From Acetobacterium sp. (GTDB taxonomy: Bacteria > Bacillota > Clostridia > Eubacteriales > Eubacteriaceae), in contig JAQUWM010000005.1 in assembly GCA_028692885.1 (NCBI GenBank), positions 1 to 64,000 of the forward strand: a DNA stretch of 64,000 nt, in the 5' to 3' direction. Shown here piece by piece: positions 1 through 64,000 of the stretch. Made by a program: the position numbers and the translations under genes. Position 1 is the first letter of the stretch. Each line of letters opens with the position of its first letter. Under the pieces are notes generated by a model. That model was not told the origin of the DNA. It searched no databases and worked only from the letters and a program-made list of their open reading frames with translations.

Positions 1-173
1 CTATTTTAGCCATCCTTCACCCTTGCGGATGTTTCGGCTGTTTTACAGGTTTTATGGTACTATTCTCTTTTCTATGACCGCCGCTTCTCATTGTTTTGCC
101 GGCAGTTTCCTACCGAAGAAGCTTTTCAATTATATCGTCGTTGTTCTCGATTGTCAAGTTTTTTTGTTTTGTT

Positions 174-247
174 TGGAGGCGCCACCCAGATTTGAACTGG
201 GGGTGAGGGTGTTGCAGACCCGTGCCTTACCACTTGGCTATGGCGCC
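174..247 (-). tRNA. tRNA-Cys (GCA)
   Basis: Reverse complement GGCGCCATAGCCAAGTGGTAAGGCACGGGTCTGCAACACCC...GGTTCAAATC-type T arm...TGGCGCCTCCA; 7-bp acceptor stem, anticodon GCA, encoded CCA. Confidence 0.96.
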
Positions 248-256
248 GTATTAAAT

Positions 257-331
257 TGGAGCGGAAGACGAGATTTGAACTCGCGACCCTCGCCTTGGCA
301 AGGCGATGCTCTACCACTGAGCCACTTCCGC
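257..331 (-). tRNA. tRNA-Gly (GCC)
   Basis: Reverse complement GCGGAAGTGGCTCAGTGGTAGAGCATCGCCTTGCCAAGGCGAGG...GTTCAAATCTCGTCTTCCGCTCCA; anticodon GCC. Confidence 0.97.
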
Positions 332-337
332 TGATGA

Positions 338-413
<76 letters not shown>

Positions 414-569
414 ATATAATAAATCATAAGTCAATTAATCGTGTTAAACGTTTAAAGTTCGTTGCATAACTTTACTACGCCGTGGTTAATTACCCAATAA
501 TTGGATGACCATTAACCTTGGGATAGCTGTGAATTGCTATTCATTTTCCTTATTTCAACTTTTTTTAGA

Positions 570-646
570 TGGCGACCTGGAAGAGACTCGAACTCTCGAC
601 CTCCAGCGTGACAGGCTGGCATTCTAACCAACTGAACTACCAGGCC
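570..646 (-). tRNA. tRNA-Asp (GTC)
   Basis: Reverse complement GGCCTGGTAGTTCAGTTGGTTAGAATGCCAGCCTGTCACGCTGG...GTTCGAGTCTCTTCCAGGTCGCCA; anticodon GTC. Confidence 0.97.
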
Positions 647-659
647 GCATGTGTGAAAA

Positions 660-735
660 TGGTGGTCGCAACAGGGCTCGAACCTGTGACCCCCTGCTTG
701 TAAGGCAGGTGCTCTCCCAGCTGAGCTATGCGACC
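660..735 (-). tRNA. tRNA-Val (TAC)
   Basis: Reverse complement GGTCGCATAGCTCAGCTGGGAGAGCACCTGCCTTACAAGCAGG...GTTCGAGCCCTGTTGCGACCACCA; anticodon TAC. Confidence 0.97.
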
Positions 736-811
736 ATCAGTTGAGATACAAGCGTTATTATACGGCAGTAAAAACTAATTGTCAATCATTTTTTTGAAAT
801 TTTATGGTATT

Positions 812-1555
812 TTATCTTTTTTCAGCAATCACCTGAATCCGTTCACCTTCATTACTACCTTGCAGGAAGGTTCCGAAATCGTAATACTTCATATTTTTAA
901 AACCACTATTGGTCAGACAGCGATCGATGTCTTCGATGGTATAGAAGTATTGAACCTGGTTCTCCTCATGGCGATTATAGGTTCCATTCTTGTTTTTCTC
1001 GAAAAAGGTCAGATTAAAATGCATGGCGTTTTCGGTAAAATCAGGTTCATTTTCCCAAACACAGAAAATATCATCCAGATCGTAGACATAGGTATTATCC
1101 ATAATCGTTTTTTTGTATTTGGTCACCGTGTTAACGTCAAAAAGTAGAATCCCCTCACTTTCCAGACATTCAAAACTGCTCAGAAAAAAACTCTGCAGAG
1201 CTTCCAGATCAGGCAAATAGTTGACACTATCGCAGCAGGAAATCACAGCATCAAAGGTTTGATTGATTCGAAAATTACTCATATCACCCAAATAGAACTG
1301 AATATTTTTGAGTCCCATCCGATCTGCTTTTTCATCTGCCACCGTCAGCATCGCTTCAGATAAATCTACCGCCGTCATATTCAGCCCCATTTGAGCTAAA
1401 TTGCAGGTAATATTGCCAGTACCGCACCCAAATTCTAAAACAGTTTTAATTTCTCGCTTGCTATTAAAAAATAAACGTTGTATATAGTCAGACCATTTTG
1501 AATAGTCTATTTCTTTCATCAGTTCATCATAAACCTGTGCAAATTCTTCGTACAT
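812..1555 (-). CDS. class I SAM-dependent methyltransferase
   Basis: ORF 247 aa with VLEFGCGTGNITCNLA motif I and FDAVISCCDSVNYL. Confidence 0.9.
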   Translation of the reverse strand: MYEEFAQVYDELMKEIDYSKWSDYIQRLFFNSKREIKTVLEFGCGTGNITCNLAQMGLNMTAVDLSEAMLTVADEKADRMGLKNIQFYLGDMSNFRINQTFDAVISCCDSVNYLPDLEALQSFFLSSFECLESEGILLFDVNTVTKYKKTIMDNTYVYDLDDIFCVWENEPDFTENAMHFNLTFFEKNKNGTYNRHEENQVQYFYTIEDIDRCLTNSGFKNMKYYDFGTFLQGSNEGERIQVIAEKR

Positions 1556-1572
1556 AGTTAGCTTCTCCTGTG

Positions 1573-2730
1573 TTAATATTTTTTTGAATAGTTAATCAAT
1601 TTAAGTGATGCTTCCAGACCTTTTAACAAGACCGTCTCGTCAAAATTGAAATTTGCGGTATGCAAATTTTTATTAAAACCTTTTTCCGCGTTGCCGGTTC
1701 CCAAACCAATGTATAAGCCCGGCACTTCTTTCTGAAAATAGGAAAAATCTTCAGATAACATGACTTTTCGAAATCTGACCCTATTTTCCAGCGGTATCAG
1801 TTCTTTAAAAATTTCATAAAGCCTTTCGTTATTGATAACGGGCGGATACATATCAACAAATTTCAGTTCAATGTTACAACCATAGGTTAGTTCAACCCCC
1901 TTGACAACTTCCCCAATCCGCCGGTGCAACTTACCATGACTTTTATCGCTAAATGAACGGATGGTGCCCCCCAGCTTGACCTCATCGGCCACAACATTTA
2001 CTCGTGTTCCGCCGTTGAGCAGTCCAATCGAGATAACCACACTTTCCATCGGATTGGTGTTCCGACTGACAATGCTCTGGAGAGCAGTGATTAGTGAGGC
2101 GCTGGTAACGATGGCATCCATTGACCGCTGCGGTTCAGCGGCATGTCCACTGATGCCATGTACCGTTATAAAAAACTCACTGTTCTGCCCCATCATCGGT
2201 CCGGCCTTTGTCGCTAGCTTACCTTCTTCAATAAAGGGAAACAGATGATAGCCGAAAATGGCTTTAACCGGAAATTTTTTGAAGATTCCGGCATCAATCA
2301 TCGGTTTTGCACCGCCGGGTCCTTCTTCTCCCGGTTGAAAGATCAACAGTACGCTTCTCTTTCGTTGATTGGGAAAATCGGCCAAATATTTTGCCAACAG
2401 CAGATTCATGGTCATATGTCCATCATGTCCGCAGGCATGCATCCATCCAGGATGCCGGGAAACATAATCGTGATCAGCTTCTTCCTGAATACAAAGGGCA
2501 TCCATATCGGCTCGAAAAGCAATCGCATCATCATCGCATTGCCCTTTTATGTATAGAATCAGACCAGTTTTACATACTTTCTCCGGCTGATATCCCAAAT
2601 TTTCCAGGTAATTAATAAGGTAAACCTGGGTTTTTGTTAAATCAAAGCCCTCTTCTGGTATTTGATGGAGTTCACGCCGCAGTTGTATTGCCTCATCTTG
2701 ATAATTTTTCACTCGCTCACTATCTTGCAT
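1573..2730 (-). CDS. M20 family amidohydrolase (N-acyl-amino-acid/hippurate hydrolase-like)
   Basis: ORF 385 aa; RRELHQIPEEGF, HACGHDGHM, FQPGEEGPGGAKPMI, HAAEPQ motifs. Confidence 0.92.
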   Translation of the reverse strand: MQDSERVKNYQDEAIQLRRELHQIPEEGFDLTKTQVYLINYLENLGYQPEKVCKTGLILYIKGQCDDDAIAFRADMDALCIQEEADHDYVSRHPGWMHACGHDGHMTMNLLLAKYLADFPNQRKRSVLLIFQPGEEGPGGAKPMIDAGIFKKFPVKAIFGYHLFPFIEEGKLATKAGPMMGQNSEFFITVHGISGHAAEPQRSMDAIVTSASLITALQSIVSRNTNPMESVVISIGLLNGGTRVNVVADEVKLGGTIRSFSDKSHGKLHRRIGEVVKGVELTYGCNIELKFVDMYPPVINNERLYEIFKELIPLENRVRFRKVMLSEDFSYFQKEVPGLYIGLGTGNAEKGFNKNLHTANFNFDETVLLKGLEASLKLINYSKKY

Positions 2731-2802
2731 TTTATTCCTTCTTTTTTAAATTTCATCAAAACGCTAACATAGCATAACTGCTATGTTGGCATCGCACAAT
2801 GG

Positions 2803-3873
2803 TTAACGCACTGTTATGGTGTAGGTACCGCCATAATTCTCTTTGTCGAACACGAATGCATCATTTAAACCACTCGTGACAACGATCTTATTTTCATTAG
2901 TAATAAAAATAGCTTCCACATCCGGCAACGTCTCGACTTTTTTTAGCCCTTCATCAAGACCCAATAAGAACAATGTCGTCGACAGACTGTCGGCATCCAC
3001 TGAAGCGTCGGTAACCACAGTTACCTGAATCAGCCCTGAATCAGCTGGATAACCGGTAAACGGATCTAAAATATGATGATATTTTTTTCCAGCTGCGTCC
3101 ACAAAATAGCGTTGATAATCTCCCGAAGTTACCACCGAGCCATCTTTGAGCGATAAGACCCCAAGGTATCCATTGCCTGGATTTCGGGGATCTTCTACCC
3201 CAACCCCAAAATCGGTGTTGTCAGCTTTTCCGCCCATCACCAGAACATTTCCGCCAAGGTTAACGATGGCGTGCTCGACCCCTTCTTCTTTCAGAACAAC
3301 CATCACCTCATCAGCAATATAACCTTTGGCGATGGCGCCCAGGTTTACAGCCATCCCGGCATCGGTTAAATAAACCGATTGCTCAGCGGGATTCAAAACA
3401 ATTTTAGTATAATCCGTTTTTGCTTTCGCCACATTGATTGCTTCCGGTGCTGGAGCTTCCTTTGTTTCCGGAGAGTGAATGCCCCAGAGATCCACTAACG
3501 GAGCAATCGTCACGTCGAAATACCCACCCGAACTTTGGGAATACGCCAGGCTCTTTTCGATGATTCTGTAGGTATCTTCGGATACGGCAACTGGCTTAAT
3601 CCCAGCATTTTCTTTAATCAGCCCCAGATCACTGCCGGCTTCAAAGGCGGTCAGGCTACTGTTTAATGCAGCAATCCGTTCGAATGGTTTGTCCAATAAA
3701 CGCTCGTCAGACTCCCCATAAAGAGTTATACTGACAAAGGTGTCCAGTAAGAAGTCACTGCGGGACACCGTTTTACCCTGATCACAGCCCGATAAGAACA
3801 CCATCAGAAGTAATACGACCACACCTATCCCAGTGATTTTCCGGTTCTGCTTTTTCACACTTAATTGATTCAT
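2803..3873 (-). CDS. apbE: FAD:protein FMN transferase (ApbE) lipoprotein
   Basis: ORF 356 aa; lipobox LSGC, FLLDTFVSITLYG, NLGAIAKGYIAD, NLGGNVLVMG, YHHILDPFTGYPAD. Confidence 0.93.
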   Translation of the reverse strand: MNQLSVKKQNRKITGIGVVVLLLMVFLSGCDQGKTVSRSDFLLDTFVSITLYGESDERLLDKPFERIAALNSSLTAFEAGSDLGLIKENAGIKPVAVSEDTYRIIEKSLAYSQSSGGYFDVTIAPLVDLWGIHSPETKEAPAPEAINVAKAKTDYTKIVLNPAEQSVYLTDAGMAVNLGAIAKGYIADEVMVVLKEEGVEHAIVNLGGNVLVMGGKADNTDFGVGVEDPRNPGNGYLGVLSLKDGSVVTSGDYQRYFVDAAGKKYHHILDPFTGYPADSGLIQVTVVTDASVDADSLSTTLFLLGLDEGLKKVETLPDVEAIFITNENKIVVTSGLNDAFVFDKENYGGTYTITVR

Positions 3874-3940
3874 TTATCACACCAGTTCCTTTAACAAATA
3901 ACTGTATTATATCAAAGTCTCTGAAAAAAAGCATAAAAAA

Positions 3941-3959
3941 ATGGTAAAGTCTTTACCAT
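3941..3959. promoter_or_regulatory. 19-bp palindrome in the divergent apbE / NusG-II intergenic region (candidate operator)
   Basis: ATGGTAAAGTCTTTACCAT, symmetric 9-bp arms around one central base; lies between minus-strand apbE and plus-strand 4016 CDS. Confidence 0.45.
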
Positions 3960-4015
3960 CTGATATTTTTCAGATAAAATAAGAGCGTTCTTAATTAATC
4001 GTTAAAGAGGTCTCC

Positions 4016-4360
4016 ATGAAAAAAAACGAAATCATTATCATCATCGGATTACTGGCAGTCTGTTTAGTCAGCATCGCCGCTTTTTATTTAATCAGCTCAA
4101 CTGATGAACCGCTTTCAGTTCGGGTCTCTCGCCAAGGCGAAGTTATTGCCATATTCCCGCTTTCCGAAGATCACACCGAAACCGTTACTGATGCTTTAGG
4201 TTCAAATACTCTTGAGATTTCAAGCGGTAGCGCCAAAATAGTAGAGGCCGACTGTCCTGATCATATCTGTGTCAAGACCTATCCCATTTCCAGCCCCGGG
4301 GAAACGATTGTGTGTCTACCTCACAAACTGGTCGTGGAAGTCATTACCGGTGAATCCTGA
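4016..4360 (+). CDS. NusG domain II-containing protein (EetA-like)
   Basis: ORF 114 aa, N-terminal TM, RVSRQGEVIAIFPLSEDHTETV, CPDHICVKTYPISSPGETIVCLPHKLVVEV. Confidence 0.85.
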   Translation: MKKNEIIIIIGLLAVCLVSIAAFYLISSTDEPLSVRVSRQGEVIAIFPLSEDHTETVTDALGSNTLEISSGSAKIVEADCPDHICVKTYPISSPGETIVCLPHKLVVEVITGES

Positions 4361-4896
4361 TGAATTCTAAAGCCTACCGCCTAGTTATTCTCAGCCTATA
4401 TGTGGCCATGGCTCTGATTCTCAGTTATATCGAAAGTTTGATCCCGGTACCGCTGCCAATTCCCGGAGCAAAAATCGGCCTGCCCAATATCATCACCCTG
4501 GTCTCGCTGCTGACCCTGGGTTGGCCGCTAACCCTGCTGGTGGTGATTGCCCGGATATTTTTAGCCGGATTCCTTTTTGGCGGCGGCTTTTCGATTGTCT
4601 ACAGTCTTGGCGGTGGCCTGTTAAGTCTGCTGGTGATGAGCCTGCTGCTTCACCTTTTCAAAGATAAGATATCGATCATCCTAATCAGTGTTTTCGGTGC
4701 CATTTCACACAATCTGGGTCAGGTCATTGTCGCTGCCATTGTTGTGCAGACCACCAGCCTACTGCTTTATTTTCTGTTCCTGATGCTGCTGGCCATCCCC
4801 ACCGGGCTATTTATCGGCATCACCGCCCGGGAGCTGATGCGTCTGCTTAGCAAAACGACCATCTTCGCAAAACTGAACCTGCCTCAAAAAAAATAG
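4360..4896 (+). CDS. Gx transporter family protein / heptaprenyl diphosphate synthase component I-like (EetB-like)
   Basis: ORF 178 aa, multi-TM, PIPGAKIGLPNIITL signature; stop/start overlap with preceding ORF. Confidence 0.85.
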   Translation: MNSKAYRLVILSLYVAMALILSYIESLIPVPLPIPGAKIGLPNIITLVSLLTLGWPLTLLVVIARIFLAGFLFGGGFSIVYSLGGGLLSLLVMSLLLHLFKDKISIILISVFGAISHNLGQVIVAAIVVQTTSLLLYFLFLMLLAIPTGLFIGITARELMRLLSKTTIFAKLNLPQKK

Positions 4897-4924
4897 CCCG
4901 TCAAACCTGACCGGCTATTTTTAT
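4891..4924 (+). terminator. intrinsic terminator after the Gx transporter gene
   Basis: AAATAGCC...GGCTATTTTTA hairpin. Confidence 0.65.
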
Positions 4925-4938
4925 AAGCGATAAAGCTA

Positions 4939-4980
4939 GTACCGACAATTGTTACATCATGTTGTCCGCATCGGTACGGT
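4939..4980 (+). repeat. 42-bp dispersed palindromic repeat, copy 1
   Basis: GTACCGACAATTGTTACATCATGTTGTCCGCATCGGTACGGT; matches the reverse complement of 38076-38117 at 39/42 positions; ends GTACCGA/TCGGTAC can pair. Confidence 0.85.
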
Positions 4981-4996
4981 AGTTAAACGGCAATCT

Positions 4997-6751
4997 CTAT
5001 TGATCCTTGTATTTTGGCAATTGGATCATAAATTCGGTTCCTTCGCCAACCTCACTTGAGACAACTATTTTTCCGCAATTATTATTAACAATGTGCTTAA
5101 CAATCGCCAGACCCAGACCGGTGCCGCCTTTTTCCTTGGAGCGACTCTTATCGACCCGATAAAACCGTTCAAAGATCCGGTCAACATCCTTTTCCGGAAT
5201 CCCATAACCGTGATCCCGGACTTGAATAACGACCGCTTCTTCTTGTTCGGACAAGGTAATTTCGACCTGCTGACGCGGTTCCGAATACTTAATGGCGTTG
5301 TCGATCAGATTAATCATCATCTGCCTAAATTCATCCGCCACAAACTCTAATTCGATCGATTCTTCACAGGTCAATACCAATGTCGTTTCTTTTGCTTCGG
5401 CACTCAATTTTAAAATATCAAAAATCTGTATAATTTCGGTATCGAGATGCAGCAATTCGAATTTCCGGTCGAATCCGCCTTTGTTTTCCAGCTGTGATAA
5501 GACCAGGATATCACTGACCAGCCGACTGAGGCGATCGCTTTCTTCGTAGATAATCGAATAAAAGCGTTCCAGGGTTTTAGGATCAGTGATTTGATTCACC
5601 TGGATAGTTTCAATAAAACCTTTGATGGTGGTAATTGGTGTTTTTAACTCATGGGAAACATTGGCCACAAAGTCCCGGCGCATTTTTTCGAGATTTTTCA
5701 ACAGGGTAATATCCTCAAAAATAATAATGTGACCGTTGATATTATTGTTTTCTTCAATCTGATTAATATAGACGCGCAATACCTGGTTTGAATGAATCCG
5801 GGATTCAAAACTCATTTTTTCGCACGTATCATTTTCCAGATAGTTCATCAGTTCGAGAATAAATGACTCTCGATAAACCGCCAGAATATTTTTCCCAATC
5901 ACTGCTTCATTCATGGGAATCCGCAATACCCTGCGAGCTGCTTCATTTAAATGAACAATGTGATTTTTTTTATCAATAGCGATAACCCCATGATTCATAT
6001 TGGATAAGATAGCGGTAAGCTCAGCGTTCTTCTGGTTCATCTCAGCAAACGAATTATTTAACCGGATAGACATCTGATTAAGGGATTCCACCAATTCTCC
6101 GATCTGGTCTTCCCGAATCATCGTCAGCTGCTGTCCGTATTTTCCGGAGGCGATTTCTCTGGCAAAAACAGATGCTTCTTCCAATGGTTTCAACTCCCGG
6201 TTAATAAAGTAATTAATCAGCAGCGTTGTGGCGATAATTGTCGTTAAAATGACAAAAATGATGTTGTTGATCATTTCAAACAAAGCATCATCCATGGCAT
6301 TCACTGGCATCGCAATCCGCAGGATCGCATCGACGGATTGATCTTCACCAAAATAAGGCGTAGCCACATAAATCATTTCATCTTTGAAGGTTTTTGAAAA
6401 ACGAACCTCCGTTGTTTGGTCGCCTTCCAAAGCGCCCACAATTTCAGGCCGATTTCCATGATTTTCCAGATCACCCAGTCCCTGCAGCGATTCATAGGTG
6501 ACATCCCCCTGGGGATTGATAATCGTCATCCGTAAATTGGTGCTTTGGGCAAAATTATCCAAATGTTCTTTATTTCCGGTTTCCAGAAAATCCGGTAGCA
6601 GGTAGTTCATAATATAATTGCTACTCTTTTTGATATTGTTCTCGGTATCGGCGTAATAACTCTGACGATAGCTGATGGTCGTAAATAAGCCACAGATCGC
6701 AATGCTGACAACGATAATGATGGTCAGCGAAAGAGACAATCGTTTCTTCAT
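4997..6751 (-). CDS. phoR: PhoR-like membrane sensor histidine kinase (HAMP-PAS-HisKA-HATPase)
   Basis: ORF 584 aa; VANVSHELKTPITTIKGFIET H-box, GGTGLGLAIVKHIV. Confidence 0.88.
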   Translation of the reverse strand: MKKRLSLSLTIIIVVSIAICGLFTTISYRQSYYADTENNIKKSSNYIMNYLLPDFLETGNKEHLDNFAQSTNLRMTIINPQGDVTYESLQGLGDLENHGNRPEIVGALEGDQTTEVRFSKTFKDEMIYVATPYFGEDQSVDAILRIAMPVNAMDDALFEMINNIIFVILTTIIATTLLINYFINRELKPLEEASVFAREIASGKYGQQLTMIREDQIGELVESLNQMSIRLNNSFAEMNQKNAELTAILSNMNHGVIAIDKKNHIVHLNEAARRVLRIPMNEAVIGKNILAVYRESFILELMNYLENDTCEKMSFESRIHSNQVLRVYINQIEENNNINGHIIIFEDITLLKNLEKMRRDFVANVSHELKTPITTIKGFIETIQVNQITDPKTLERFYSIIYEESDRLSRLVSDILVLSQLENKGGFDRKFELLHLDTEIIQIFDILKLSAEAKETTLVLTCEESIELEFVADEFRQMMINLIDNAIKYSEPRQQVEITLSEQEEAVVIQVRDHGYGIPEKDVDRIFERFYRVDKSRSKEKGGTGLGLAIVKHIVNNNCGKIVVSSEVGEGTEFMIQLPKYKDQ

Positions 6752-6760
6752 ATCGCACTC

Positions 6761-7456
6761 CTATTTCTCAATAAAACGATACCCAACCCCACGAACGGTT
6801 TCGATATATTTTTTGCCATCTTCGGATTGTTCTTCTATTTTTTTTCTTAAGTAACGGATATGAACATCGACGGTTCGGGTTTCGCCATAGTAATCAAATC
6901 CCCAGATCTGATCCAGTAATTGATCCCGGGTTAACACCTGACCTCGGTGTTTGGCTAAAAATACCAGCAATTCATATTCTTTGAGGGTGAGCGCCAGTTT
7001 TTCGCCGTTTTGATAGACTTCAAAGGCCTTTGGTTCGATATGTAAATCGCCCACAACAATGGCCTCATCTTCCTTAGACAAAAGAATTTCGGTTCGTCTT
7101 AGAACTGCTTTAACCCGGGCGCAGAGTTCTTTGACGCCAAAGGGCTTGGTAATATAGTCGTCCGCACCGATTTCCAGTCCCAGGACCTTATCAAATTCCT
7201 CACTTTTGGCAGTAAGCATAATAATCGGTATGTATGAGATGATCGCATTTGCCCGGATTTCGCGACAAATGCTAATACCATCTTTTCCTGGCAACATCAG
7301 ATCAAGAATAATCAAATCCGGTAAAACAGCTAGTATCTTTTCAATCGCCAATGCGCCATCCTGCACACCATCCACTTCAAACCCATGGGTTTCCAAGTTA
7401 AATTTGATTAGTTCATATATATTTAACTCATCTTCGATAATCAGTATTTTTTTCAT
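6761..7456 (-). CDS. OmpR/PhoB family response regulator
   Basis: ORF 231 aa; ILIIEDELNI, LDLMLPGKDG, winged helix GYRF C-terminus; adjacent to histidine kinase. Confidence 0.92.
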   Translation of the reverse strand: MKKILIIEDELNIYELIKFNLETHGFEVDGVQDGALAIEKILAVLPDLIILDLMLPGKDGISICREIRANAIISYIPIIMLTAKSEEFDKVLGLEIGADDYITKPFGVKELCARVKAVLRRTEILLSKEDEAIVVGDLHIEPKAFEVYQNGEKLALTLKEYELLVFLAKHRGQVLTRDQLLDQIWGFDYYGETRTVDVHIRYLRKKIEEQSEDGKKYIETVRGVGYRFIEK

Positions 7457-7577
7457 CTTGACTCCTTGTTTTTTTGTGTAATGAAATTATAACACATCTG
7501 GAAATTCGATTATGTAAATTTTAGATTAAATTGTAAACTATTGCAAAATTCTGAAAACGTTATAGGCAAAATAATGA

Positions 7578-7606
7578 TTGTATTCTTTGTCCGATCTCCA
7601 TATAAT
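7578..7606 (+). promoter_or_regulatory. putative sigma-A promoter of an orphan intergenic transcript
   Basis: TTGTAT - 17 bp - TATAAT on the plus strand, not upstream of any plus-strand CDS. Confidence 0.55.
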
Positions 7607-7612
7607 GAATTC

Positions 7613-7700
7613 ATCACATATAATCCTTTATCTCTAAATGAATTACTCCCCTTTTTCATTTAGAAAAATGAGCTGTTTCTTCTGAAGCAGTTCTTTTTTT
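7613..7700 (+). ncRNA. candidate small RNA (C-rich loop), about 88 nt
   Basis: Plus promoter at 7578-7606; internal hairpin CTAAATGA(attactcccctttt)TCATTTAG (7634-7663); 10-bp terminator hairpin 7670-7693 plus T7 tract. Confidence 0.5.
7670..7700 (+). terminator. intrinsic terminator, plus strand
   Basis: GAGCTGTTTC-TTCT-GAAGCAGTTC followed by TTTTTTT; no plus-strand CDS upstream. Confidence 0.7.
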
Positions 7701-7711
7701 ATTTTATATTT

Positions 7712-7744
7712 AAAAAAGACTGACCATAATGGCCAGTCTTTTTT
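7712..7744 (-). terminator. intrinsic terminator downstream of 7759-11994 CDS (possibly bidirectional)
   Basis: AAAAAGACTGACC-ataat-GGCCAGTCTTTTTT. Confidence 0.7.
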
Positions 7745-7758
7745 GATTTTTTAAATTC

Positions 7759-10700
7759 CTAATTTTTCCGATCAAGATTTCGTTTGGCGGTTTCCATCAT
7801 CAATTTAATACGGTTTAACTGATTGACTTCGCTGGCACCCGGATCGTAGTCGATGGGGGCAATATTGGATAGCGGATATTTTTGGCGGATCGGTTTAATC
7901 ATCCCTTTTCCCATCACATGGTTAGGCAGACAGGCAAAGGGTTGGACGCAGACAATATTCTCTACGCCATCTTCGATTAACTCCATCATTTCGGCGGTTA
8001 AGAACCAGCCCTCCCCACCCTGATTACCAAGTGAAATTAGCTCTTGCGCCTTTTTAGCTTTTTTCTCAATGGTGGACGGGGCATGGAAGTGGCTGCTTTC
8101 TGCCAGTGCAATCTTCATATTCTTCCTTGAAAACTCTAATAACTTAATAATGAGTTTTGCCGACTTCATGGATCTTCTTTTGCCTGACAATTCCTCATAC
8201 TTAAAGACCTGGTTGTAACAGCAGTACAGGAAGAAATCCATTAAATCCGGCATGACCACCTCGGCACCTTCAGCTTCTAAGACGGCTTGGAGATTGTTAT
8301 TGGCCGTGGGATGGTATTTTACCAGAATTTCTCCCACGATCGCAACCTTGGGCAGTTTTTTATCGATTCGGGGCAGGGCATCAAATTCATTGACAATGGC
8401 CCGGACGTTTTCTTTAAAGTCACGGAGATTACCATTTTTCATCCCCGCTTTTATTTTTTTGCGCCAGTGTTGATATAGTTCTTCGGTTGATCCCGGATGC
8501 AGTTCATAGGGCCGGGTGCCGCTGACAACACGTTGCAGCAGATCGCCATAGACAATCCCCACTAACAGTCGGGTTAACAACGGCAAACTGAGCTTAAACC
8601 CGGGGTTCTTTTCGAGACCGATGGCACTGAGTGAAATGACCGGAATTTGGGACATCCCGGCTGATTCCAGGGCTTTTCTGATAAAAGCCACATAGTTAGA
8701 GGCGCGGCAGGGTCCCCCGGTCTGAGTCATTAATACCGATACATTATCGAGATCATATTTTCCCGATTTTAGCGCTGCCATAATCTGACCGGTGGTAATA
8801 ATCGTCGGATAGCAGGCATCGTTATTGACATAGGTTAAGCCTTCGTCAATAGCGGCATTATCGACGCTGGGCATGACCTCGATATGATAGCCATGTTTTT
8901 CCATGGCCTCTTCCAGAAAATCAAAATGGATCGGCGACATCTGCGGTGCCAGCAGCGTATGTTTCTTTTTCATTGCTTTGGTAAAGACCACCCGTTGTTT
9001 CATCGGCGTTGGTGCCACCACAATATTATTTTTCTCCCGTTCAATCATCGCCGCTTTTAGCGATCGCATCCGGATTCGGATGGCACCGAGATTATTGACT
9101 TCGTCAATTTTAATCAGGGTATAAATATTGCCATGGCTTTCCAGGATCTCCTGGGTTTGCTCCGAGGTCACCGCATCCAGTCCGCAGCCAAACGAAGTCA
9201 GCTGCACCAACTCGAGAAAATCATGCTGATTGACCACCTCCGCCGCCTTATATAAACGGCTATGATATTTCCACTGATCCAGAACCCGAAAGCGCTGTTC
9301 CTCTTTGGGATGGTAGAGATGGGCAATGGCATCTTCAGTGAGCACGGCCATGTCCAGACCGGTAATAATATGATCCAGACCATGATTGACCTCCGGATCG
9401 ATATGATAGGGCCGACCAGCCAAGACGATGCCTTTTTGCCCGGTTTCTTTTAAATAGGCAATCGTTTCTTCCCCTTTTTTCTCCATATCCCGACGGAAGG
9501 CTTCTTTCTCAGCAATAGCAGCATCCATGGCTTCAGTAATTTCCAGGCGATTGACGCCATAGACACCGAAAATTTCGGCCAACCGTTCTTCCAGCCGCTG
9601 ATCATTATCAAAGGGCAAAAACGGATTTAAGAAGGTAATGCCGGCTTTCTGGACATCATCCTGATTGTGTTTGATCGTTTCCGGATAAGACATAACAATT
9701 GGGCAATTATACCAGTTATCAACGTCATCAAATTCTTGTTCCTCATAAGGAATACAGGGATAGAAAATCAGACTGACCCCCTGTTCCAACAGTGCCTGAA
9801 TATGGCCATGGGCCAATTTGGCCGGATAGCAGACCGACTCTGACGGGATGCTCTCCATCCCTTTTTCATAAATCTTGCGATTGGATTCCGGGGATAACAC
9901 CACCCGATAGCCCAAATGGGTAAAAAAGGTATGCCAGAAGGGATAATTTTCATAGAGATTTAATACCCGGGGGATCCCAATACTGCCCCGGGGTGCCTCG
10001 CCTTCAGCCAGTGAGGGATAATTAAAAATCCGTTGATACTTATATTGATAGAGATTGGGCAGATCGGCATTTTTTTTGACATTCCCTTCGCCAATCTCGC
10101 AACGATTTCCGGTAATATGGCGGCTGCCGTCGTTAAAGCGGTTAATCGTCAGCAGACAATTATTACTGCAGCCGCCACAACGTTTGTGACCAACTTCGAC
10201 CTGGAAATCATCCAGCGCTTCTAAATCCAGAAGATTGCTGCGTTCCCCGGGGACATAGTTTTCCCGGGCGATTAACGCCGCACCAAAGGCTCCCATCAGG
10301 CCGGCAATATCCGGACGGATGACCTCTTTTTCAGTAATTTTTTCAAAGGTCCGCAGCACTGCCTGGTTGTTAAAGGTCCCCCCCTGGACAATGATATGCT
10401 CGCCCAATTCTTTGGGATTGTGGATCTTGATAACCTTCTGCAGGGCGTTCTTAATGACCGAATAAGACAGACCGGCCGAGATATCGCCGACTTCGGCGCC
10501 TTCTTTCTGAGACTGCTTGACCTTGGAATTCATAAAAACGGTGCAGCGGGTCCCCAGATCCACTGGGTTTTCCGCCATCAGTGCCGCTTCGACAAAGGCA
10601 TGCATGTCAAGATCCAATGATTTGGCAAAGGTTTCTAAGAATGAACCACAGCCGGAGGAACAGGCTTCATTGAGAATAATGCTGTCGATGGTGCCGTTTT

Positions 10701-11994
10701 TGATCTTCATGCACTTCATATCCTGACCGCCGATGTCGAGGATAAAATCGACATCGGGACAGAAATATTTGGCGCCCTTATAGTGGGCGATGGTTTCAAT
10801 TTCGCCAATGTCAATTTTTAAGGCTTTTTTAATCAGGCTTTCGCCATAGCCGGTAACGGTCGACTTACCAAGATAGACATCCGCCGGCAACGATCCGTAA
10901 ATTTCTTTGATTATTTTGATCGACTGAGCCAGGGGACTGCCCTCGTTGCCGCCATAGTAACTGTACAACAAAGCGCCGTCATTATCGATCACAACCGCCT
11001 TGGTAGTGGTGGAACCGACATCAATCCCTAAAAAGCAGCCGCCGCTATGATCTGCTAAGGCTTTTTTGACAACCTGATTTTTATCATGGCGTTCCCGAAA
11101 CTGCTTAAGCTCTGCCTCGTTTTTAAACAGCGGATCCAGCCGACCGACTTCATTTTCGGAAACCGAATCGAGGTTTTCAACCGCCGTAACCAGCTCTTTC
11201 AAATGCATTTTCGCTTCTTTTTCAGCCGAATAAGCCGCCCCGATGGCAACAAAGAGATTTGATTTATCAGGAAAAATAATCTGTTCTTTAGTCAGTTTCA
11301 GGGTTTCAATAAACCGTTGTCGCAGCTCTGACAAGAAATAAAGCGGCCCCCCTAAAAAAGCCACGTTCCCCCGGATCGGATGGCCGCAGGCCAGTCCACT
11401 AATAGTCTGGTTGACCACCGCCTGAAAAATCGAGGCGGCGATATCCGCTTTCTCAGCCCCTTCATTGATCAGCGGCTGAATGTCCGTTTTTGAAAAAACG
11501 CCACATCGTGAAGCGATTGGATAAATCATCGTGTGGGTTTTGGAGAGTTCGTTGAGTCCCTCAGCATCGGTTTTTAACAGCGTCGCCATCTGATCCACAA
11601 AAGCACCCGTTCCACCAGCACAGGTACCATTCATTCGTTGTTCAATGGTACCGGTGAAAAAGGTGATCTTGGCATCTTCGCCGCCCAACTCAATGGCGAC
11701 TTCAGTTCTGGGAATAACCCGATCGACAGCTAAAGTGCTGGCCACTACTTCCTGAACAAAGGGAATACCCAGCCATTGGGAGATCATCAGCCCACCGGAG
11801 CCAGTGACACAAACCCGCGCTTCCAAATCCCCCAGCTTTTGATAGGTTTCTTTTAAAAGATTAACGATGGTGACCTTGATGTTTGATAAATGACGCCGGT
11901 ATTCTTCATAGATGATTTCGTTTTGATCGTCAATAACCACTACTTTAATAGTTGTGGAGCCGATGTCAATGCCCATTTTATAATTGCTTTTCAT
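7759..11994 (-). CDS. tandem BadF/BcrA-type 2-hydroxyacyl-CoA dehydratase activase-related protein with C-terminal dehydratase-like region
   Basis: ORF 1411 aa; two ASKHA domains ([13 protein letters not shown] and [14 protein letters not shown]), [14 protein letters not shown] and [14 protein letters not shown]. Confidence 0.9.
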
Positions 11995-12050
11995 TGTTTT
12001 TTATGACCTCTTCTCTAACATGTCGGTTGTGATCTTTATCCTATCTGAAT

Positions 12051-13586
12051 TTAATCATATGCTTGATATAAGGGCTTTACCCGACGATATAATTGCTTGT
12101 ATAGTTTATTATAAATTCCTGTATATTTTATGGCATTTTCCGGGTCGGGTTCAAAGATCCGGGCTTTTCGGATCATCGCCTCACTGGCAGCTTGAATATC
12201 GGGATAATGGTTTAAGCCCACAAAGGTGGCCATGGCAGCACCCAAACCAGTGGTTTCAAAGGTCTGCACCCGGTATACCGGCCGATTTAAAATATCGGCC
12301 ATGATCTGAGCCACGCCATCGCTGCGGGAGCCACCGCCGGACAGCCCAACGGTCTGAATCGGAACCTTTGTTTTTTTTTCAATCAGCTCCAACCCTTCCA
12401 ATAAGGCATAGCCCAGACCTTCGATGATGGCCCGATAAATATGCCGTTTGTCATGTCCCTCGCTGAAGCCCATAAAAGTTCCACGGGCTTCGGGGCGAAA
12501 GGCTTCGCGGCCCCAATAGGGCTGATGAATCAGACCATCCGCTCCCGGCAGAGTTGTTTCCAGATAGCCCTCGAGGATCTCATGGATCACTTGGGGATCA
12601 GACTGCTCAAGAAATTCTCGGGCATACCAGTCCACCATCCAAAAGCCGTGATAAATTGTGACCTCGGGATTGTAGGCATCATTCTCAACCGCCGCAAAGG
12701 AGGGATAAAAAGGATACAGCTCAACGTATTTTTTTGTGGTAATCTCTACCGTAGCCTGAGTTCCCAGAGAAATACTGGCAATCTCCGGGGTCAATGCACC
12801 AACACCAATCGTCTCACAGCCTTTATCCGTCCCTGATGGCACAATCGGCAAGCCCATCGGCAATCCGGTGATTTCGGCAACTTCGGCGGTTAACTGACCA
12901 ATAATTTCGCAGGAATCAGTCAACTGATAGCATTTTTCCGGCTCGACTTGAAGAATCTGACTTTTTACATTGTATTTACCGCACCACTGCTTCTTTTTGG
13001 TATCAAAGGGCAAATGTCCGGCGGTGTTAGAACGGCTGTCAGCGATGTTTCCGGTTAAGCGGCTCAAAAAATAGGTCGACAGAAAAACAACCTTATCGGT
13101 TTTGGCCCAGATTTCCGGTTCCGAAACCTTAATCCAGTTGACATGAGCGGTCTTACTGAATGATTTGGCATACGCGCTGAAACCGATGCACTTAAACAGC
13201 AGGGCATAAGGCCAGGGATAGGGCAGCGGTTCTGCCAATTCCCGACGATCCAGCCAACTGATGAAATTGCGCAGGGGTTCACCCTTTTCGTCCACCACCG
13301 TGATGACATCACGCTGACAGGATACCGTCATCCCCTGGATTGTCAAGAACAAAGCCGGGGCTTTGGTCTTGAGCTCCTGAACCACCTTAACCAAAGCCTT
13401 CCAGAACATTTCCGGGGCCGCTTCTTTCCACTGAAAATGCTGTGAATAATAACCCGTGAATATTTCTTCGCTTTTGGCCAGTTCATTGCCCTGCTCATCA
13501 AAAATAATTCCCCGGAGTCCTCTGGTGCCGCAATCGATGGTCAAGACCGAATTCTTTTCTTTGATGCTCTTTTCATTGTTGTTCAA
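12051..13586 (-). CDS. FGGY-family carbohydrate kinase
   Basis: ORF 511 aa; LTIDCGTRGLRGIIFDEQGNE, GTDKGCETIGVG, VGLSGGGSRSDGVAQIMADILNRPV. Confidence 0.9.
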   Translation of the reverse strand: MNNNEKSIKEKNSVLTIDCGTRGLRGIIFDEQGNELAKSEEIFTGYYSQHFQWKEAAPEMFWKALVKVVQELKTKAPALFLTIQGMTVSCQRDVITVVDEKGEPLRNFISWLDRRELAEPLPYPWPYALLFKCIGFSAYAKSFSKTAHVNWIKVSEPEIWAKTDKVVFLSTYFLSRLTGNIADSRSNTAGHLPFDTKKKQWCGKYNVKSQILQVEPEKCYQLTDSCEIIGQLTAEVAEITGLPMGLPIVPSGTDKGCETIGVGALTPEIASISLGTQATVEITTKKYVELYPFYPSFAAVENDAYNPEVTIYHGFWMVDWYAREFLEQSDPQVIHEILEGYLETTLPGADGLIHQPYWGREAFRPEARGTFMGFSEGHDKRHIYRAIIEGLGYALLEGLELIEKKTKVPIQTVGLSGGGSRSDGVAQIMADILNRPVYRVQTFETTGLGAAMATFVGLNHYPDIQAASEAMIRKARIFEPDPENAIKYTGIYNKLYKQLYRRVKPLYQAYD

Positions 13587-13655
13587 AATTCATTCTCCCG
13601 CCATCAACTGATTTCGTATCATTATACCAAATAGTTGGACTGTGTAAAAGAAAAA

Positions 13656-13691
13656 GCGTTGAATAAAAAGAATTATCTTTTTATTCAACGC
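13656..13691 (-). terminator. intrinsic terminator downstream of RNase P RNA
   Basis: GCGTTGAATAAAAAG-aattat-CTTTTTATTCAACGC, T-rich on the minus-strand 3' side. Confidence 0.75.
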
Positions 13692-13717
13692 CTGATTTCC
13701 ACTGCTTTTATAAAGGT

Positions 13718-14060
13718 GATTTACTAAATCTATAAGCCGAGTTCTGTTTAAATAGTCATCTATCTTGATTTATTGTTGCCAATAAATTCTAGCGACCTAC
13801 CATAGGACAACGACGAGCAGCCGTCTTTCTAGGCCCGTTCTTGGTCTTGCTCCAGGTGGGGTTTACATAGCCGATGTGTCACCACACCGCTGGTGAGCTC
13901 TTACCTCACCCTTTCATCCTTACCATTGCTGGCGGTATACTTTCTGTTGCACTTGCCTTAGAGTCGCCTCCACCGGGTGTTACCCGGCACCATGCTCTTT
14001 GGAGCTCGGACTTTCCTCAACCAGATTACTCCGGGTGCGACTATCTGATTTACTAAATCA
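13718..14060 (-). ncRNA. rnpB: RNase P RNA component, type A-like
   Basis: Minus strand contains GAGGAAAGTCCGAGCTCC, GGTAAACCCC-like and GAACTCGGCTTATAG 3' signature; both ends carry GATTTAGTAAATC forming P1. Confidence 0.93.
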
Positions 14061-14124
14061 CTGTAGTATACACTTTCTTAACATAAACTTCAAGCCTTTT
14101 TCACCGATTATTAAAAATGAATCC

Positions 14125-15243
14125 CTAATAATTCACAATAAAATCCCGGGAGGATTCGGCCGCAATCATTTCCGGGCAGGCGTCTCCCAGACCAGCTTCC
14201 AGTATTTGTTTAAAGCAGTCGGTTACCCATTTCTCGGTACCATAATGGCCGGCATCCAGTACCCAGATATTATTTTCCAGAGCCCGTTGCCCATCGTGGT
14301 GTTTGAGATCACCGGTGATCAATACGTCAGCTCGTTTAGCTTTGGCCAGACCAATCATATCAGCCCCAGAACCGGAACAGATAGCCACCCGACGAACGAT
14401 ATCCGGCACCTTGCCAGCCCCTCTTAAGGCTGTCAGACCGAGCCGGTCTTTGGTATAGGCAATAAACTCCGCCGCATCCATGGGGTGACTGAAAACCCCA
14501 ATTTTTCCCAGTCCGTTTTCATTGATCAGCCCTCCGTTTTCCAGAGCGATCACATCATAGGCCATTTCTTCATAGGGGTGATTTCTTTTTAGAGTCGCAA
14601 TCAGATTTTTCAAATCTGGTGCCGCTACAATGGCTTCGATCCGGTCTTCGGAAACACAGGTCAGGGTATTGACGGCTCCAATAAAGGGGTTGGCACCCTC
14701 TAATGGCCGGAAGGTTCCCGTCCCGGATGAGCGATAGGTACAATAATCATAATCACCAATCGCTCCGGCTCCGTTTTTACCCAATACCTCGATGATTTTC
14801 TGGCTGGCTTCGACCGGCGTGAAAACGACCAGTTTATAATAAATAGCAGGATTGGAAAGTTCCAGGGTTTTGATATTGTCCAGACCCATTTTCTCAGCCA
14901 GGTAATGATTAAGCCCTTTTGCCGCCTTATCCAAATTGGTATGGGCCACATAAACCGCTACTTCATTTTTGATCAGCTGGGCAATGATCTGGCCCTTTTC
15001 CCAATCCGTTGACAGGGTTTTCAAGCCGTTAAAAATAAACGGATGATGGGCAACGATGAGATCTACTTTTTTGATGACTGCTTCTGTTACCACTTCGGTG
15101 GTGATATCGAGAGTCATCATGATCCGGTTGATCGACTGTTGCCGGGATCCCACCTGCAGACCAACATTATCCCAGTCTTCCGCCAATTTTTCTGGTGCAA
15201 GCGCTTCAATCGTTTGGATAATTTGATTTAGTTTGACAGACAT
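14125..15243 (-). CDS. Nif3-like dinuclear metal center protein (YqfO type)
   Basis: ORF 372 aa; APEKLAEDWDNVGLQVG, VDLIVAHHPFIFNGLK, VAYTNLD-type motif, C-terminal GHYGTEKW. Confidence 0.92.
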   Translation of the reverse strand: MSVKLNQIIQTIEALAPEKLAEDWDNVGLQVGSRQQSINRIMMTLDITTEVVTEAVIKKVDLIVAHHPFIFNGLKTLSTDWEKGQIIAQLIKNEVAVYVAHTNLDKAAKGLNHYLAEKMGLDNIKTLELSNPAIYYKLVVFTPVEASQKIIEVLGKNGAGAIGDYDYCTYRSSGTGTFRPLEGANPFIGAVNTLTCVSEDRIEAIVAAPDLKNLIATLKRNHPYEEMAYDVIALENGGLINENGLGKIGVFSHPMDAAEFIAYTKDRLGLTALRGAGKVPDIVRRVAICSGSGADMIGLAKAKRADVLITGDLKHHDGQRALENNIWVLDAGHYGTEKWVTDCFKQILEAGLGDACPEMIAAESSRDFIVNY

Positions 15244-15929
15244 TTTCTCACCTCATTCAGTTTTTCAATAAACAAACTGCTTTCCTGCCATTGTTTCATT
15301 GCCACCGCTGTGGTTTTTCCCTGGGTATTTCTGACAATCTGCTGTTCCAAAAATATTTTCCGATCGATCAGAGCAATGAGTAATGGATGTTTATGGGCAT
15401 AAAATTCAAAACCCAATTCATATTCGAGTGGGTTGGTAAAGGTCATCGCTCCCGGTTCGACAACAAGCACTTCGTAAACCCGGTCACCTTCCTGGGCCAA
15501 CTCTTCTTTAATGATAAAAAAACCGGATGATTCCAGATATTTCCGCAACACCGCCTGGTTATTCATCGGCTGGAGCACCAGTTTTTTCTTCTGCATGGCT
15601 ACATCGGGTTGGGCTTCCAGCAAATCGCGAATCAGCAGCCCCCCCATACCGGCCATTACAACGGCATCAACCTCCCCGGGCTTAAGCACAGAAAGACCCG
15701 AACCAAGTCGGGTCTCAATCTGTTTTTCCAATTGTTGTTCGCTGATAATTTTTTCAGCTTTTTTAAGCGGCTGCTGGTTGGTATCACTGGCGATTGCTCG
15801 GGTAACCATCTCGTTTTCCACCAGATACACCGGTAGATAGCCATGATCGGTGCCAATATCAGCCATCGATTCGGCTCCGGCAACGCAGTTGGCAATAACT
15901 TCAAGCCTTGGGCTTAGCTTTATCTTCAT
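15228..15929 (-). CDS. trmK: tRNA (adenine22-N1)-methyltransferase TrmK
   Basis: ORF 233 aa; MADIGTDHGYLPVYL, DAVVMAGMGGLLI; overlaps the nif3-like start as is typical. Confidence 0.9.
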   Translation of the reverse strand: MKIKLSPRLEVIANCVAGAESMADIGTDHGYLPVYLVENEMVTRAIASDTNQQPLKKAEKIISEQQLEKQIETRLGSGLSVLKPGEVDAVVMAGMGGLLIRDLLEAQPDVAMQKKKLVLQPMNNQAVLRKYLESSGFFIIKEELAQEGDRVYEVLVVEPGAMTFTNPLEYELGFEFYAHKHPLLIALIDRKIFLEQQIVRNTQGKTTAVAMKQWQESSLFIEKLNEVRKCLSN

Positions 15930-15930
15930 T

Positions 15931-17082
15931 TTAGGTTAAATAGTCCTTTAATTTCTTGCTGCGGCTGGGGTGTCTCAGTTTGCGTAAGGCCTTCGCTTCA
16001 ATCTGACGGATTCGTTCTCTGGTCACATTAAACTCTTTTCCGACTTCTTCCAGCGTCCGGGCTCGGCCATCGTCCAGACCAAAACGTAATCGCAACACCT
16101 TTTCTTCCCGTTCAGTCAGGGTGTTCAAGACCTCAATCAGCTGTTCTTTGAGCAGCGCATAGGATGCTGCTTCGGCTGGTGCCGGGGCATCTTCATCGGG
16201 AATAAAATCACCCAAATGGCTATCCTCTTCTTCCCCGATGGGTGTTTCCAGAGAAACTGGGTCCTGGGCGATTTTTTGAATCTCCCGCACCTTTTCTTCG
16301 GAAAAACCCATTTCCTTGCCAATTTCTGCCGGGGTCGGTTCCCGTCCATATTCCTGTAGCAATTGCCGGGAAACCCGGATCAGTTTATTAATGGTCTCGA
16401 CCATATGAACCGGGATCCGGATGGTTCTGGCCTGATCGGCAATGGCTCGGGTAATCGCCTGACGGATCCACCAGGTTGCATAGGTACTGAATTTAAAACC
16501 CTTGGTATAGTCGAATTTCTCAACCGCCTTGATCAAGCCGAGATTCCCTTCCTGGATCAGATCCAGAAATGACATCCCCCGTCCTACATAACGCTTGGCA
16601 ATACTGACGACCAAACGCAGGTTGGCTTCAGCCAACTCTTTTTTGGCTGAATCGTCGCCGGCTTCCATCCGACGAGCCAGAGCCATTTCTTCATCACCCG
16701 TCAATAGAGGTACCTTACCAATTTCTTTCAGGTATAAACGAACCGGATCATTGACGCTAACCGAGTCTGCCAGTTCAAGTTCTTTCTGATTTTCTTCTTC
16801 CAGCTCTGCGGCTTCCAGAGCCTCCAGTTCGAGATCCGTAAAGGCGATTTCGATCCCTTCTTTTTGGAGGAACAAATAGATTGAATCAATTTCATCGGGA
16901 TCGAGATCAATCTTTTCCAGAATTTCTTCGAAATCGTGATTATTTAAATTTCCTTTCGATTTTCCACGTTTTAATAGCTGCTGTACTTCCGGCATCAGCT
17001 CAATTGCGACTTTCTCGATTTTAATGATGTCGTCATCGATATCGATGATCACATCGTCGGTTTTTATTTTCTCCAGTTTCAT
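15931..17082 (-). CDS. rpoD: RNA polymerase primary sigma factor RpoD/SigA
   Basis: ORF 383 aa; [67 protein letters not shown]. Confidence 0.97.
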
Positions 17083-17083
17083 C

Positions 17084-18865
17084 TTAGTGCCTCCCGTTTT
17101 CTTTCATCTTTTTCTTAATCTCTATGAATTGATTGGTGAGCCTGGCCACCTCATCGTCATTACCATTGGTTGATTCTCTCTTAATTTGTTCCGAGAGCCT
17201 GTCGAGTTGAGCTTCATTATAAAAACGATTCATTATTTCCAAAGCATCTTGATAATCTGATCGGGAGACCTCATCCTCGTTCATCATTAGCTCAACTATT
17301 TTTTTTACATCTTCTGATTCATCAAAATGTGCCATAATCTGATTGACTTCAATCCTGATTCCGGTTTTCTGCTTTTCCGAAATGGTTAGCAGCAGCTCCT
17401 GATACAACCGATCGGTCAGATAGTCAATCGGAAATCCATCGATGATTTCTGGTCTTTTAAAGCAATAGCGAATCGCTAATTCCTGAGCTTTTTGATAGGC
17501 TCGCGGAATTTTTAGCGGGGCTATATCGCTGGCGGTTACTGCCATCAATTGGGAAGGATTATCAGACTGCCGTTTTTTTGAACGAATGACCTCGCGCCGG
17601 ATCACTTCCTGATTAATTCCCGTTTCAGCGGCGACCATTTTGCTATAATAATCAATTTCAACTGATGTCTCAAGCTGTCTTAATACTTTAATTGCCTCAT
17701 TGCCATAGCGAAGCCTGCCGTCGGTTTGGGAAAGATCGTTGTTTCTTTTTAGTAATTCAAGTTCATACTCGACGATCGTCAAGGCTTTGGCAATAATGTC
17801 CACAAATCCCTGATATCCATATTTTTGGACAAAAGAATCGGGATCCTCATTTATCGGCAAGCTTAATATTTTAACATTTAAATTCGTCTTTTTCAAGATA
17901 GTTACGGCTTTTTCTGTTGCCGATCTGCCAGCGCTATCGCCATCAAAGGCAATAATCACTTCGCCAGCATAACGTTCCAGTATTTTTCCATGAAATGGCG
18001 TAAAGGCTGTACCCAATGCCGCGACAGTATTCCTGATCCCTTTTTCATACAAGGCGATCACATCCATATAGCCTTCAACAATTAACAACCGACCTTCTTC
18101 CATAAATTTTTTGCAGTGATTCAAATTGTAGAGTTCATAGCTTTTAGAAAAAATAGCGGTTTCCGGGGAATTAAGATATTTGGGAGCATTTTCTCCGGTT
18201 GTCATCAGGCGACCACCGAACCCGACAATCTGTCCCCGGGGATTAACAATTGGAAACATGATCCGACTCCGAAACCGATCATAATGGCGTTTGCTATCCG
18301 AAACCAGAACCAGACCTGAATCAAGCATTTCTGTGATGGAAAAGCCTTTAGTCTGGAGAAAGTCGGTTAATCGGCTCCACTCTTCACTGGCATAACCCAA
18401 GCCGAATTCGCGGATGGTTTCCTGACTAATCCCTCTTTGCCGCAGATAGTCGCGGGCCGGTGCATTTGTTTTTAAAACCTTATAATAATAGTTAGCCGCT
18501 TCCCGGTGCAATTCGTAGAGACGCTTCTTTTTTTCATATGCCTGGTGGTCTTCCGGTTGGTTCTGCTTTTCTGGCAAAATCATATTCACCCGAGCTGCCA
18601 GAAATTTAAGAGCATCGACAAAGGGTAATTTTTCCATTTCCATAATAAAGGTAATCACATTGCCGCCCGCGCCGCAGCCAAAACAATGGTATAATTGTTT
18701 TTCCTGGGAAACCGTGAACGATGCGGTTTTTTCATTATGAAACGGACATTTACCTTTACAAGAATGACCCACCCGTTTTAAGGTCATGTAACCCGAAGCA
18801 ACATCGACAATATCATTTGCTTCGATGATCGATTGTATCAATTCTTCCGAGTAGTAAGTTGTCAT
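17084..18865 (-). CDS. dnaG: DNA primase
   Basis: ORF 593 aa; zinc finger [39 protein letters not shown] toprim. Confidence 0.97.
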
Positions 18866-19085
18866 TTGTGTTATCCTTTTTATAAATAAAGTCTTGACTT
18901 TTAAGGGTCTATTATCTCTATTCTAAGTAAAATAGCATTCTCCTTGTTTTAATATCCTTTATTTTTAAATTTAAACAAAAATAAAGTTTCCTTAATCTTT
19001 CAAAAAATCATTAGTCAGTGGATAAAATTTAATTATTGGGGTAATAAAAAACTAATCACAATATTATTTAGAAAGAGGTATTTTT

Positions 19086-19340
19086 ATGGAAAAGAAACGT
19101 ATGATTGAAATCATTCATGAAAAAGTGAAAGTTGCCAATTTTGATGATCATGGGAAAGCCGTTCTCAGCATGGATGATGTAAAAGACGGCCAGATAATTA
19201 TGGATGTGCTGGCAGAATTAAAATCAGACAGTACCTTCGATTTTGACTTTGATTTGGACAAAATGTTATTAACTGTTTATAATCCCGATGATGACATCGA
19301 AGGATTCAAGCGAAGACACCCATCTCCTCAACATTGCTAA
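19086..19340 (+). CDS. small acidic protein of unknown function (84 aa)
   Basis: RBS GAAAGAGGTATTTTT before ATG; isolated plus-strand ORF followed by terminator hairpins. Confidence 0.6.
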   Translation: MEKKRMIEIIHEKVKVANFDDHGKAVLSMDDVKDGQIIMDVLAELKSDSTFDFDFDLDKMLLTVYNPDDDIEGFKRRHPSPQHC

Positions 19341-19385
19341 AAAACCAGCCCGATATCACCACACATTGTGGTGATGACCATTAAA

Positions 19386-19424
19386 AGGCTCCATTGGACT
19401 AGACCAATGGAGCCTTTTTATTGT
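19386..19424. terminator. bidirectional intrinsic terminator between convergent genes
   Basis: GGCTCCATTGG-actaga-CCAATGGAGCC followed by TTTTTATT. Confidence 0.75.
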
Positions 19425-19429
19425 TTAGC

Positions 19430-22400
19430 TTACATTTCAGCTTTTTGTTTATAACCGAGGTAACGTTCCAGTGCTTCTTCTTTGGCCTTATCATAAAGCG
19501 TTTCGGAAACTTCTGGGAAGGTCAGTTTTAATGAGGTGTAACGCACTTCTGAATCCAAGAATTCAGTGAATTTATCCATATCCGGTGCTTTGGAGTCCAG
19601 GATAAAGGGATTTTTCCCTTCATTTTTCAGGGTTGGGTTAAATCGGTACAGATGCCAGTATCCGGCTTCTACCGCAAACGCTTCGTGCGATTGGGTCCGA
19701 CTCATACCACCTTTAATCCCATGGTTGACACACGGCGCATAGGCAATGATCATTGATGGACCATTGTAAGCTTCCGCTTCCTGAAGCGCTTTCATAAATT
19801 GGTTTCTATCCGCACCCATGGCAACCTGGGCAACATAGACATAGCCATAGGTGGCCGCCATCATGCCAAGGTCTTTTTTCTTGATCCGTTCCCCTGCTGC
19901 CGCAAACTGAGCCACGGCCGCCGTTGGTGTTGATTTCGAAGCCTGACCGCCGGTGTTCGAGTAGATTTCGGTATCCAGCACTAATATGTTGACATTTTTG
20001 CCAGAAGCTAAAACATGATCGAGTCCGCCATAACCAATATCGTAGGCCCAGCCATCGCCACCAATAATCCACTGCGATTTTTTAATCAGATAAGCCTGGT
20101 TATCAAGAATAAATTTAGCATCGGTCGCCAACGCTTCATCTGGGGTATAAGCTGTCAAGGCTTCTACCAGTTTAGCTGAGGCAATCTTAGAAGCTTCGGC
20201 ATCTTTTCTACTGTCAATCCAGGCTTGCGCAGCTGTTTTTACTCCTTCTGGTGCATCGCCAGCAATGATCCCTTTTAGGTAATTTCCGATGGTATCAGCT
20301 ATTTTTTCGGTCGCCAGCATCATTCCCAAGCCATACTCGGCATTGTCTTCAAATAAAGAGTTTGCCCAAGCTGGTCCTTTTCCTTCGGCATTTTTACAAT
20401 ATGGCGTTGCCGGTGCTGAACCACCAAAGATCGATGAACAACCAGTGGCATTGGCAACCATCATCCGATCCCCATACAATTGAGTAATCGCCTTAATATA
20501 TGGCGTTTCTCCACAACCTGCACAGGCACCTGAAAACTCAAACAGCGGCTGACAAAACTGACTACCTTTAACGGTGGTTTTATTCATCAGGTTATCTTTG
20601 ATTCTTACCGTGGTTGCATAGTTCCACATTGGGATCTGCTCTGCCTGGGTATCAATTGGTTCCATCTCCAACGCTTTTGTTTTAGCCGGACAGCTATCCT
20701 GACAGTTGCCACAACCGGTACAGTCTAAGGTACTGACCTGGATTCGATATTCCAGACCGTCTAATTGTTTTCCGGTAGCCTTTACAGTAACAAAGCCTTC
20801 CGGAGCCGCCGCCTTTTCACCAGCATCCACTAAAACAGGACGAATCGCAGCATGTGGACAAACGAATGAACAGAGGTTACACTGAATACAATTTTCAGGA
20901 AGCCATTTTGGTACGTTAACGGCAATTCCCCGTTTTTCATAGGCAGCTGAACCCGCCATAAAGGTTCCATCTTCGACGCCGGTAAAGGTTGAAACGGGAA
21001 TATCATCTCCCGCCAAACGGTTGATTGGACGTAATATTTTTGTGATGAACTCAGGCACATTTTCTTCTGTTGCCCCTTCAGCTTTCAGGTCTTTCCATGC
21101 CGCCGGAACCGCTACTTTAACCAGTGCATTAACGCCCTGATCAACTGCTGCATTGTTCATGTCAACAACTTTCTGGCCCTTATTTCCATAAGACTTCAAG
21201 ATACCAGCTTTGGAAAAGGCAATCGCATCATCAAGCGGAATAATCTCCGTTAATTTAAAGAATGCCGATTGCATAATCATATTGGTTCGCCGACCAAGAC
21301 CGATATCTTCAGCAATCTTTGTGGCGTTGATAATATAGAAATTGATGTCGTTATCAGCGATATATTTCTTTAACGATGGTGGTAGTTTTTCATCCAGCTC
21401 AGCTACTTCCCAAACAGTATTGAGCAGGAAAGTTCCGCCCTTTTTCAAACCTTTTAACAAATCATATTGGTGAACATAGGCTTGCGTTGAGCAGGAAATA
21501 AAATCCGAATTTACAATTAAGTAGGTTGACTTAATTGGTTTTTTACCAAATCGCAAATGGGATACAGTAACCCCGCCGGATTTTTTACTGTCATAGGAAA
21601 AATAGCCCTGAGCATACAGGTCGGTGTGATCACCGATAATTTTAATGGCTGATTTGTTGGCACCAACGGTTCCGTCAGATCCCAGTCCCCAGAATTTACA
21701 ACCTTTTGTTCCTTCGGGAACAGTATGGAGATTTTCACCCAGTTCCAAATTAGTATGGGTTACATCATCAACAATTCCAATGGTAAACTTATCCTTGGGC
21801 TGCGACAGTTTTAAATTATCATAAACTGCTTTAATCTGCGCCGGTGTTGTATCTTTTGAGCTAAGTCCATAACGACCGCCAACAATCAGTGGCTGAAATT
21901 CTTTTCCGTAAAACATGGTACAAATATCCTGGTACAACGGTTCACCCAATGAACCCGGCTCTTTGGTACGATCCAACACCGCAATTTTTTTAACGGTTTC
22001 TGGCAATACTTTCAATAAGTATTCTGGAGCAAAGGGTCTGAATAACCGTACCTTGATCAGGCCAATTTTTTCTCCCTGTGCCAATAAGTAATCAATCGTT
22101 TCTTCAATGGTATCAGTCACCGAACCCATTGCAACAATGACATTTTCAGCATCCGCAGCACCATAATAATCAAACAAATGATACTCACGACCAGTTTCTG
22201 CTGATATTTTTTCCATATAATCTGCGACAATTTCCGGTACCTTGTCATAAAAAGGATTACATGCTTCTCTAGCCTGGAAGAAAATATCCGGATTCTGAGC
22301 CGTTCCCCGGGTTACCGGATGTTCAGGATTTAAAGCATTGTTTCTGAAGGCCTGAATCGCTTCAAAGTCAGCCAGTTTTTTTAATGCATCATAATCGATG

Positions 22401-22954
22401 ACTTCGATTTTCTGAATTTCGTGTGACGTTCTGAAACCATCAAAGAAATGCATAAATGGGATCCGGCTTTTAATTGCCGCCAGATGAGCAATTGCGGCCA
22501 AATCCATTACTTCCTGAACTCCACCGGAAGCCAGTAAGGCAAAACCGGTTTGACGGCAAGCCATCACATCACTATGATCACCAAAAATCGATAGTGCCTG
22601 AGCAGCCAGGGTCCGGGCAGTGACGTGAAATACACCTGGCAACAATTCGCCGGCAATTTTATACATATTCGGAATCATTAATAACAGTCCCTGCGAAGCA
22701 GTAAAGGTGGTAGTTAAAGCTCCCGCTGCCAGCGAACCATGAACCGCACCAGCAGCACCGCCTTCTGATTGCAGTTCTGAAACTTGTACCGTTTCCCCGA
22801 AGATATTTTTACGTCCCTGGGAAGCCCAAATATCTGCGTATTCAGCCATTGGGGATGAAGGGGTGATTGGATAAATTGCGGCAATCTCGGTAAACGCATA
22901 TGCAATGTGTGCAGCTGCGGTATTTCCATCCATTGTCATCATTTTTTTAGGCAT
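19430..22954 (-). CDS. nifJ: pyruvate:ferredoxin (flavodoxin) oxidoreductase
   Basis: ORF 1174 aa; YPITPSSPMAEYAD, CIQCNLCSFVCPH, CTGCGNCQDSCPAK, GDGWAYDIGYGGLDHVLASG. Confidence 0.97.
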   Translation of the reverse strand: MPKKMMTMDGNTAAAHIAYAFTEIAAIYPITPSSPMAEYADIWASQGRKNIFGETVQVSELQSEGGAAGAVHGSLAAGALTTTFTASQGLLLMIPNMYKIAGELLPGVFHVTARTLAAQALSIFGDHSDVMACRQTGFALLASGGVQEVMDLAAIAHLAAIKSRIPFMHFFDGFRTSHEIQKIEVIDYDALKKLADFEAIQAFRNNALNPEHPVTRGTAQNPDIFFQAREACNPFYDKVPEIVADYMEKISAETGREYHLFDYYGAADAENVIVAMGSVTDTIEETIDYLLAQGEKIGLIKVRLFRPFAPEYLLKVLPETVKKIAVLDRTKEPGSLGEPLYQDICTMFYGKEFQPLIVGGRYGLSSKDTTPAQIKAVYDNLKLSQPKDKFTIGIVDDVTHTNLELGENLHTVPEGTKGCKFWGLGSDGTVGANKSAIKIIGDHTDLYAQGYFSYDSKKSGGVTVSHLRFGKKPIKSTYLIVNSDFISCSTQAYVHQYDLLKGLKKGGTFLLNTVWEVAELDEKLPPSLKKYIADNDINFYIINATKIAEDIGLGRRTNMIMQSAFFKLTEIIPLDDAIAFSKAGILKSYGNKGQKVVDMNNAAVDQGVNALVKVAVPAAWKDLKAEGATEENVPEFITKILRPINRLAGDDIPVSTFTGVEDGTFMAGSAAYEKRGIAVNVPKWLPENCIQCNLCSFVCPHAAIRPVLVDAGEKAAAPEGFVTVKATGKQLDGLEYRIQVSTLDCTGCGNCQDSCPAKTKALEMEPIDTQAEQIPMWNYATTVRIKDNLMNKTTVKGSQFCQPLFEFSGACAGCGETPYIKAITQLYGDRMMVANATGCSSIFGGSAPATPYCKNAEGKGPAWANSLFEDNAEYGLGMMLATEKIADTIGNYLKGIIAGDAPEGVKTAAQAWIDSRKDAEASKIASAKLVEALTAYTPDEALATDAKFILDNQAYLIKKSQWIIGGDGWAYDIGYGGLDHVLASGKNVNILVLDTEIYSNTGGQASKSTPTAAVAQFAAAGERIKKKDLGMMAATYGYVYVAQVAMGADRNQFMKALQEAEAYNGPSMIIAYAPCVNHGIKGGMSRTQSHEAFAVEAGYWHLYRFNPTLKNEGKNPFILDSKAPDMDKFTEFLDSEVRYTSLKLTFPEVSETLYDKAKEEALERYLGYKQKAEM

Positions 22955-23024
22955 GATTTTCCTCCTTGAAATTAAAGCAACATATTTTTGTTAGTAGTTT
23001 AAATAGCAAAATTTTATCTATGCG

Positions 23025-23057
23025 ATTATATCATATTAGTTTTTGAGTGTATACACT
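23025..23057 (-). promoter_or_regulatory. putative pfor promoter with palindromic operator overlapping -35
   Basis: Minus strand TATACA-17-TATAAT; perfect palindrome AGTGTATACACT at 23046-23057 covers the -35 element. Confidence 0.45.
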
Positions 23058-23290
23058 TTAGCATAGGTAATTTTTTGCCGTTATTTTTGGGTGTTTTTCC
23101 ACTTTTTTGTTCGAAAACGATTAACGTTATACTTTTTGTATATTAAATCTCTCATATAAGGTTACAATTATTTTTTCTAGAACTTTTATCTCTCCAGATT
23201 ACTTTTTAACAGTAATTTACGGTTAATCAATCCTTGTAACTGTCTAAATCTTTTACTTAACGATAATTTTAAGATCTTAATTTTTTTATT

Positions 23291-24778
23291 TTAATCTGCT
23301 TCATTTAAACGTTTTTCGATCGCTGCAATAGTTTCCTTAAGAACCTTGATTCGTGCATAATATTTATTCTGGGCTTCGACAATAATCCAGGGCGCATTGA
23401 CCGTTGATGTCTTTAGCAGCATTTCATCGACAGCGATTTTATAAACTTCCCATTTTTCACGGTTACGCCAGTCTTCGTCGGTGATCTTCCATTCTTTATC
23501 GGGATTTTCCTCCCGACCGGTAAACCGTCTTAATTGTTCATCCTGATCGATTTGTAACCAAAATTTTATGACGATGGCACCCCAGTCTGACAGTTGTTTT
23601 TCGAATTCATTGATTTCCCGATAACTCCGGTCAAACTCTTGCTGGGTACAAAACCCTTCGATCGGTTCGACCATAACCCGACCATACCAGGTTCGATCCC
23701 ATACTCCGAGGTGACCGTTTTTAGGGATATCCCGCCAAAAACGCCAGAGATAATGGTGCTTCTTTTCAGTATCACTGGGACTGGCCGTAGGATAAACCGT
23801 ATAACCCCGGGGATCGAGATTTCGGGTCAGCCGTTTAATACAGCCACCCTTGCCGGCCGCATCCCAGCCTTCAAACCCAACAATCAAGGGAATTCTGCGC
23901 CGATATAATTCATATTGAAGCAACCGGATTTTTTTCTGACATTCTTTTATTTGAGCCTGGTAGTCGTCTTCACTGATGACCTGATCCAGAACAATTCCAT
24001 CCAGTATTTTCGATTGGAAGGGCATATCACCTTCTTGGATCAACGGCTTGAGCTCGACCTCAGGAGCCATTTTCGCTTCTTCGATGGCTTTTTCCAGACG
24101 TTTTTCCAATACACTCAATACCTTAATCAAAGCGTAGTCTTTTTGTTCCCCTTCGATAATAACCCAGGGAGCACAATCATTGTCGGTCAGCTCAAGTCCC
24201 CGATTTACCTTTTGATAAAGTTTATCATAATGCTTATTTTCTTTTTTATCCCGAGGGGTTACTCGCCAGGCTGTCGCGCCGTTTCCCAGCAATTTGTCGA
24301 ACCGCCTTTTTTGTTCTTTTTTGCTGATGTGAATAAAAAATTTAAAAATAATCATCCCATCATCAGATAACGTCTGTTCAAATTCATTGGCCTGTTTCAT
24401 CAGTCCCTGCATCTTCAATGCATCGATTGATTTACGATAAACCAGGTCACTGTAATAACTGCGATTAAAAATTGCGATTTGACCCTTTTCCGGCGTCTTG
24501 GTCCAATAGCGCCATAAGAAGGGACGGAATACCTCTTCCTCATTTTCCTGTTTTTTGAAGTTATGAACCCGGAAAGATCTTGGATCCATTGGCATCAGCA
24601 GTTCATTGATCAAGGTTCCCTTGCCGGCCGCATCCCAGCCTTCAAAAATAATTAAAACAGGTATCCCCATATCATGAAGGGTCCGTTGCAACTCTCCTAA
24701 ACGCAGCGTCAGCCGCTCTTTTTCCAAATGGTAGTTTTTTTTGTCAATGGTTATAGCTAAATCAATTTTCTCCAGCAT
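23291..24778 (-). CDS. pap: tandem-domain polyphosphate kinase 2 (polyphosphate:AMP phosphotransferase-like)
   Basis: ORF 495 aa; two PPK2 modules, each with EGWDAAGKG and D-R-(S/T)-(Y/W)-Y lid region (IFNRSYYSDLV; VWDRTWYGRVMVE). Confidence 0.9.
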   Translation of the reverse strand: MLEKIDLAITIDKKNYHLEKERLTLRLGELQRTLHDMGIPVLIIFEGWDAAGKGTLINELLMPMDPRSFRVHNFKKQENEEEVFRPFLWRYWTKTPEKGQIAIFNRSYYSDLVYRKSIDALKMQGLMKQANEFEQTLSDDGMIIFKFFIHISKKEQKRRFDKLLGNGATAWRVTPRDKKENKHYDKLYQKVNRGLELTDNDCAPWVIIEGEQKDYALIKVLSVLEKRLEKAIEEAKMAPEVELKPLIQEGDMPFQSKILDGIVLDQVISEDDYQAQIKECQKKIRLLQYELYRRRIPLIVGFEGWDAAGKGGCIKRLTRNLDPRGYTVYPTASPSDTEKKHHYLWRFWRDIPKNGHLGVWDRTWYGRVMVEPIEGFCTQQEFDRSYREINEFEKQLSDWGAIVIKFWLQIDQDEQLRRFTGREENPDKEWKITDEDWRNREKWEVYKIAVDEMLLKTSTVNAPWIIVEAQNKYYARIKVLKETIAAIEKRLNEAD

Positions 24779-24963
24779 GATAGCCTCCTAATGACTATGA
24801 TTTTTTTTGTTGCTGCGATAACATTTAAAAAAGCATCAGAAACAGGATTAATTCATTATTTCTAAAACTGTCTCAGAAATAGCTTGGATTCTTCGGGCAA
24901 TCTGGCTGCAACACCGGGCACTAATTTGCCGTCACCTCGGCAAATTGATTTATCCCGCAAAAA

Positions 24964-24983
24964 GGGCGTCTTTTAAGACGCCC
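24964..24983 (-). terminator. intrinsic terminator downstream of isocitrate dehydrogenase
   Basis: GGGCGTCTTTTAAGACGCCC with T-run on the minus strand. Confidence 0.75.
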
Positions 24984-25011
24984 TCCCCCTTATCAACTAT
25001 AAAGTTATTAA

Positions 25012-26205
25012 CTATATAAATTTTGCATAAACTGCGTCCAAGTTAGGGTTAGACAAGGTTTCCATGACATAATCGGCATACTCTGCACCGGTTGCACCGG
25101 TTTCCCGGCCCGTGAGCACTAACTTTTTCTCGTATAACCCACAAATATCCAAGGCTTTTTGCAGCTGTTTCGCTTTCTCATTATAACCAATATGAACCAA
25201 CAGCATCCCGGCGGCACGAATGATACTGCAGGGATCGGCGTATTGTCCACGACCCTCTTCCACCATTCTCGGGGCTGACCCATGAATAGCTTCAAACATC
25301 GCATATTGTTTACCAATATTCGCCGAACCAGCGGTGCCGACACCGCCCTGGAATTCGGCCGCTTCATCGGTTAAAATATCACCATAAAGATTCGGTAAGA
25401 CCATTACCTTAAACTGACTGCGTCGTTTTTCATCAACCAGTTTAGCGGTCATAATATCAATATACCAGTCGTCCATTTCCACGGTGGGATAATTTTTAGC
25501 AATCGCTTTAGCGGTATCTAAAAATTTACCATCGGTAGTTTTGATAACATTGGCTTTGGTAACCACTGTCACCTTATTTTTTCCCGATTTCTCAGCAAAA
25601 TCAAAGGCGGCCTTGATGATTCGCTCTGATCCTTCCTGAGTGGTTACGGTGAAATCAATGGCTAAATCATCATTGACATGGATGCCTTTGCTACCAACCG
25701 CATAAGCCCCTTCGGTGTTTTCCCGATAGAAAGTCCAGTCAATATTCTTTTCCGGTACCGCAACCGGACGAACATTGGCAAATAAGTCCAATTCCCGTCG
25801 CATAGCCACATTGGCACTTTCAATATTTGGCCATGGATCGCCTTCACGTGGGGTTGTTGTCGGTCCTTTTAAGATCACATCACAGGTTTTCAGTTCTGCT
25901 AAAACGTCATCCGGAATGGCTTTTCCACAAGCGGCCCGATTTTCAATGGTCAAACCATCAATAATTTTAAAGACAATCTTTCCGGTTTTAACATCCTCAG
26001 CCAGCAGAAATTCTAAAACCCGTTGGGCTTCGGATGTGATAAAGGGGCCAATACCATCGCCCCCAACAATACCGATAATAATTTTATCTTTGGTTGTGAA
26101 ATCAGTAAAATCCTTTTGAACCTTCATTTTTTCAATGCGTGTTAATTGTTCTTTAATCAATTCTTCAAAGTGAGCCTTTGCTCGTTCAATCTGTTCTGTG
26201 ATCAT
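25012..26205 (-). CDS. icd: isocitrate/isopropylmalate dehydrogenase family protein, likely isocitrate dehydrogenase
   Basis: ORF 397 aa; GGDGIGPFITSEAQRVLEFLL, YRENTEGAYAVGSKG, NLYGDILTDEAAEFQGGVGTAGSANIG. Confidence 0.9.
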   Translation of the reverse strand: MITEQIERAKAHFEELIKEQLTRIEKMKVQKDFTDFTTKDKIIIGIVGGDGIGPFITSEAQRVLEFLLAEDVKTGKIVFKIIDGLTIENRAACGKAIPDDVLAELKTCDVILKGPTTTPREGDPWPNIESANVAMRRELDLFANVRPVAVPEKNIDWTFYRENTEGAYAVGSKGIHVNDDLAIDFTVTTQEGSERIIKAAFDFAEKSGKNKVTVVTKANVIKTTDGKFLDTAKAIAKNYPTVEMDDWYIDIMTAKLVDEKRRSQFKVMVLPNLYGDILTDEAAEFQGGVGTAGSANIGKQYAMFEAIHGSAPRMVEEGRGQYADPCSIIRAAGMLLVHIGYNEKAKQLQKALDICGLYEKKLVLTGRETGATGAEYADYVMETLSNPNLDAVYAKFI

Positions 26206-26271
26206 ATATCCTCCGTCAAATTTATTTATTCACCATCATCGGTAAGCTTTCAAGACAACACGAGCTGTCGG

Positions 26272-26778
26272 TTAAGCTCTGGACATCATACTTTTAAGCC
26301 GTTTGATTGGCTGTGTGTTCTTAAAAACCAGTTCATTGGTTGCGACAAATTTATCCACTGCGGTAACCACCCAGCTTCCTAAGTTTGCCGGCGGAACGGG
26401 CGTCAGGGGAAACATATGTTTCACAATCATATCTGCCTGGCGTTCATCGATATCAAAATATTTTTCGGCATTTTCGAGTGCTGTTTTAGGATGAGAAAAG
26501 CCATGCATTTCCCTGATCCGATTCAGACCCTTACCTGTTTTGACCTTACCCTGCCATGATTCCAGAAAAAAATCATGAAGCGTTGCCCCCCGGGCAATAG
26601 ACGTATAATCCATCCCTAAGAATCTCGCTACCCGATAGGAATAATAACCAACTGCAACTGAGTGTTCATATAAACCATTGCCATGGTGATCGATTTCCCT
26701 TAATTTTTGGAATTCACTGTGTGTTATAATATCGCCAACAATGGTTTCAAACTCATCATAATACTTTTTTGTTTCCAT
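26272..26778 (-). CDS. HD domain-containing phosphohydrolase
   Basis: ORF 168 aa; HGNGLYEHSVAVGYYSYR, ATLHDFFLE, HGFSHPKTALENAEKYF. Confidence 0.85.
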   Translation of the reverse strand: METKKYYDEFETIVGDIITHSEFQKLREIDHHGNGLYEHSVAVGYYSYRVARFLGMDYTSIARGATLHDFFLESWQGKVKTGKGLNRIREMHGFSHPKTALENAEKYFDIDERQADMIVKHMFPLTPVPPANLGSWVVTAVDKFVATNELVFKNTQPIKRLKSMMSRA

Positions 26779-26957
26779 TGAGACCTTTCTTTTACTGTTA
26801 TTTATTCAGAAAAACTGAACAGACGCTGTAAATATTATAGCATAATATCTTTATTTTAAGTTAAAATATCAAAGATGTTCTTAAAAAAAACAAAAAAAGA
26901 TTCGATTATTCTTAAAGTCATGTTAAACTAAATAAAAAAGAACAGGAAGGATCGACC

Positions 26958-27416
26958 ATGAAAATTAAAAAACTACTCATCGGAACAGGTGTTGTTTTTG
27001 CCACTGGCGTGGCTCTTTACCATGCCTACGTGATTAAAAAAGCAAAAGCGTTTGAAGCGAGCCTTGATAAAAGTCCCGGATCCATCGATGAAACCGTTCT
27101 ATACGGCGGAAAAATGAAGAACTACACAGATCAGATCATGCAGGATGCCAAAATCGGAGCTTTCTTCGGGGGCATGCAGCTTGATTTTTCAGATGTCGTC
27201 ACTGAAAAAGATGATTACCGCATCGATATCAGCATCATCAACGGCGGTCTAAACATCATCGTACCTGATAACTTTAAATTAAAAATCGTTGATACCTGCA
27301 AATTTGGCGGGATCGCTGACAATACCGTTTGCGAGGATCCCGACAAAGCAGTTGCTCTTTCGGTTTTTGCCGACATCACCTGTGGCGGCCTAAATTTTGA
27401 AAATGCGCCTGAGTAA
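26958..27416 (+). CDS. small membrane-anchored protein with LiaF-C-like beta repeat domain
   Basis: ORF 152 aa, N-terminal TM; GAFFGGMQLDFSDV ... IINGGLNIIVP ... FGGIADN. Confidence 0.65.
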   Translation: MKIKKLLIGTGVVFATGVALYHAYVIKKAKAFEASLDKSPGSIDETVLYGGKMKNYTDQIMQDAKIGAFFGGMQLDFSDVVTEKDDYRIDISIINGGLNIIVPDNFKLKIVDTCKFGGIADNTVCEDPDKAVALSVFADITCGGLNFENAPE

Positions 27417-27443
27417 ACTTAAGTAAATTCCTGACCATCATAA

Positions 27444-27482
27444 AAACCTGAAATCAGCCTAAACTGATTTCAGGTTTTTTTA
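27444..27482 (+). terminator. intrinsic terminator
   Basis: AAACCTGAAATCAG-cctaaa-CTGATTTCAGGTTTTTTTA. Confidence 0.75.
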
Positions 27483-27637
27483 TTATATAGTATTAACGAT
27501 TTAACAAGGGGCGATTCGTGATGACCAAGGGGGCAGACCCTCGCCCACACACTGCCCAATTACCGGTTCAATTTGCAAAATTCTTTAATTCAACTTATAT
27601 CGCAAAATCTTCATATTGAAAGAAGACGCCGGTTTTT

Positions 27638-28975
27638 CTATAACCGCTCTTCCAGCTCAGCAGTCAAGTCTTCGTATCCCGGTTTATGGAGCAGGGCAAA
27701 CATATTCTTCTTATAAGCTTCCACTCCCGGCTGATCAAAGGGATTCACACCCAATAGATAACCGTTTATTCCACAAGCTTTTTCGAAAAAATAGATCAGT
27801 TTACCAATATGGAAAGCATCTAATTTTTTAAGCTGAATAATGCCATTCGGGACCCCGCCATCCACATGTGCCAGCAGTGTTCCCATAAAAGCTTTTTCAT
27901 TGACCGCATCGATTTCCCAGCCCGTGAGATAGTTCAGTCCTTCCAGATTTTTTTCATCGCGGAACACCTTGATCACCGATTGGTCATCTTCAATCACAAG
28001 CACGGTTTCGAAATGATTTTTAGGACCATCCTGAATCATCTGTCCCATCGAATGGAGATCGGTCGAGAAATGAACCGAAGCTGGAAAAAGACCTTTACCA
28101 TCTTTGCCATCACTTTCACCAAATAATTGTTTCCACCACTCAGCCAGATACTCCAGCGAGGGATCGTAATCCACTAAGATCTCAATATGCTTCCCGCGAT
28201 TGTAAAGCACATTCCGATACAGAGCATATTGAAAACAAGGGTTTTTTTCAAATTCAGGTTTGTTATAATCCTCATAACCGGATTTTCCGCCATCGATCAG
28301 GGCATCAATATCAATTCCGGCCGCTGCGATGGGCAGCAAACCAACAGCCGTATAAACCGAGTAACGTCCCCCGACATCATCAGGAATCACAAAGCTCTCG
28401 TAGCCTTCTTCCTCGGCCATGAATTTTAAAGCCCCTCTGGCCGCATCGGTGGTGACAAAAATCCGGTCCCTGGCACCTTCTTTGCCATATTTTTCTTCCA
28501 GAAATTTTTTAAAAAAACGAAAGGCCATGGCTGGTTCTGTCGTTGTCCCGGATTTTGAGATGACATTGACACAAACCTCTTGATCCTTTAATAAAGCCAG
28601 TAGCTTCTCGAGATATTTCCCACTGATGTTCTGACCGGCAAAGTATACTTTCGGAGCTTTTCGCACAGATCGTGATTCTTCATTATGAAAGGGGCTGGTC
28701 AGGGCTGAGATAACCGCTTTAGCGCCCAGATAAGACCCACCGATACCAATAACCACCAGCGCATCACAGCGCTCCTGGATTTTTTTTGCGGCCATCTTAA
28801 TCCGGGCAAATTCATCCTGATCATAGTTAACCGGATAATCAATCCAACCCAGAAACTCATTACCAACTCCGGTTTTATTCATTAATTCATCGTTGGCTTT
28901 CGCCAACTGATCAAACCGACTTTCAAATTCACTAAAGTCTATATTTGCATAAGAGAGATCAAAACGAATACTCAT
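27638..28975 (-). CDS. pgi: glucose-6-phosphate isomerase
   Basis: ORF 445 aa; [64 protein letters not shown]. Confidence 0.96.
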
Positions 28976-29204
28976 AGTTATTACCTTCTTTCTTAATTAG
29001 GATCATTAATTTAGTACGATTTTGATGTTTTCTAACTTGTTTCATTTTACTATATCAGTGATTGGGATGTCAAATCATGTACGTCTTATCAATCTGAAAG
29101 CAAGTTGAAATTCAGCGAATCTTCTGACCAAGCCCTTCATAAGAGGTGACTTTTTTTATTTGATATGTTAAAATAAGCCAAATCAAGAAAAGAAGAGGTG
29201 TAAA

Positions 29205-30230
29205 ATGGAAACGCGAATTCTGGGAAAAACCGGATTAAAAGTGTCCCTTATTGGCTTTGGTGGTATTCCAATTCAACGCTGTAACCAATGGGAAGTCGAC
29301 GAAATTATTGAAAATCTGATTGAAGAAGGCGTGAATTTCATTGACACGGCCAGAGCCTACACCAATAGTGAAGAAATGATTGGGGAAGCCTTAAAACAAT
29401 GGGGTCGGGAGCATTTTTATCTGGCCACTAAAACCCCTAAGCTCAGCTACGATGATGTCATGGCTGATGTCAAAACCAGTCTGGCTGAAATGCAGACCGA
29501 TACCATTGACCTATATCAGTTCCACAATGCCAAAACGATGGCCGCCTACGAAACCATTATGGGTCCTGATGGCGGATATGAAGCGTTGGTTGAATGTAAA
29601 AAACAGGGCTTGATTAAACACATCGGTATCACCTCCCACAGTTACGAGGTGCTGGATCGGGCTCTTGACGAGGATAAATTCGAGACCATTCAATTTCCTT
29701 ATAATATAATAGAAAATCGCGGCGCGCCGCTCTTTGAAAAAGCCAAACGCAAAAATGTCGGGGTCATTATCATGAAACCGCTGGCCGGCGGGGCTTTCAT
29801 TCATGCCAATTACGCCCTCAGATGGGTCGCCGAAAACGCTAATATTTCGGTTCTGATCCCCGGTATGGACTCCGTTAAGCAGGTCTTGAAAAACACTAAA
29901 GTCGGCAATGACTTTGTTCCTTTATCGGATACCGAGCGTCAAACCCTGGAAGCGGATGCCAAAGCACTGGGGAAAACCTTCTGCCGCCGCTGTGGCTACT
30001 GCGCCCCCTGTCCCCAGGCTATTGATATCCCGATGCAGTTTATTGTCGAAGGTTATTACCGCCGTTACGATCTGGAAGAATGGGCGCTGGACCGCTACCG
30101 TAGTTTTGCCGCCAATGCCTCCGATTGTATCCAATGTGGCGAATGTGAACCGCGCTGTCCTTACGATCTTCCGATCCGGGAAATGCTTAAGAAAACTCGG
30201 GAACTCTTTGATCCGTTGATTGAAGACTAG
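29205..30230 (+). CDS. aldo/keto reductase with C-terminal 2x[4Fe-4S] ferredoxin domain
   Basis: ORF 341 aa; GFGGIPIQRCNQWEVDEI, FIDTARAYTNSEEMIG, CRRCGYCAPCP and CIQCGECEPRCPYDLPI. Confidence 0.92.
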   Translation: METRILGKTGLKVSLIGFGGIPIQRCNQWEVDEIIENLIEEGVNFIDTARAYTNSEEMIGEALKQWGREHFYLATKTPKLSYDDVMADVKTSLAEMQTDTIDLYQFHNAKTMAAYETIMGPDGGYEALVECKKQGLIKHIGITSHSYEVLDRALDEDKFETIQFPYNIIENRGAPLFEKAKRKNVGVIIMKPLAGGAFIHANYALRWVAENANISVLIPGMDSVKQVLKNTKVGNDFVPLSDTERQTLEADAKALGKTFCRRCGYCAPCPQAIDIPMQFIVEGYYRRYDLEEWALDRYRSFAANASDCIQCGECEPRCPYDLPIREMLKKTRELFDPLIED

Positions 30231-30283
30231 GTGATCCCATTCTGCCGGCAAAATTAAATCAAGAAATTCAATCAAGAATTAGT

Positions 30284-30311
30284 GAGCCAGGACTTGATCA
30301 AGTCCTGGCTC
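30284..30311. terminator. bidirectional intrinsic terminator (perfect palindrome)
   Basis: GAGCCAGGACTTGATCAAGTCCTGGCTC. Confidence 0.6.
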
Positions 30312-30316
30312 TGTCA

Positions 30317-30430
30317 TTATCTTAATCTCCGCTTGATTTCACGATTGATCCCGGCAGTATGTTTAGAAAACAAAGCTTTTCCGATAAAATCATCGCTCTT
30401 ATAGGATATCCAAATCGACCAATCTTTAAG
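30317..30430 (-). pseudogene. 3' remnant of a J-like protein gene paralogous to 60870-62114
   Basis: Minus-strand frame downstream of and overlapping the clpB stop reads ...[38 protein letters not shown]; last 57 nt 45/57 identical to the 3' end of the 60870 CDS (LFAKHTAGLNREAKRRLR*). No start codon or J domain present. Confidence 0.75.
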
Positions 30431-33029
30431 CCATATAAAAATCCCCGTTGGGATCAACATCGATGGTGATGGTCTGCCCTTCGTGGACATTACCTTTAAT
30501 GATCTCTTTGCCGACCATGGTTTCGATGTGTTTTTGCAGATATCGTTTCAGCGGTCGAGCTCCATAGGCCGGGTCAAAGCCCATTTCGATGACGGCATCG
30601 ATGGCTTGCTGTGTCAAGGTAACAGTGATACGGCGTTCTTCCAGCCGTTTTTGCAAATCTTTTAAGAGCAGGGTCACAATTTTGCCAATGGCTTCTTTAT
30701 TGAGTGGTTTGTACAAGACAATTTCATCAATTCGGTTTAAAAATTCCGGTCGGAAATAGCTCTTCAACAGTTCCATCACGGCGGCTTCGGTTTTTTCGGT
30801 AATTTCCCCATCAGCATTGATCCCTTCCAGCAGATATTCTGATCCGATGTTGGAGGTCATGATGATAATGGTATTTTTAAAATCGACAGTTCGTCCCTGA
30901 GAGTCGGTAATGCGACCATCATCGAGAATCTGCAACAGAATATTGAACACATCCTTATGGGCTTTTTCAATTTCATCCAGTAAGATGACTGAATATGGTT
31001 TACGACGGACGGCTTCGGTCAGCTGTCCCCCTTCTTCATAGCCAACATATCCCGGCGGTGCGCCAATTAAGCGGGAGACTGAGAATTTTTCCATGTATTC
31101 ACTCATATCGATGCGGATCATGTTTTCTTCGCTATCGAAGAGGGTGGCCGCTACGGCCTTGGCCAGCTCGGTTTTACCAACCCCGGTGGGGCCTAAGAAC
31201 AGGAAGCTGCCAATCGGGCTGTTGGGATTTTTAATCCCAGCCCGGGACCGGATGATCGCATCAACAACTTTGAGAATCGGCTCTTCCTGACCGATCACGC
31301 GTTGTTTCAGGGTGTCTTCCAGAGCCAGCAGTTTTTCCCGCTCACCGGATACCAGCTTACTCAAAGGGATGTTGGTCCAGTCAGAAATAATCTCGGCAAT
31401 TTCTTCTTCGGTGACCTTTTCCCGCTTGAGACTATCTTCATCGCCTTTTTCATCAGCTTTTCGTTTGATCGCTTCGATTTTGGCGGTTTTCTCAGGAATT
31501 AACCCATACTCCAACTCTGAGGCCTTACGATAATCACCTTCCCGAATCGCTTTTTCCCGTTCATAAGTGAGCTGATTCAGTTCTTCCTGAAGGGATTTTA
31601 GGGTATCGGCGGACTGCTTTTCGTTTTCCCATTGCATACTCATGGTATTAAAGCGCTCTTTATATTCAGCCAATTCTTTTTGGAGTCGTTCCAGCCGTTC
31701 TTTGCTGAGGGTGTCCTTTTCTTTTTTCAGGGCGACTTCTTCAATTTCCAGCTGCATCATTTTGCGCCGTACCTCGTCCATTTCCTCGGGCATGGAGTCC
31801 ATTTCGGTACGGATCTTGGCACAGGCTTCGTCAATCAGGTCGATCGCCTTATCCGGTAGAAATCGGTCTGAAATATAACGATTGGAGAGGGTAGCGGCGG
31901 CCACCAGAGCGGTATCGAGAATCTGTACCCCGTGATAGCGTTCATAGGTGTCCTTTAAGCCACGCAGAATCGAGATCGTATCTTCTACCGATGGTTCATC
32001 CACCAGTACTGGCTGGAAACGCCGTTCCAGCGCCGGGTCTTTTTCAATATACTGACGGTATTCGTCCAGGGTGGTGGCACCGATACAATGGAGCTCGCCC
32101 CGGGCCAGCATCGGTTTTAACATATTGCCGGCATCCATGGCGCCTTCAGTTTTTCCAGCACCAACGATGTTGTGGAGCTCATCAATAAACAACACGATTT
32201 CGCCGTTGCTGTCGACAACCTCTTTTAACACCGCTTTTAGTCGCTCTTCAAACTCGCCCCGATATTTGGCGCCGGCCACCAGAGCACCCAGATCTAAAGC
32301 AATGATCCGTTTATCTTTTAGCCCTTCTGGCACATCACCGGCCACAATTCGCATCGCCAGCCCTTCGACGATGGCGGTTTTACCAACCCCCGGTTCACCA
32401 ATCAGAACCGGATTGTTTTTTGTTTTACGGCTTAAGATCCGGATTGCATGACGGATTTCGGCATCCCGACCAATGACCGGGTCCAGTTTATTGTCAATCG
32501 CATCCTGCACGAGATCGTGACCATATTGGCTAAGCGCCTCATAGGTGACCTCAGGATGGTCGTTAACTACCCGCTGTCCGCCCCGGACTTCCTTTAAGAC
32601 ATTTTCCACGTCTTTTTTGGGAATGCCATAGCGTTCCAAAATCTCCACTGATTTAGACTTTTTACCCAGGCTGTAAAGCGCCAGTAAGATACATTCCACT
32701 GAGATATACTGATCATCGAGTTTTTTTGCTTCTTTATAAGATTCGTTCAAAACCTTATCAGTGTCCGCACTGACATAAACCTTGCCCTGCTCTCGGCCGG
32801 GTCCGGAGACACTGGGCAGCCGTCCGATTTCCCGGCGCAGTTCTTCGGCAATGGTGTGGGAGTTCTTGCCCAAGCGGTCAAAGATCCGCCCAACCACCCC
32901 ATTTTCCTGGGTAATCAGGCCCATCAGCAGATGTTCCGGCGCGATTTCCATGTGGTTATACTCTCCGGCGATCAATTCTGCTGTTTTGATTGCTTCCAAT
33001 GATTTTTGGGTAAATAAATTCATATCCAT
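30426..33029 (-). CDS. clpB: ATP-dependent chaperone ClpB
   Basis: ORF 867 aa; [44 protein letters not shown], middle coiled-coil. Confidence 0.97.
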
Positions 33030-33151
33030 AATTGCACCTCTTTATTTTAAAATTTCTTTACTATTCCGATTGTTACTAACACATATGTTAAAGTGAACGC
33101 CAGTACCATACCCCATAAAGGCACGGTTCTTTGTGTCCTCTTGTGTTTACT

Positions 33152-33805
33152 CTAATCATGGTTTCTTTTTTTATAATCCTCCCAATAGATGGTTTCCAGA
33201 ACGTTAAGTAGATCATTTGCCTCAGCTTCATCGACCTTAGAAAAATAAACATTCATCGCCCGGTCGATCATTTTTAAATACCGGGTCAGGTTGTCGGTGA
33301 CGGTTTCAATATCCTGGGTCAGCTCGCCCTCATCTTCAAAGGCTCGGACAAACTTATGGTTGGTTAAGTTTTCTGCCAAATCTCGATGATCAGCTCGCTG
33401 TTCTTTTTCAATGCCAGCAATCAGCTTGAAAAATTCATCAAAATGATCATTCAAATTTTCAGACTTCGTCCGGGAGCTGATTTTAAGCACCGCATATTTC
33501 CCCTGCTTACTGCTGATAAATTCATAACTATACCGCACCTTGGGGCGGTACTTATATTTCAGGCTCTTACCGAATTGAATGCTGGAATTTTTATTGATCT
33601 GGCTGACTGATAGAGTATCACTGAAATTTACATCCAACTGTTCCAGAATTTTTTGGATTTTCTGCTCCGGTGTCACTAGCCCGATCTTTTCAGCCAGGAT
33701 ATCATTGATCAGTTGGGAGCGGTTAGTATTATTTTCATAGGCAATCTGGTCTATTTTCTCAACTATTTCATCAAATAGCATTAAACTGTATACACTCTTT
33801 ATCAT
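33152..33805 (-). CDS. ribbon-helix-helix N-terminal domain protein of unknown function
   Basis: Start corrected to MIKSVYSLMLFDEIVEKIDQIAYENNTNRSQLINDILAEKIGL, preceded by AAAAGGAGTGATGAA. Confidence 0.7.
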   Translation of the reverse strand: MIKSVYSLMLFDEIVEKIDQIAYENNTNRSQLINDILAEKIGLVTPEQKIQKILEQLDVNFSDTLSVSQINKNSSIQFGKSLKYKYRPKVRYSYEFISSKQGKYAVLKISSRTKSENLNDHFDEFFKLIAGIEKEQRADHRDLAENLTNHKFVRAFEDEGELTQDIETVTDNLTRYLKMIDRAMNVYFSKVDEAEANDLLNVLETIYWEDYKKRNHD

Positions 33806-34052
33806 TTCATCACTCCTTTTGTTTAAATTATAGTTATACAACATTAAATAGTCAATCATTTTATGTATAATTAATTACATTTTTATGATAATCTCAGTTT
33901 TACTTAAGTTTCTGTTAATTACTGCATCGCCAAATCAAACAGGACGACGGTTCTTACTTATACGGTTGGCACAAGAATAACTGTTTCTTGTGTTTACTCT
34001 ATTGCATACCCAAATTTTGTTCGCGTAACCTCAGCTATAACGACAAATAAAG

Positions 34053-34080
34053 ACCTGAATGCAGTACTGCATTCAGGTCC
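34053..34080 (-). terminator. intrinsic terminator downstream of hppA
   Basis: Perfect palindrome GACCTGAATGCAGTACTGCATTCAGGTC followed on minus strand by TTTATTTG. Confidence 0.75.
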
Positions 34081-34123
34081 AGGTTGTTATGTTACTATTA
34101 AACTCAAATAGTAGAAGCTATGA

Positions 34124-36100
34124 TTAAATTAAAAACAGTGGTGCAAATACCAATGATACAATGGTCATCAGTTTAATTAAGATATTGATCGAAGGTCCGG
34201 AAGTATCCTTAAATGGATCCCCAACAGTATCACCAACAACGGCTGCTTTATGAGCATCACTGCCTTTTCCGCCGTGAGCGCCGCCTTCAATAAATTTCTT
34301 GGCATTATCCCAGGCACCACCGGCATTAGCCATAAAGATGGCCATTAATACCCCGGTAACCAGAGCGCCAGCTAATAATCCCCCTAAGGCATCGGCTCCA
34401 AGGATCAGACCCATAGCTAAAGGAGCCGCTACTGCCATTAAACCAGGTACGATCATTTGTTTTAATGCCGCAGCGGTAGAAATATCTACACATTTAGCAT
34501 AATCCGGTTTTTCAGTACCAGCCATAATGCCCGGGAATTCGCGGAACTGACGACGCACTTCTTCAATCATTTCATTGGCGGCTGAACCAACTGCTTCCAT
34601 GGTTAAAGCCGAGAACAAAAATGGCAACATCCCACCGATAAATAAACCGATGATAACATTAGGATTTAAAATATCAATACTGGCTAAATCAACTGCTTGA
34701 GCATAAGAAGCAAACAAGGCTAAAGCCGTTAAAGCCGCTGAACCAATGGCAAAACCTTTACCAATAGCGGCGGTGGTATTACCAACTGCATCGAGCTTGT
34801 CGGTAATTTGACGAACTTCCTTAGGCATTTCCGCCATTTCAGCAATCCCGCCGGCATTATCAGCAATCGGACCGTAAGCATCGACGGCAATGGTCATCCC
34901 ACAGGTGGACAGCATCCCTACCGCTGCCAAGGCAATCCCGAACAGTCCGAACGCAGCATAGGCGACAAAAATTGCCACTGCCATCGCTAAGATCGGGAAC
35001 ATAGTCGATTTCATCCCGACTGCCAAACCACTGATAATGGTGGTCGCGGCACCGGTTTCAGATTGCTGCGCAATGTGTTGGACCGGTTTATAATGTTCTG
35101 AGGTGTAATACTCGGTTAATTTACCAATAATAATACCAACCGCTAAGCCGGCAACAATCGCAATAAAAGCTGCTGATCCGCCAGTAAAATAGTCAGATAA
35201 GAAGTAAGCCGCAATGACCATCAGAATACCACTGACATAAGTACCCATATCCAGTGCCCGTTGCGGGTTTCCGCCTTCTTTACCACGGACAAAGAAAGTA
35301 CCGATGATGGAGGCAAAAATACCAACTGCTGCTAAAAGCATCGGGAACAGAACGCCATTAAAACCTTCAAGTGCCAATGCCCCCAGGGTAATCGCAGAAA
35401 TAATCGATCCCACATAAGATTCAAATAAATCTGAACCCATTCCGGCAACGTCACCAACATTATCACCAACGTTATCAGCAATAACCGCTGGATTACGAGG
35501 ATCATCTTCAGGAATACCGGCTTCAACCTTACCAACCAGGTCAGCGCCAACATCAGCTGCTTTAGTATAAATACCACCACCAACACGACCAAACAGAGCG
35601 ATTGAAGAAGCACCCAGACCAAAACCGGTGACAACGGTAACATCACCAAAGATTAAGTACAGGGCACTGACTCCCAGTAAACCCAGGCCAACCACACACA
35701 TACCCATCACGGCACCGCCGGAAAAAGCCACTGAAAGGGCTTTGTTCATCCCGCTGGTTTTGGCCGCATTAGCTGTTCTAACGTTGGCTTTGGTGGCAAC
35801 CTGCATCCCAAAGAATCCCGCCAGGATTGAAAAGACAGCCCCAACCAGAAAACAAATTGCGGTCATAATACCGAGGCCCGGTGTTACCGTCAAAATAACA
35901 AATAAGACCACTACAAAAATCGCGATCATTTTATATTCACGCTTTAAGAATGCCATGGCACCTTCGTGGATATATCCCGCGATCTCTTTCATTCTGTCTG
36001 TACCGGCGTCAACGGCTGTTACGCGTTTTGCAAAAATAAGCGCAAAAACCAACGCCACGACTCCAATGGCTGGAGCCAGAAACAATAATTCCATTTTCAA
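34124..36100 (-). CDS. hppA: membrane-bound ion-pumping pyrophosphatase, K+-dependent type
   Basis: ORF 658 aa; [73 protein letters not shown]. Confidence 0.96.
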
Positions 36101-36142
36101 TTTCCCCCTATAAGTTTTTGCATCCCTAAAATCAGATGCCTG

Positions 36143-36382
36143 CTATGATACGATTGAATAAACGAATGCCGACAACATGAATAAAATGCCTGAGATTTTC
36201 GTTGCTCGTTCTAAAACACCTTCAAATCCCTTGGCTTTTTTCTTCCCAAATAAGGTCTCAGCACCACCTGCGATGGCTCCGGACATCCCTGCTGTTTTTC
36301 CGGGCGACAAAAGTATCGCGGCAATCAGAACAAGGCTGGAAATTATTAAAACGACCAGTAAAGCTTCTTTCATTAGTATCAC
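36143..36382 (-). CDS. secG: preprotein translocase subunit SecG
   Basis: ORF 79 aa; two TMs, LSPGKTAGMSGAIAGGAETLFGKKKAKGFEGVLERATKI. Confidence 0.92.
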   Translation of the reverse strand: MILMKEALLVVLIISSLVLIAAILLSPGKTAGMSGAIAGGAETLFGKKKAKGFEGVLERATKISGILFMLSAFVYSIVS

Positions 36383-36497
36383 CTCCGTAAATAATCGTGC
36401 ACGTTATAATATCATAACCAAAAAACATTTTCAATCATTAAAAAGTCTCAATTGGGACTTTTGCAATGTAAACGGTCACAGCTTTCAGATTTTTACT

Positions 36498-38033
36498 TTA
36501 TTTTCCCTTAATCAGCGTTTCACCGGTCATTTCCGGCGGTTTGGGCAATCCCATCAGATCCAGCAAGGTCGGTGCCACGTCAGCCAGACGCCCATCATTT
36601 CTGAGGACAACATCGCCAGCTCCCAGCAGAATACACTTAACCTGATTGGAGGTATGGGCAGTAAAAGGCATGTGGCTTTCGTAATCGATCATTTTCTCGG
36701 CATTGCCATGATCAGCCGTTAGAATCACCTTGCCGCCTTTTGCCAAAATCGCGGCAATTACTTTTCTGGCACACTCATCGACCACTTCGACTGCTTTTTC
36801 GGCTGCTTCGAAAATACCAGTGTGTCCGACCATATCGGCATTGGCAAAATTGAGAATCATCAGCTGATATTTTTCGCTTTCAATTGCTGCCACAGCTTTA
36901 TCAGCCACCTCGTAGGCGCTCATCTCGGGCTGCAGATCATAGGTTGCCACATGGGGGGAAGGTATCAAAATCCGATCTTCCCGGGGATACTGTTTTTCCA
37001 GTCCACCATTGAAGAAATAGGTTACATGGGCATATTTTTCAGTTTCGGCAATACGCAACTGGGGAATCGCCAGGTTGCTAAGATATTCACCCAGGGTATT
37101 AATAATGGTTACTGGCTGATAGGCAACCGATACCGTTTCGAAAGATTTATCATATTGGGTCATCGTGACAAAATTCAGACTCAGAAAGCCGGTTTTGCGA
37201 ATGAATAAATTGAAATCCGGATCGATAAATGCCCGGGTTAATTCGCGCGCCCGGTCGGGTCTGAAATTAAAGAAGATAATCGTATCATCGGATTTAATGG
37301 TGCTATCTTCAACCGTATCGATGATCGTTGGCAATACAAATTCATCGGTAATTTTAGCCGCATAGGTTTCTAACATGATATCCAACGCCGTGGCGGCATG
37401 ATTACCGGCTCCGACGGTCATGGCATCATAGGCTCTTTCGACCCGATCCCAGCGGTTGTCCCGATCCATCGCGTAATAACGACCCATGATCGTGGCTATT
37501 TCGCCCACGCCTAATTGTGCCATTTTAGCTTCCAGGGCTTTGATATGGACAAGCCCGCTGTTCGGAGCGGTATCCCGACCATCCATCAGGCAATGGACAT
37601 AGACCCGTTTTAAGCCTTGTTTTTGAGCCAGCTTCAGTAATGCGTAAAGATGGTCTTCATGGCTGTGAACCCCACCATCGGACAACAAGCCGATCAGGTG
37701 CAAGGCGCTGTCCTTTTGTTTGGCAGCATTAATACCAGCAAGAAAGGCTTCGTTCGTAAAAAAGTCCCCGTCTTCGATCGATTTGGTAATCCGGGTCAGT
37801 TCCTGATAGACGATCCGACCGGCCCCCAGGTTTAAATGGCCGACCTCGGAATTACCCATCTGACCTTCAGGCAAGCCAACGCCAAGACCACTGGCCGTGA
37901 TCAGGGTATGCGGATAAACCTCGGAGATGGTATCAAGAAACGGCGTTTGGGCCTGTTCAACGGCATTGCCCTCGGTACATCTGGTAAAGCCATAGCCATC
38001 CAGAATAATCAGGGCGGTTAGATTATTATTCAT
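36498..38033 (-). CDS. gpmI: 2,3-bisphosphoglycerate-independent phosphoglycerate mutase
   Basis: LIILDGYGFTRCTEGNAVEQAQTPFLD, GQMGNSEVGHLNLGAGRIVYQ; start corrected to MNNNLTAL after AAAGGAGTG. Confidence 0.96.
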   Translation of the reverse strand: MNNNLTALIILDGYGFTRCTEGNAVEQAQTPFLDTISEVYPHTLITASGLGVGLPEGQMGNSEVGHLNLGAGRIVYQELTRITKSIEDGDFFTNEAFLAGINAAKQKDSALHLIGLLSDGGVHSHEDHLYALLKLAQKQGLKRVYVHCLMDGRDTAPNSGLVHIKALEAKMAQLGVGEIATIMGRYYAMDRDNRWDRVERAYDAMTVGAGNHAATALDIMLETYAAKITDEFVLPTIIDTVEDSTIKSDDTIIFFNFRPDRARELTRAFIDPDFNLFIRKTGFLSLNFVTMTQYDKSFETVSVAYQPVTIINTLGEYLSNLAIPQLRIAETEKYAHVTYFFNGGLEKQYPREDRILIPSPHVATYDLQPEMSAYEVADKAVAAIESEKYQLMILNFANADMVGHTGIFEAAEKAVEVVDECARKVIAAILAKGGKVILTADHGNAEKMIDYESHMPFTAHTSNQVKCILLGAGDVVLRNDGRLADVAPTLLDLMGLPKPPEMTGETLIKGK

Positions 38034-38075
38034 TTGATCACTCCTTTCGGTCACTATTTTAGGTTGTCGTGAGAA

Positions 38076-38117
38076 ACCGTACCGCAGCAGACAACATGAT
38101 GTAACAATTGTCGGTAC
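38076..38117 (-). repeat. 42-bp dispersed palindromic repeat, copy 2
   Basis: Plus ACCGTACCGCAGCAGACAACATGATGTAACAATTGTCGGTAC; reverse complement matches 4939-4980 at 39/42. Confidence 0.85.
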
Positions 38118-38152
38118 TCACATTTCTCTTTTTTCTTGAAATTAGAAAAGAA

Positions 38153-38893
38153 TTAAAACTTCGCAATCTCAGCGAATGTCGGTTTGAGCGAGGCTCCGCC
38201 AACCAGGGCGCCGTCGATGTTGTCCATCGCCATCAGGTCTTTAATGTTTTCTGGGTTAACTGAGCCGCCGTATTGAACCCGAACTTTTTGAGCTGCATCT
38301 TCGCCAAACATTTTTGCGATGGTTTGGCGTACCCAACCACAGGCTTCATTGGCTTCTTCTTTGCTGGCAGTTTTACCGGTGCCAATGGCCCAGATCGGTT
38401 CGTAGGCAACCACCACTTTAGTGATATCTTCAATGCCTTTGAGGCCGGCTTCGATCTGACCGACAACCTTGGCTTCGGCTTTTCCGCTTTCCCGTTCGGC
38501 CAGGGTTTCACCACAGCAAACGATCGGGGTAATCCCCAAAGTCAGCGCTTTAATGGCTTTTTTATTGACATTTTCGTCGGTTTCGTTAAAATATTCGCGT
38601 CTTTCCGAATGTCCAATCAAGACATAGCTTACGCCAATCACCTGCAGCATTTCCCCCGATATTTCGCCAGTAAAGGCGCCATTTTTTTCAAAGTGCATGT
38701 TTTGAGCACCGATCCCAACATCGAAACCTTTGGCCATTTCCACGGCTTTTTGCAGACCCAGATAGGTCGGACAAAAAACTACCTCAGCCACTGCTCCAGC
38801 CACCAACGGCAACAGCGTATTCATTAATTTTTCAGTTTCAAAGATGTCGTTGTTCATTTTCCAGTTTCCGGCAATAATTGGTTTTCGCATCAT
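38153..38893 (-). CDS. tpiA: triosephosphate isomerase
   Basis: IIAGNWKMNND, VVAYEPIWAIGTGKTAS, VQYGGSVNPENI. Confidence 0.97.
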   Translation of the reverse strand: MMRKPIIAGNWKMNNDIFETEKLMNTLLPLVAGAVAEVVFCPTYLGLQKAVEMAKGFDVGIGAQNMHFEKNGAFTGEISGEMLQVIGVSYVLIGHSERREYFNETDENVNKKAIKALTLGITPIVCCGETLAERESGKAEAKVVGQIEAGLKGIEDITKVVVAYEPIWAIGTGKTASKEEANEACGWVRQTIAKMFGEDAAQKVRVQYGGSVNPENIKDLMAMDNIDGALVGGASLKPTFAEIAKF

Positions 38894-38901
38894 CTGCTCC
38901 T

Positions 38902-40092
38902 TTATTTATCTTGTAAGATTTCGATCCCTGGTAGTTTTTTTCCTTCCAAAAATTCCAGTGTGGCGCCGCCGCCAGTGGAAATATGGCTCATCCCCTCTTC
39001 GTAGCCGAGAATTTTAACTGCTGCTGCCGAGTCACCGCCGCCGATGATGGTAACAGCATCGCAATCGTCCATAGCTTTTGCTACGGCTGCTGTTCCCTTC
39101 GCAAAGGCGGGCATTTCAAATACACCCATCGGGCCGTTCCAGATCACCGTTTTGGCACCCATAATTGCTTTTGTAAAGGTAGCTGCCGTTACTGGGCCAA
39201 TATCCAGTCCCATTGAATTGGCTGGGATCGCGTTGATATCGACCACCACAAATGGGGCATCGGCGGCAACGGCTTCAGCGGCCACCACATCCACGGGCAA
39301 CAGCAGTGTAACGCCTCTTTCTTTGGCTTTTTCGATCAGCTTTTTAGCCAGTTCCAGTTTTTCTGCTTCCAGCAGCGACTTTCCAATTTCGTAACCCTGA
39401 GCTTTCAGAAAGGTAAAGGCCATTCCACCACCAATAATCAGAGTATCGACCTTTTCCAGCAGATTACTGATCACACCAATCTTGTCCGAAACCTTGATTC
39501 CGCCAAGAATTGCCACAAAGGGGCGCTCCGGATTTTCCAGGGCTTTCCCCATAAAATCCAATTCTTTTTGAATCAAGAAGCCGGAAACACCCGGTAAAAA
39601 CTCAGCAATTCCCACGGTTGAGGCATGGGCACGGTGAGCCGTTCCAAAGGCATCATTGACAAAAACATCACCCAGATCAGCCAGTTCTTTGGCAAAACCT
39701 TGGTCGTTTTTCTCTTCTTCGCCCCGGAACCGGGTATTTTGGAGCAACAGCACCTCACCCGGTTTAAGTCCCGCCGCCGCTGCAACCGTCACCGATCCGG
39801 TAACCGCCCCGTCATCATTGAAGATTACTTCTCTTTTTAATAATTCGGACAGTCTTTGGGCAACCGGTGCCAGAGAATATTTGGGGTTGGGCTGATTTTT
39901 GGGTCGACCCATATGGGACATTAAAATCAATGAAGCCCCCTGCTCCAGAATATAATTAATCGTTGGCAAGGCGGCAGTGATCCGGGTTTCATCGGTAATA
40001 ACGCCATTTTCATCCAATGGCACATTAAAATCTGCCCGCATTAAAACTTTTTTTCCTTTTAAATCAATATCTGATACTGTTTTTTTACTCAT
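38902..40092 (-). CDS. pgk: phosphoglycerate kinase
   Basis: [40 protein letters not shown]. Confidence 0.97.
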
Positions 40093-40216
40093 CCGCTTAT
40101 CCTTTCGGTTTTTAAATTCGCTTTATAAACAATTTCAGAAGCCTTGCAATATTTCGCAAAAGCTTCTGATATATTTTTTGATTTCGATAAATTATCTTTC
40201 TCGGGTATCGGGATAA

Positions 40217-42350
<2,134 letters not shown>

Positions 42351-42381
42351 AGAGTTACCCTTCTTTCGGAGTCATACTCAT

Positions 42382-42402
42382 TTTTGTCCCGCCGGGACAA
42401 AA
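42382..42402. promoter_or_regulatory. candidate CggR operator
   Basis: TTTTGTCCCG-C-CGGGACAAAA perfect 10-bp arms just downstream of the cggR -10 box. Confidence 0.65.
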
Positions 42403-42404
42403 GC

Positions 42405-42433
42405 ATTATACCCTATATTAAATTTAAAAACAA
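42405..42433 (-). promoter_or_regulatory. cggR-gap operon promoter
   Basis: Minus strand TTGTTT-17 bp-TATAAT. Confidence 0.65.
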
Positions 42434-42524
42434 GTTAAAAACAACTAAACACTAAAAGAAAATTGCAGTCCCAATTTTACCTGATCTGCCAATATTTTAC
42501 CGCCAATGATCAGTGTTTTTTTAC

Positions 42525-43976
42525 TTACCGATATTCTTTTCGTTTAGAGGAGGGCTGGATCGAAAGCGCTTCACGATATTTGGCCACCGTTCGTCTGGCC
42601 ACATCCAGATTTTGCTGCTGCAATAATTCTGATAGTTTTTGATCGCTCAGCGGCTTTCTCTTATCCTCCTGGTCAATTAATTCCTTTATATAGCCTTTGA
42701 TGGCGTCAGAAGAGCGGTCTTCCTGTCCCTGGGTATAGCCTCGTTTAAAGAAAAACTTCAAGGCAAAGGTACCCTTGGGGGTTTGGATATATTTTCCCCG
42801 AACGGCGCGGCTCACCGTTGACTCATGCACATCAATCATCTCGGCAATTGTTTTAAGTGTTAATGGCCGCAGATCGCCACCGCCTTCAAAAAAAAAGCGA
42901 TGCTGGGACTCAGCAATGGCGGTAATGACTTTTTTGATAGTACTCCGTCGTTGCTCAATACTTCTGATCAGAAAAGCTGCGCTATCAAGTTTTTTTTCCA
43001 GATAAAGCCTGGTTTTATCGTTCTTATCGGGGTTTTTCAGCAGTCCTTTGTAGTAATTATTAATCCGCAACCGGGGAGCCGACACCTCATTGATCTTAAC
43101 CACCAGCTCATCATCAACAATTTCGATAATACCATCAGGAATAACATAGGAAACCCGTTCTGAACAGGAAAATTCCCGGCCGGGTTTTGGTTCCAGGGTT
43201 TTAATCACCTCTTTAAATTCATAGACATCCTCAATGGTCAGACCAGTATCCTCGGCAATCCGCTTAAATTGGTTATCCGCCAGATCGATTAGATGATTTT
43301 TAACAATCTTGATAAACACTTCTTCGTCATCATACCCGATCTGACGCAGTTGAATCAGCAAGCACTCTTCAATATTTCGGCATCCCACCCCACTGGGATC
43401 AAAACCCTGGATAATCACAATCATTTTCTCGATACTTTCTTCATTCACTGCTAAAATATTTTTAATGTAGTCTCTATCGATGACCAGGTAGCCGTTATCA
43501 TCGATACAGTCAATTAAATATTCGCCAATCAGTATTTCCGAACTGGTCAGGTTTTTTTCCAGCATCTTAAATTGAAAATGTAGATATTCGTTCAGGGTTT
43601 TCTCCTGGGCGGTAAACTTTTCAAAACCATATTCGTCATCACTGTCAGCGCTTGACTGCGTCTGACCACGAAAATCAGAATTTTCAAGACTATGAAAATA
43701 TTCATCCCATTGGATTTCCTCCCTCGGCGCTTGTTCTTGAGCCGCTTCTTCTTTAACCAGTTCGCCCTTTAGTGATTCCCCCTCTTCATTAATGGGTACC
43801 ACCTCTTTTATCGACACCTCATTAAATTCCAGAACTGGGTTTTCCATGATTTCAGTTTCGATCAGACCATTGAGTTCCGTCGCTGTCAGCTGAAGAATCT
43901 CAATCGATTGGCGCATCTCCTGGGTCATGATCAATTTTTGGGTTTGGGTTATATTTAAATCAAATTTAATATTCAT
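42525..43976 (-). CDS. rpoN: RNA polymerase sigma-54 factor
   Basis: ORF 483 aa; Q-rich N-terminus TQTQKLIMTQEMRQSIEILQL, DVHESTVSRAVRGKYIQTPKGTFALKFFF, RRTVAKYREAL RpoN box. Confidence 0.96.
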   Translation of the reverse strand: MNIKFDLNITQTQKLIMTQEMRQSIEILQLTATELNGLIETEIMENPVLEFNEVSIKEVVPINEEGESLKGELVKEEAAQEQAPREEIQWDEYFHSLENSDFRGQTQSSADSDDEYGFEKFTAQEKTLNEYLHFQFKMLEKNLTSSEILIGEYLIDCIDDNGYLVIDRDYIKNILAVNEESIEKMIVIIQGFDPSGVGCRNIEECLLIQLRQIGYDDEEVFIKIVKNHLIDLADNQFKRIAEDTGLTIEDVYEFKEVIKTLEPKPGREFSCSERVSYVIPDGIIEIVDDELVVKINEVSAPRLRINNYYKGLLKNPDKNDKTRLYLEKKLDSAAFLIRSIEQRRSTIKKVITAIAESQHRFFFEGGGDLRPLTLKTIAEMIDVHESTVSRAVRGKYIQTPKGTFALKFFFKRGYTQGQEDRSSDAIKGYIKELIDQEDKRKPLSDQKLSELLQQQNLDVARRTVAKYREALSIQPSSKRKEYR

Positions 43977-44046
43977 TTTTCACCTGATCGTTTTATTTCT
44001 AAATCAAAAAAAGACTAACTTCCGTTAGTCCTAATCATATCATAGT

Positions 44047-44964
44047 CTACTTAAGCTCTTCAACGTATTTGATCACATTTACTGCAGCAATGGCACCATC
44101 GGCGGTGGCAGTAACTACTTGTCGCAAAGATTTACGCCTGACATCACCGGCTGCAAAGATCCCTGCGATATTGGTGCGCATTTCATCATCAGTGATCAGG
44201 TAATTCTGGGTATCGCTTTCCAACTGAGCGACAAAGGCTTCTGAATTTGGTTTCTGACCGACGAAAACAAACACACCATCAACGGGAACCGCCGTCATTT
44301 CACCAGTTTTTACATTTTTAACGACAATGCTTTCGACCAGGCCATTTCCGTTGATCTCTGCCACCACTGAATCCAGCATCATCGAAATTTTTTCATTTTC
44401 CTGAATGCGCTGCTGTAGAATTTTAGCGCCCCGGAGTTCATCACGACGATGAATGATGATAATTTCACTGGCGAACTTTGTCAGATACAAGGCTTCTTCC
44501 AAAGCCGTGTCGCCACCACCAATAACCGCAACCTTCAAGCCCTTAAAAAAATTAGCATCACAGGTAGCACAATAGGAGACCCCCATGCCGCGCAGTTCCT
44601 GTTCACCTTTACAGCCAATCAGTCTCGGTTCTGCACCAGTTGCGACGATGATGGTTCGGGTTTCCAGCTTACCTGATTCGGTTTCAACGATAAATCCGGT
44701 TGCTGTTTTTTGTGAATCAAGATAGGTTTTGTTCGCAAATTCAACGCCGAATTCTTCACATTGCTGCCGCATCCGCTCAGTTAAACCAGGACCAGTGCTG
44801 TTCGGTGGCGATCCCGGATAGTTTTCGATTTCCCAACTGGTCGCGATCTGGCCACCAATGCCACCTTTTTCAATAATCAACACTTTCAGTGCGCCCCGGG
44901 CCGCATAGATCCCGGCAGCCAGACCGGCTGGTCCGGCTCCCACTATAATTGTATCGTAACTCAT
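44047..44964 (-). CDS. trxB: thioredoxin-disulfide reductase
   Basis: ORF 305 aa; IVGAGPAGLAAGIYAAR, CATCDANFFKG, GIFAAGDVRRKSLRQVVTATADGAIAA. Confidence 0.95.
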   Translation of the reverse strand: MSYDTIIVGAGPAGLAAGIYAARGALKVLIIEKGGIGGQIATSWEIENYPGSPPNSTGPGLTERMRQQCEEFGVEFANKTYLDSQKTATGFIVETESGKLETRTIIVATGAEPRLIGCKGEQELRGMGVSYCATCDANFFKGLKVAVIGGGDTALEEALYLTKFASEIIIIHRRDELRGAKILQQRIQENEKISMMLDSVVAEINGNGLVESIVVKNVKTGEMTAVPVDGVFVFVGQKPNSEAFVAQLESDTQNYLITDDEMRTNIAGIFAAGDVRRKSLRQVVTATADGAIAAVNVIKYVEELK

Positions 44965-45002
44965 CCTTGCACCTCTTTCAGTTATTTAACTTCACCAGTT
45001 AC

Positions 45003-45452
45003 TCAGGATCCATCCTTCATAATTTTGCTGGTAGTTATGAATTCTTCCATCTGCATTTCGTTTTCTTTAACGATTTCTTTTTTGTATTCATCATATCTAT
45101 TTTCTTTGACAATTTCCAGCGATCGGGTTTCCAGTTTTAAATTTTTAACCACTTCAATCTGAATATCGATTTTTTCAGTAATCTCATCGATTCTTTTTTC
45201 GACAATCTTGATCTGCTCTTTTAAAAAGGAGATGTAGTGAAGATAGACCTGGCAGGCTGTCGGAGTGATCGATGCGGCCATATCCCGTTCATAATTTGTG
45301 TAACTTTTTTCCAGCTGGTCTTCCAGAGCCAGCTGTTTGTCCATTTCGTCACTTAATTGCCGCGTCAACCCACCCAAGATCATCATTTCATTTTCCAGAT
45401 TTTGATCTTTATAAGAAAGCAGTTTTCCTAAATGGAATTGGAATTTTTTCAT
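45003..45452 (-). CDS. fliJ: flagellar export protein FliJ
   Basis: 149 aa coiled-coil protein, MKKFQFHLGKLLSYKD; overlaps fliI stop. Confidence 0.85.
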   Translation of the reverse strand: MKKFQFHLGKLLSYKDQNLENEMMILGGLTRQLSDEMDKQLALEDQLEKSYTNYERDMAASITPTACQVYLHYISFLKEQIKIVEKRIDEITEKIDIQIEVVKNLKLETRSLEIVKENRYDEYKKEIVKENEMQMEEFITTSKIMKDGS

Positions 45453-46753
45453 AAGACAGCCTTCTTCATGGCTTCAACCGTATCATTAAATAAACACTTC
45501 TCATCCACTTTCTGCTGTAAAAACTTATTGATGCCGCCAATTTTTTTGATGGCAATATCCAAAGCCGGATTCGTACCGCTTTTGTAGGCGCCAATGCTGA
45601 CCAGATCATAATTGGTGTCATAAATCGACATCATGTTTCGGATCGAGGAAGCGGCCTCCTGTTGATTTTTATCGGCAATGTTGGACATCAGTCGACTGAC
45701 ACTGTTGAGCACATCAATCGCCGGGTAATGATTACGGGCGGCTATCTTTCTTGATAAGACAATATGCCCATCAATGATCCCCCGAACCGTGTCCGCGACC
45801 GGCTCATTCATATCATCCCCTTCAACCAGAACCGTATAAACCCCGGTAATGGAACCGGTTTCAAAGTTTCCGCTACGCTCCAGCAGTTTCGGCATCATGG
45901 CATAAATCGAGGGGGTGTAACCTCTAGCCACCGGAGGTTCTCCCGTAGCCAAACCAATTTCCCGCTGAGCCATAGCAAAGCGAGTCAGGGAATCCATCAT
46001 CAACAAGACATCATTGCCCTGATCTTTAAAATATTCCGCAATCGCAGTGGCTGTCAGGGCGCATTTCATCCGCTGCATCGGCGGCTGATCCGAGGTTGCC
46101 ACAACAACTACCGAACGCGCCAGACCTTCCTGGCCCAAATCATTTTCCAGAAATTGTCTGACCTCCCGGCCTCGCTCGCCAACCAGAGCGATGACATTCA
46201 CCTGGGCTTTGACATTTCTGGCAATCATTCCCATCAGGGTACTTTTCCCCACCCCACTACCGGCAAAGATTCCCATTCTCTGACCTTTACCGATCGTCAA
46301 TAAACCATCTATTGCTTTTATCCCAAATTCCAGAATATCATCAATACATGGTCTTGAAAAGGGATTTGCTCCCGAACTTTGGATATCATAAGGCATCGTA
46401 TTTTCAATCGGATCGCCGCCATCAATGGGTTCTCCCATGGCATTGACAACCCGGCCGATCATCTTTTCCGACACTCCGATTTTTAACGATGAACCAGTCG
46501 GTTCAACAATATTTCCGAAGCTGATGCCTTCCGGTTCTTCGTAAGGCATCAATAACACCTTATTACCGCGAAAACCGACCACTTCAGCCAAAATGAAACG
46601 ATCTGCATTCTGATCAAATATCTTACACAAATCGCCAATACTACATTCCGGCCCCACCGATTCAATCATCATGCCGACAACTTTTTCAATTTTCCCAAAA
46701 TACTGATAAGTTTCCGCCCGTTGAATGGCTTTGCAAATTTCAGATGTATTCAT
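45449..46753 (-). CDS. fliI: flagellar protein export ATPase FliI
   Basis: GIFAGSGVGKSTLMGMIARN, LMMDSLTRFAMAQREIGLATGEPP. Confidence 0.96.
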   Translation of the reverse strand: MNTSEICKAIQRAETYQYFGKIEKVVGMMIESVGPECSIGDLCKIFDQNADRFILAEVVGFRGNKVLLMPYEEPEGISFGNIVEPTGSSLKIGVSEKMIGRVVNAMGEPIDGGDPIENTMPYDIQSSGANPFSRPCIDDILEFGIKAIDGLLTIGKGQRMGIFAGSGVGKSTLMGMIARNVKAQVNVIALVGERGREVRQFLENDLGQEGLARSVVVVATSDQPPMQRMKCALTATAIAEYFKDQGNDVLLMMDSLTRFAMAQREIGLATGEPPVARGYTPSIYAMMPKLLERSGNFETGSITGVYTVLVEGDDMNEPVADTVRGIIDGHIVLSRKIAARNHYPAIDVLNSVSRLMSNIADKNQQEAASSIRNMMSIYDTNYDLVSIGAYKSGTNPALDIAIKKIGGINKFLQQKVDEKCLFNDTVEAMKKAVL

Positions 46754-46764
46754 TTTGCCTCCAG

Positions 46765-47565
46765 TTAAGAACTTTGTTCGATCGCTTTCTCCAATTGACC
46801 CAATTGTACCGGCAGACTCATATCGATAACAGAATCATTGGTTTCGACCATAATCTTATCCTCGTCCTTCAGAATAATCACCTTGGATTTTTTTGACAGT
46901 TTTTTTAATTTTTCTGCCATTTCCTTATTAATATGGAGCTCCAGGGTTTTTTGATTCTCCGATAAATAGATTTTAAGATCTTCTTCATCCCCGTGAATGA
47001 CCTCGTCAAAGAACCTCAAAAAGAGATCATTGTCTTCCTGAACCTGATATTTCATTATTTTTTTGGCAATTTCAAAAGCGATATTCAGCAACTCTTTTTT
47101 CTGATTATCCAGGGCCCGCTGTCGCTCAGTAAGAATCTCTTCAAGCAGATCATTTATTTCCTGAAACTTGTTATCAATGTCTGCCGCCGCTTGAGCCAGG
47201 CCGTCATTTAAACCTTCTTTAAGACCAGCCTGAAAGCCTTCCTGAGCACCATCCTTCCGGCCTTCTTCATGGCCAGTGGCATAGCCCTGAGAAAAACCCT
47301 CCTGATAACCACTTTCCTGAGATTTTTCTTTAATCTCCTGGCTGGCCCGGATCGCTTCTTTCATCAGTTCATTAGCTGCATGCATGGCTTCAACGCTTTC
47401 ATTCTGATCGATTTGATTTTCAGCCATTTCTTCATTTCTAATGAATTGGCCTTCCTCGTCAACCTCCGCTTCCGGCTGATTTACAATCGGCACAACTTCA
47501 GATATAGTCATTTGAGACACCCATTTAGCTTTTACAATACTAGACAATGATCTCGTCCTTTCCAC
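46765..47565 (-). CDS. fliH: flagellar assembly protein FliH
   Basis: 266 aa; GxxxG-repeat EGFSQGYATGHEEGRKDGAQEGFQAGLKEGLNDG, position between fliG and fliI. Confidence 0.88.
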   Translation of the reverse strand: MERTRSLSSIVKAKWVSQMTISEVVPIVNQPEAEVDEEGQFIRNEEMAENQIDQNESVEAMHAANELMKEAIRASQEIKEKSQESGYQEGFSQGYATGHEEGRKDGAQEGFQAGLKEGLNDGLAQAAADIDNKFQEINDLLEEILTERQRALDNQKKELLNIAFEIAKKIMKYQVQEDNDLFLRFFDEVIHGDEEDLKIYLSENQKTLELHINKEMAEKLKKLSKKSKVIILKDEDKIMVETNDSVIDMSLPVQLGQLEKAIEQSS

Positions 47566-48553
47566 CCTTAGATGTTACAATTTCGCCTTCTTCTTCCAGT
47601 CTTCTGATTACTGAAACAATCTTCTGCTGAGCTTCTTCGACATCCCGAACCCTGACATTATGCAGGTATTCCATCTCACTCTTGACCGTTTCACCCATTC
47701 GTTGCGACATATTGACAAAGATTATATCCGCAACAGCTTTGTTTGCACCCTTGAGGGCAACGGACATTTCTTTGGTATCAATTTCCTGAAGGAACCGCTG
47801 AATCGACATCGAATCAAGAATAACAATATCTTCAAATACAAACATCCGCTTACGAATTTCTTCTGAGAGTTTGGCATCATTTTTACTGAGTTCATCAAAG
47901 ATGTATTTTTCAGTACCACGATCAATGTTGTTCATAATTTCAGCAATATAGTTAATCCCGCCAACTTCCAGTAAATCGAAGGAGACAACCGATTCAAATT
48001 TACGTTCTAAAATGGTTTCAACCTGTCTGATAATCTCTGGCGAGGTACGATCCATTCTGGCGATCCGCTCGACAACTTCGACCCGAATACTCTTGGGCAA
48101 CTCAGAAATAATCGCTGAGGCCTGGTCAGCCCTGGCATAGGATAAAATCAGGGCAATGGTCTGCGGATGCTCATTCATAATCATATTCATTAAGTTTTTG
48201 TAATCCGCTTTGCGAATAAACTCAAAGGCTTTTGTCCTTAGCGTTTTGGTAACCCGCTCTAAAAGCGCACTACCCTGCTGAACCCCAAAAGCCTTCTCGA
48301 GGACACTTCGGGCATAATTAACACCGCCTTCAATATACACCTTTTGGGCGACACAAAGACCATAAAATTCGTCAATCACCTGGTCAGCCACCTCCGGCGG
48401 AACACTATCCTGACGGGTGATCTCATAGGTTAAAATTTCGATTTCTTCTTCCTGTAAGTGTTTATAAATGGTGGAAGCAATGTCTGTCCCCAGGGAAATA
48501 ACCACCTGGGCTGCTTTTTGTCTTGGTGTTAAGGTAACGTCCATATTCGTCAA
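47540..48553 (-). CDS. fliG: flagellar motor switch protein FliG
   Basis: LTPRQKAAQVVISLGTDIAS, NEHPQTIALILSYARADQASAII, LLEVGGINYIAEIMNNIDRGTEKYI. Confidence 0.95.
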   Translation of the reverse strand: MTNMDVTLTPRQKAAQVVISLGTDIASTIYKHLQEEEIEILTYEITRQDSVPPEVADQVIDEFYGLCVAQKVYIEGGVNYARSVLEKAFGVQQGSALLERVTKTLRTKAFEFIRKADYKNLMNMIMNEHPQTIALILSYARADQASAIISELPKSIRVEVVERIARMDRTSPEIIRQVETILERKFESVVSFDLLEVGGINYIAEIMNNIDRGTEKYIFDELSKNDAKLSEEIRKRMFVFEDIVILDSMSIQRFLQEIDTKEMSVALKGANKAVADIIFVNMSQRMGETVKSEMEYLHNVRVRDVEEAQQKIVSVIRRLEEEGEIVTSKGGKDEIIV

Positions 48554-48573
48554 CTTCCTTCATCAATTCTAAG

Positions 48574-50151
48574 CTATTCACTTTCATTCTTAAGCCATGA
48601 TTTAAATAACTGTGCCGCAATTTCGGGATTTGTGGCTGCAAACTCCTTGATTTTTTCTTTTTTATCATCTTTAAGAGGCTGAATTGGTATATTGGGTATA
48701 GATTTATCTGCTGACAGGGCATCAAATAATGCATCTGCCCCGTCTTCATCCATGGCAAAGGCTTCCTCTTCGCCCCGCTTTTTCTTTTTCCGTCCGGCTC
48801 CGGCCGCCTTTTTCTTCTTTCCTCTGCTGAGAATAAACAATAAGAGCAATAGCAGGAGCAGCACCCCTGCACCAATTCCGCCAAAGATTATTAACTGCTG
48901 TGGCGTGAAGATCGGCTCTTCGACTTCCTCTACTTCCTCGAAAAACTCAAAATTACGTACCGTTACACTTTGAGGCGGAACACCAGCTGCAAAGGCCACC
49001 AATTGAATCAGATTTTCCCGAGCTACCGGCGTCATCGCCGGGTCATCAATCGCGATCCCAATCGAGACCGTTTCGATCGCCGGATCGAGTTTTTCAGTCT
49101 GGGTGATTTCCTGGCTGACTGAATAAGTGGTGTTTTCCTGAATACCAGTAACGATTCCACCCTCTCCGGTTAATCCTTCAGCATAGGTGGTAATATCGGT
49201 ATTCCCGGTAACACCGGCAATGCCGCCGGCGATGCCATCCTCATTGGAGATAACCAGGCTAGAAGATTCCTGATTGATAACCCCGGAATTTTCGCCATCT
49301 GGTGACGGTGTATAAACTGTTGATTCCTGCTTAGTCGCATCGGTATTAAGCGTCGCTGTCACCGATACCTTATATTGGGACGGATCGTAGGGTCCATCCA
49401 AAACATTATTGACTTTCTGAGTCAAACTATTTTCAATGGCTTTAGTCAATTTCATCTTGCTTTCGCCGCCATTGGTGGCAGCCAGATCATTTACCAGATC
49501 ATTTCCATTACCATCGGTTAATGCGATATTATCGGTCGTCAGACCCGCCACAGATTTTGCCACCAGATTCTGGATTCCCAAAATCTGTTCCTTTGTTAAG
49601 GTAGCTCCCGACTCTAAATGAATAATTACCGAGGCTGTGGTTGCTTCTGTTTCCTGAAGATAAAAGACATTTTCTGTCGGTACTGAAATGGTAACAATGG
49701 CGTCTTTTACGCCATTTAAGGTTTTTATGCTAGCACCAAGACGCTCCTGGAGCTGCATGTTTTCATATTGCTTCCGCTCATAGTCGGTGGCAAGCATACT
49801 GTTATTATCTTGAATGACGTAATAACTCAAGCCATTCTTGGGGTAACCCGCTGTTGCCAGTTCCATCCTGACCTGCGCCTCATCTTCTCTAGGCACCATG
49901 ATATTTCCACCGGCATCAAGTTTGACATCTGCCTCCATCTCTGTCAGGGCCGCCATAATTTCGGTGGTTTCTGCCTGGGTCAAATCGTCAAAAAGAGGCA
50001 CATACTCTTTGTAATTTAAAAAAGCTGTCAAGCCGATGGATGCCAACAAAACCAGTACAACCCCGCCAATCATCAGTATTTTGGCTTTTTTTGAGGTTCC
50101 GGTCCAGAAGTTTTTAATTTTTTCTAAAAAGCCCTTAATCTTCTCATTCAT
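48574..50151 (-). CDS. fliF: flagellar M-ring protein FliF
   Basis: 525 aa; two TMs, YVPLFDDLTQAETTEIMAALTE, ELATAGYPKNG, RGKKKK. Confidence 0.95.
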   Translation of the reverse strand: MNEKIKGFLEKIKNFWTGTSKKAKILMIGGVVLVLLASIGLTAFLNYKEYVPLFDDLTQAETTEIMAALTEMEADVKLDAGGNIMVPREDEAQVRMELATAGYPKNGLSYYVIQDNNSMLATDYERKQYENMQLQERLGASIKTLNGVKDAIVTISVPTENVFYLQETEATTASVIIHLESGATLTKEQILGIQNLVAKSVAGLTTDNIALTDGNGNDLVNDLAATNGGESKMKLTKAIENSLTQKVNNVLDGPYDPSQYKVSVTATLNTDATKQESTVYTPSPDGENSGVINQESSSLVISNEDGIAGGIAGVTGNTDITTYAEGLTGEGGIVTGIQENTTYSVSQEITQTEKLDPAIETVSIGIAIDDPAMTPVARENLIQLVAFAAGVPPQSVTVRNFEFFEEVEEVEEPIFTPQQLIIFGGIGAGVLLLLLLLLFILSRGKKKKAAGAGRKKKKRGEEEAFAMDEDGADALFDALSADKSIPNIPIQPLKDDKKEKIKEFAATNPEIAAQLFKSWLKNESE

Positions 50152-50295
50152 CGTCTTTTCTCATCCATCCAAAGTATTTGCTGTCAGTAGTCCTCAATAA
50201 ACCGATGCACTCAAACAGGGAATACCAATCACCGAAATAAAATTTCTGACTGGTACCCTCTTCTGGTTTAAAAAAATGTTTTGATATATCCAAAC

Positions 50296-50616
50296 TTATA
50301 GGCCGGTATTCATAACAGCCTGATAAGACTCTAAGACCTTATTGCGAAGCTGTACCATGGTTTGTAGAGCGACATCAGCCTTGGCTGTGTTAATCATCAT
50401 GGTGTGCATATCATCCATATTTCCAATTGACAAATTATAAGCATCTACCTTAGTAACGGCTTCAGTTTCTTCCACATTATTAATGGTATCCTGCAGGATA
50501 TTCTTAAAATCTCCGGCAACGCCAGTATCCACAGCCGCTGCAGCATTTACCGCATTTCCGCCAACAGTACTAATACCGGCTCCACCGATTATCGAGGTCA
50601 TCGGGACTATAAACAT
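50296..50616 (-). CDS. fliE: flagellar hook-basal body protein FliE
   Basis: 106 aa; NLSIGNMDDMHTMMINTAKADVALQTMVQLRNKVLESYQAVMNTGL. Confidence 0.92.
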   Translation of the reverse strand: MFIVPMTSIIGGAGISTVGGNAVNAAAAVDTGVAGDFKNILQDTINNVEETEAVTKVDAYNLSIGNMDDMHTMMINTAKADVALQTMVQLRNKVLESYQAVMNTGL

Positions 50617-50628
50617 AATTCTCTCCTT

Positions 50629-51066
50629 TTATCGGCCAATTTCAAGGGCCTTTAGTACAATTGATTTTGTTGCATTAAACGCTGTTACATTCGCTTCATA
50701 AGCCCGACTGGCACCCATGGCGTCGGTCATTTCCTGGGCGGTATTAACATTAGGATACATCACATAGCCCTCAGCATTAGCATCCGGGTGAGTGGGATCA
50801 TAAACCGGGACTAATGCCGATTCATCTTCAATCACAGCCTCAACCTGAACCCCAGCTTTTTGAACCACACCGGTTGCTGTTTTTAGCGCATCAAGGAAGG
50901 TTCCAGTATTAACACTGCTCAGTACCGTCATTTTCCGACGATAAGGCTCGCCATCTTCGGTTCGGGTAACCTGGGCATTGGCGATGTTTTGAGCAACGAT
51001 ATCCAAGCGATACTTTTGCGCCGTCATACCCGATCCTGAAATATTAAAAGAACTTAAAAAACTCAT
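50629..51066 (-). CDS. flgC: flagellar basal-body rod protein FlgC
   Basis: 145 aa; SFNISGSGMTAQKYRLDIVAQNIANAQVTRTEDGEPYRRK, C-terminal ASRAYEANVTAFNATKSI. Confidence 0.95.
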   Translation of the reverse strand: MSFLSSFNISGSGMTAQKYRLDIVAQNIANAQVTRTEDGEPYRRKMTVLSSVNTGTFLDALKTATGVVQKAGVQVEAVIEDESALVPVYDPTHPDANAEGYVMYPNVNTAQEMTDAMGASRAYEANVTAFNATKSIVLKALEIGR

Positions 51067-51473
51067 TATTTCCCTCCATTAATCGCATATTTTAATCTCG
51101 AGTAGGAGTCACTGACACCACGAACCAGATAGTTATATTGCAGCACGGATTTGGTCATATCAATGTTTTCAGACTCCATATCCACGTTGTTCTGATCCAA
51201 ACGACTGGACGTGGCTCCCTGGTACACATTAATATTTGAATTATCAATCGATTGAATGCTTTCCATTTTGTCAAGAAAACTAGTAGAACCAGCATTTGCA
51301 GTCGTTTGTAGCTTGTTTATTTCTGCTTTTAATGAATCTTCAAAATTGACTTTGATCGCTTTATATCCTGGTGTCTCAGAGTTAGCAATGTTATTGCTGG
51401 TGGCCTTCTGTCTTTGCCAGGTACCATCGAGTGCTTTCTGATATAGGGCTGAGGTTATTGAATCACCAATCAT
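51066..51473 (-). CDS. flgB: flagellar basal-body rod protein FlgB
   Basis: Start corrected to MIGDSITSALYQKALDGTWQRQKATSNNIANSETPGYKA after AAAGGAGGATACG. Confidence 0.94.
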   Translation of the reverse strand: MIGDSITSALYQKALDGTWQRQKATSNNIANSETPGYKAIKVNFEDSLKAEINKLQTTANAGSTSFLDKMESIQSIDNSNINVYQGATSSRLDQNNVDMESENIDMTKSVLQYNYLVRGVSDSYSRLKYAINGGK

Positions 51474-51732
51474 CGTATCCTCCTTTTTTATATACTGAGA
51501 TAACTGCCAGCTGGTTTTATAATTATTTATTATTACATACGTTGTTAAATTGATATTTCCTGCTAACATTTAAAAACCAAAAATAACAATATTTACAGAT
51601 ATTACCATAATACCATAATTTTGAAAAAACAACAAATAGATTTATACTCTACCTAAGTTGAAATTAAGTTAGCAGTCTATTTTGAGCTGACAATTATTTG
51701 GGGTTTATCATTTAAACACCAAGTAGGGATTT

Positions 51733-51760
51733 AAAAAAGAATATACGTATATTCTTTTTT
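51733..51760. repeat. 28-bp perfect palindrome
   Basis: AAAAAAGAATATACGTATATTCTTTTTT, identical to its reverse complement. Confidence 0.8.
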
Positions 51761-51789
51761 ACGCTGGTTTCATTATATGGTCTCACGCA

Positions 51790-51818
51790 AAAAAAAGCAA
51801 CCGTCGTTGCTTTTTTTA
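51790..51818 (-). terminator. intrinsic terminator of the fliD-fliS-fliT unit
   Basis: AGCAAC-cgtc-GTTGCT with flanking A/T tracts. Confidence 0.75.
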
Positions 51819-51833
51819 AGGTGTTTATTCTAT

Positions 51834-52229
51834 TTATTTTTTCGCATCAAGGAAAGTACCATAGCTTGGCGTTAAGCTGATTTCATAATCTGCAATTTTC
51901 TGATTTTGCTGGTTTTTTTTCAAATCCTGCAAGGTCTTTTGCTGTTCAGCTTGAATCAGATGAATACAGCTTTGATCCATATCTTGAATCAGTTTGATTA
52001 GATTATCGATTTCTCGCTTTTCTTTGAGCGTACAGACTTGATTCCTCTTGATTTCAGTAAAATGATCTTCCTGACTTTTTAATCGTAGGATTAACTGTTC
52101 ACGTTCATCCAGTATTGCAGCTAGAGACTCCCAATCTTCAATGCTACTGAGAATTTCTTCGCCCTTTGTTACATATTCCTTTAGAATGAGAATCTTCTCC
52201 TGGCACAATTCAGATGGCTGTTCACTCAT
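51834..52229 (-). CDS. FliT-like flagellar chaperone
   Basis: 131 aa helical protein directly downstream of fliD-fliS. Confidence 0.6.
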   Translation of the reverse strand: MSEQPSELCQEKILILKEYVTKGEEILSSIEDWESLAAILDEREQLILRLKSQEDHFTEIKRNQVCTLKEKREIDNLIKLIQDMDQSCIHLIQAEQQKTLQDLKKNQQNQKIADYEISLTPSYGTFLDAKK

Positions 52230-52230
52230 T

Positions 52231-52626
52231 TTAAAGTCCTCGGGTAGGTGTAAGCTTGTTCATTTTTTCCACCTCTTTAAACGAATCTTTTAAATCGTTA
52301 ATCAGCGACCAGATATCATTCATGAGTTGGAGATCTCGACTCACAGCAACCTCTCCCAGCTTTGTATAAATAAACCCATACATTTCGTTTAACTCAATAG
52401 AAATCGGGTATTGCATATCCAAAGACAGGTTTAATGAAGAAACAATCTTTTGGCATTTTCCAATGGCATTATAGGCTTTTACGTTTTCTTCCCGCTCTGT
52501 AAAAATGATGGCCATTTTTAACTGTTTAGTGGCTTCTTCAAAAAGCTTTACCACTACTTCGCCCTTAGATAAACTTTCAATTGCATATCTTTTGGACTCC
52601 TGATAAGCATTTGCATATTGCATCAC
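52231..52626 (-). CDS. fliS: flagellar export chaperone FliS
   Basis: 131 aa; YANAYQESKRYAIESLSKGEVVVKLFEEATKQLKMA. Confidence 0.92.
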   Translation of the reverse strand: MMQYANAYQESKRYAIESLSKGEVVVKLFEEATKQLKMAIIFTEREENVKAYNAIGKCQKIVSSLNLSLDMQYPISIELNEMYGFIYTKLGEVAVSRDLQLMNDIWSLINDLKDSFKEVEKMNKLTPTRGL

Positions 52627-52645
52627 AATTCCTCCTTTCTATTTA

Positions 52646-54538
52646 TCATGCCCCAGATGAGAATTGCGCAAGAATCGAGCTTTGGGTATTTAACTGCTGC
52701 AGTGCCGTTTCCAGTGCCGTAAATTTACTCCAATACCTGGTTTCCTCATCTTTCAGGGAGGTCTTCATTTTTGTCATATTTTTATTAATATTTTGAATAT
52801 TATCATAAATACTGTTTTCAGTATTTGATAAGGTAGACTCATATCCAGCCATCTCAATCAGTGAACCACGGGTTCCTTTTACACCGGAAGTCTTGGCCGC
52901 ACTGTTGATAATATCATTTAGTTGCACCGCCAAACCCGTCTTTTCGGTTGTGAACAGTTCCTGAATAGCGGCGCCTTTGGTTTCTATCGCTGCCGCCAAT
53001 TTATCTTCGTCAATTTTCAGTTTACCATTTTCAGCATAACCTGCCGAGGTTATCCCCAGATCAAAAAGGCTGATGCCGCCTTGAACAGCAGATCCATAAA
53101 TCATGGTTTGCATTTGATTGGCAACCCCCTTGATCAGCTTATCGCCACGCAGCAGACCGACCTTCGCTTTTGATTCCCAGGACTCAATTTCCTTTTCGCT
53201 CATTTCCTCTTTCTGAGCATCTGTTAATGGTGGATAACCAGAATCACGATCTTCCTTAACCAGCTTATTCATGGTTTCGATCATATTATTGTAATCTTCT
53301 ACAAAACTCTTAATCGTATCTTTTAAAGCACTTGCATCAGCTTTTGTTGTTACCGTGATTGCCTCATCAGATAATTCTTTCAGTTCGATTTTAACTCCGT
53401 CTATCTCAACGTTATTTGAGGTTCGGATAATCTCTTTGTTGTTAACCGTTAACTTAGCATTAACCCCTGGATCAAAGGTCGCATTGGTACCTGCTAGTCC
53501 GAGGGCTGTCATCAAGTTACCGGATGTTTCGCTGATTTGAATGTTGTCGCCAGCACCACTGTTTTTAGCCGTCATGGTAAATTGATCATTGATCGATGAA
53601 TAAGACAGGTTCACACCAGCATCACTGGAGTTAATCTTACTCATAACCGAGGACAAACTTTCCGTTTTATCAAATTCGAAATCGATCGAATTGATGGTCA
53701 GTTTCACCTTGCCATCTGCTCCAGGTACTAGTGCATTCTTAAACGTTAAATCTTCCAGAGACATACTGGTGGTCATTTTATTCGATTGCTTATCTTTCAG
53801 GCCAAGATAAGCAATCGTATTGGTATCATCATTTAGCGCATGAATTGATAAGGTTGAACCATCCATCGGTGCAAAAGCTAATTTCCCGGTGGTCAATGTT
53901 ACATCAACCATTGGGTTTGTGCCATCTTCTGTACCAAAAGCGGCGGTAATTTTTTCCTGGAGTTTTGTTTTAAAGGCATCAGCAGAACCAGCAGTTGCAA
54001 TTCTAAAGTCATTATCCAGGGTAATGGTTTTTACCTTACCATCCAATTTCATCAGAAAAGACTTACTATTACTGGCATCGATCCCACTGAGTAAATTGAC
54101 CTGATCCAGAGTTCCCTCAAGCGGGCTTGATACCCCCTCAGCACTGGTTATTTTTTGATTGGTTGCCAATTGGGTAATCTTATTGATCGTGATCGTTCCT
54201 GCGGTAGCTGCACTGGTTGTTGTCGCCGATACCTTGGTCGAAGAAGCGGTTGCACTAACGGTGTTAAAGAGTGCTGCGCTTCTGAAGTTTGTTTTCGATA
54301 AAACATCCAGATACTTACTCTGGAACTCCTTTAAAATCTTGGAAACACCGCGATAGGACGATTGCTTCCATTCCAACAATTGTAAATTTTGCTGACTTTT
54401 AGTAATTTTTGCGCGACTCGCACTGGTCAAGCTTTCAACCAAAGAATCTGTATCCAAGCCAGAAACCAGACCAGCCATTCCGGTTTTGGCTGACAACGTT
54501 GATAATGAACTTGTTGATGAATTTACTGAAGTTGCCAT
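52646..54538 (-). CDS. fliD: flagellar filament capping protein FliD
   Basis: AGLVSGLDTDSLVESL N-terminal signature, long helical C-terminus; start corrected to MATSVNS after TTGGAGGGATATAAA. Confidence 0.94.
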   Translation of the reverse strand: MATSVNSSTSSLSTLSAKTGMAGLVSGLDTDSLVESLTSASRAKITKSQQNLQLLEWKQSSYRGVSKILKEFQSKYLDVLSKTNFRSAALFNTVSATASSTKVSATTTSAATAGTITINKITQLATNQKITSAEGVSSPLEGTLDQVNLLSGIDASNSKSFLMKLDGKVKTITLDNDFRIATAGSADAFKTKLQEKITAAFGTEDGTNPMVDVTLTTGKLAFAPMDGSTLSIHALNDDTNTIAYLGLKDKQSNKMTTSMSLEDLTFKNALVPGADGKVKLTINSIDFEFDKTESLSSVMSKINSSDAGVNLSYSSINDQFTMTAKNSGAGDNIQISETSGNLMTALGLAGTNATFDPGVNAKLTVNNKEIIRTSNNVEIDGVKIELKELSDEAITVTTKADASALKDTIKSFVEDYNNMIETMNKLVKEDRDSGYPPLTDAQKEEMSEKEIESWESKAKVGLLRGDKLIKGVANQMQTMIYGSAVQGGISLFDLGITSAGYAENGKLKIDEDKLAAAIETKGAAIQELFTTEKTGLAVQLNDIINSAAKTSGVKGTRGSLIEMAGYESTLSNTENSIYDNIQNINKNMTKMKTSLKDEETRYWSKFTALETALQQLNTQSSILAQFSSGA

Positions 54539-54597
54539 TTTATATCCCTCCAAACTTAATTTTCAAATCGTTATTATTCGCTATTTCACTACTTAAT

Positions 54598-54624
54598 ATA
54601 TCGTCTTTAAATCAGGATACTTTA
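54598..54624 (-). promoter_or_regulatory. sigma-28 (SigD/FliA-type) promoter of fliD
   Basis: Minus strand TAAA-N15-GACGATAT (consensus TAAA-N15-GCCGATAT). Confidence 0.7.
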
Positions 54625-55434
54625 GCCTTCTTTTTGATAAATCGACGGTTTAACATATTTAAAGGAATGATCAACCGAAGCCAGAGACTCACTTTGACCG
54701 ATAAAGAAATAGCCGCCAGGAACTAATGCATCATAAAATTTCTGAACAATATCGTTTTTTGTCGGTTTGTCAAAATAAATCATCACGTTTCGGCAAAAGA
54801 TAGCATGAAAGGGCTTTTTAAATTGGAATCGAGCCAGTAAATTAAAATTCCGGTAGGCAACCCCTTTTCTGATCGGATCGGTAACTGACAGATACTCTTC
54901 ATCATAGTCCATGAAATACTTGCGCTTCCATTCCATCGGGATCTTCGAGAGCTCCTCCTTGGAGTAAACCCCAGATTTAGCAGTCATTAAAACCTTGTCG
55001 GAGATATCCGAAGCCAGGATGGTACTCTCCCAGGCACTTAATTTACTGCCCAAATAATCATGGGTAATCATCGCCAGGGTATAAGGCTCCTGCCCCGAAG
55101 AACAACCCGCACTCCATACCCGTAAATCTTTTGTTTTTGCTGTCTCATCCACCCAAGGGAGAACCTGCTGTTTATAAAAATCAAAATGTTCGCTTTCCCG
55201 TAAAAAATAGGTATGATTGGTCGTTAGTTTATTAATGAGCACACTGATTTCGTCGTTTTTTTTATCATTTTTCACATACTCGAAATAATCCATATAGTTG
55301 TCATAACCTAATTGCGAAACATAATGACTCAAGCGACCTTCAATCAGGTGTCGCTTTTTTCGTAAATCGACACCATAATTGGAATGCACATAGGATGTGA
55401 TCGCCTGAAATTCGTCTTCCTTAAGTTTTATCAT
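54622..55434 (-). CDS. cheR: chemotaxis protein methyltransferase CheR
   Basis: 270 aa; NHTYFLRESEHFDF, VWSAGCSSGQEPYTLAM, FHAIFCRNVMIYFDKPT. Confidence 0.95.
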   Translation of the reverse strand: MIKLKEDEFQAITSYVHSNYGVDLRKKRHLIEGRLSHYVSQLGYDNYMDYFEYVKNDKKNDEISVLINKLTTNHTYFLRESEHFDFYKQQVLPWVDETAKTKDLRVWSAGCSSGQEPYTLAMITHDYLGSKLSAWESTILASDISDKVLMTAKSGVYSKEELSKIPMEWKRKYFMDYDEEYLSVTDPIRKGVAYRNFNLLARFQFKKPFHAIFCRNVMIYFDKPTKNDIVQKFYDALVPGGYFFIGQSESLASVDHSFKYVKPSIYQKEG

Positions 55435-55479
55435 TTTCTTACCTCTTAATTTATCTTTAAATTAATCTTTTAATCTATT

Positions 55480-57624
55480 TTAATAGTGGTCTAAAATCGC
55501 CGGGATGTCAACAATCAGACTGATACTGCCATTTCCTAAAATCGTACAACCGGCAATCCCGGAGTTTTTAATGGAGTAATGGTTTAAATACTTAGGGATC
55601 GGTTTAACAACAATCTGGTGTTTCTTAATCAGATCATCCATAAATAAACAGGCAAAGGTATCCCCCGAATCCACCAGCATCAAAATGCCATCCTCAATAT
55701 GGGTTTCGCACTTTTTATCTTCAAAAATATCATGGAGTCGAATCAGCGGATAGCATACGCCACGAATCATTACCATTTCGTTGTTGTCCGGATCCTGAAT
55801 CAATTGGTTGGCAGTGATCTTGAACGTCTCGCGAATATTGCTGATCGGAATTTCGTAAATATCCTCGCCGACCAGAACTTCCATGCCGGAAATAATGGAT
55901 AAGGTCAGCGGTATTTTTAAGAAAATATTGGTGCCGGAACCTTTTTCACTTTCAATCGAAATAGATCCCCCAACCTTTTCAATGTTCTTTTTAACGACAT
56001 CCATACCAACCCCGCGACCGGAAAATTCAGTCACTGTTTCTTTTGTGGAGAAGCCTGGAGCCATAATTAAATTAAGAATTTCTTTTTCCGAATACTCTTC
56101 TTCTGGTTTTACCAGCAGTTTTTTCTCTTTGGCTTTTTCCAGAATCCCAACCGGATCAAGCCCTTTACCATCATCACTGACCGAAATAATAATATCTCCG
56201 CCAACATTCTGAGCTGATAAAATCACCTTACCGACCGGGTTTTTTCCCGCTGCAATTCGTTCGGCCGTGCTTTCAAGGCCATGATCCATGGCATTTCGAA
56301 CCAGATGCATCAACGGATCAGCAATCCCATCGATGATTGTTTTATCAACCTCAGTGCTTTCACCCATGGTGATGAATTCCACTTCTTTTTTTAACTTCTT
56401 GCCAACATCTCTGACAATTCGCTGCATTTTTTTGAAGGTAGCAGCTATTGGAATCATCCGAATCGACATCACAATGTCCTGTAGTTCGTCAGTTAGTTTC
56501 TGCAATTGGGTTGAAGCTTTTTCAAAACTTTCATCCCGTTTTCCTTCCATACCGACGCTGCCGAAAACCATCGATTCGGTAATTACAATCTCGCCAATCA
56601 GATTCATTAAGGTATCCAGTTTATTTAAGTCTACGCTGATCAGATTCTGGACATTATTTTTCTGTTTATTTGGATCATTGACCTTTTCCGGCGCTTTTTT
56701 CCCAATCACTACCGCTTCAGATTTTGTGTCAATCTCCGTTTCCTTTTCTATTTCTATTTCTTGTCCCTGGGAACAATCAACAAAATCAATCCGTTTCACC
56801 GATAAGATGCTCAACGCAATGTTTTCAATCGTTTCTTTGTCAGCCTTTGTTTCAAGGTGACAAAAGAATCCATTTTTTAAAATAAGGCCGGCAGCTTCGG
56901 GGTTATTATTAAGCTGCTCCGGAATTGTTTTTGTAACTTTGCCAATGGATTCCAGTTTGTTAATCAGCATAAACGCCCGGATGTTTTCCATCTGGGAATC
57001 TTCATTAAACCGGGTATGGATGCAGTAAACATTTATTTCATCATCTGTCTGAACCATGTCAGCAGAAACCCCATCCTCAGTTTTAATCGCTTCAAAACTA
57101 AGATCCCCAAACAAATCATCTTCAACTACCGTTTCCATCGTATCTGATTCAACATCAGCAAATGGCATATCGATGCTTACTTCCTGATCGTTTTCAGGAT
57201 TATCCTCAGATAATCCTTTGATGCGATTTAAAAACGCATCGGTTTCGACAATCAGTTCTTCGTTTTCATCCAGCAGGGTTTCGTTGTTTTTAATCTTCTC
57301 AACTTCGCCTTTTAGAAAGGTCGAGAAATTAAGAACCAGATCCATTAAATCCCCAAAGTCCTCCTGCTTTATCCCATTTTCCCGTATTACGAAAAAAAGA
57401 TCCTCCAATTTATGGGCGGAGTGTGCCAGCATGTCAAATTCCATCATTGCTGAAGAACCTTTTATGGTATGCATAATCCGGAAGATTTCATTAATGTCAT
57501 CCGGTGTCAGTTCCGCATTGTCTTCAGATTGAAGAAAGATTTCCTCTAATTGATCAAGCAGTGTTTCCGATTCAAAAATATACATCTCTAAAATGGAATC
57601 ATTCCCAGAATCATAATTACTCAT
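55480..57624 (-). CDS. cheA: chemotaxis histidine kinase CheA
   Basis: HTIKGSSAMMEFDMLAHSAHKLEDLF, DPLMHLVRNAMDHGLES, GRGVGMDVVKKNIEKVGGS, C-terminal CheW domain. Confidence 0.95.
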   Translation of the reverse strand: MSNYDSGNDSILEMYIFESETLLDQLEEIFLQSEDNAELTPDDINEIFRIMHTIKGSSAMMEFDMLAHSAHKLEDLFFVIRENGIKQEDFGDLMDLVLNFSTFLKGEVEKIKNNETLLDENEELIVETDAFLNRIKGLSEDNPENDQEVSIDMPFADVESDTMETVVEDDLFGDLSFEAIKTEDGVSADMVQTDDEINVYCIHTRFNEDSQMENIRAFMLINKLESIGKVTKTIPEQLNNNPEAAGLILKNGFFCHLETKADKETIENIALSILSVKRIDFVDCSQGQEIEIEKETEIDTKSEAVVIGKKAPEKVNDPNKQKNNVQNLISVDLNKLDTLMNLIGEIVITESMVFGSVGMEGKRDESFEKASTQLQKLTDELQDIVMSIRMIPIAATFKKMQRIVRDVGKKLKKEVEFITMGESTEVDKTIIDGIADPLMHLVRNAMDHGLESTAERIAAGKNPVGKVILSAQNVGGDIIISVSDDGKGLDPVGILEKAKEKKLLVKPEEEYSEKEILNLIMAPGFSTKETVTEFSGRGVGMDVVKKNIEKVGGSISIESEKGSGTNIFLKIPLTLSIISGMEVLVGEDIYEIPISNIRETFKITANQLIQDPDNNEMVMIRGVCYPLIRLHDIFEDKKCETHIEDGILMLVDSGDTFACLFMDDLIKKHQIVVKPIPKYLNHYSIKNSGIAGCTILGNGSISLIVDIPAILDHY

Positions 57625-57796
57625 TTTGTCCATCCTTTATATACATGAAATTTTTTATCCTGATTTAATTATATCGGCTTTTTGTATTAAATCCACTTAT
57701 TTTTTTAATAATATACCCAAAAACACGTGATGCTACCAATTAAAACACCAGATCTCTTCATGTACGCTACTGGTTACTGACACTTATCTTTATTAT

Positions 57797-57823
57797 ATAT
57801 CGACAATTTGGATCAAAAATTTA
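57797..57823 (-). promoter_or_regulatory. sigma-28 (SigD/FliA-type) promoter of cheA
   Basis: Minus strand TAAA-N15-GTCGATAT, about 170 nt upstream of cheA. Confidence 0.7.
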
Positions 57824-57888
57824 GAAAAACAATCATAATCCACTAAATTGACTACCTTTAGAGTGTCTTGAGATTAAAATTGAAATGA

Positions 57889-57917
57889 TTGATTATCTTT
57901 AGATGATACAGTATAAT
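57889..57917 (+). promoter_or_regulatory. putative sigma-A promoter of 58012 CDS
   Basis: TTGATT-17 bp-TATAAT. Confidence 0.55.
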
Positions 57918-58011
57918 CTAACATAAGCTATTACGGCATAAATTATATTCATATTTTACATTCACATTTTTACTTGTTAACCTGAAAATTTAAATAAAAG
58001 GAGATTCTTCA

Positions 58012-59757
58012 TTGGATAGTATCAAGATCACCTCCACACCAGCATCACCCAAGATTAGCGATATACCCAGTAAACATCGACCCAGTGACTCTATTTTTGA
58101 CATCAATAATCTCGACAATGCGATAAAAATAGACCCAACCACCGAAAGCCCCCAAAAGGAGAACTTCCGAGAAACATTATTCCAGAATCTACAAAAAGAT
58201 ATTCTGAAACCTTTAATGAACAGTACCACCGCCCAAGCTGATGCCTTGCGAAAACTGGTGCTGATCTCAGAACTTTTCGAATCATCCGCTGGTGCTATTC
58301 CCAAAGAAATCCTGGAAGGAATCTTCATCAATTCTCAGGATCTTTTAAGTGAACTGCTGATGCGCGATAAAACCGAAACTATTTTTAAAGGTTCTTTTTT
58401 TGACAGCTTGCGTGGTCTTGCTAAGCTGGAAGGCTATCCCCAGCTAAAAGATGCGATCGTATCGATTCTCCGGCATTATGACGCCCTTATTAATCAGAAT
58501 CAAACATTGAAAGGTATCTTCATTGAAACCAGCCGTCTGTTGATGAGCCTGCCCTCAAAAGAACGAGCCCTGCTTGAACAACAATTGGCAAGACTTGAAG
58601 CCGTTTTAATTCGATCAAGTCAGGATGAAGCCGGTCTGGAAAGTCTACTAGGTCTGAAATCCGCAAAGGCCACTAATGGACAGGTAAGTCCTGAGCTTCA
58701 AAACCTGATCAATTTAAAGGCTGCTCAAAATGGCAAACTGGATAAATCAGGCCAGGTCGAGACAGGACTTCACAGTCAATCGACTCTGAACTCTTCAACA
58801 GACACCAGTGGACAGACCAGTTCTGAACTTCAAAGCCTGATCAATCTGAAGACCACTCAAAGTGGTAACCCCGATGATAACCTGACACAACGCTTAGCAA
58901 CGATTGAAAACCTCCTTAATGGCAAAAACCTGAACTACAAAGAGATCCAGCAGCTTTTAAAGAACGAAACGATCCCAGTACTGCGTCAAATTTTACAATC
59001 GCAGACTTACAGTGATAAAACCTATCAATCAGTGGCAACCATCATTGATCATATTGTCCGCTACGACAAGGCCAATCCGGAACAATTAGAAGCTGCTGTT
59101 CTGCGTTTTTCTCAGGCCTTAAAGCCATTAACAAGCCTGACTGACAGCGACATTGTGGATATGAAGAATCAGCTCTTTTTACATGCCAAGGAAGCAGAAA
59201 TTTTGGCTGATCGATTAAGTAATGCCTCCAAAACCCCAGGTGAGGGTGAAAAGGTTGCCCTGGCTCATTTGCTGGAACAGGCTCTGGATGAAAATAATTC
59301 CTCTAAAATCATCAACTCAGCTCAAACGCTTTTGGAAACCATGGTCCGAAACGAAAGCCCCATCTTTACCCTGATGCATTTTCTTATTCCGCTGCGCTTT
59401 CTGGATGAAAATTCCTATGGTGAATTTTTTGTGGATAAGGATCCCCTGACCAAAAAAGGTGAGAAAGGCGACGCCGAAAACGCCACCGATATTTTTTTCA
59501 CCATTCAATCCGATCGATACGGCAATTTTGAGGTAGATCTTCTGGCCAGAGATAAAAATATTACCCTGAATATTAAATCTCCCGCACCTCTAGTTGATCT
59601 CTTAAAATCAACCCGCGATCTGCTTAAAACGATTGTTGAAGAACAGGGTTACGCCCTCGCCGGTTATGGCATTGGAGAATACTCCGAAAGCCAGACCATT
59701 CTTCAACGTTTTCCCAAATTGGCTTTTAGAAAGGTAGGACTGGATGTCTCCATCTGA
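58012..59757 (+). CDS. FliK/YlqG-like protein of unknown function (TTG start)
   Basis: 581 aa; RBS AAAGGAG before TTG; repeat-containing central linker; overlaps FlhB-C-like gene. Confidence 0.65.
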   Translation: MDSIKITSTPASPKISDIPSKHRPSDSIFDINNLDNAIKIDPTTESPQKENFRETLFQNLQKDILKPLMNSTTAQADALRKLVLISELFESSAGAIPKEILEGIFINSQDLLSELLMRDKTETIFKGSFFDSLRGLAKLEGYPQLKDAIVSILRHYDALINQNQTLKGIFIETSRLLMSLPSKERALLEQQLARLEAVLIRSSQDEAGLESLLGLKSAKATNGQVSPELQNLINLKAAQNGKLDKSGQVETGLHSQSTLNSSTDTSGQTSSELQSLINLKTTQSGNPDDNLTQRLATIENLLNGKNLNYKEIQQLLKNETIPVLRQILQSQTYSDKTYQSVATIIDHIVRYDKANPEQLEAAVLRFSQALKPLTSLTDSDIVDMKNQLFLHAKEAEILADRLSNASKTPGEGEKVALAHLLEQALDENNSSKIINSAQTLLETMVRNESPIFTLMHFLIPLRFLDENSYGEFFVDKDPLTKKGEKGDAENATDIFFTIQSDRYGNFEVDLLARDKNITLNIKSPAPLVDLLKSTRDLLKTIVEEQGYALAGYGIGEYSESQTILQRFPKLAFRKVGLDVSI

Positions 59758-60109
59758 TAACAACAAAAAAACACTAAAAAAAGCCGTTCATACACAGAGC
59801 GAGCAGATAAAAAACAGTGAAACAAAAGACCATAAACCACTAAAGGTAACAGCTCTGCGCTATGATCCGGAAAAAAACAGCTCACCGGTAATTGTGGCAG
59901 CCGGCTCCGGCTTTGTTGCCCAGAACATTCTAAAAGTGGCTGAAGAAAATGGTATTCCCATTTATCACGACGACTCTGCCGCTACGCTGTTATCCAAACT
60001 CGAAATGGGTCAGGAAATCCCACCTGAACTGTTTCAGATTGTGGTTAATATTTATATTTCTCTTTTGAATCTGGCTGAGGGCAGTGATGTTGGAGATCGA
60101 TTATTTTAG
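59744..60109 (+). CDS. FlhB cytoplasmic-domain-like protein (EscU/YscU/HrcU family; YlqH/FlhX-like)
   Basis: 121 aa; SSPVIVAAGSGFVAQNILKVAEENGIPIYHDDSAATLLSKLEMGQEIPPELFQIVVNIYISLL. Confidence 0.85.
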   Translation: MSPSDNNKKTLKKAVHTQSEQIKNSETKDHKPLKVTALRYDPEKNSSPVIVAAGSGFVAQNILKVAEENGIPIYHDDSAATLLSKLEMGQEIPPELFQIVVNIYISLLNLAEGSDVGDRLF

Positions 60110-60160
60110 GCGGTTCTTTTGCGCTCTGGGTATGACAATTATTTTGGTCATCTTTTTTTC

Positions 60161-60206
60161 AAACCGCCCATTTATTAAATGAAACAATTTAATAAACGGG
60201 CGGTTT
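60161..60206 (+). terminator. intrinsic terminator
   Basis: AAACCGCCC.ATTTATTAAAT-gaaaca-ATTTAATAAA.CGGGCGGTTTT. Confidence 0.75.
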
Positions 60207-60237
60207 TGTCCGTTATCAGGTAAGAGGAGGATTAACT

Positions 60238-60792
60238 ATGTATGCTACCCTGATTCAAGAGGCCTTAACAAATTCTGGATATGATCCGGGACCGGTGGAT
60301 GGCATTGCCGGCCCCCGCACCATTTCAGCCATCAAAGCATTTCAGTCCGATCGGAGGCTAAACCCTGATGGGATGGTTGGGCCATTAACCCATGATGCCC
60401 TGTTTTCATCGCAACCAAAGGCTATCACTTCGCCAACCGCTACCGTAGAACCCAAACAGCTCACGCCTCATTTTCATCAAAACGAATTCAGATGTTGTTG
60501 CGAGGGACGTTATTGTGACGGTTTTCCCGCCGAAATGAATTCTGCTCTGATTTCTGCCCTTGAAGAGATTCGAAATTTTTTTAATCTGCCCCTGATTATC
60601 ACTTCGGGACTCCGTTGCCAAACCCGTAACCGCGAAGTAGGTGGCATTCCGTATTCAAAGCATTTAGTGGGTAATGCTGCCGATTGCTACATCTCGGGGA
60701 TTTCGGTCTTCAGCCTGGCTGATGCCGCCAGACAAGCTGGACTTGGAGTGATTGTTTATCAAGATGACGGTTTTTGTCATTTGGAAATTTAG
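60238..60792 (+). CDS. peptidoglycan-binding domain plus M15 family peptidase
   Basis: 184 aa; GYDPGPVDGIAGPRTISAIKAFQSDRRLNPDGMVGPLT and ITSGLRCQTRNREVGGIPYSKHLVGNAADC...GFCHLEI; no signal peptide apparent. Confidence 0.85.
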   Translation: MYATLIQEALTNSGYDPGPVDGIAGPRTISAIKAFQSDRRLNPDGMVGPLTHDALFSSQPKAITSPTATVEPKQLTPHFHQNEFRCCCEGRYCDGFPAEMNSALISALEEIRNFFNLPLIITSGLRCQTRNREVGGIPYSKHLVGNAADCYISGISVFSLADAARQAGLGVIVYQDDGFCHLEI

Positions 60793-60796
60793 TATC

Positions 60797-60820
60797 GAGG
60801 GGATTCGGCCGAATCCCCTC
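60797..60820. terminator. bidirectional terminator between convergent genes
   Basis: Perfect palindrome GAGGGGATTCGGCCGAATCCCCTC. Confidence 0.6.
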
Positions 60821-60869
60821 AATTATTTTCAGTAATTTTAGTATCTATTCTGATCCATCCGAAAGACAC

Positions 60870-62114
60870 TTATCGTAGCCTCCGCTTGGCTTCACGATTC
60901 AAACCGGCGGTATGTTTTGCAAACAAACCTTCCCAATCGCTTTGAAACGCTTTATAAACTGCAGGATATCTTTTTTTGATCTGCATAATTCCCCAAGCAA
61001 TTTCTTCATTACAATCCTTGTATTCTGCAATTGTTTGGTAATAATCCTCACTAAAACCCTCTTCCGGCTCGACGTCACAGCTTTCATAAAATTGTTTCAA
61101 CGCCACGACTTTTAGATAGGGAATCAGATAGCAATCACAATCCAGACGTCGAATTGCGGCATCCAGAGCTACCAATGGCACCAGTTCTTTTTTTAACGCT
61201 TGCAGTTCCTTGTCATTTTTATCGATAAACAAGGCCAACTCGATAAATGCCATTGCGTCTTCAAAACGTCCCACGTTATGATAACCCCAATATTCATCGA
61301 CAAAAATACTGACCAGATAGGCTTGCTCTTCCTGATCCTCAATCAAACGGAGCAGTTTTTTCATGCGACTGATAATGTGGCTGATGTCCTTTTTCTTCTC
61401 AAGTTCCAGTCCGGCAATTAACCAGTCAATCATCAGATAGATGTGATCCGGTTGACTTTCTTTAATCGGCGGCACCAGCTTTGTAGCAACCTGCCACAGT
61501 TTTTCATAATCCTGCAAACCCTTATATATATGAACGCTAATCTGATCAAACTGAGCTGCCGATGCCGGGTATTGTTCTTTTGAGCGGGTCAACTCATTCA
61601 GGGCCGTTTCCTGAAAATCGTGATCGGCCAACAATTTAATCTTTAAAAAAGAAAAGCTTTCGCAATCTTCCGGACTTAATTTTTCGGTTGCCTTTTGAAA
61701 ATATTTTTCAAAATCGGTCAATTTACCCTGTGACAGATACAACTCGGCCTTAATTAAATAGCCCTGGATATTGTCCGGATCCATTTCAATTATACTCGAC
61801 AGTGTCCTGTGGGCCGCCTTATCATTGCCGGTCATGACTTGGATCATGGCATTGTTCATTTCTTTTTCAATTTTCGGCCCAAATTTTCTGAGGACATCAT
61901 ATTTTCGCCGTTCATCCGGATTTTTCAGCGTTTCATAGGCCTTTCTGATCTGCTGAAATTCTTCCGGGTGGGTTTCCGGCGGAAACGCTCTTACCTTTTC
62001 AAAATATCGCTCTTTTATTTTTTCGGGACCAGCCTTGGCTGTTGTCCCCAGAATCTTATAGTAATCTTCCAGCCGGTTCCCTTTTTTCCGGTCAAAAACA
62101 CTTTTTTTAAACAT
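60870..62114 (-). CDS. J-domain-like protein lacking HPD, with TPR-like helical region
   Basis: 414 aa; RLEDYYKILGTTAKAGPEKIKERYFEKVRAFPPETHPEEFQQIRKAYETLKNPDERRKYDVLRKFG. Confidence 0.85.
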   Translation of the reverse strand: MFKKSVFDRKKGNRLEDYYKILGTTAKAGPEKIKERYFEKVRAFPPETHPEEFQQIRKAYETLKNPDERRKYDVLRKFGPKIEKEMNNAMIQVMTGNDKAAHRTLSSIIEMDPDNIQGYLIKAELYLSQGKLTDFEKYFQKATEKLSPEDCESFSFLKIKLLADHDFQETALNELTRSKEQYPASAAQFDQISVHIYKGLQDYEKLWQVATKLVPPIKESQPDHIYLMIDWLIAGLELEKKKDISHIISRMKKLLRLIEDQEEQAYLVSIFVDEYWGYHNVGRFEDAMAFIELALFIDKNDKELQALKKELVPLVALDAAIRRLDCDCYLIPYLKVVALKQFYESCDVEPEEGFSEDYYQTIAEYKDCNEEIAWGIMQIKKRYPAVYKAFQSDWEGLFAKHTAGLNREAKRRLR

Positions 62115-62125
62115 CTAGCTGCTCC

Positions 62126-63961
62126 CTAATCCAAATCCAATTTAATCAACAAATCCGTTGCTTCTTCAATGGCTTCAACCACAGTACTTCTTTCCTGCGA
62201 GGTCAGGGCTGCATCAATTAAGCGGAGTAGCTGGTCTTCATCTTCAGTTATCCGGGCTGACAAATCAATCCGGAGCCGCTTAAGTTCCTGTTGCAGGGTT
62301 TCCAGATCCTGATTTTCCAGGTCTGGATAGTCAAAATCCTCATCCGCTCCAAAATCAAATGCATCAATAAAACTGATTTGAGCTTGATTACTCTGGTGAT
62401 CGACTGTTTTTGTTTCGAGCAGTGCTTCGATTTTCTTGACACTCGTTCGAAAGATCTCCATCGAGTCCCGTTGCAACTCATCTTGCATATTGACAATGAC
62501 TTTCTTTCCTGTCGACTCTAACTCGGCGGTTACTTCCAGAATGCCATTAATGTTATAAAAAAAACTGACATTGATGCCTTCCATTCCAGCCGGTGCAGGT
62601 GGAATCCCGTCGACTTGAAAATCACCCAGAAAATGATTATTTTCCACCCATTCGTCGTCCCCCTGAAAGACTTCGATCGAAACCGTGGTCTGGCCATCAC
62701 CGCAGGTGGTGAATGGTTCGGTCTTGCGGACTGGAATGGTGGTGTTTCGCTCAATGATCTTTTGAAATCCGCCGGATTTCAGCTGGTTATCATCATCAAG
62801 CTTCAAAACCGCAATACCCATGGCAAAGGGCGCGACATCAGTGGCAATTAACTGCTGTTTGATCAGCAGACCTGACTTGATGCCGGCCTGAACCGCCGCC
62901 CCCAAGGCAACCGCCTCCTCTGGATGGATTTCTTTTTTGGGCTTTTTATTAAAGTATTCCTGCAGTAACTGCCCGACTTTGGGAATCGCCGTGGAGCCGC
63001 CGACAAGTAATACATCCCGAATTTCAGAAACATCCAGCTGGGCATCGTCGAGAGCTTTTTTGACCAGCACCATCGTTTCATCAAGAAACTCTGCAATCAT
63101 CGCTTCAAATTGCTCCCGGGTAATTTTGGTATAGATTCCCAAAGGCTTATGATCCTTGACCACAACGATGGGAATAGCAATCTCGACCACCGCTTTTTGG
63201 GAAAGCTGTATTTTTATTTTTTCAGCCTCCGTTTTTAAGATATAGCGGGCTTGAATATTTGTTCGGGGATCGACAGCATGGGTATCAATCATGTATTGAG
63301 CCAAAAAATCAACCAGCTTCCAATCGAAATCCTCGCCGCCCAGAAAATTGTTGCCCGCCGAAGATTTTACCTCCAGAATGCCCTTCATCATCTCAACAAC
63401 AGAAACATCAAAGGTGCCGCCACCTAAATCATAAACCAGAATATTGGCCTTTTTCCTGAGATTATTGAGACCATATGCCAAAGCGGCGGCTGTCGGTTCA
63501 TTGATAATCCGCTCCACCACAAAGCCGGCAATTTCACCGGCCTGTTTGGTCGCCCGACGCTGTTCGTCGGTGAAGTAAGCCGGTACGGTAATCACTGCTT
63601 CCTTTTCGCCTTCACCCATGGCAGCATCGGCATACTTTTTCAGTTCTTTTAAAATGATCGCCGAAGCTTCCTCCGGCAGCAGCCGGCGATCGGCAATCGG
63701 CAGTTCATCCTTTTGGCCCATCTTCCGTTTGACTGCTGTCAGGGTTCGCTCCGGCATCGCAATCACCGCATCTTTGGCCTCCTGTCCGACGACAACCTGA
63801 TTGTTTAAATCAATCATGATCACTGATGGAATTAATTTTTCACCTTTAAACGAGGGGATAATTTCCGGTTCACCGTTGGCATTGATATAGGCCACTGACG
63901 AATTGGTTGTACCCAAATCGATTCCCACAATGGGGCGCTTTGCCGTTAACTCATTATTCAT
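62126..63961 (-). CDS. Hsp70 family protein (DnaK paralogue)
   Basis: 611 aa; [55 protein letters not shown]; paired with J-like gene, no grpE or canonical dnaJ in window. Confidence 0.93.
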
Positions 63962-64000
63962 ATTTGCGGTCTCTTCCTTTTTATCATTAAAATTATTTGC

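Follow-up and report, generated by a model that had tools for sequence, protein, structure and literature searches.

A predicted small RNA with a C-rich loop, new to RNA databases and conserved in seven genera of one order

The small RNA (sRNA) RsaI is tied to CcpA. RosA, which has no C-rich regions, is also tied to CcpA, and RoxS is controlled by Rex; three sRNAs of Bacillus subtilis carry C-rich regions and have a similar predicted structure (PMC8216469). Translational control of acetogenesis is prominent in published transcriptome and ribosome-profiling work on Acetobacterium woodii and Eubacterium limosum, whose main text names no sRNA such as the one described here. For A. woodii, dRNA-seq on fructose and on H2+CO2 has been published (PMC8407422). 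The sRNA described here lies in a 64,000-nucleotide stretch of Acetobacterium sp. (contig JAQUWM010000005.1; hereafter the window), where an orphan plus-strand transcription unit had been noticed (the original prediction). This C-rich-loop sRNA of seven genera is new to RNA databases and conserved within one order.

Architecture of the locus

Table 1. Positions of the sRNA, its parts and neighbouring features in the window
Feature	Position	Strand	Remarks
Predicted sRNA, ~88 nt	7613-7700	+	Fold z = -7.19; homologues in 7 genera
Promoter: weak -35 TTGTAT (3/6) 7578-7583, 17-nt spacer, consensus -10 TATAAT 7601-7606	7578-7606	+	
5' element AUCACAUAUAAUCCUUU, single-stranded	7613-7629	+	Near-invariant across families
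Stem-loop 1: 9-bp stem 7634-7642/7655-7663, 12-nt loop UUACUCCCCUUU	7634-7663	+	Covarying stem
Intrinsic terminator: 10-bp stem, arms 7670-7679/7684-7693, tetraloop TTCT, T7 7694-7700	7670-7700	+	
cre-like palindrome TTGTAAACTATTGCAA	7531-7546	+	Centre -74.5; 11/13 to WTGNNARCGNWWWCAW
Second cre-like site CTGAAAACGTTATAGG	7551-7566	+	Centre -54.5; conserved through genus
1411-aa protein with two BadF/BcrAD ATPase stretches and DUF2229 (CoA-dehydratase activase type)	7759-11994	-	

The promoter and the terminator, with its tetraloop and T-run, are present where the original prediction had placed them, and the genes on both sides of the sRNA are indeed on the minus strand in the window (Table 1). 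A second hairpin had been described as 8 bp closing a 14-nt loop. Its stem core CTAAATGA/TCATTTAG is there (7634-7641/7656-7663), but an A-U pair (7642/7655), joined in the MFE fold by U7633-A7664, corrects these figures to 9-10 bp and a 12-nt loop. Of plus-strand ORFs, only short ones without an SD cross the sRNA, and none is conserved; an internal ATG would encode 15 aa, and this start codon is missing in Eubacterium and the other genera.

The 88-nt RNA has a fold energy of -23.8 kcal/mol, against -7.4 +/- 2.3 in shuffled sequences (z = -7.19), none of which folded as well (0/200). The promoter alone was not significant in a 5-kb scan (18 sites vs 11.2 expected), in which the sRNA promoter itself, with a -35 matching at only 3/6 positions, went unlisted; the same scan gave no enrichment of terminator-like sites around the sRNA. 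Past the sRNA terminator, a second strong inverted repeat, AAAAAAGACTGACCATAATGGCCAGTCTTTTTT (7708-7745), resembles a terminator for the minus-strand activase gene that could act in either direction. Elsewhere on the minus strand of the window, a tRNA cluster (177-735) and RNase P RNA (13717-14056) are ordinary Rfam matches.

Distribution, conservation and neighbourhood

The sRNA is found as a single copy in 18/19 Acetobacterium genomes. DNA similarity detected it in 17 of the 18 other Acetobacterium, and its core alone in other genera, Eubacterium among them. In G009, the homologue lies on the plus strand at C1:2829417. A covariance model (R1), built on the 5' tail and stem 1, matched 28 of the 67 genomes of the order, belonging to 7 of its 26 genera, with one copy per genome; the two matches in G054 both lie at contig ends and are probably a single locus. 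Ten carriers fall outside Acetobacterium, in six genera (Eubacterium, Alkalibacter and four more), all of the same order. A broader model (R2) recovered the same genomes and, in a phylum sample, matched 1/398, that one being the query. In a class sample of 391 genomes, the only scores came from members of the order and from one weak, chance-like match (G333, E=0.009) that has neither the loop nor the stem and was rejected as a distant homologue. An exact DNA pattern, searched in 84,980 named genomes, identified carriers in Acetobacterium, Eubacterium callanderi, Alkalibacter mobilis and Eubacteriaceae MAGs; its matches outside the order did not score with the covariance model and were likewise discarded. 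The class and phylum samples together comprise ~790 genomes, and in none outside the order was this sRNA found. Within it, the sRNA was undetected in G018, G065, G040, G056 and the small-genome genera of the family. G018 and G065 are ~80% complete; G040, of the genus Alkalibacter, is 98% complete on one contig and may have truly lost the sRNA or carry a diverged copy. In Rfam 15, no family reaches its gathering score for the sRNA or its homologues.

In alignment A2, 7 of the 9 stem-1 pairs are altered at both positions and 99.3% of cells are paired. Covariation of the stem is 0.449, against 0.142 +/- 0.031 when shuffled, and slid controls drop to 36-56% paired. Alignment A5 (24 sequences) has 98.8% of stem-1 cells paired, a figure that leans towards the model because A5 was fitted to it. 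Judging from these comparisons, the structure of stem 1 is under selection. The stem varies from CUAAAUGAA/UUCAUUUAG through CCUAUAGAA/UUCUAUAGG to CUUAUAGAA/UUCUAUAAG, with the loop core CCCCUUUU kept; this core, in which CCCC is constant, and the 5' end AUCACAUAUAA..CC are the near-fixed parts. The 5' element is AUCACAUAUAUAACCCC in most Alkalibacter-type members, and the 5' motif reads AACCCC in most f2 and Alkalibacter-type members, whose RNAs have an extra C-rich stretch (TCCCC) in the linker; Alkalibacter-type members carry three C-rich motifs (5' tail, loop and linker).

The original prediction had asked for covariation in both stems and for a conserved promoter and C-rich loop. Stem 1 provides the covariation, but changes in the terminator are one-sided within Acetobacterium; between genera, most members have it swapped for an unrelated sequence of the same form, and in L018 and L025 the T-run right after the hairpin is poor. 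The loop core is near-fixed across genera as foreseen, and the promoter keeps its -10 and 17-nt spacing in other genera, its -35 being weak. Because it is conserved and its stem covaries across genera, we consider the feature real, and almost certainly a genuine, uncatalogued sRNA family. This comparative evidence is decisive; it strongly supports the independent sRNA originally proposed and rules out a chance pairing of promoter and terminator.

The genes around the sRNA change between genera. In Acetobacterium an OmpR-family regulator/kinase pair is oriented away from it and the 1411-aa BadF/DUF2229 activase towards it. In Eubacterium it lies downstream of the same activase, co-directional with it and with no regulator/kinase pair, and the downstream gene differs among strains, one locus having a same-strand gene 350 nt downstream, past the terminator. 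G041 and G045 have different genes near the sRNA, with a split activase operon ~1 kb away, and in the Alkalibacter types it is flanked by an iron-alcohol-dehydrogenase-like gene and Asp23/nusB, one locus also carrying inserted genes. The gene nearest downstream is convergent in Acetobacterium and in the majority of the other loci read. In two genera of another family, a 145-aa protein adjoins the sRNA (L108:5899-6333 and L109:5488-5925); the one copy scanned had no Pfam match.

These arrangements bear on two other readings of the locus. The original prediction saw a possible link to the adjacent PhoB/PhoR-like system; on such a reading, this system would induce the RNA, or the RNA would regulate it or phosphate genes. 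In the Acetobacterium loci inspected, the pair does lie beside the RNA and points away from it, and the upstream region common to the sRNA and phoB is conserved in the genus; yet no such pair lies within 3.5 kb in Eubacterium, the f2 genera or the Alkalibacter-type genera. As Acetobacterium alone has phoBR beside the RNA and the neighbours change between genera, the link lacks support and reduces to a genus-level neighbourhood, and we judge this reading very unlikely. That the transcript is a cis-acting leader, a small ORF or mere terminator read-through would suit its shortness and the 15-aa ORF possible in Acetobacterium, but is highly improbable. The usually convergent downstream gene, variable even among Eubacterium strains, speaks against a leader or attenuator, the absence of the ATG outside Acetobacterium against a small protein, and the retention of the -10 and terminator against all of these. 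An autonomous sRNA is thus the reading that we retain: as is general for trans-acting sRNAs, it has its own promoter and terminator, no conserved ORF, no same-strand gene downstream apart from the one Eubacterium locus, and compensatory structural changes.

Upstream palindromes and catabolite control

Our promoter alignment placed palindromes upstream of the -35 in every genus, and we scored them over the 13 positions of the published cre consensus WTGNNARCGNWWWCAW (PMC3463425). A cre-like site of 10-13/13 is present in six of the seven genera: G054 scores 13/13, G041, G044, G048 and G051 12/13, and G045 10/13, while most Acetobacterium score 11-12/13 at -74.5 and 10-11/13 at -54.5. Eubacterium, scored by hand, is weak (9/13). 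The centres (-54.5, ~-65 and -74.5) are spaced in 10-bp steps, one helical turn. A shuffle test on one promoter per genus, using the older cre consensus WTGNAANCGNWNNCW, gave a Fisher p of 5.7e-6 for a hypothesis that was post hoc and to which Eubacterium adds nothing.

Every carrier encodes a strong CcpA-like protein (~250-346 bits, below the NCBI ccpA equivalog cut-off of 442) whose best PDB matches are CcpA, and HPr kinase is present in 9/9 carriers tested. In most Acetobacterium, the CcpA model picks up a single LacI-family homologue. Upstream of ccpA itself, we found no consistent cre-like site. A cre upstream of the -35 is activating in B. subtilis (ackA, pta, ilvB), with an effect that depends on helix face (PMC3463425), and TGTAAA/TTTACA sites are acceptable to clostridial CcpA as well (PMC5263246). 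The poor -35 and perfect -10 fit an activator-dependent promoter, and this weak -35 combined with cre-like operators upstream on one helix face makes activation by CcpA/HPr-Ser-P the most likely control. As a post hoc reading of sequence, activation of the sRNA by CcpA is plausible, with chances that we put at about even. In the window, the -75 site shares bases with the -35 of a promoter-like site for the divergent phoB, and in Acetobacterium it could serve phoB instead. The CcpA-repressed genes listed for B. subtilis include phoP (PMC3463425); by analogy, the overlap suggests that CcpA may also repress phoBR in Acetobacterium.

Target pairing and comparison with known sRNAs

The loop gave predicted duplexes of -16.6 kcal/mol with AAAAGGGGAGU (16S tail -8.4), -12.8 kcal/mol with AAAGGGGGAAU (16S tail -10.7) and -6.5 kcal/mol with AAGGAGGUGAU (16S tail -17.3). 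It therefore outpairs the 16S tail at G4 sites and not at AAGGAGGUGAU, and competition with the ribosome is expected at G4-type sites only. The original prediction had proposed targets at start codons through AAGGGGAG, for which we found no enriched or conserved site: the 15-nt loop complement (AAAAGGGGAGTAATT, <=2 mismatches) shows no excess over the reversed control. Its lone perfect match resembling an RBS, in G011, falls at a gene's 3' end and was set aside. Perfect sites of the SD type are infrequent (AAGGGGAGT...ATG, 0-5 per genome) and are not shared, and AAAAAGGGG...ATG is ~3 times commoner than the control, as expected of ribosome sites. Pattern searches for start-codon sites among the carriers returned no conserved target. 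A pairing with argH (11 bp plus 3, -17.1 kcal/mol) is common to several species but is only a weak candidate, because the site overlaps conserved sequence ending the preceding gene; a kdpD-like candidate is absent from the window's genome. The proposed action of the C-rich loop on SD regions in the manner of RsaE/RoxS is supported by the analogy and by the near-invariance of CCCCUUUU beside a covarying stem.

Two further explanations accept the sRNA and differ on its role or control. Instead of pairing with mRNA, it might sponge up another sRNA or use its C-rich loop to bind a protein. The lack of a conserved mRNA target and the precedents of RosA and RsaI (PMC8216469) would agree with this, but a C-rich loop with A/U flanks fits the SD-binding class and RosA itself has no C-rich regions (PMC8216469), so that we think this unlikely. 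A more serious possibility, although short of probable, is that a different regulator binds the palindrome, or that the palindrome is repressing, and that the signal is something other than carbon. The weak match in Eubacterium and the further LacI-family proteins of some carriers point this way; against it, most Acetobacterium have the single LacI-family homologue found with the CcpA model, and sites upstream of the -35 are normally activating (PMC3463425).

By analogy with known sRNAs, we hold a trans-acting, SD-blocking mode to be quite likely, and a free-standing, SD-blocking RNA, the core of our model, is nearly as likely. Sigma-A-type transcription would start near 7613 and stop at the terminator at 7700. 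The open loop of stem 1 would display CUCCCCUUU, and the 5' tail would expose a further C/U motif. Both would pair with the SD region of mRNAs bearing AAAGGGG-type ribosome sites and block initiation, G4 sites being selected over ordinary AGGAGG, where 16S rRNA is predicted to pair more strongly than the sRNA. A preferred carbon source, acting through CcpA/HPr-Ser-P, would switch the sRNA on. The model as a whole, a catabolite-activated sRNA of acetogens and relatives, induced by CcpA and silencing mRNAs with AAAGGGG-type SD sites, is more tentative, and we rate it somewhat below even. If true, it would place the decision to grow on sugar or on gas/one-carbon substrates under an additional, post-transcriptional control. 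A single-copy conserved sRNA with a predicted carbon switch offers a testable post-transcriptional regulator in industrial CO2-fixing bacteria, and would carry SD blocking by C-rich sRNAs beyond Bacillus and Staphylococcus, the cases known here, into a clostridial order via an unrelated family.

Among described sRNAs, the best Rfam score was for sbrA of Listeria (RF01489; 28.8 bits vs gathering 45), which is rejected as the family; it shares two hairpins and a similar layout, with agreement mostly in the terminator. FsrA, CsfG and IsrR resemble our sRNA in their C-rich regions for target pairing, but are under Fur or sigma-F/G control, and the sRNA has no Rfam match. RsaE/RoxS of Staphylococcus and Bacillus is also a short Gram-positive sRNA with C-rich single-stranded motifs that pair with mRNA and a terminator hairpin, and our sRNA is likewise predicted to hold a C-rich unpaired motif able to pair with the SD. 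Its different 5' end and layout set RsaE/RoxS apart, and membership in that family (RF01820) is rejected at 25.0 bits vs gathering 79. Moreover, RoxS is under the control of Rex and not of an upstream cre, whereas our sRNA has upstream cre-like sites. RosA and RsaI, in turn, are repressed by CcpA, whereas the sites described here lie upstream of the -35, an activating position.
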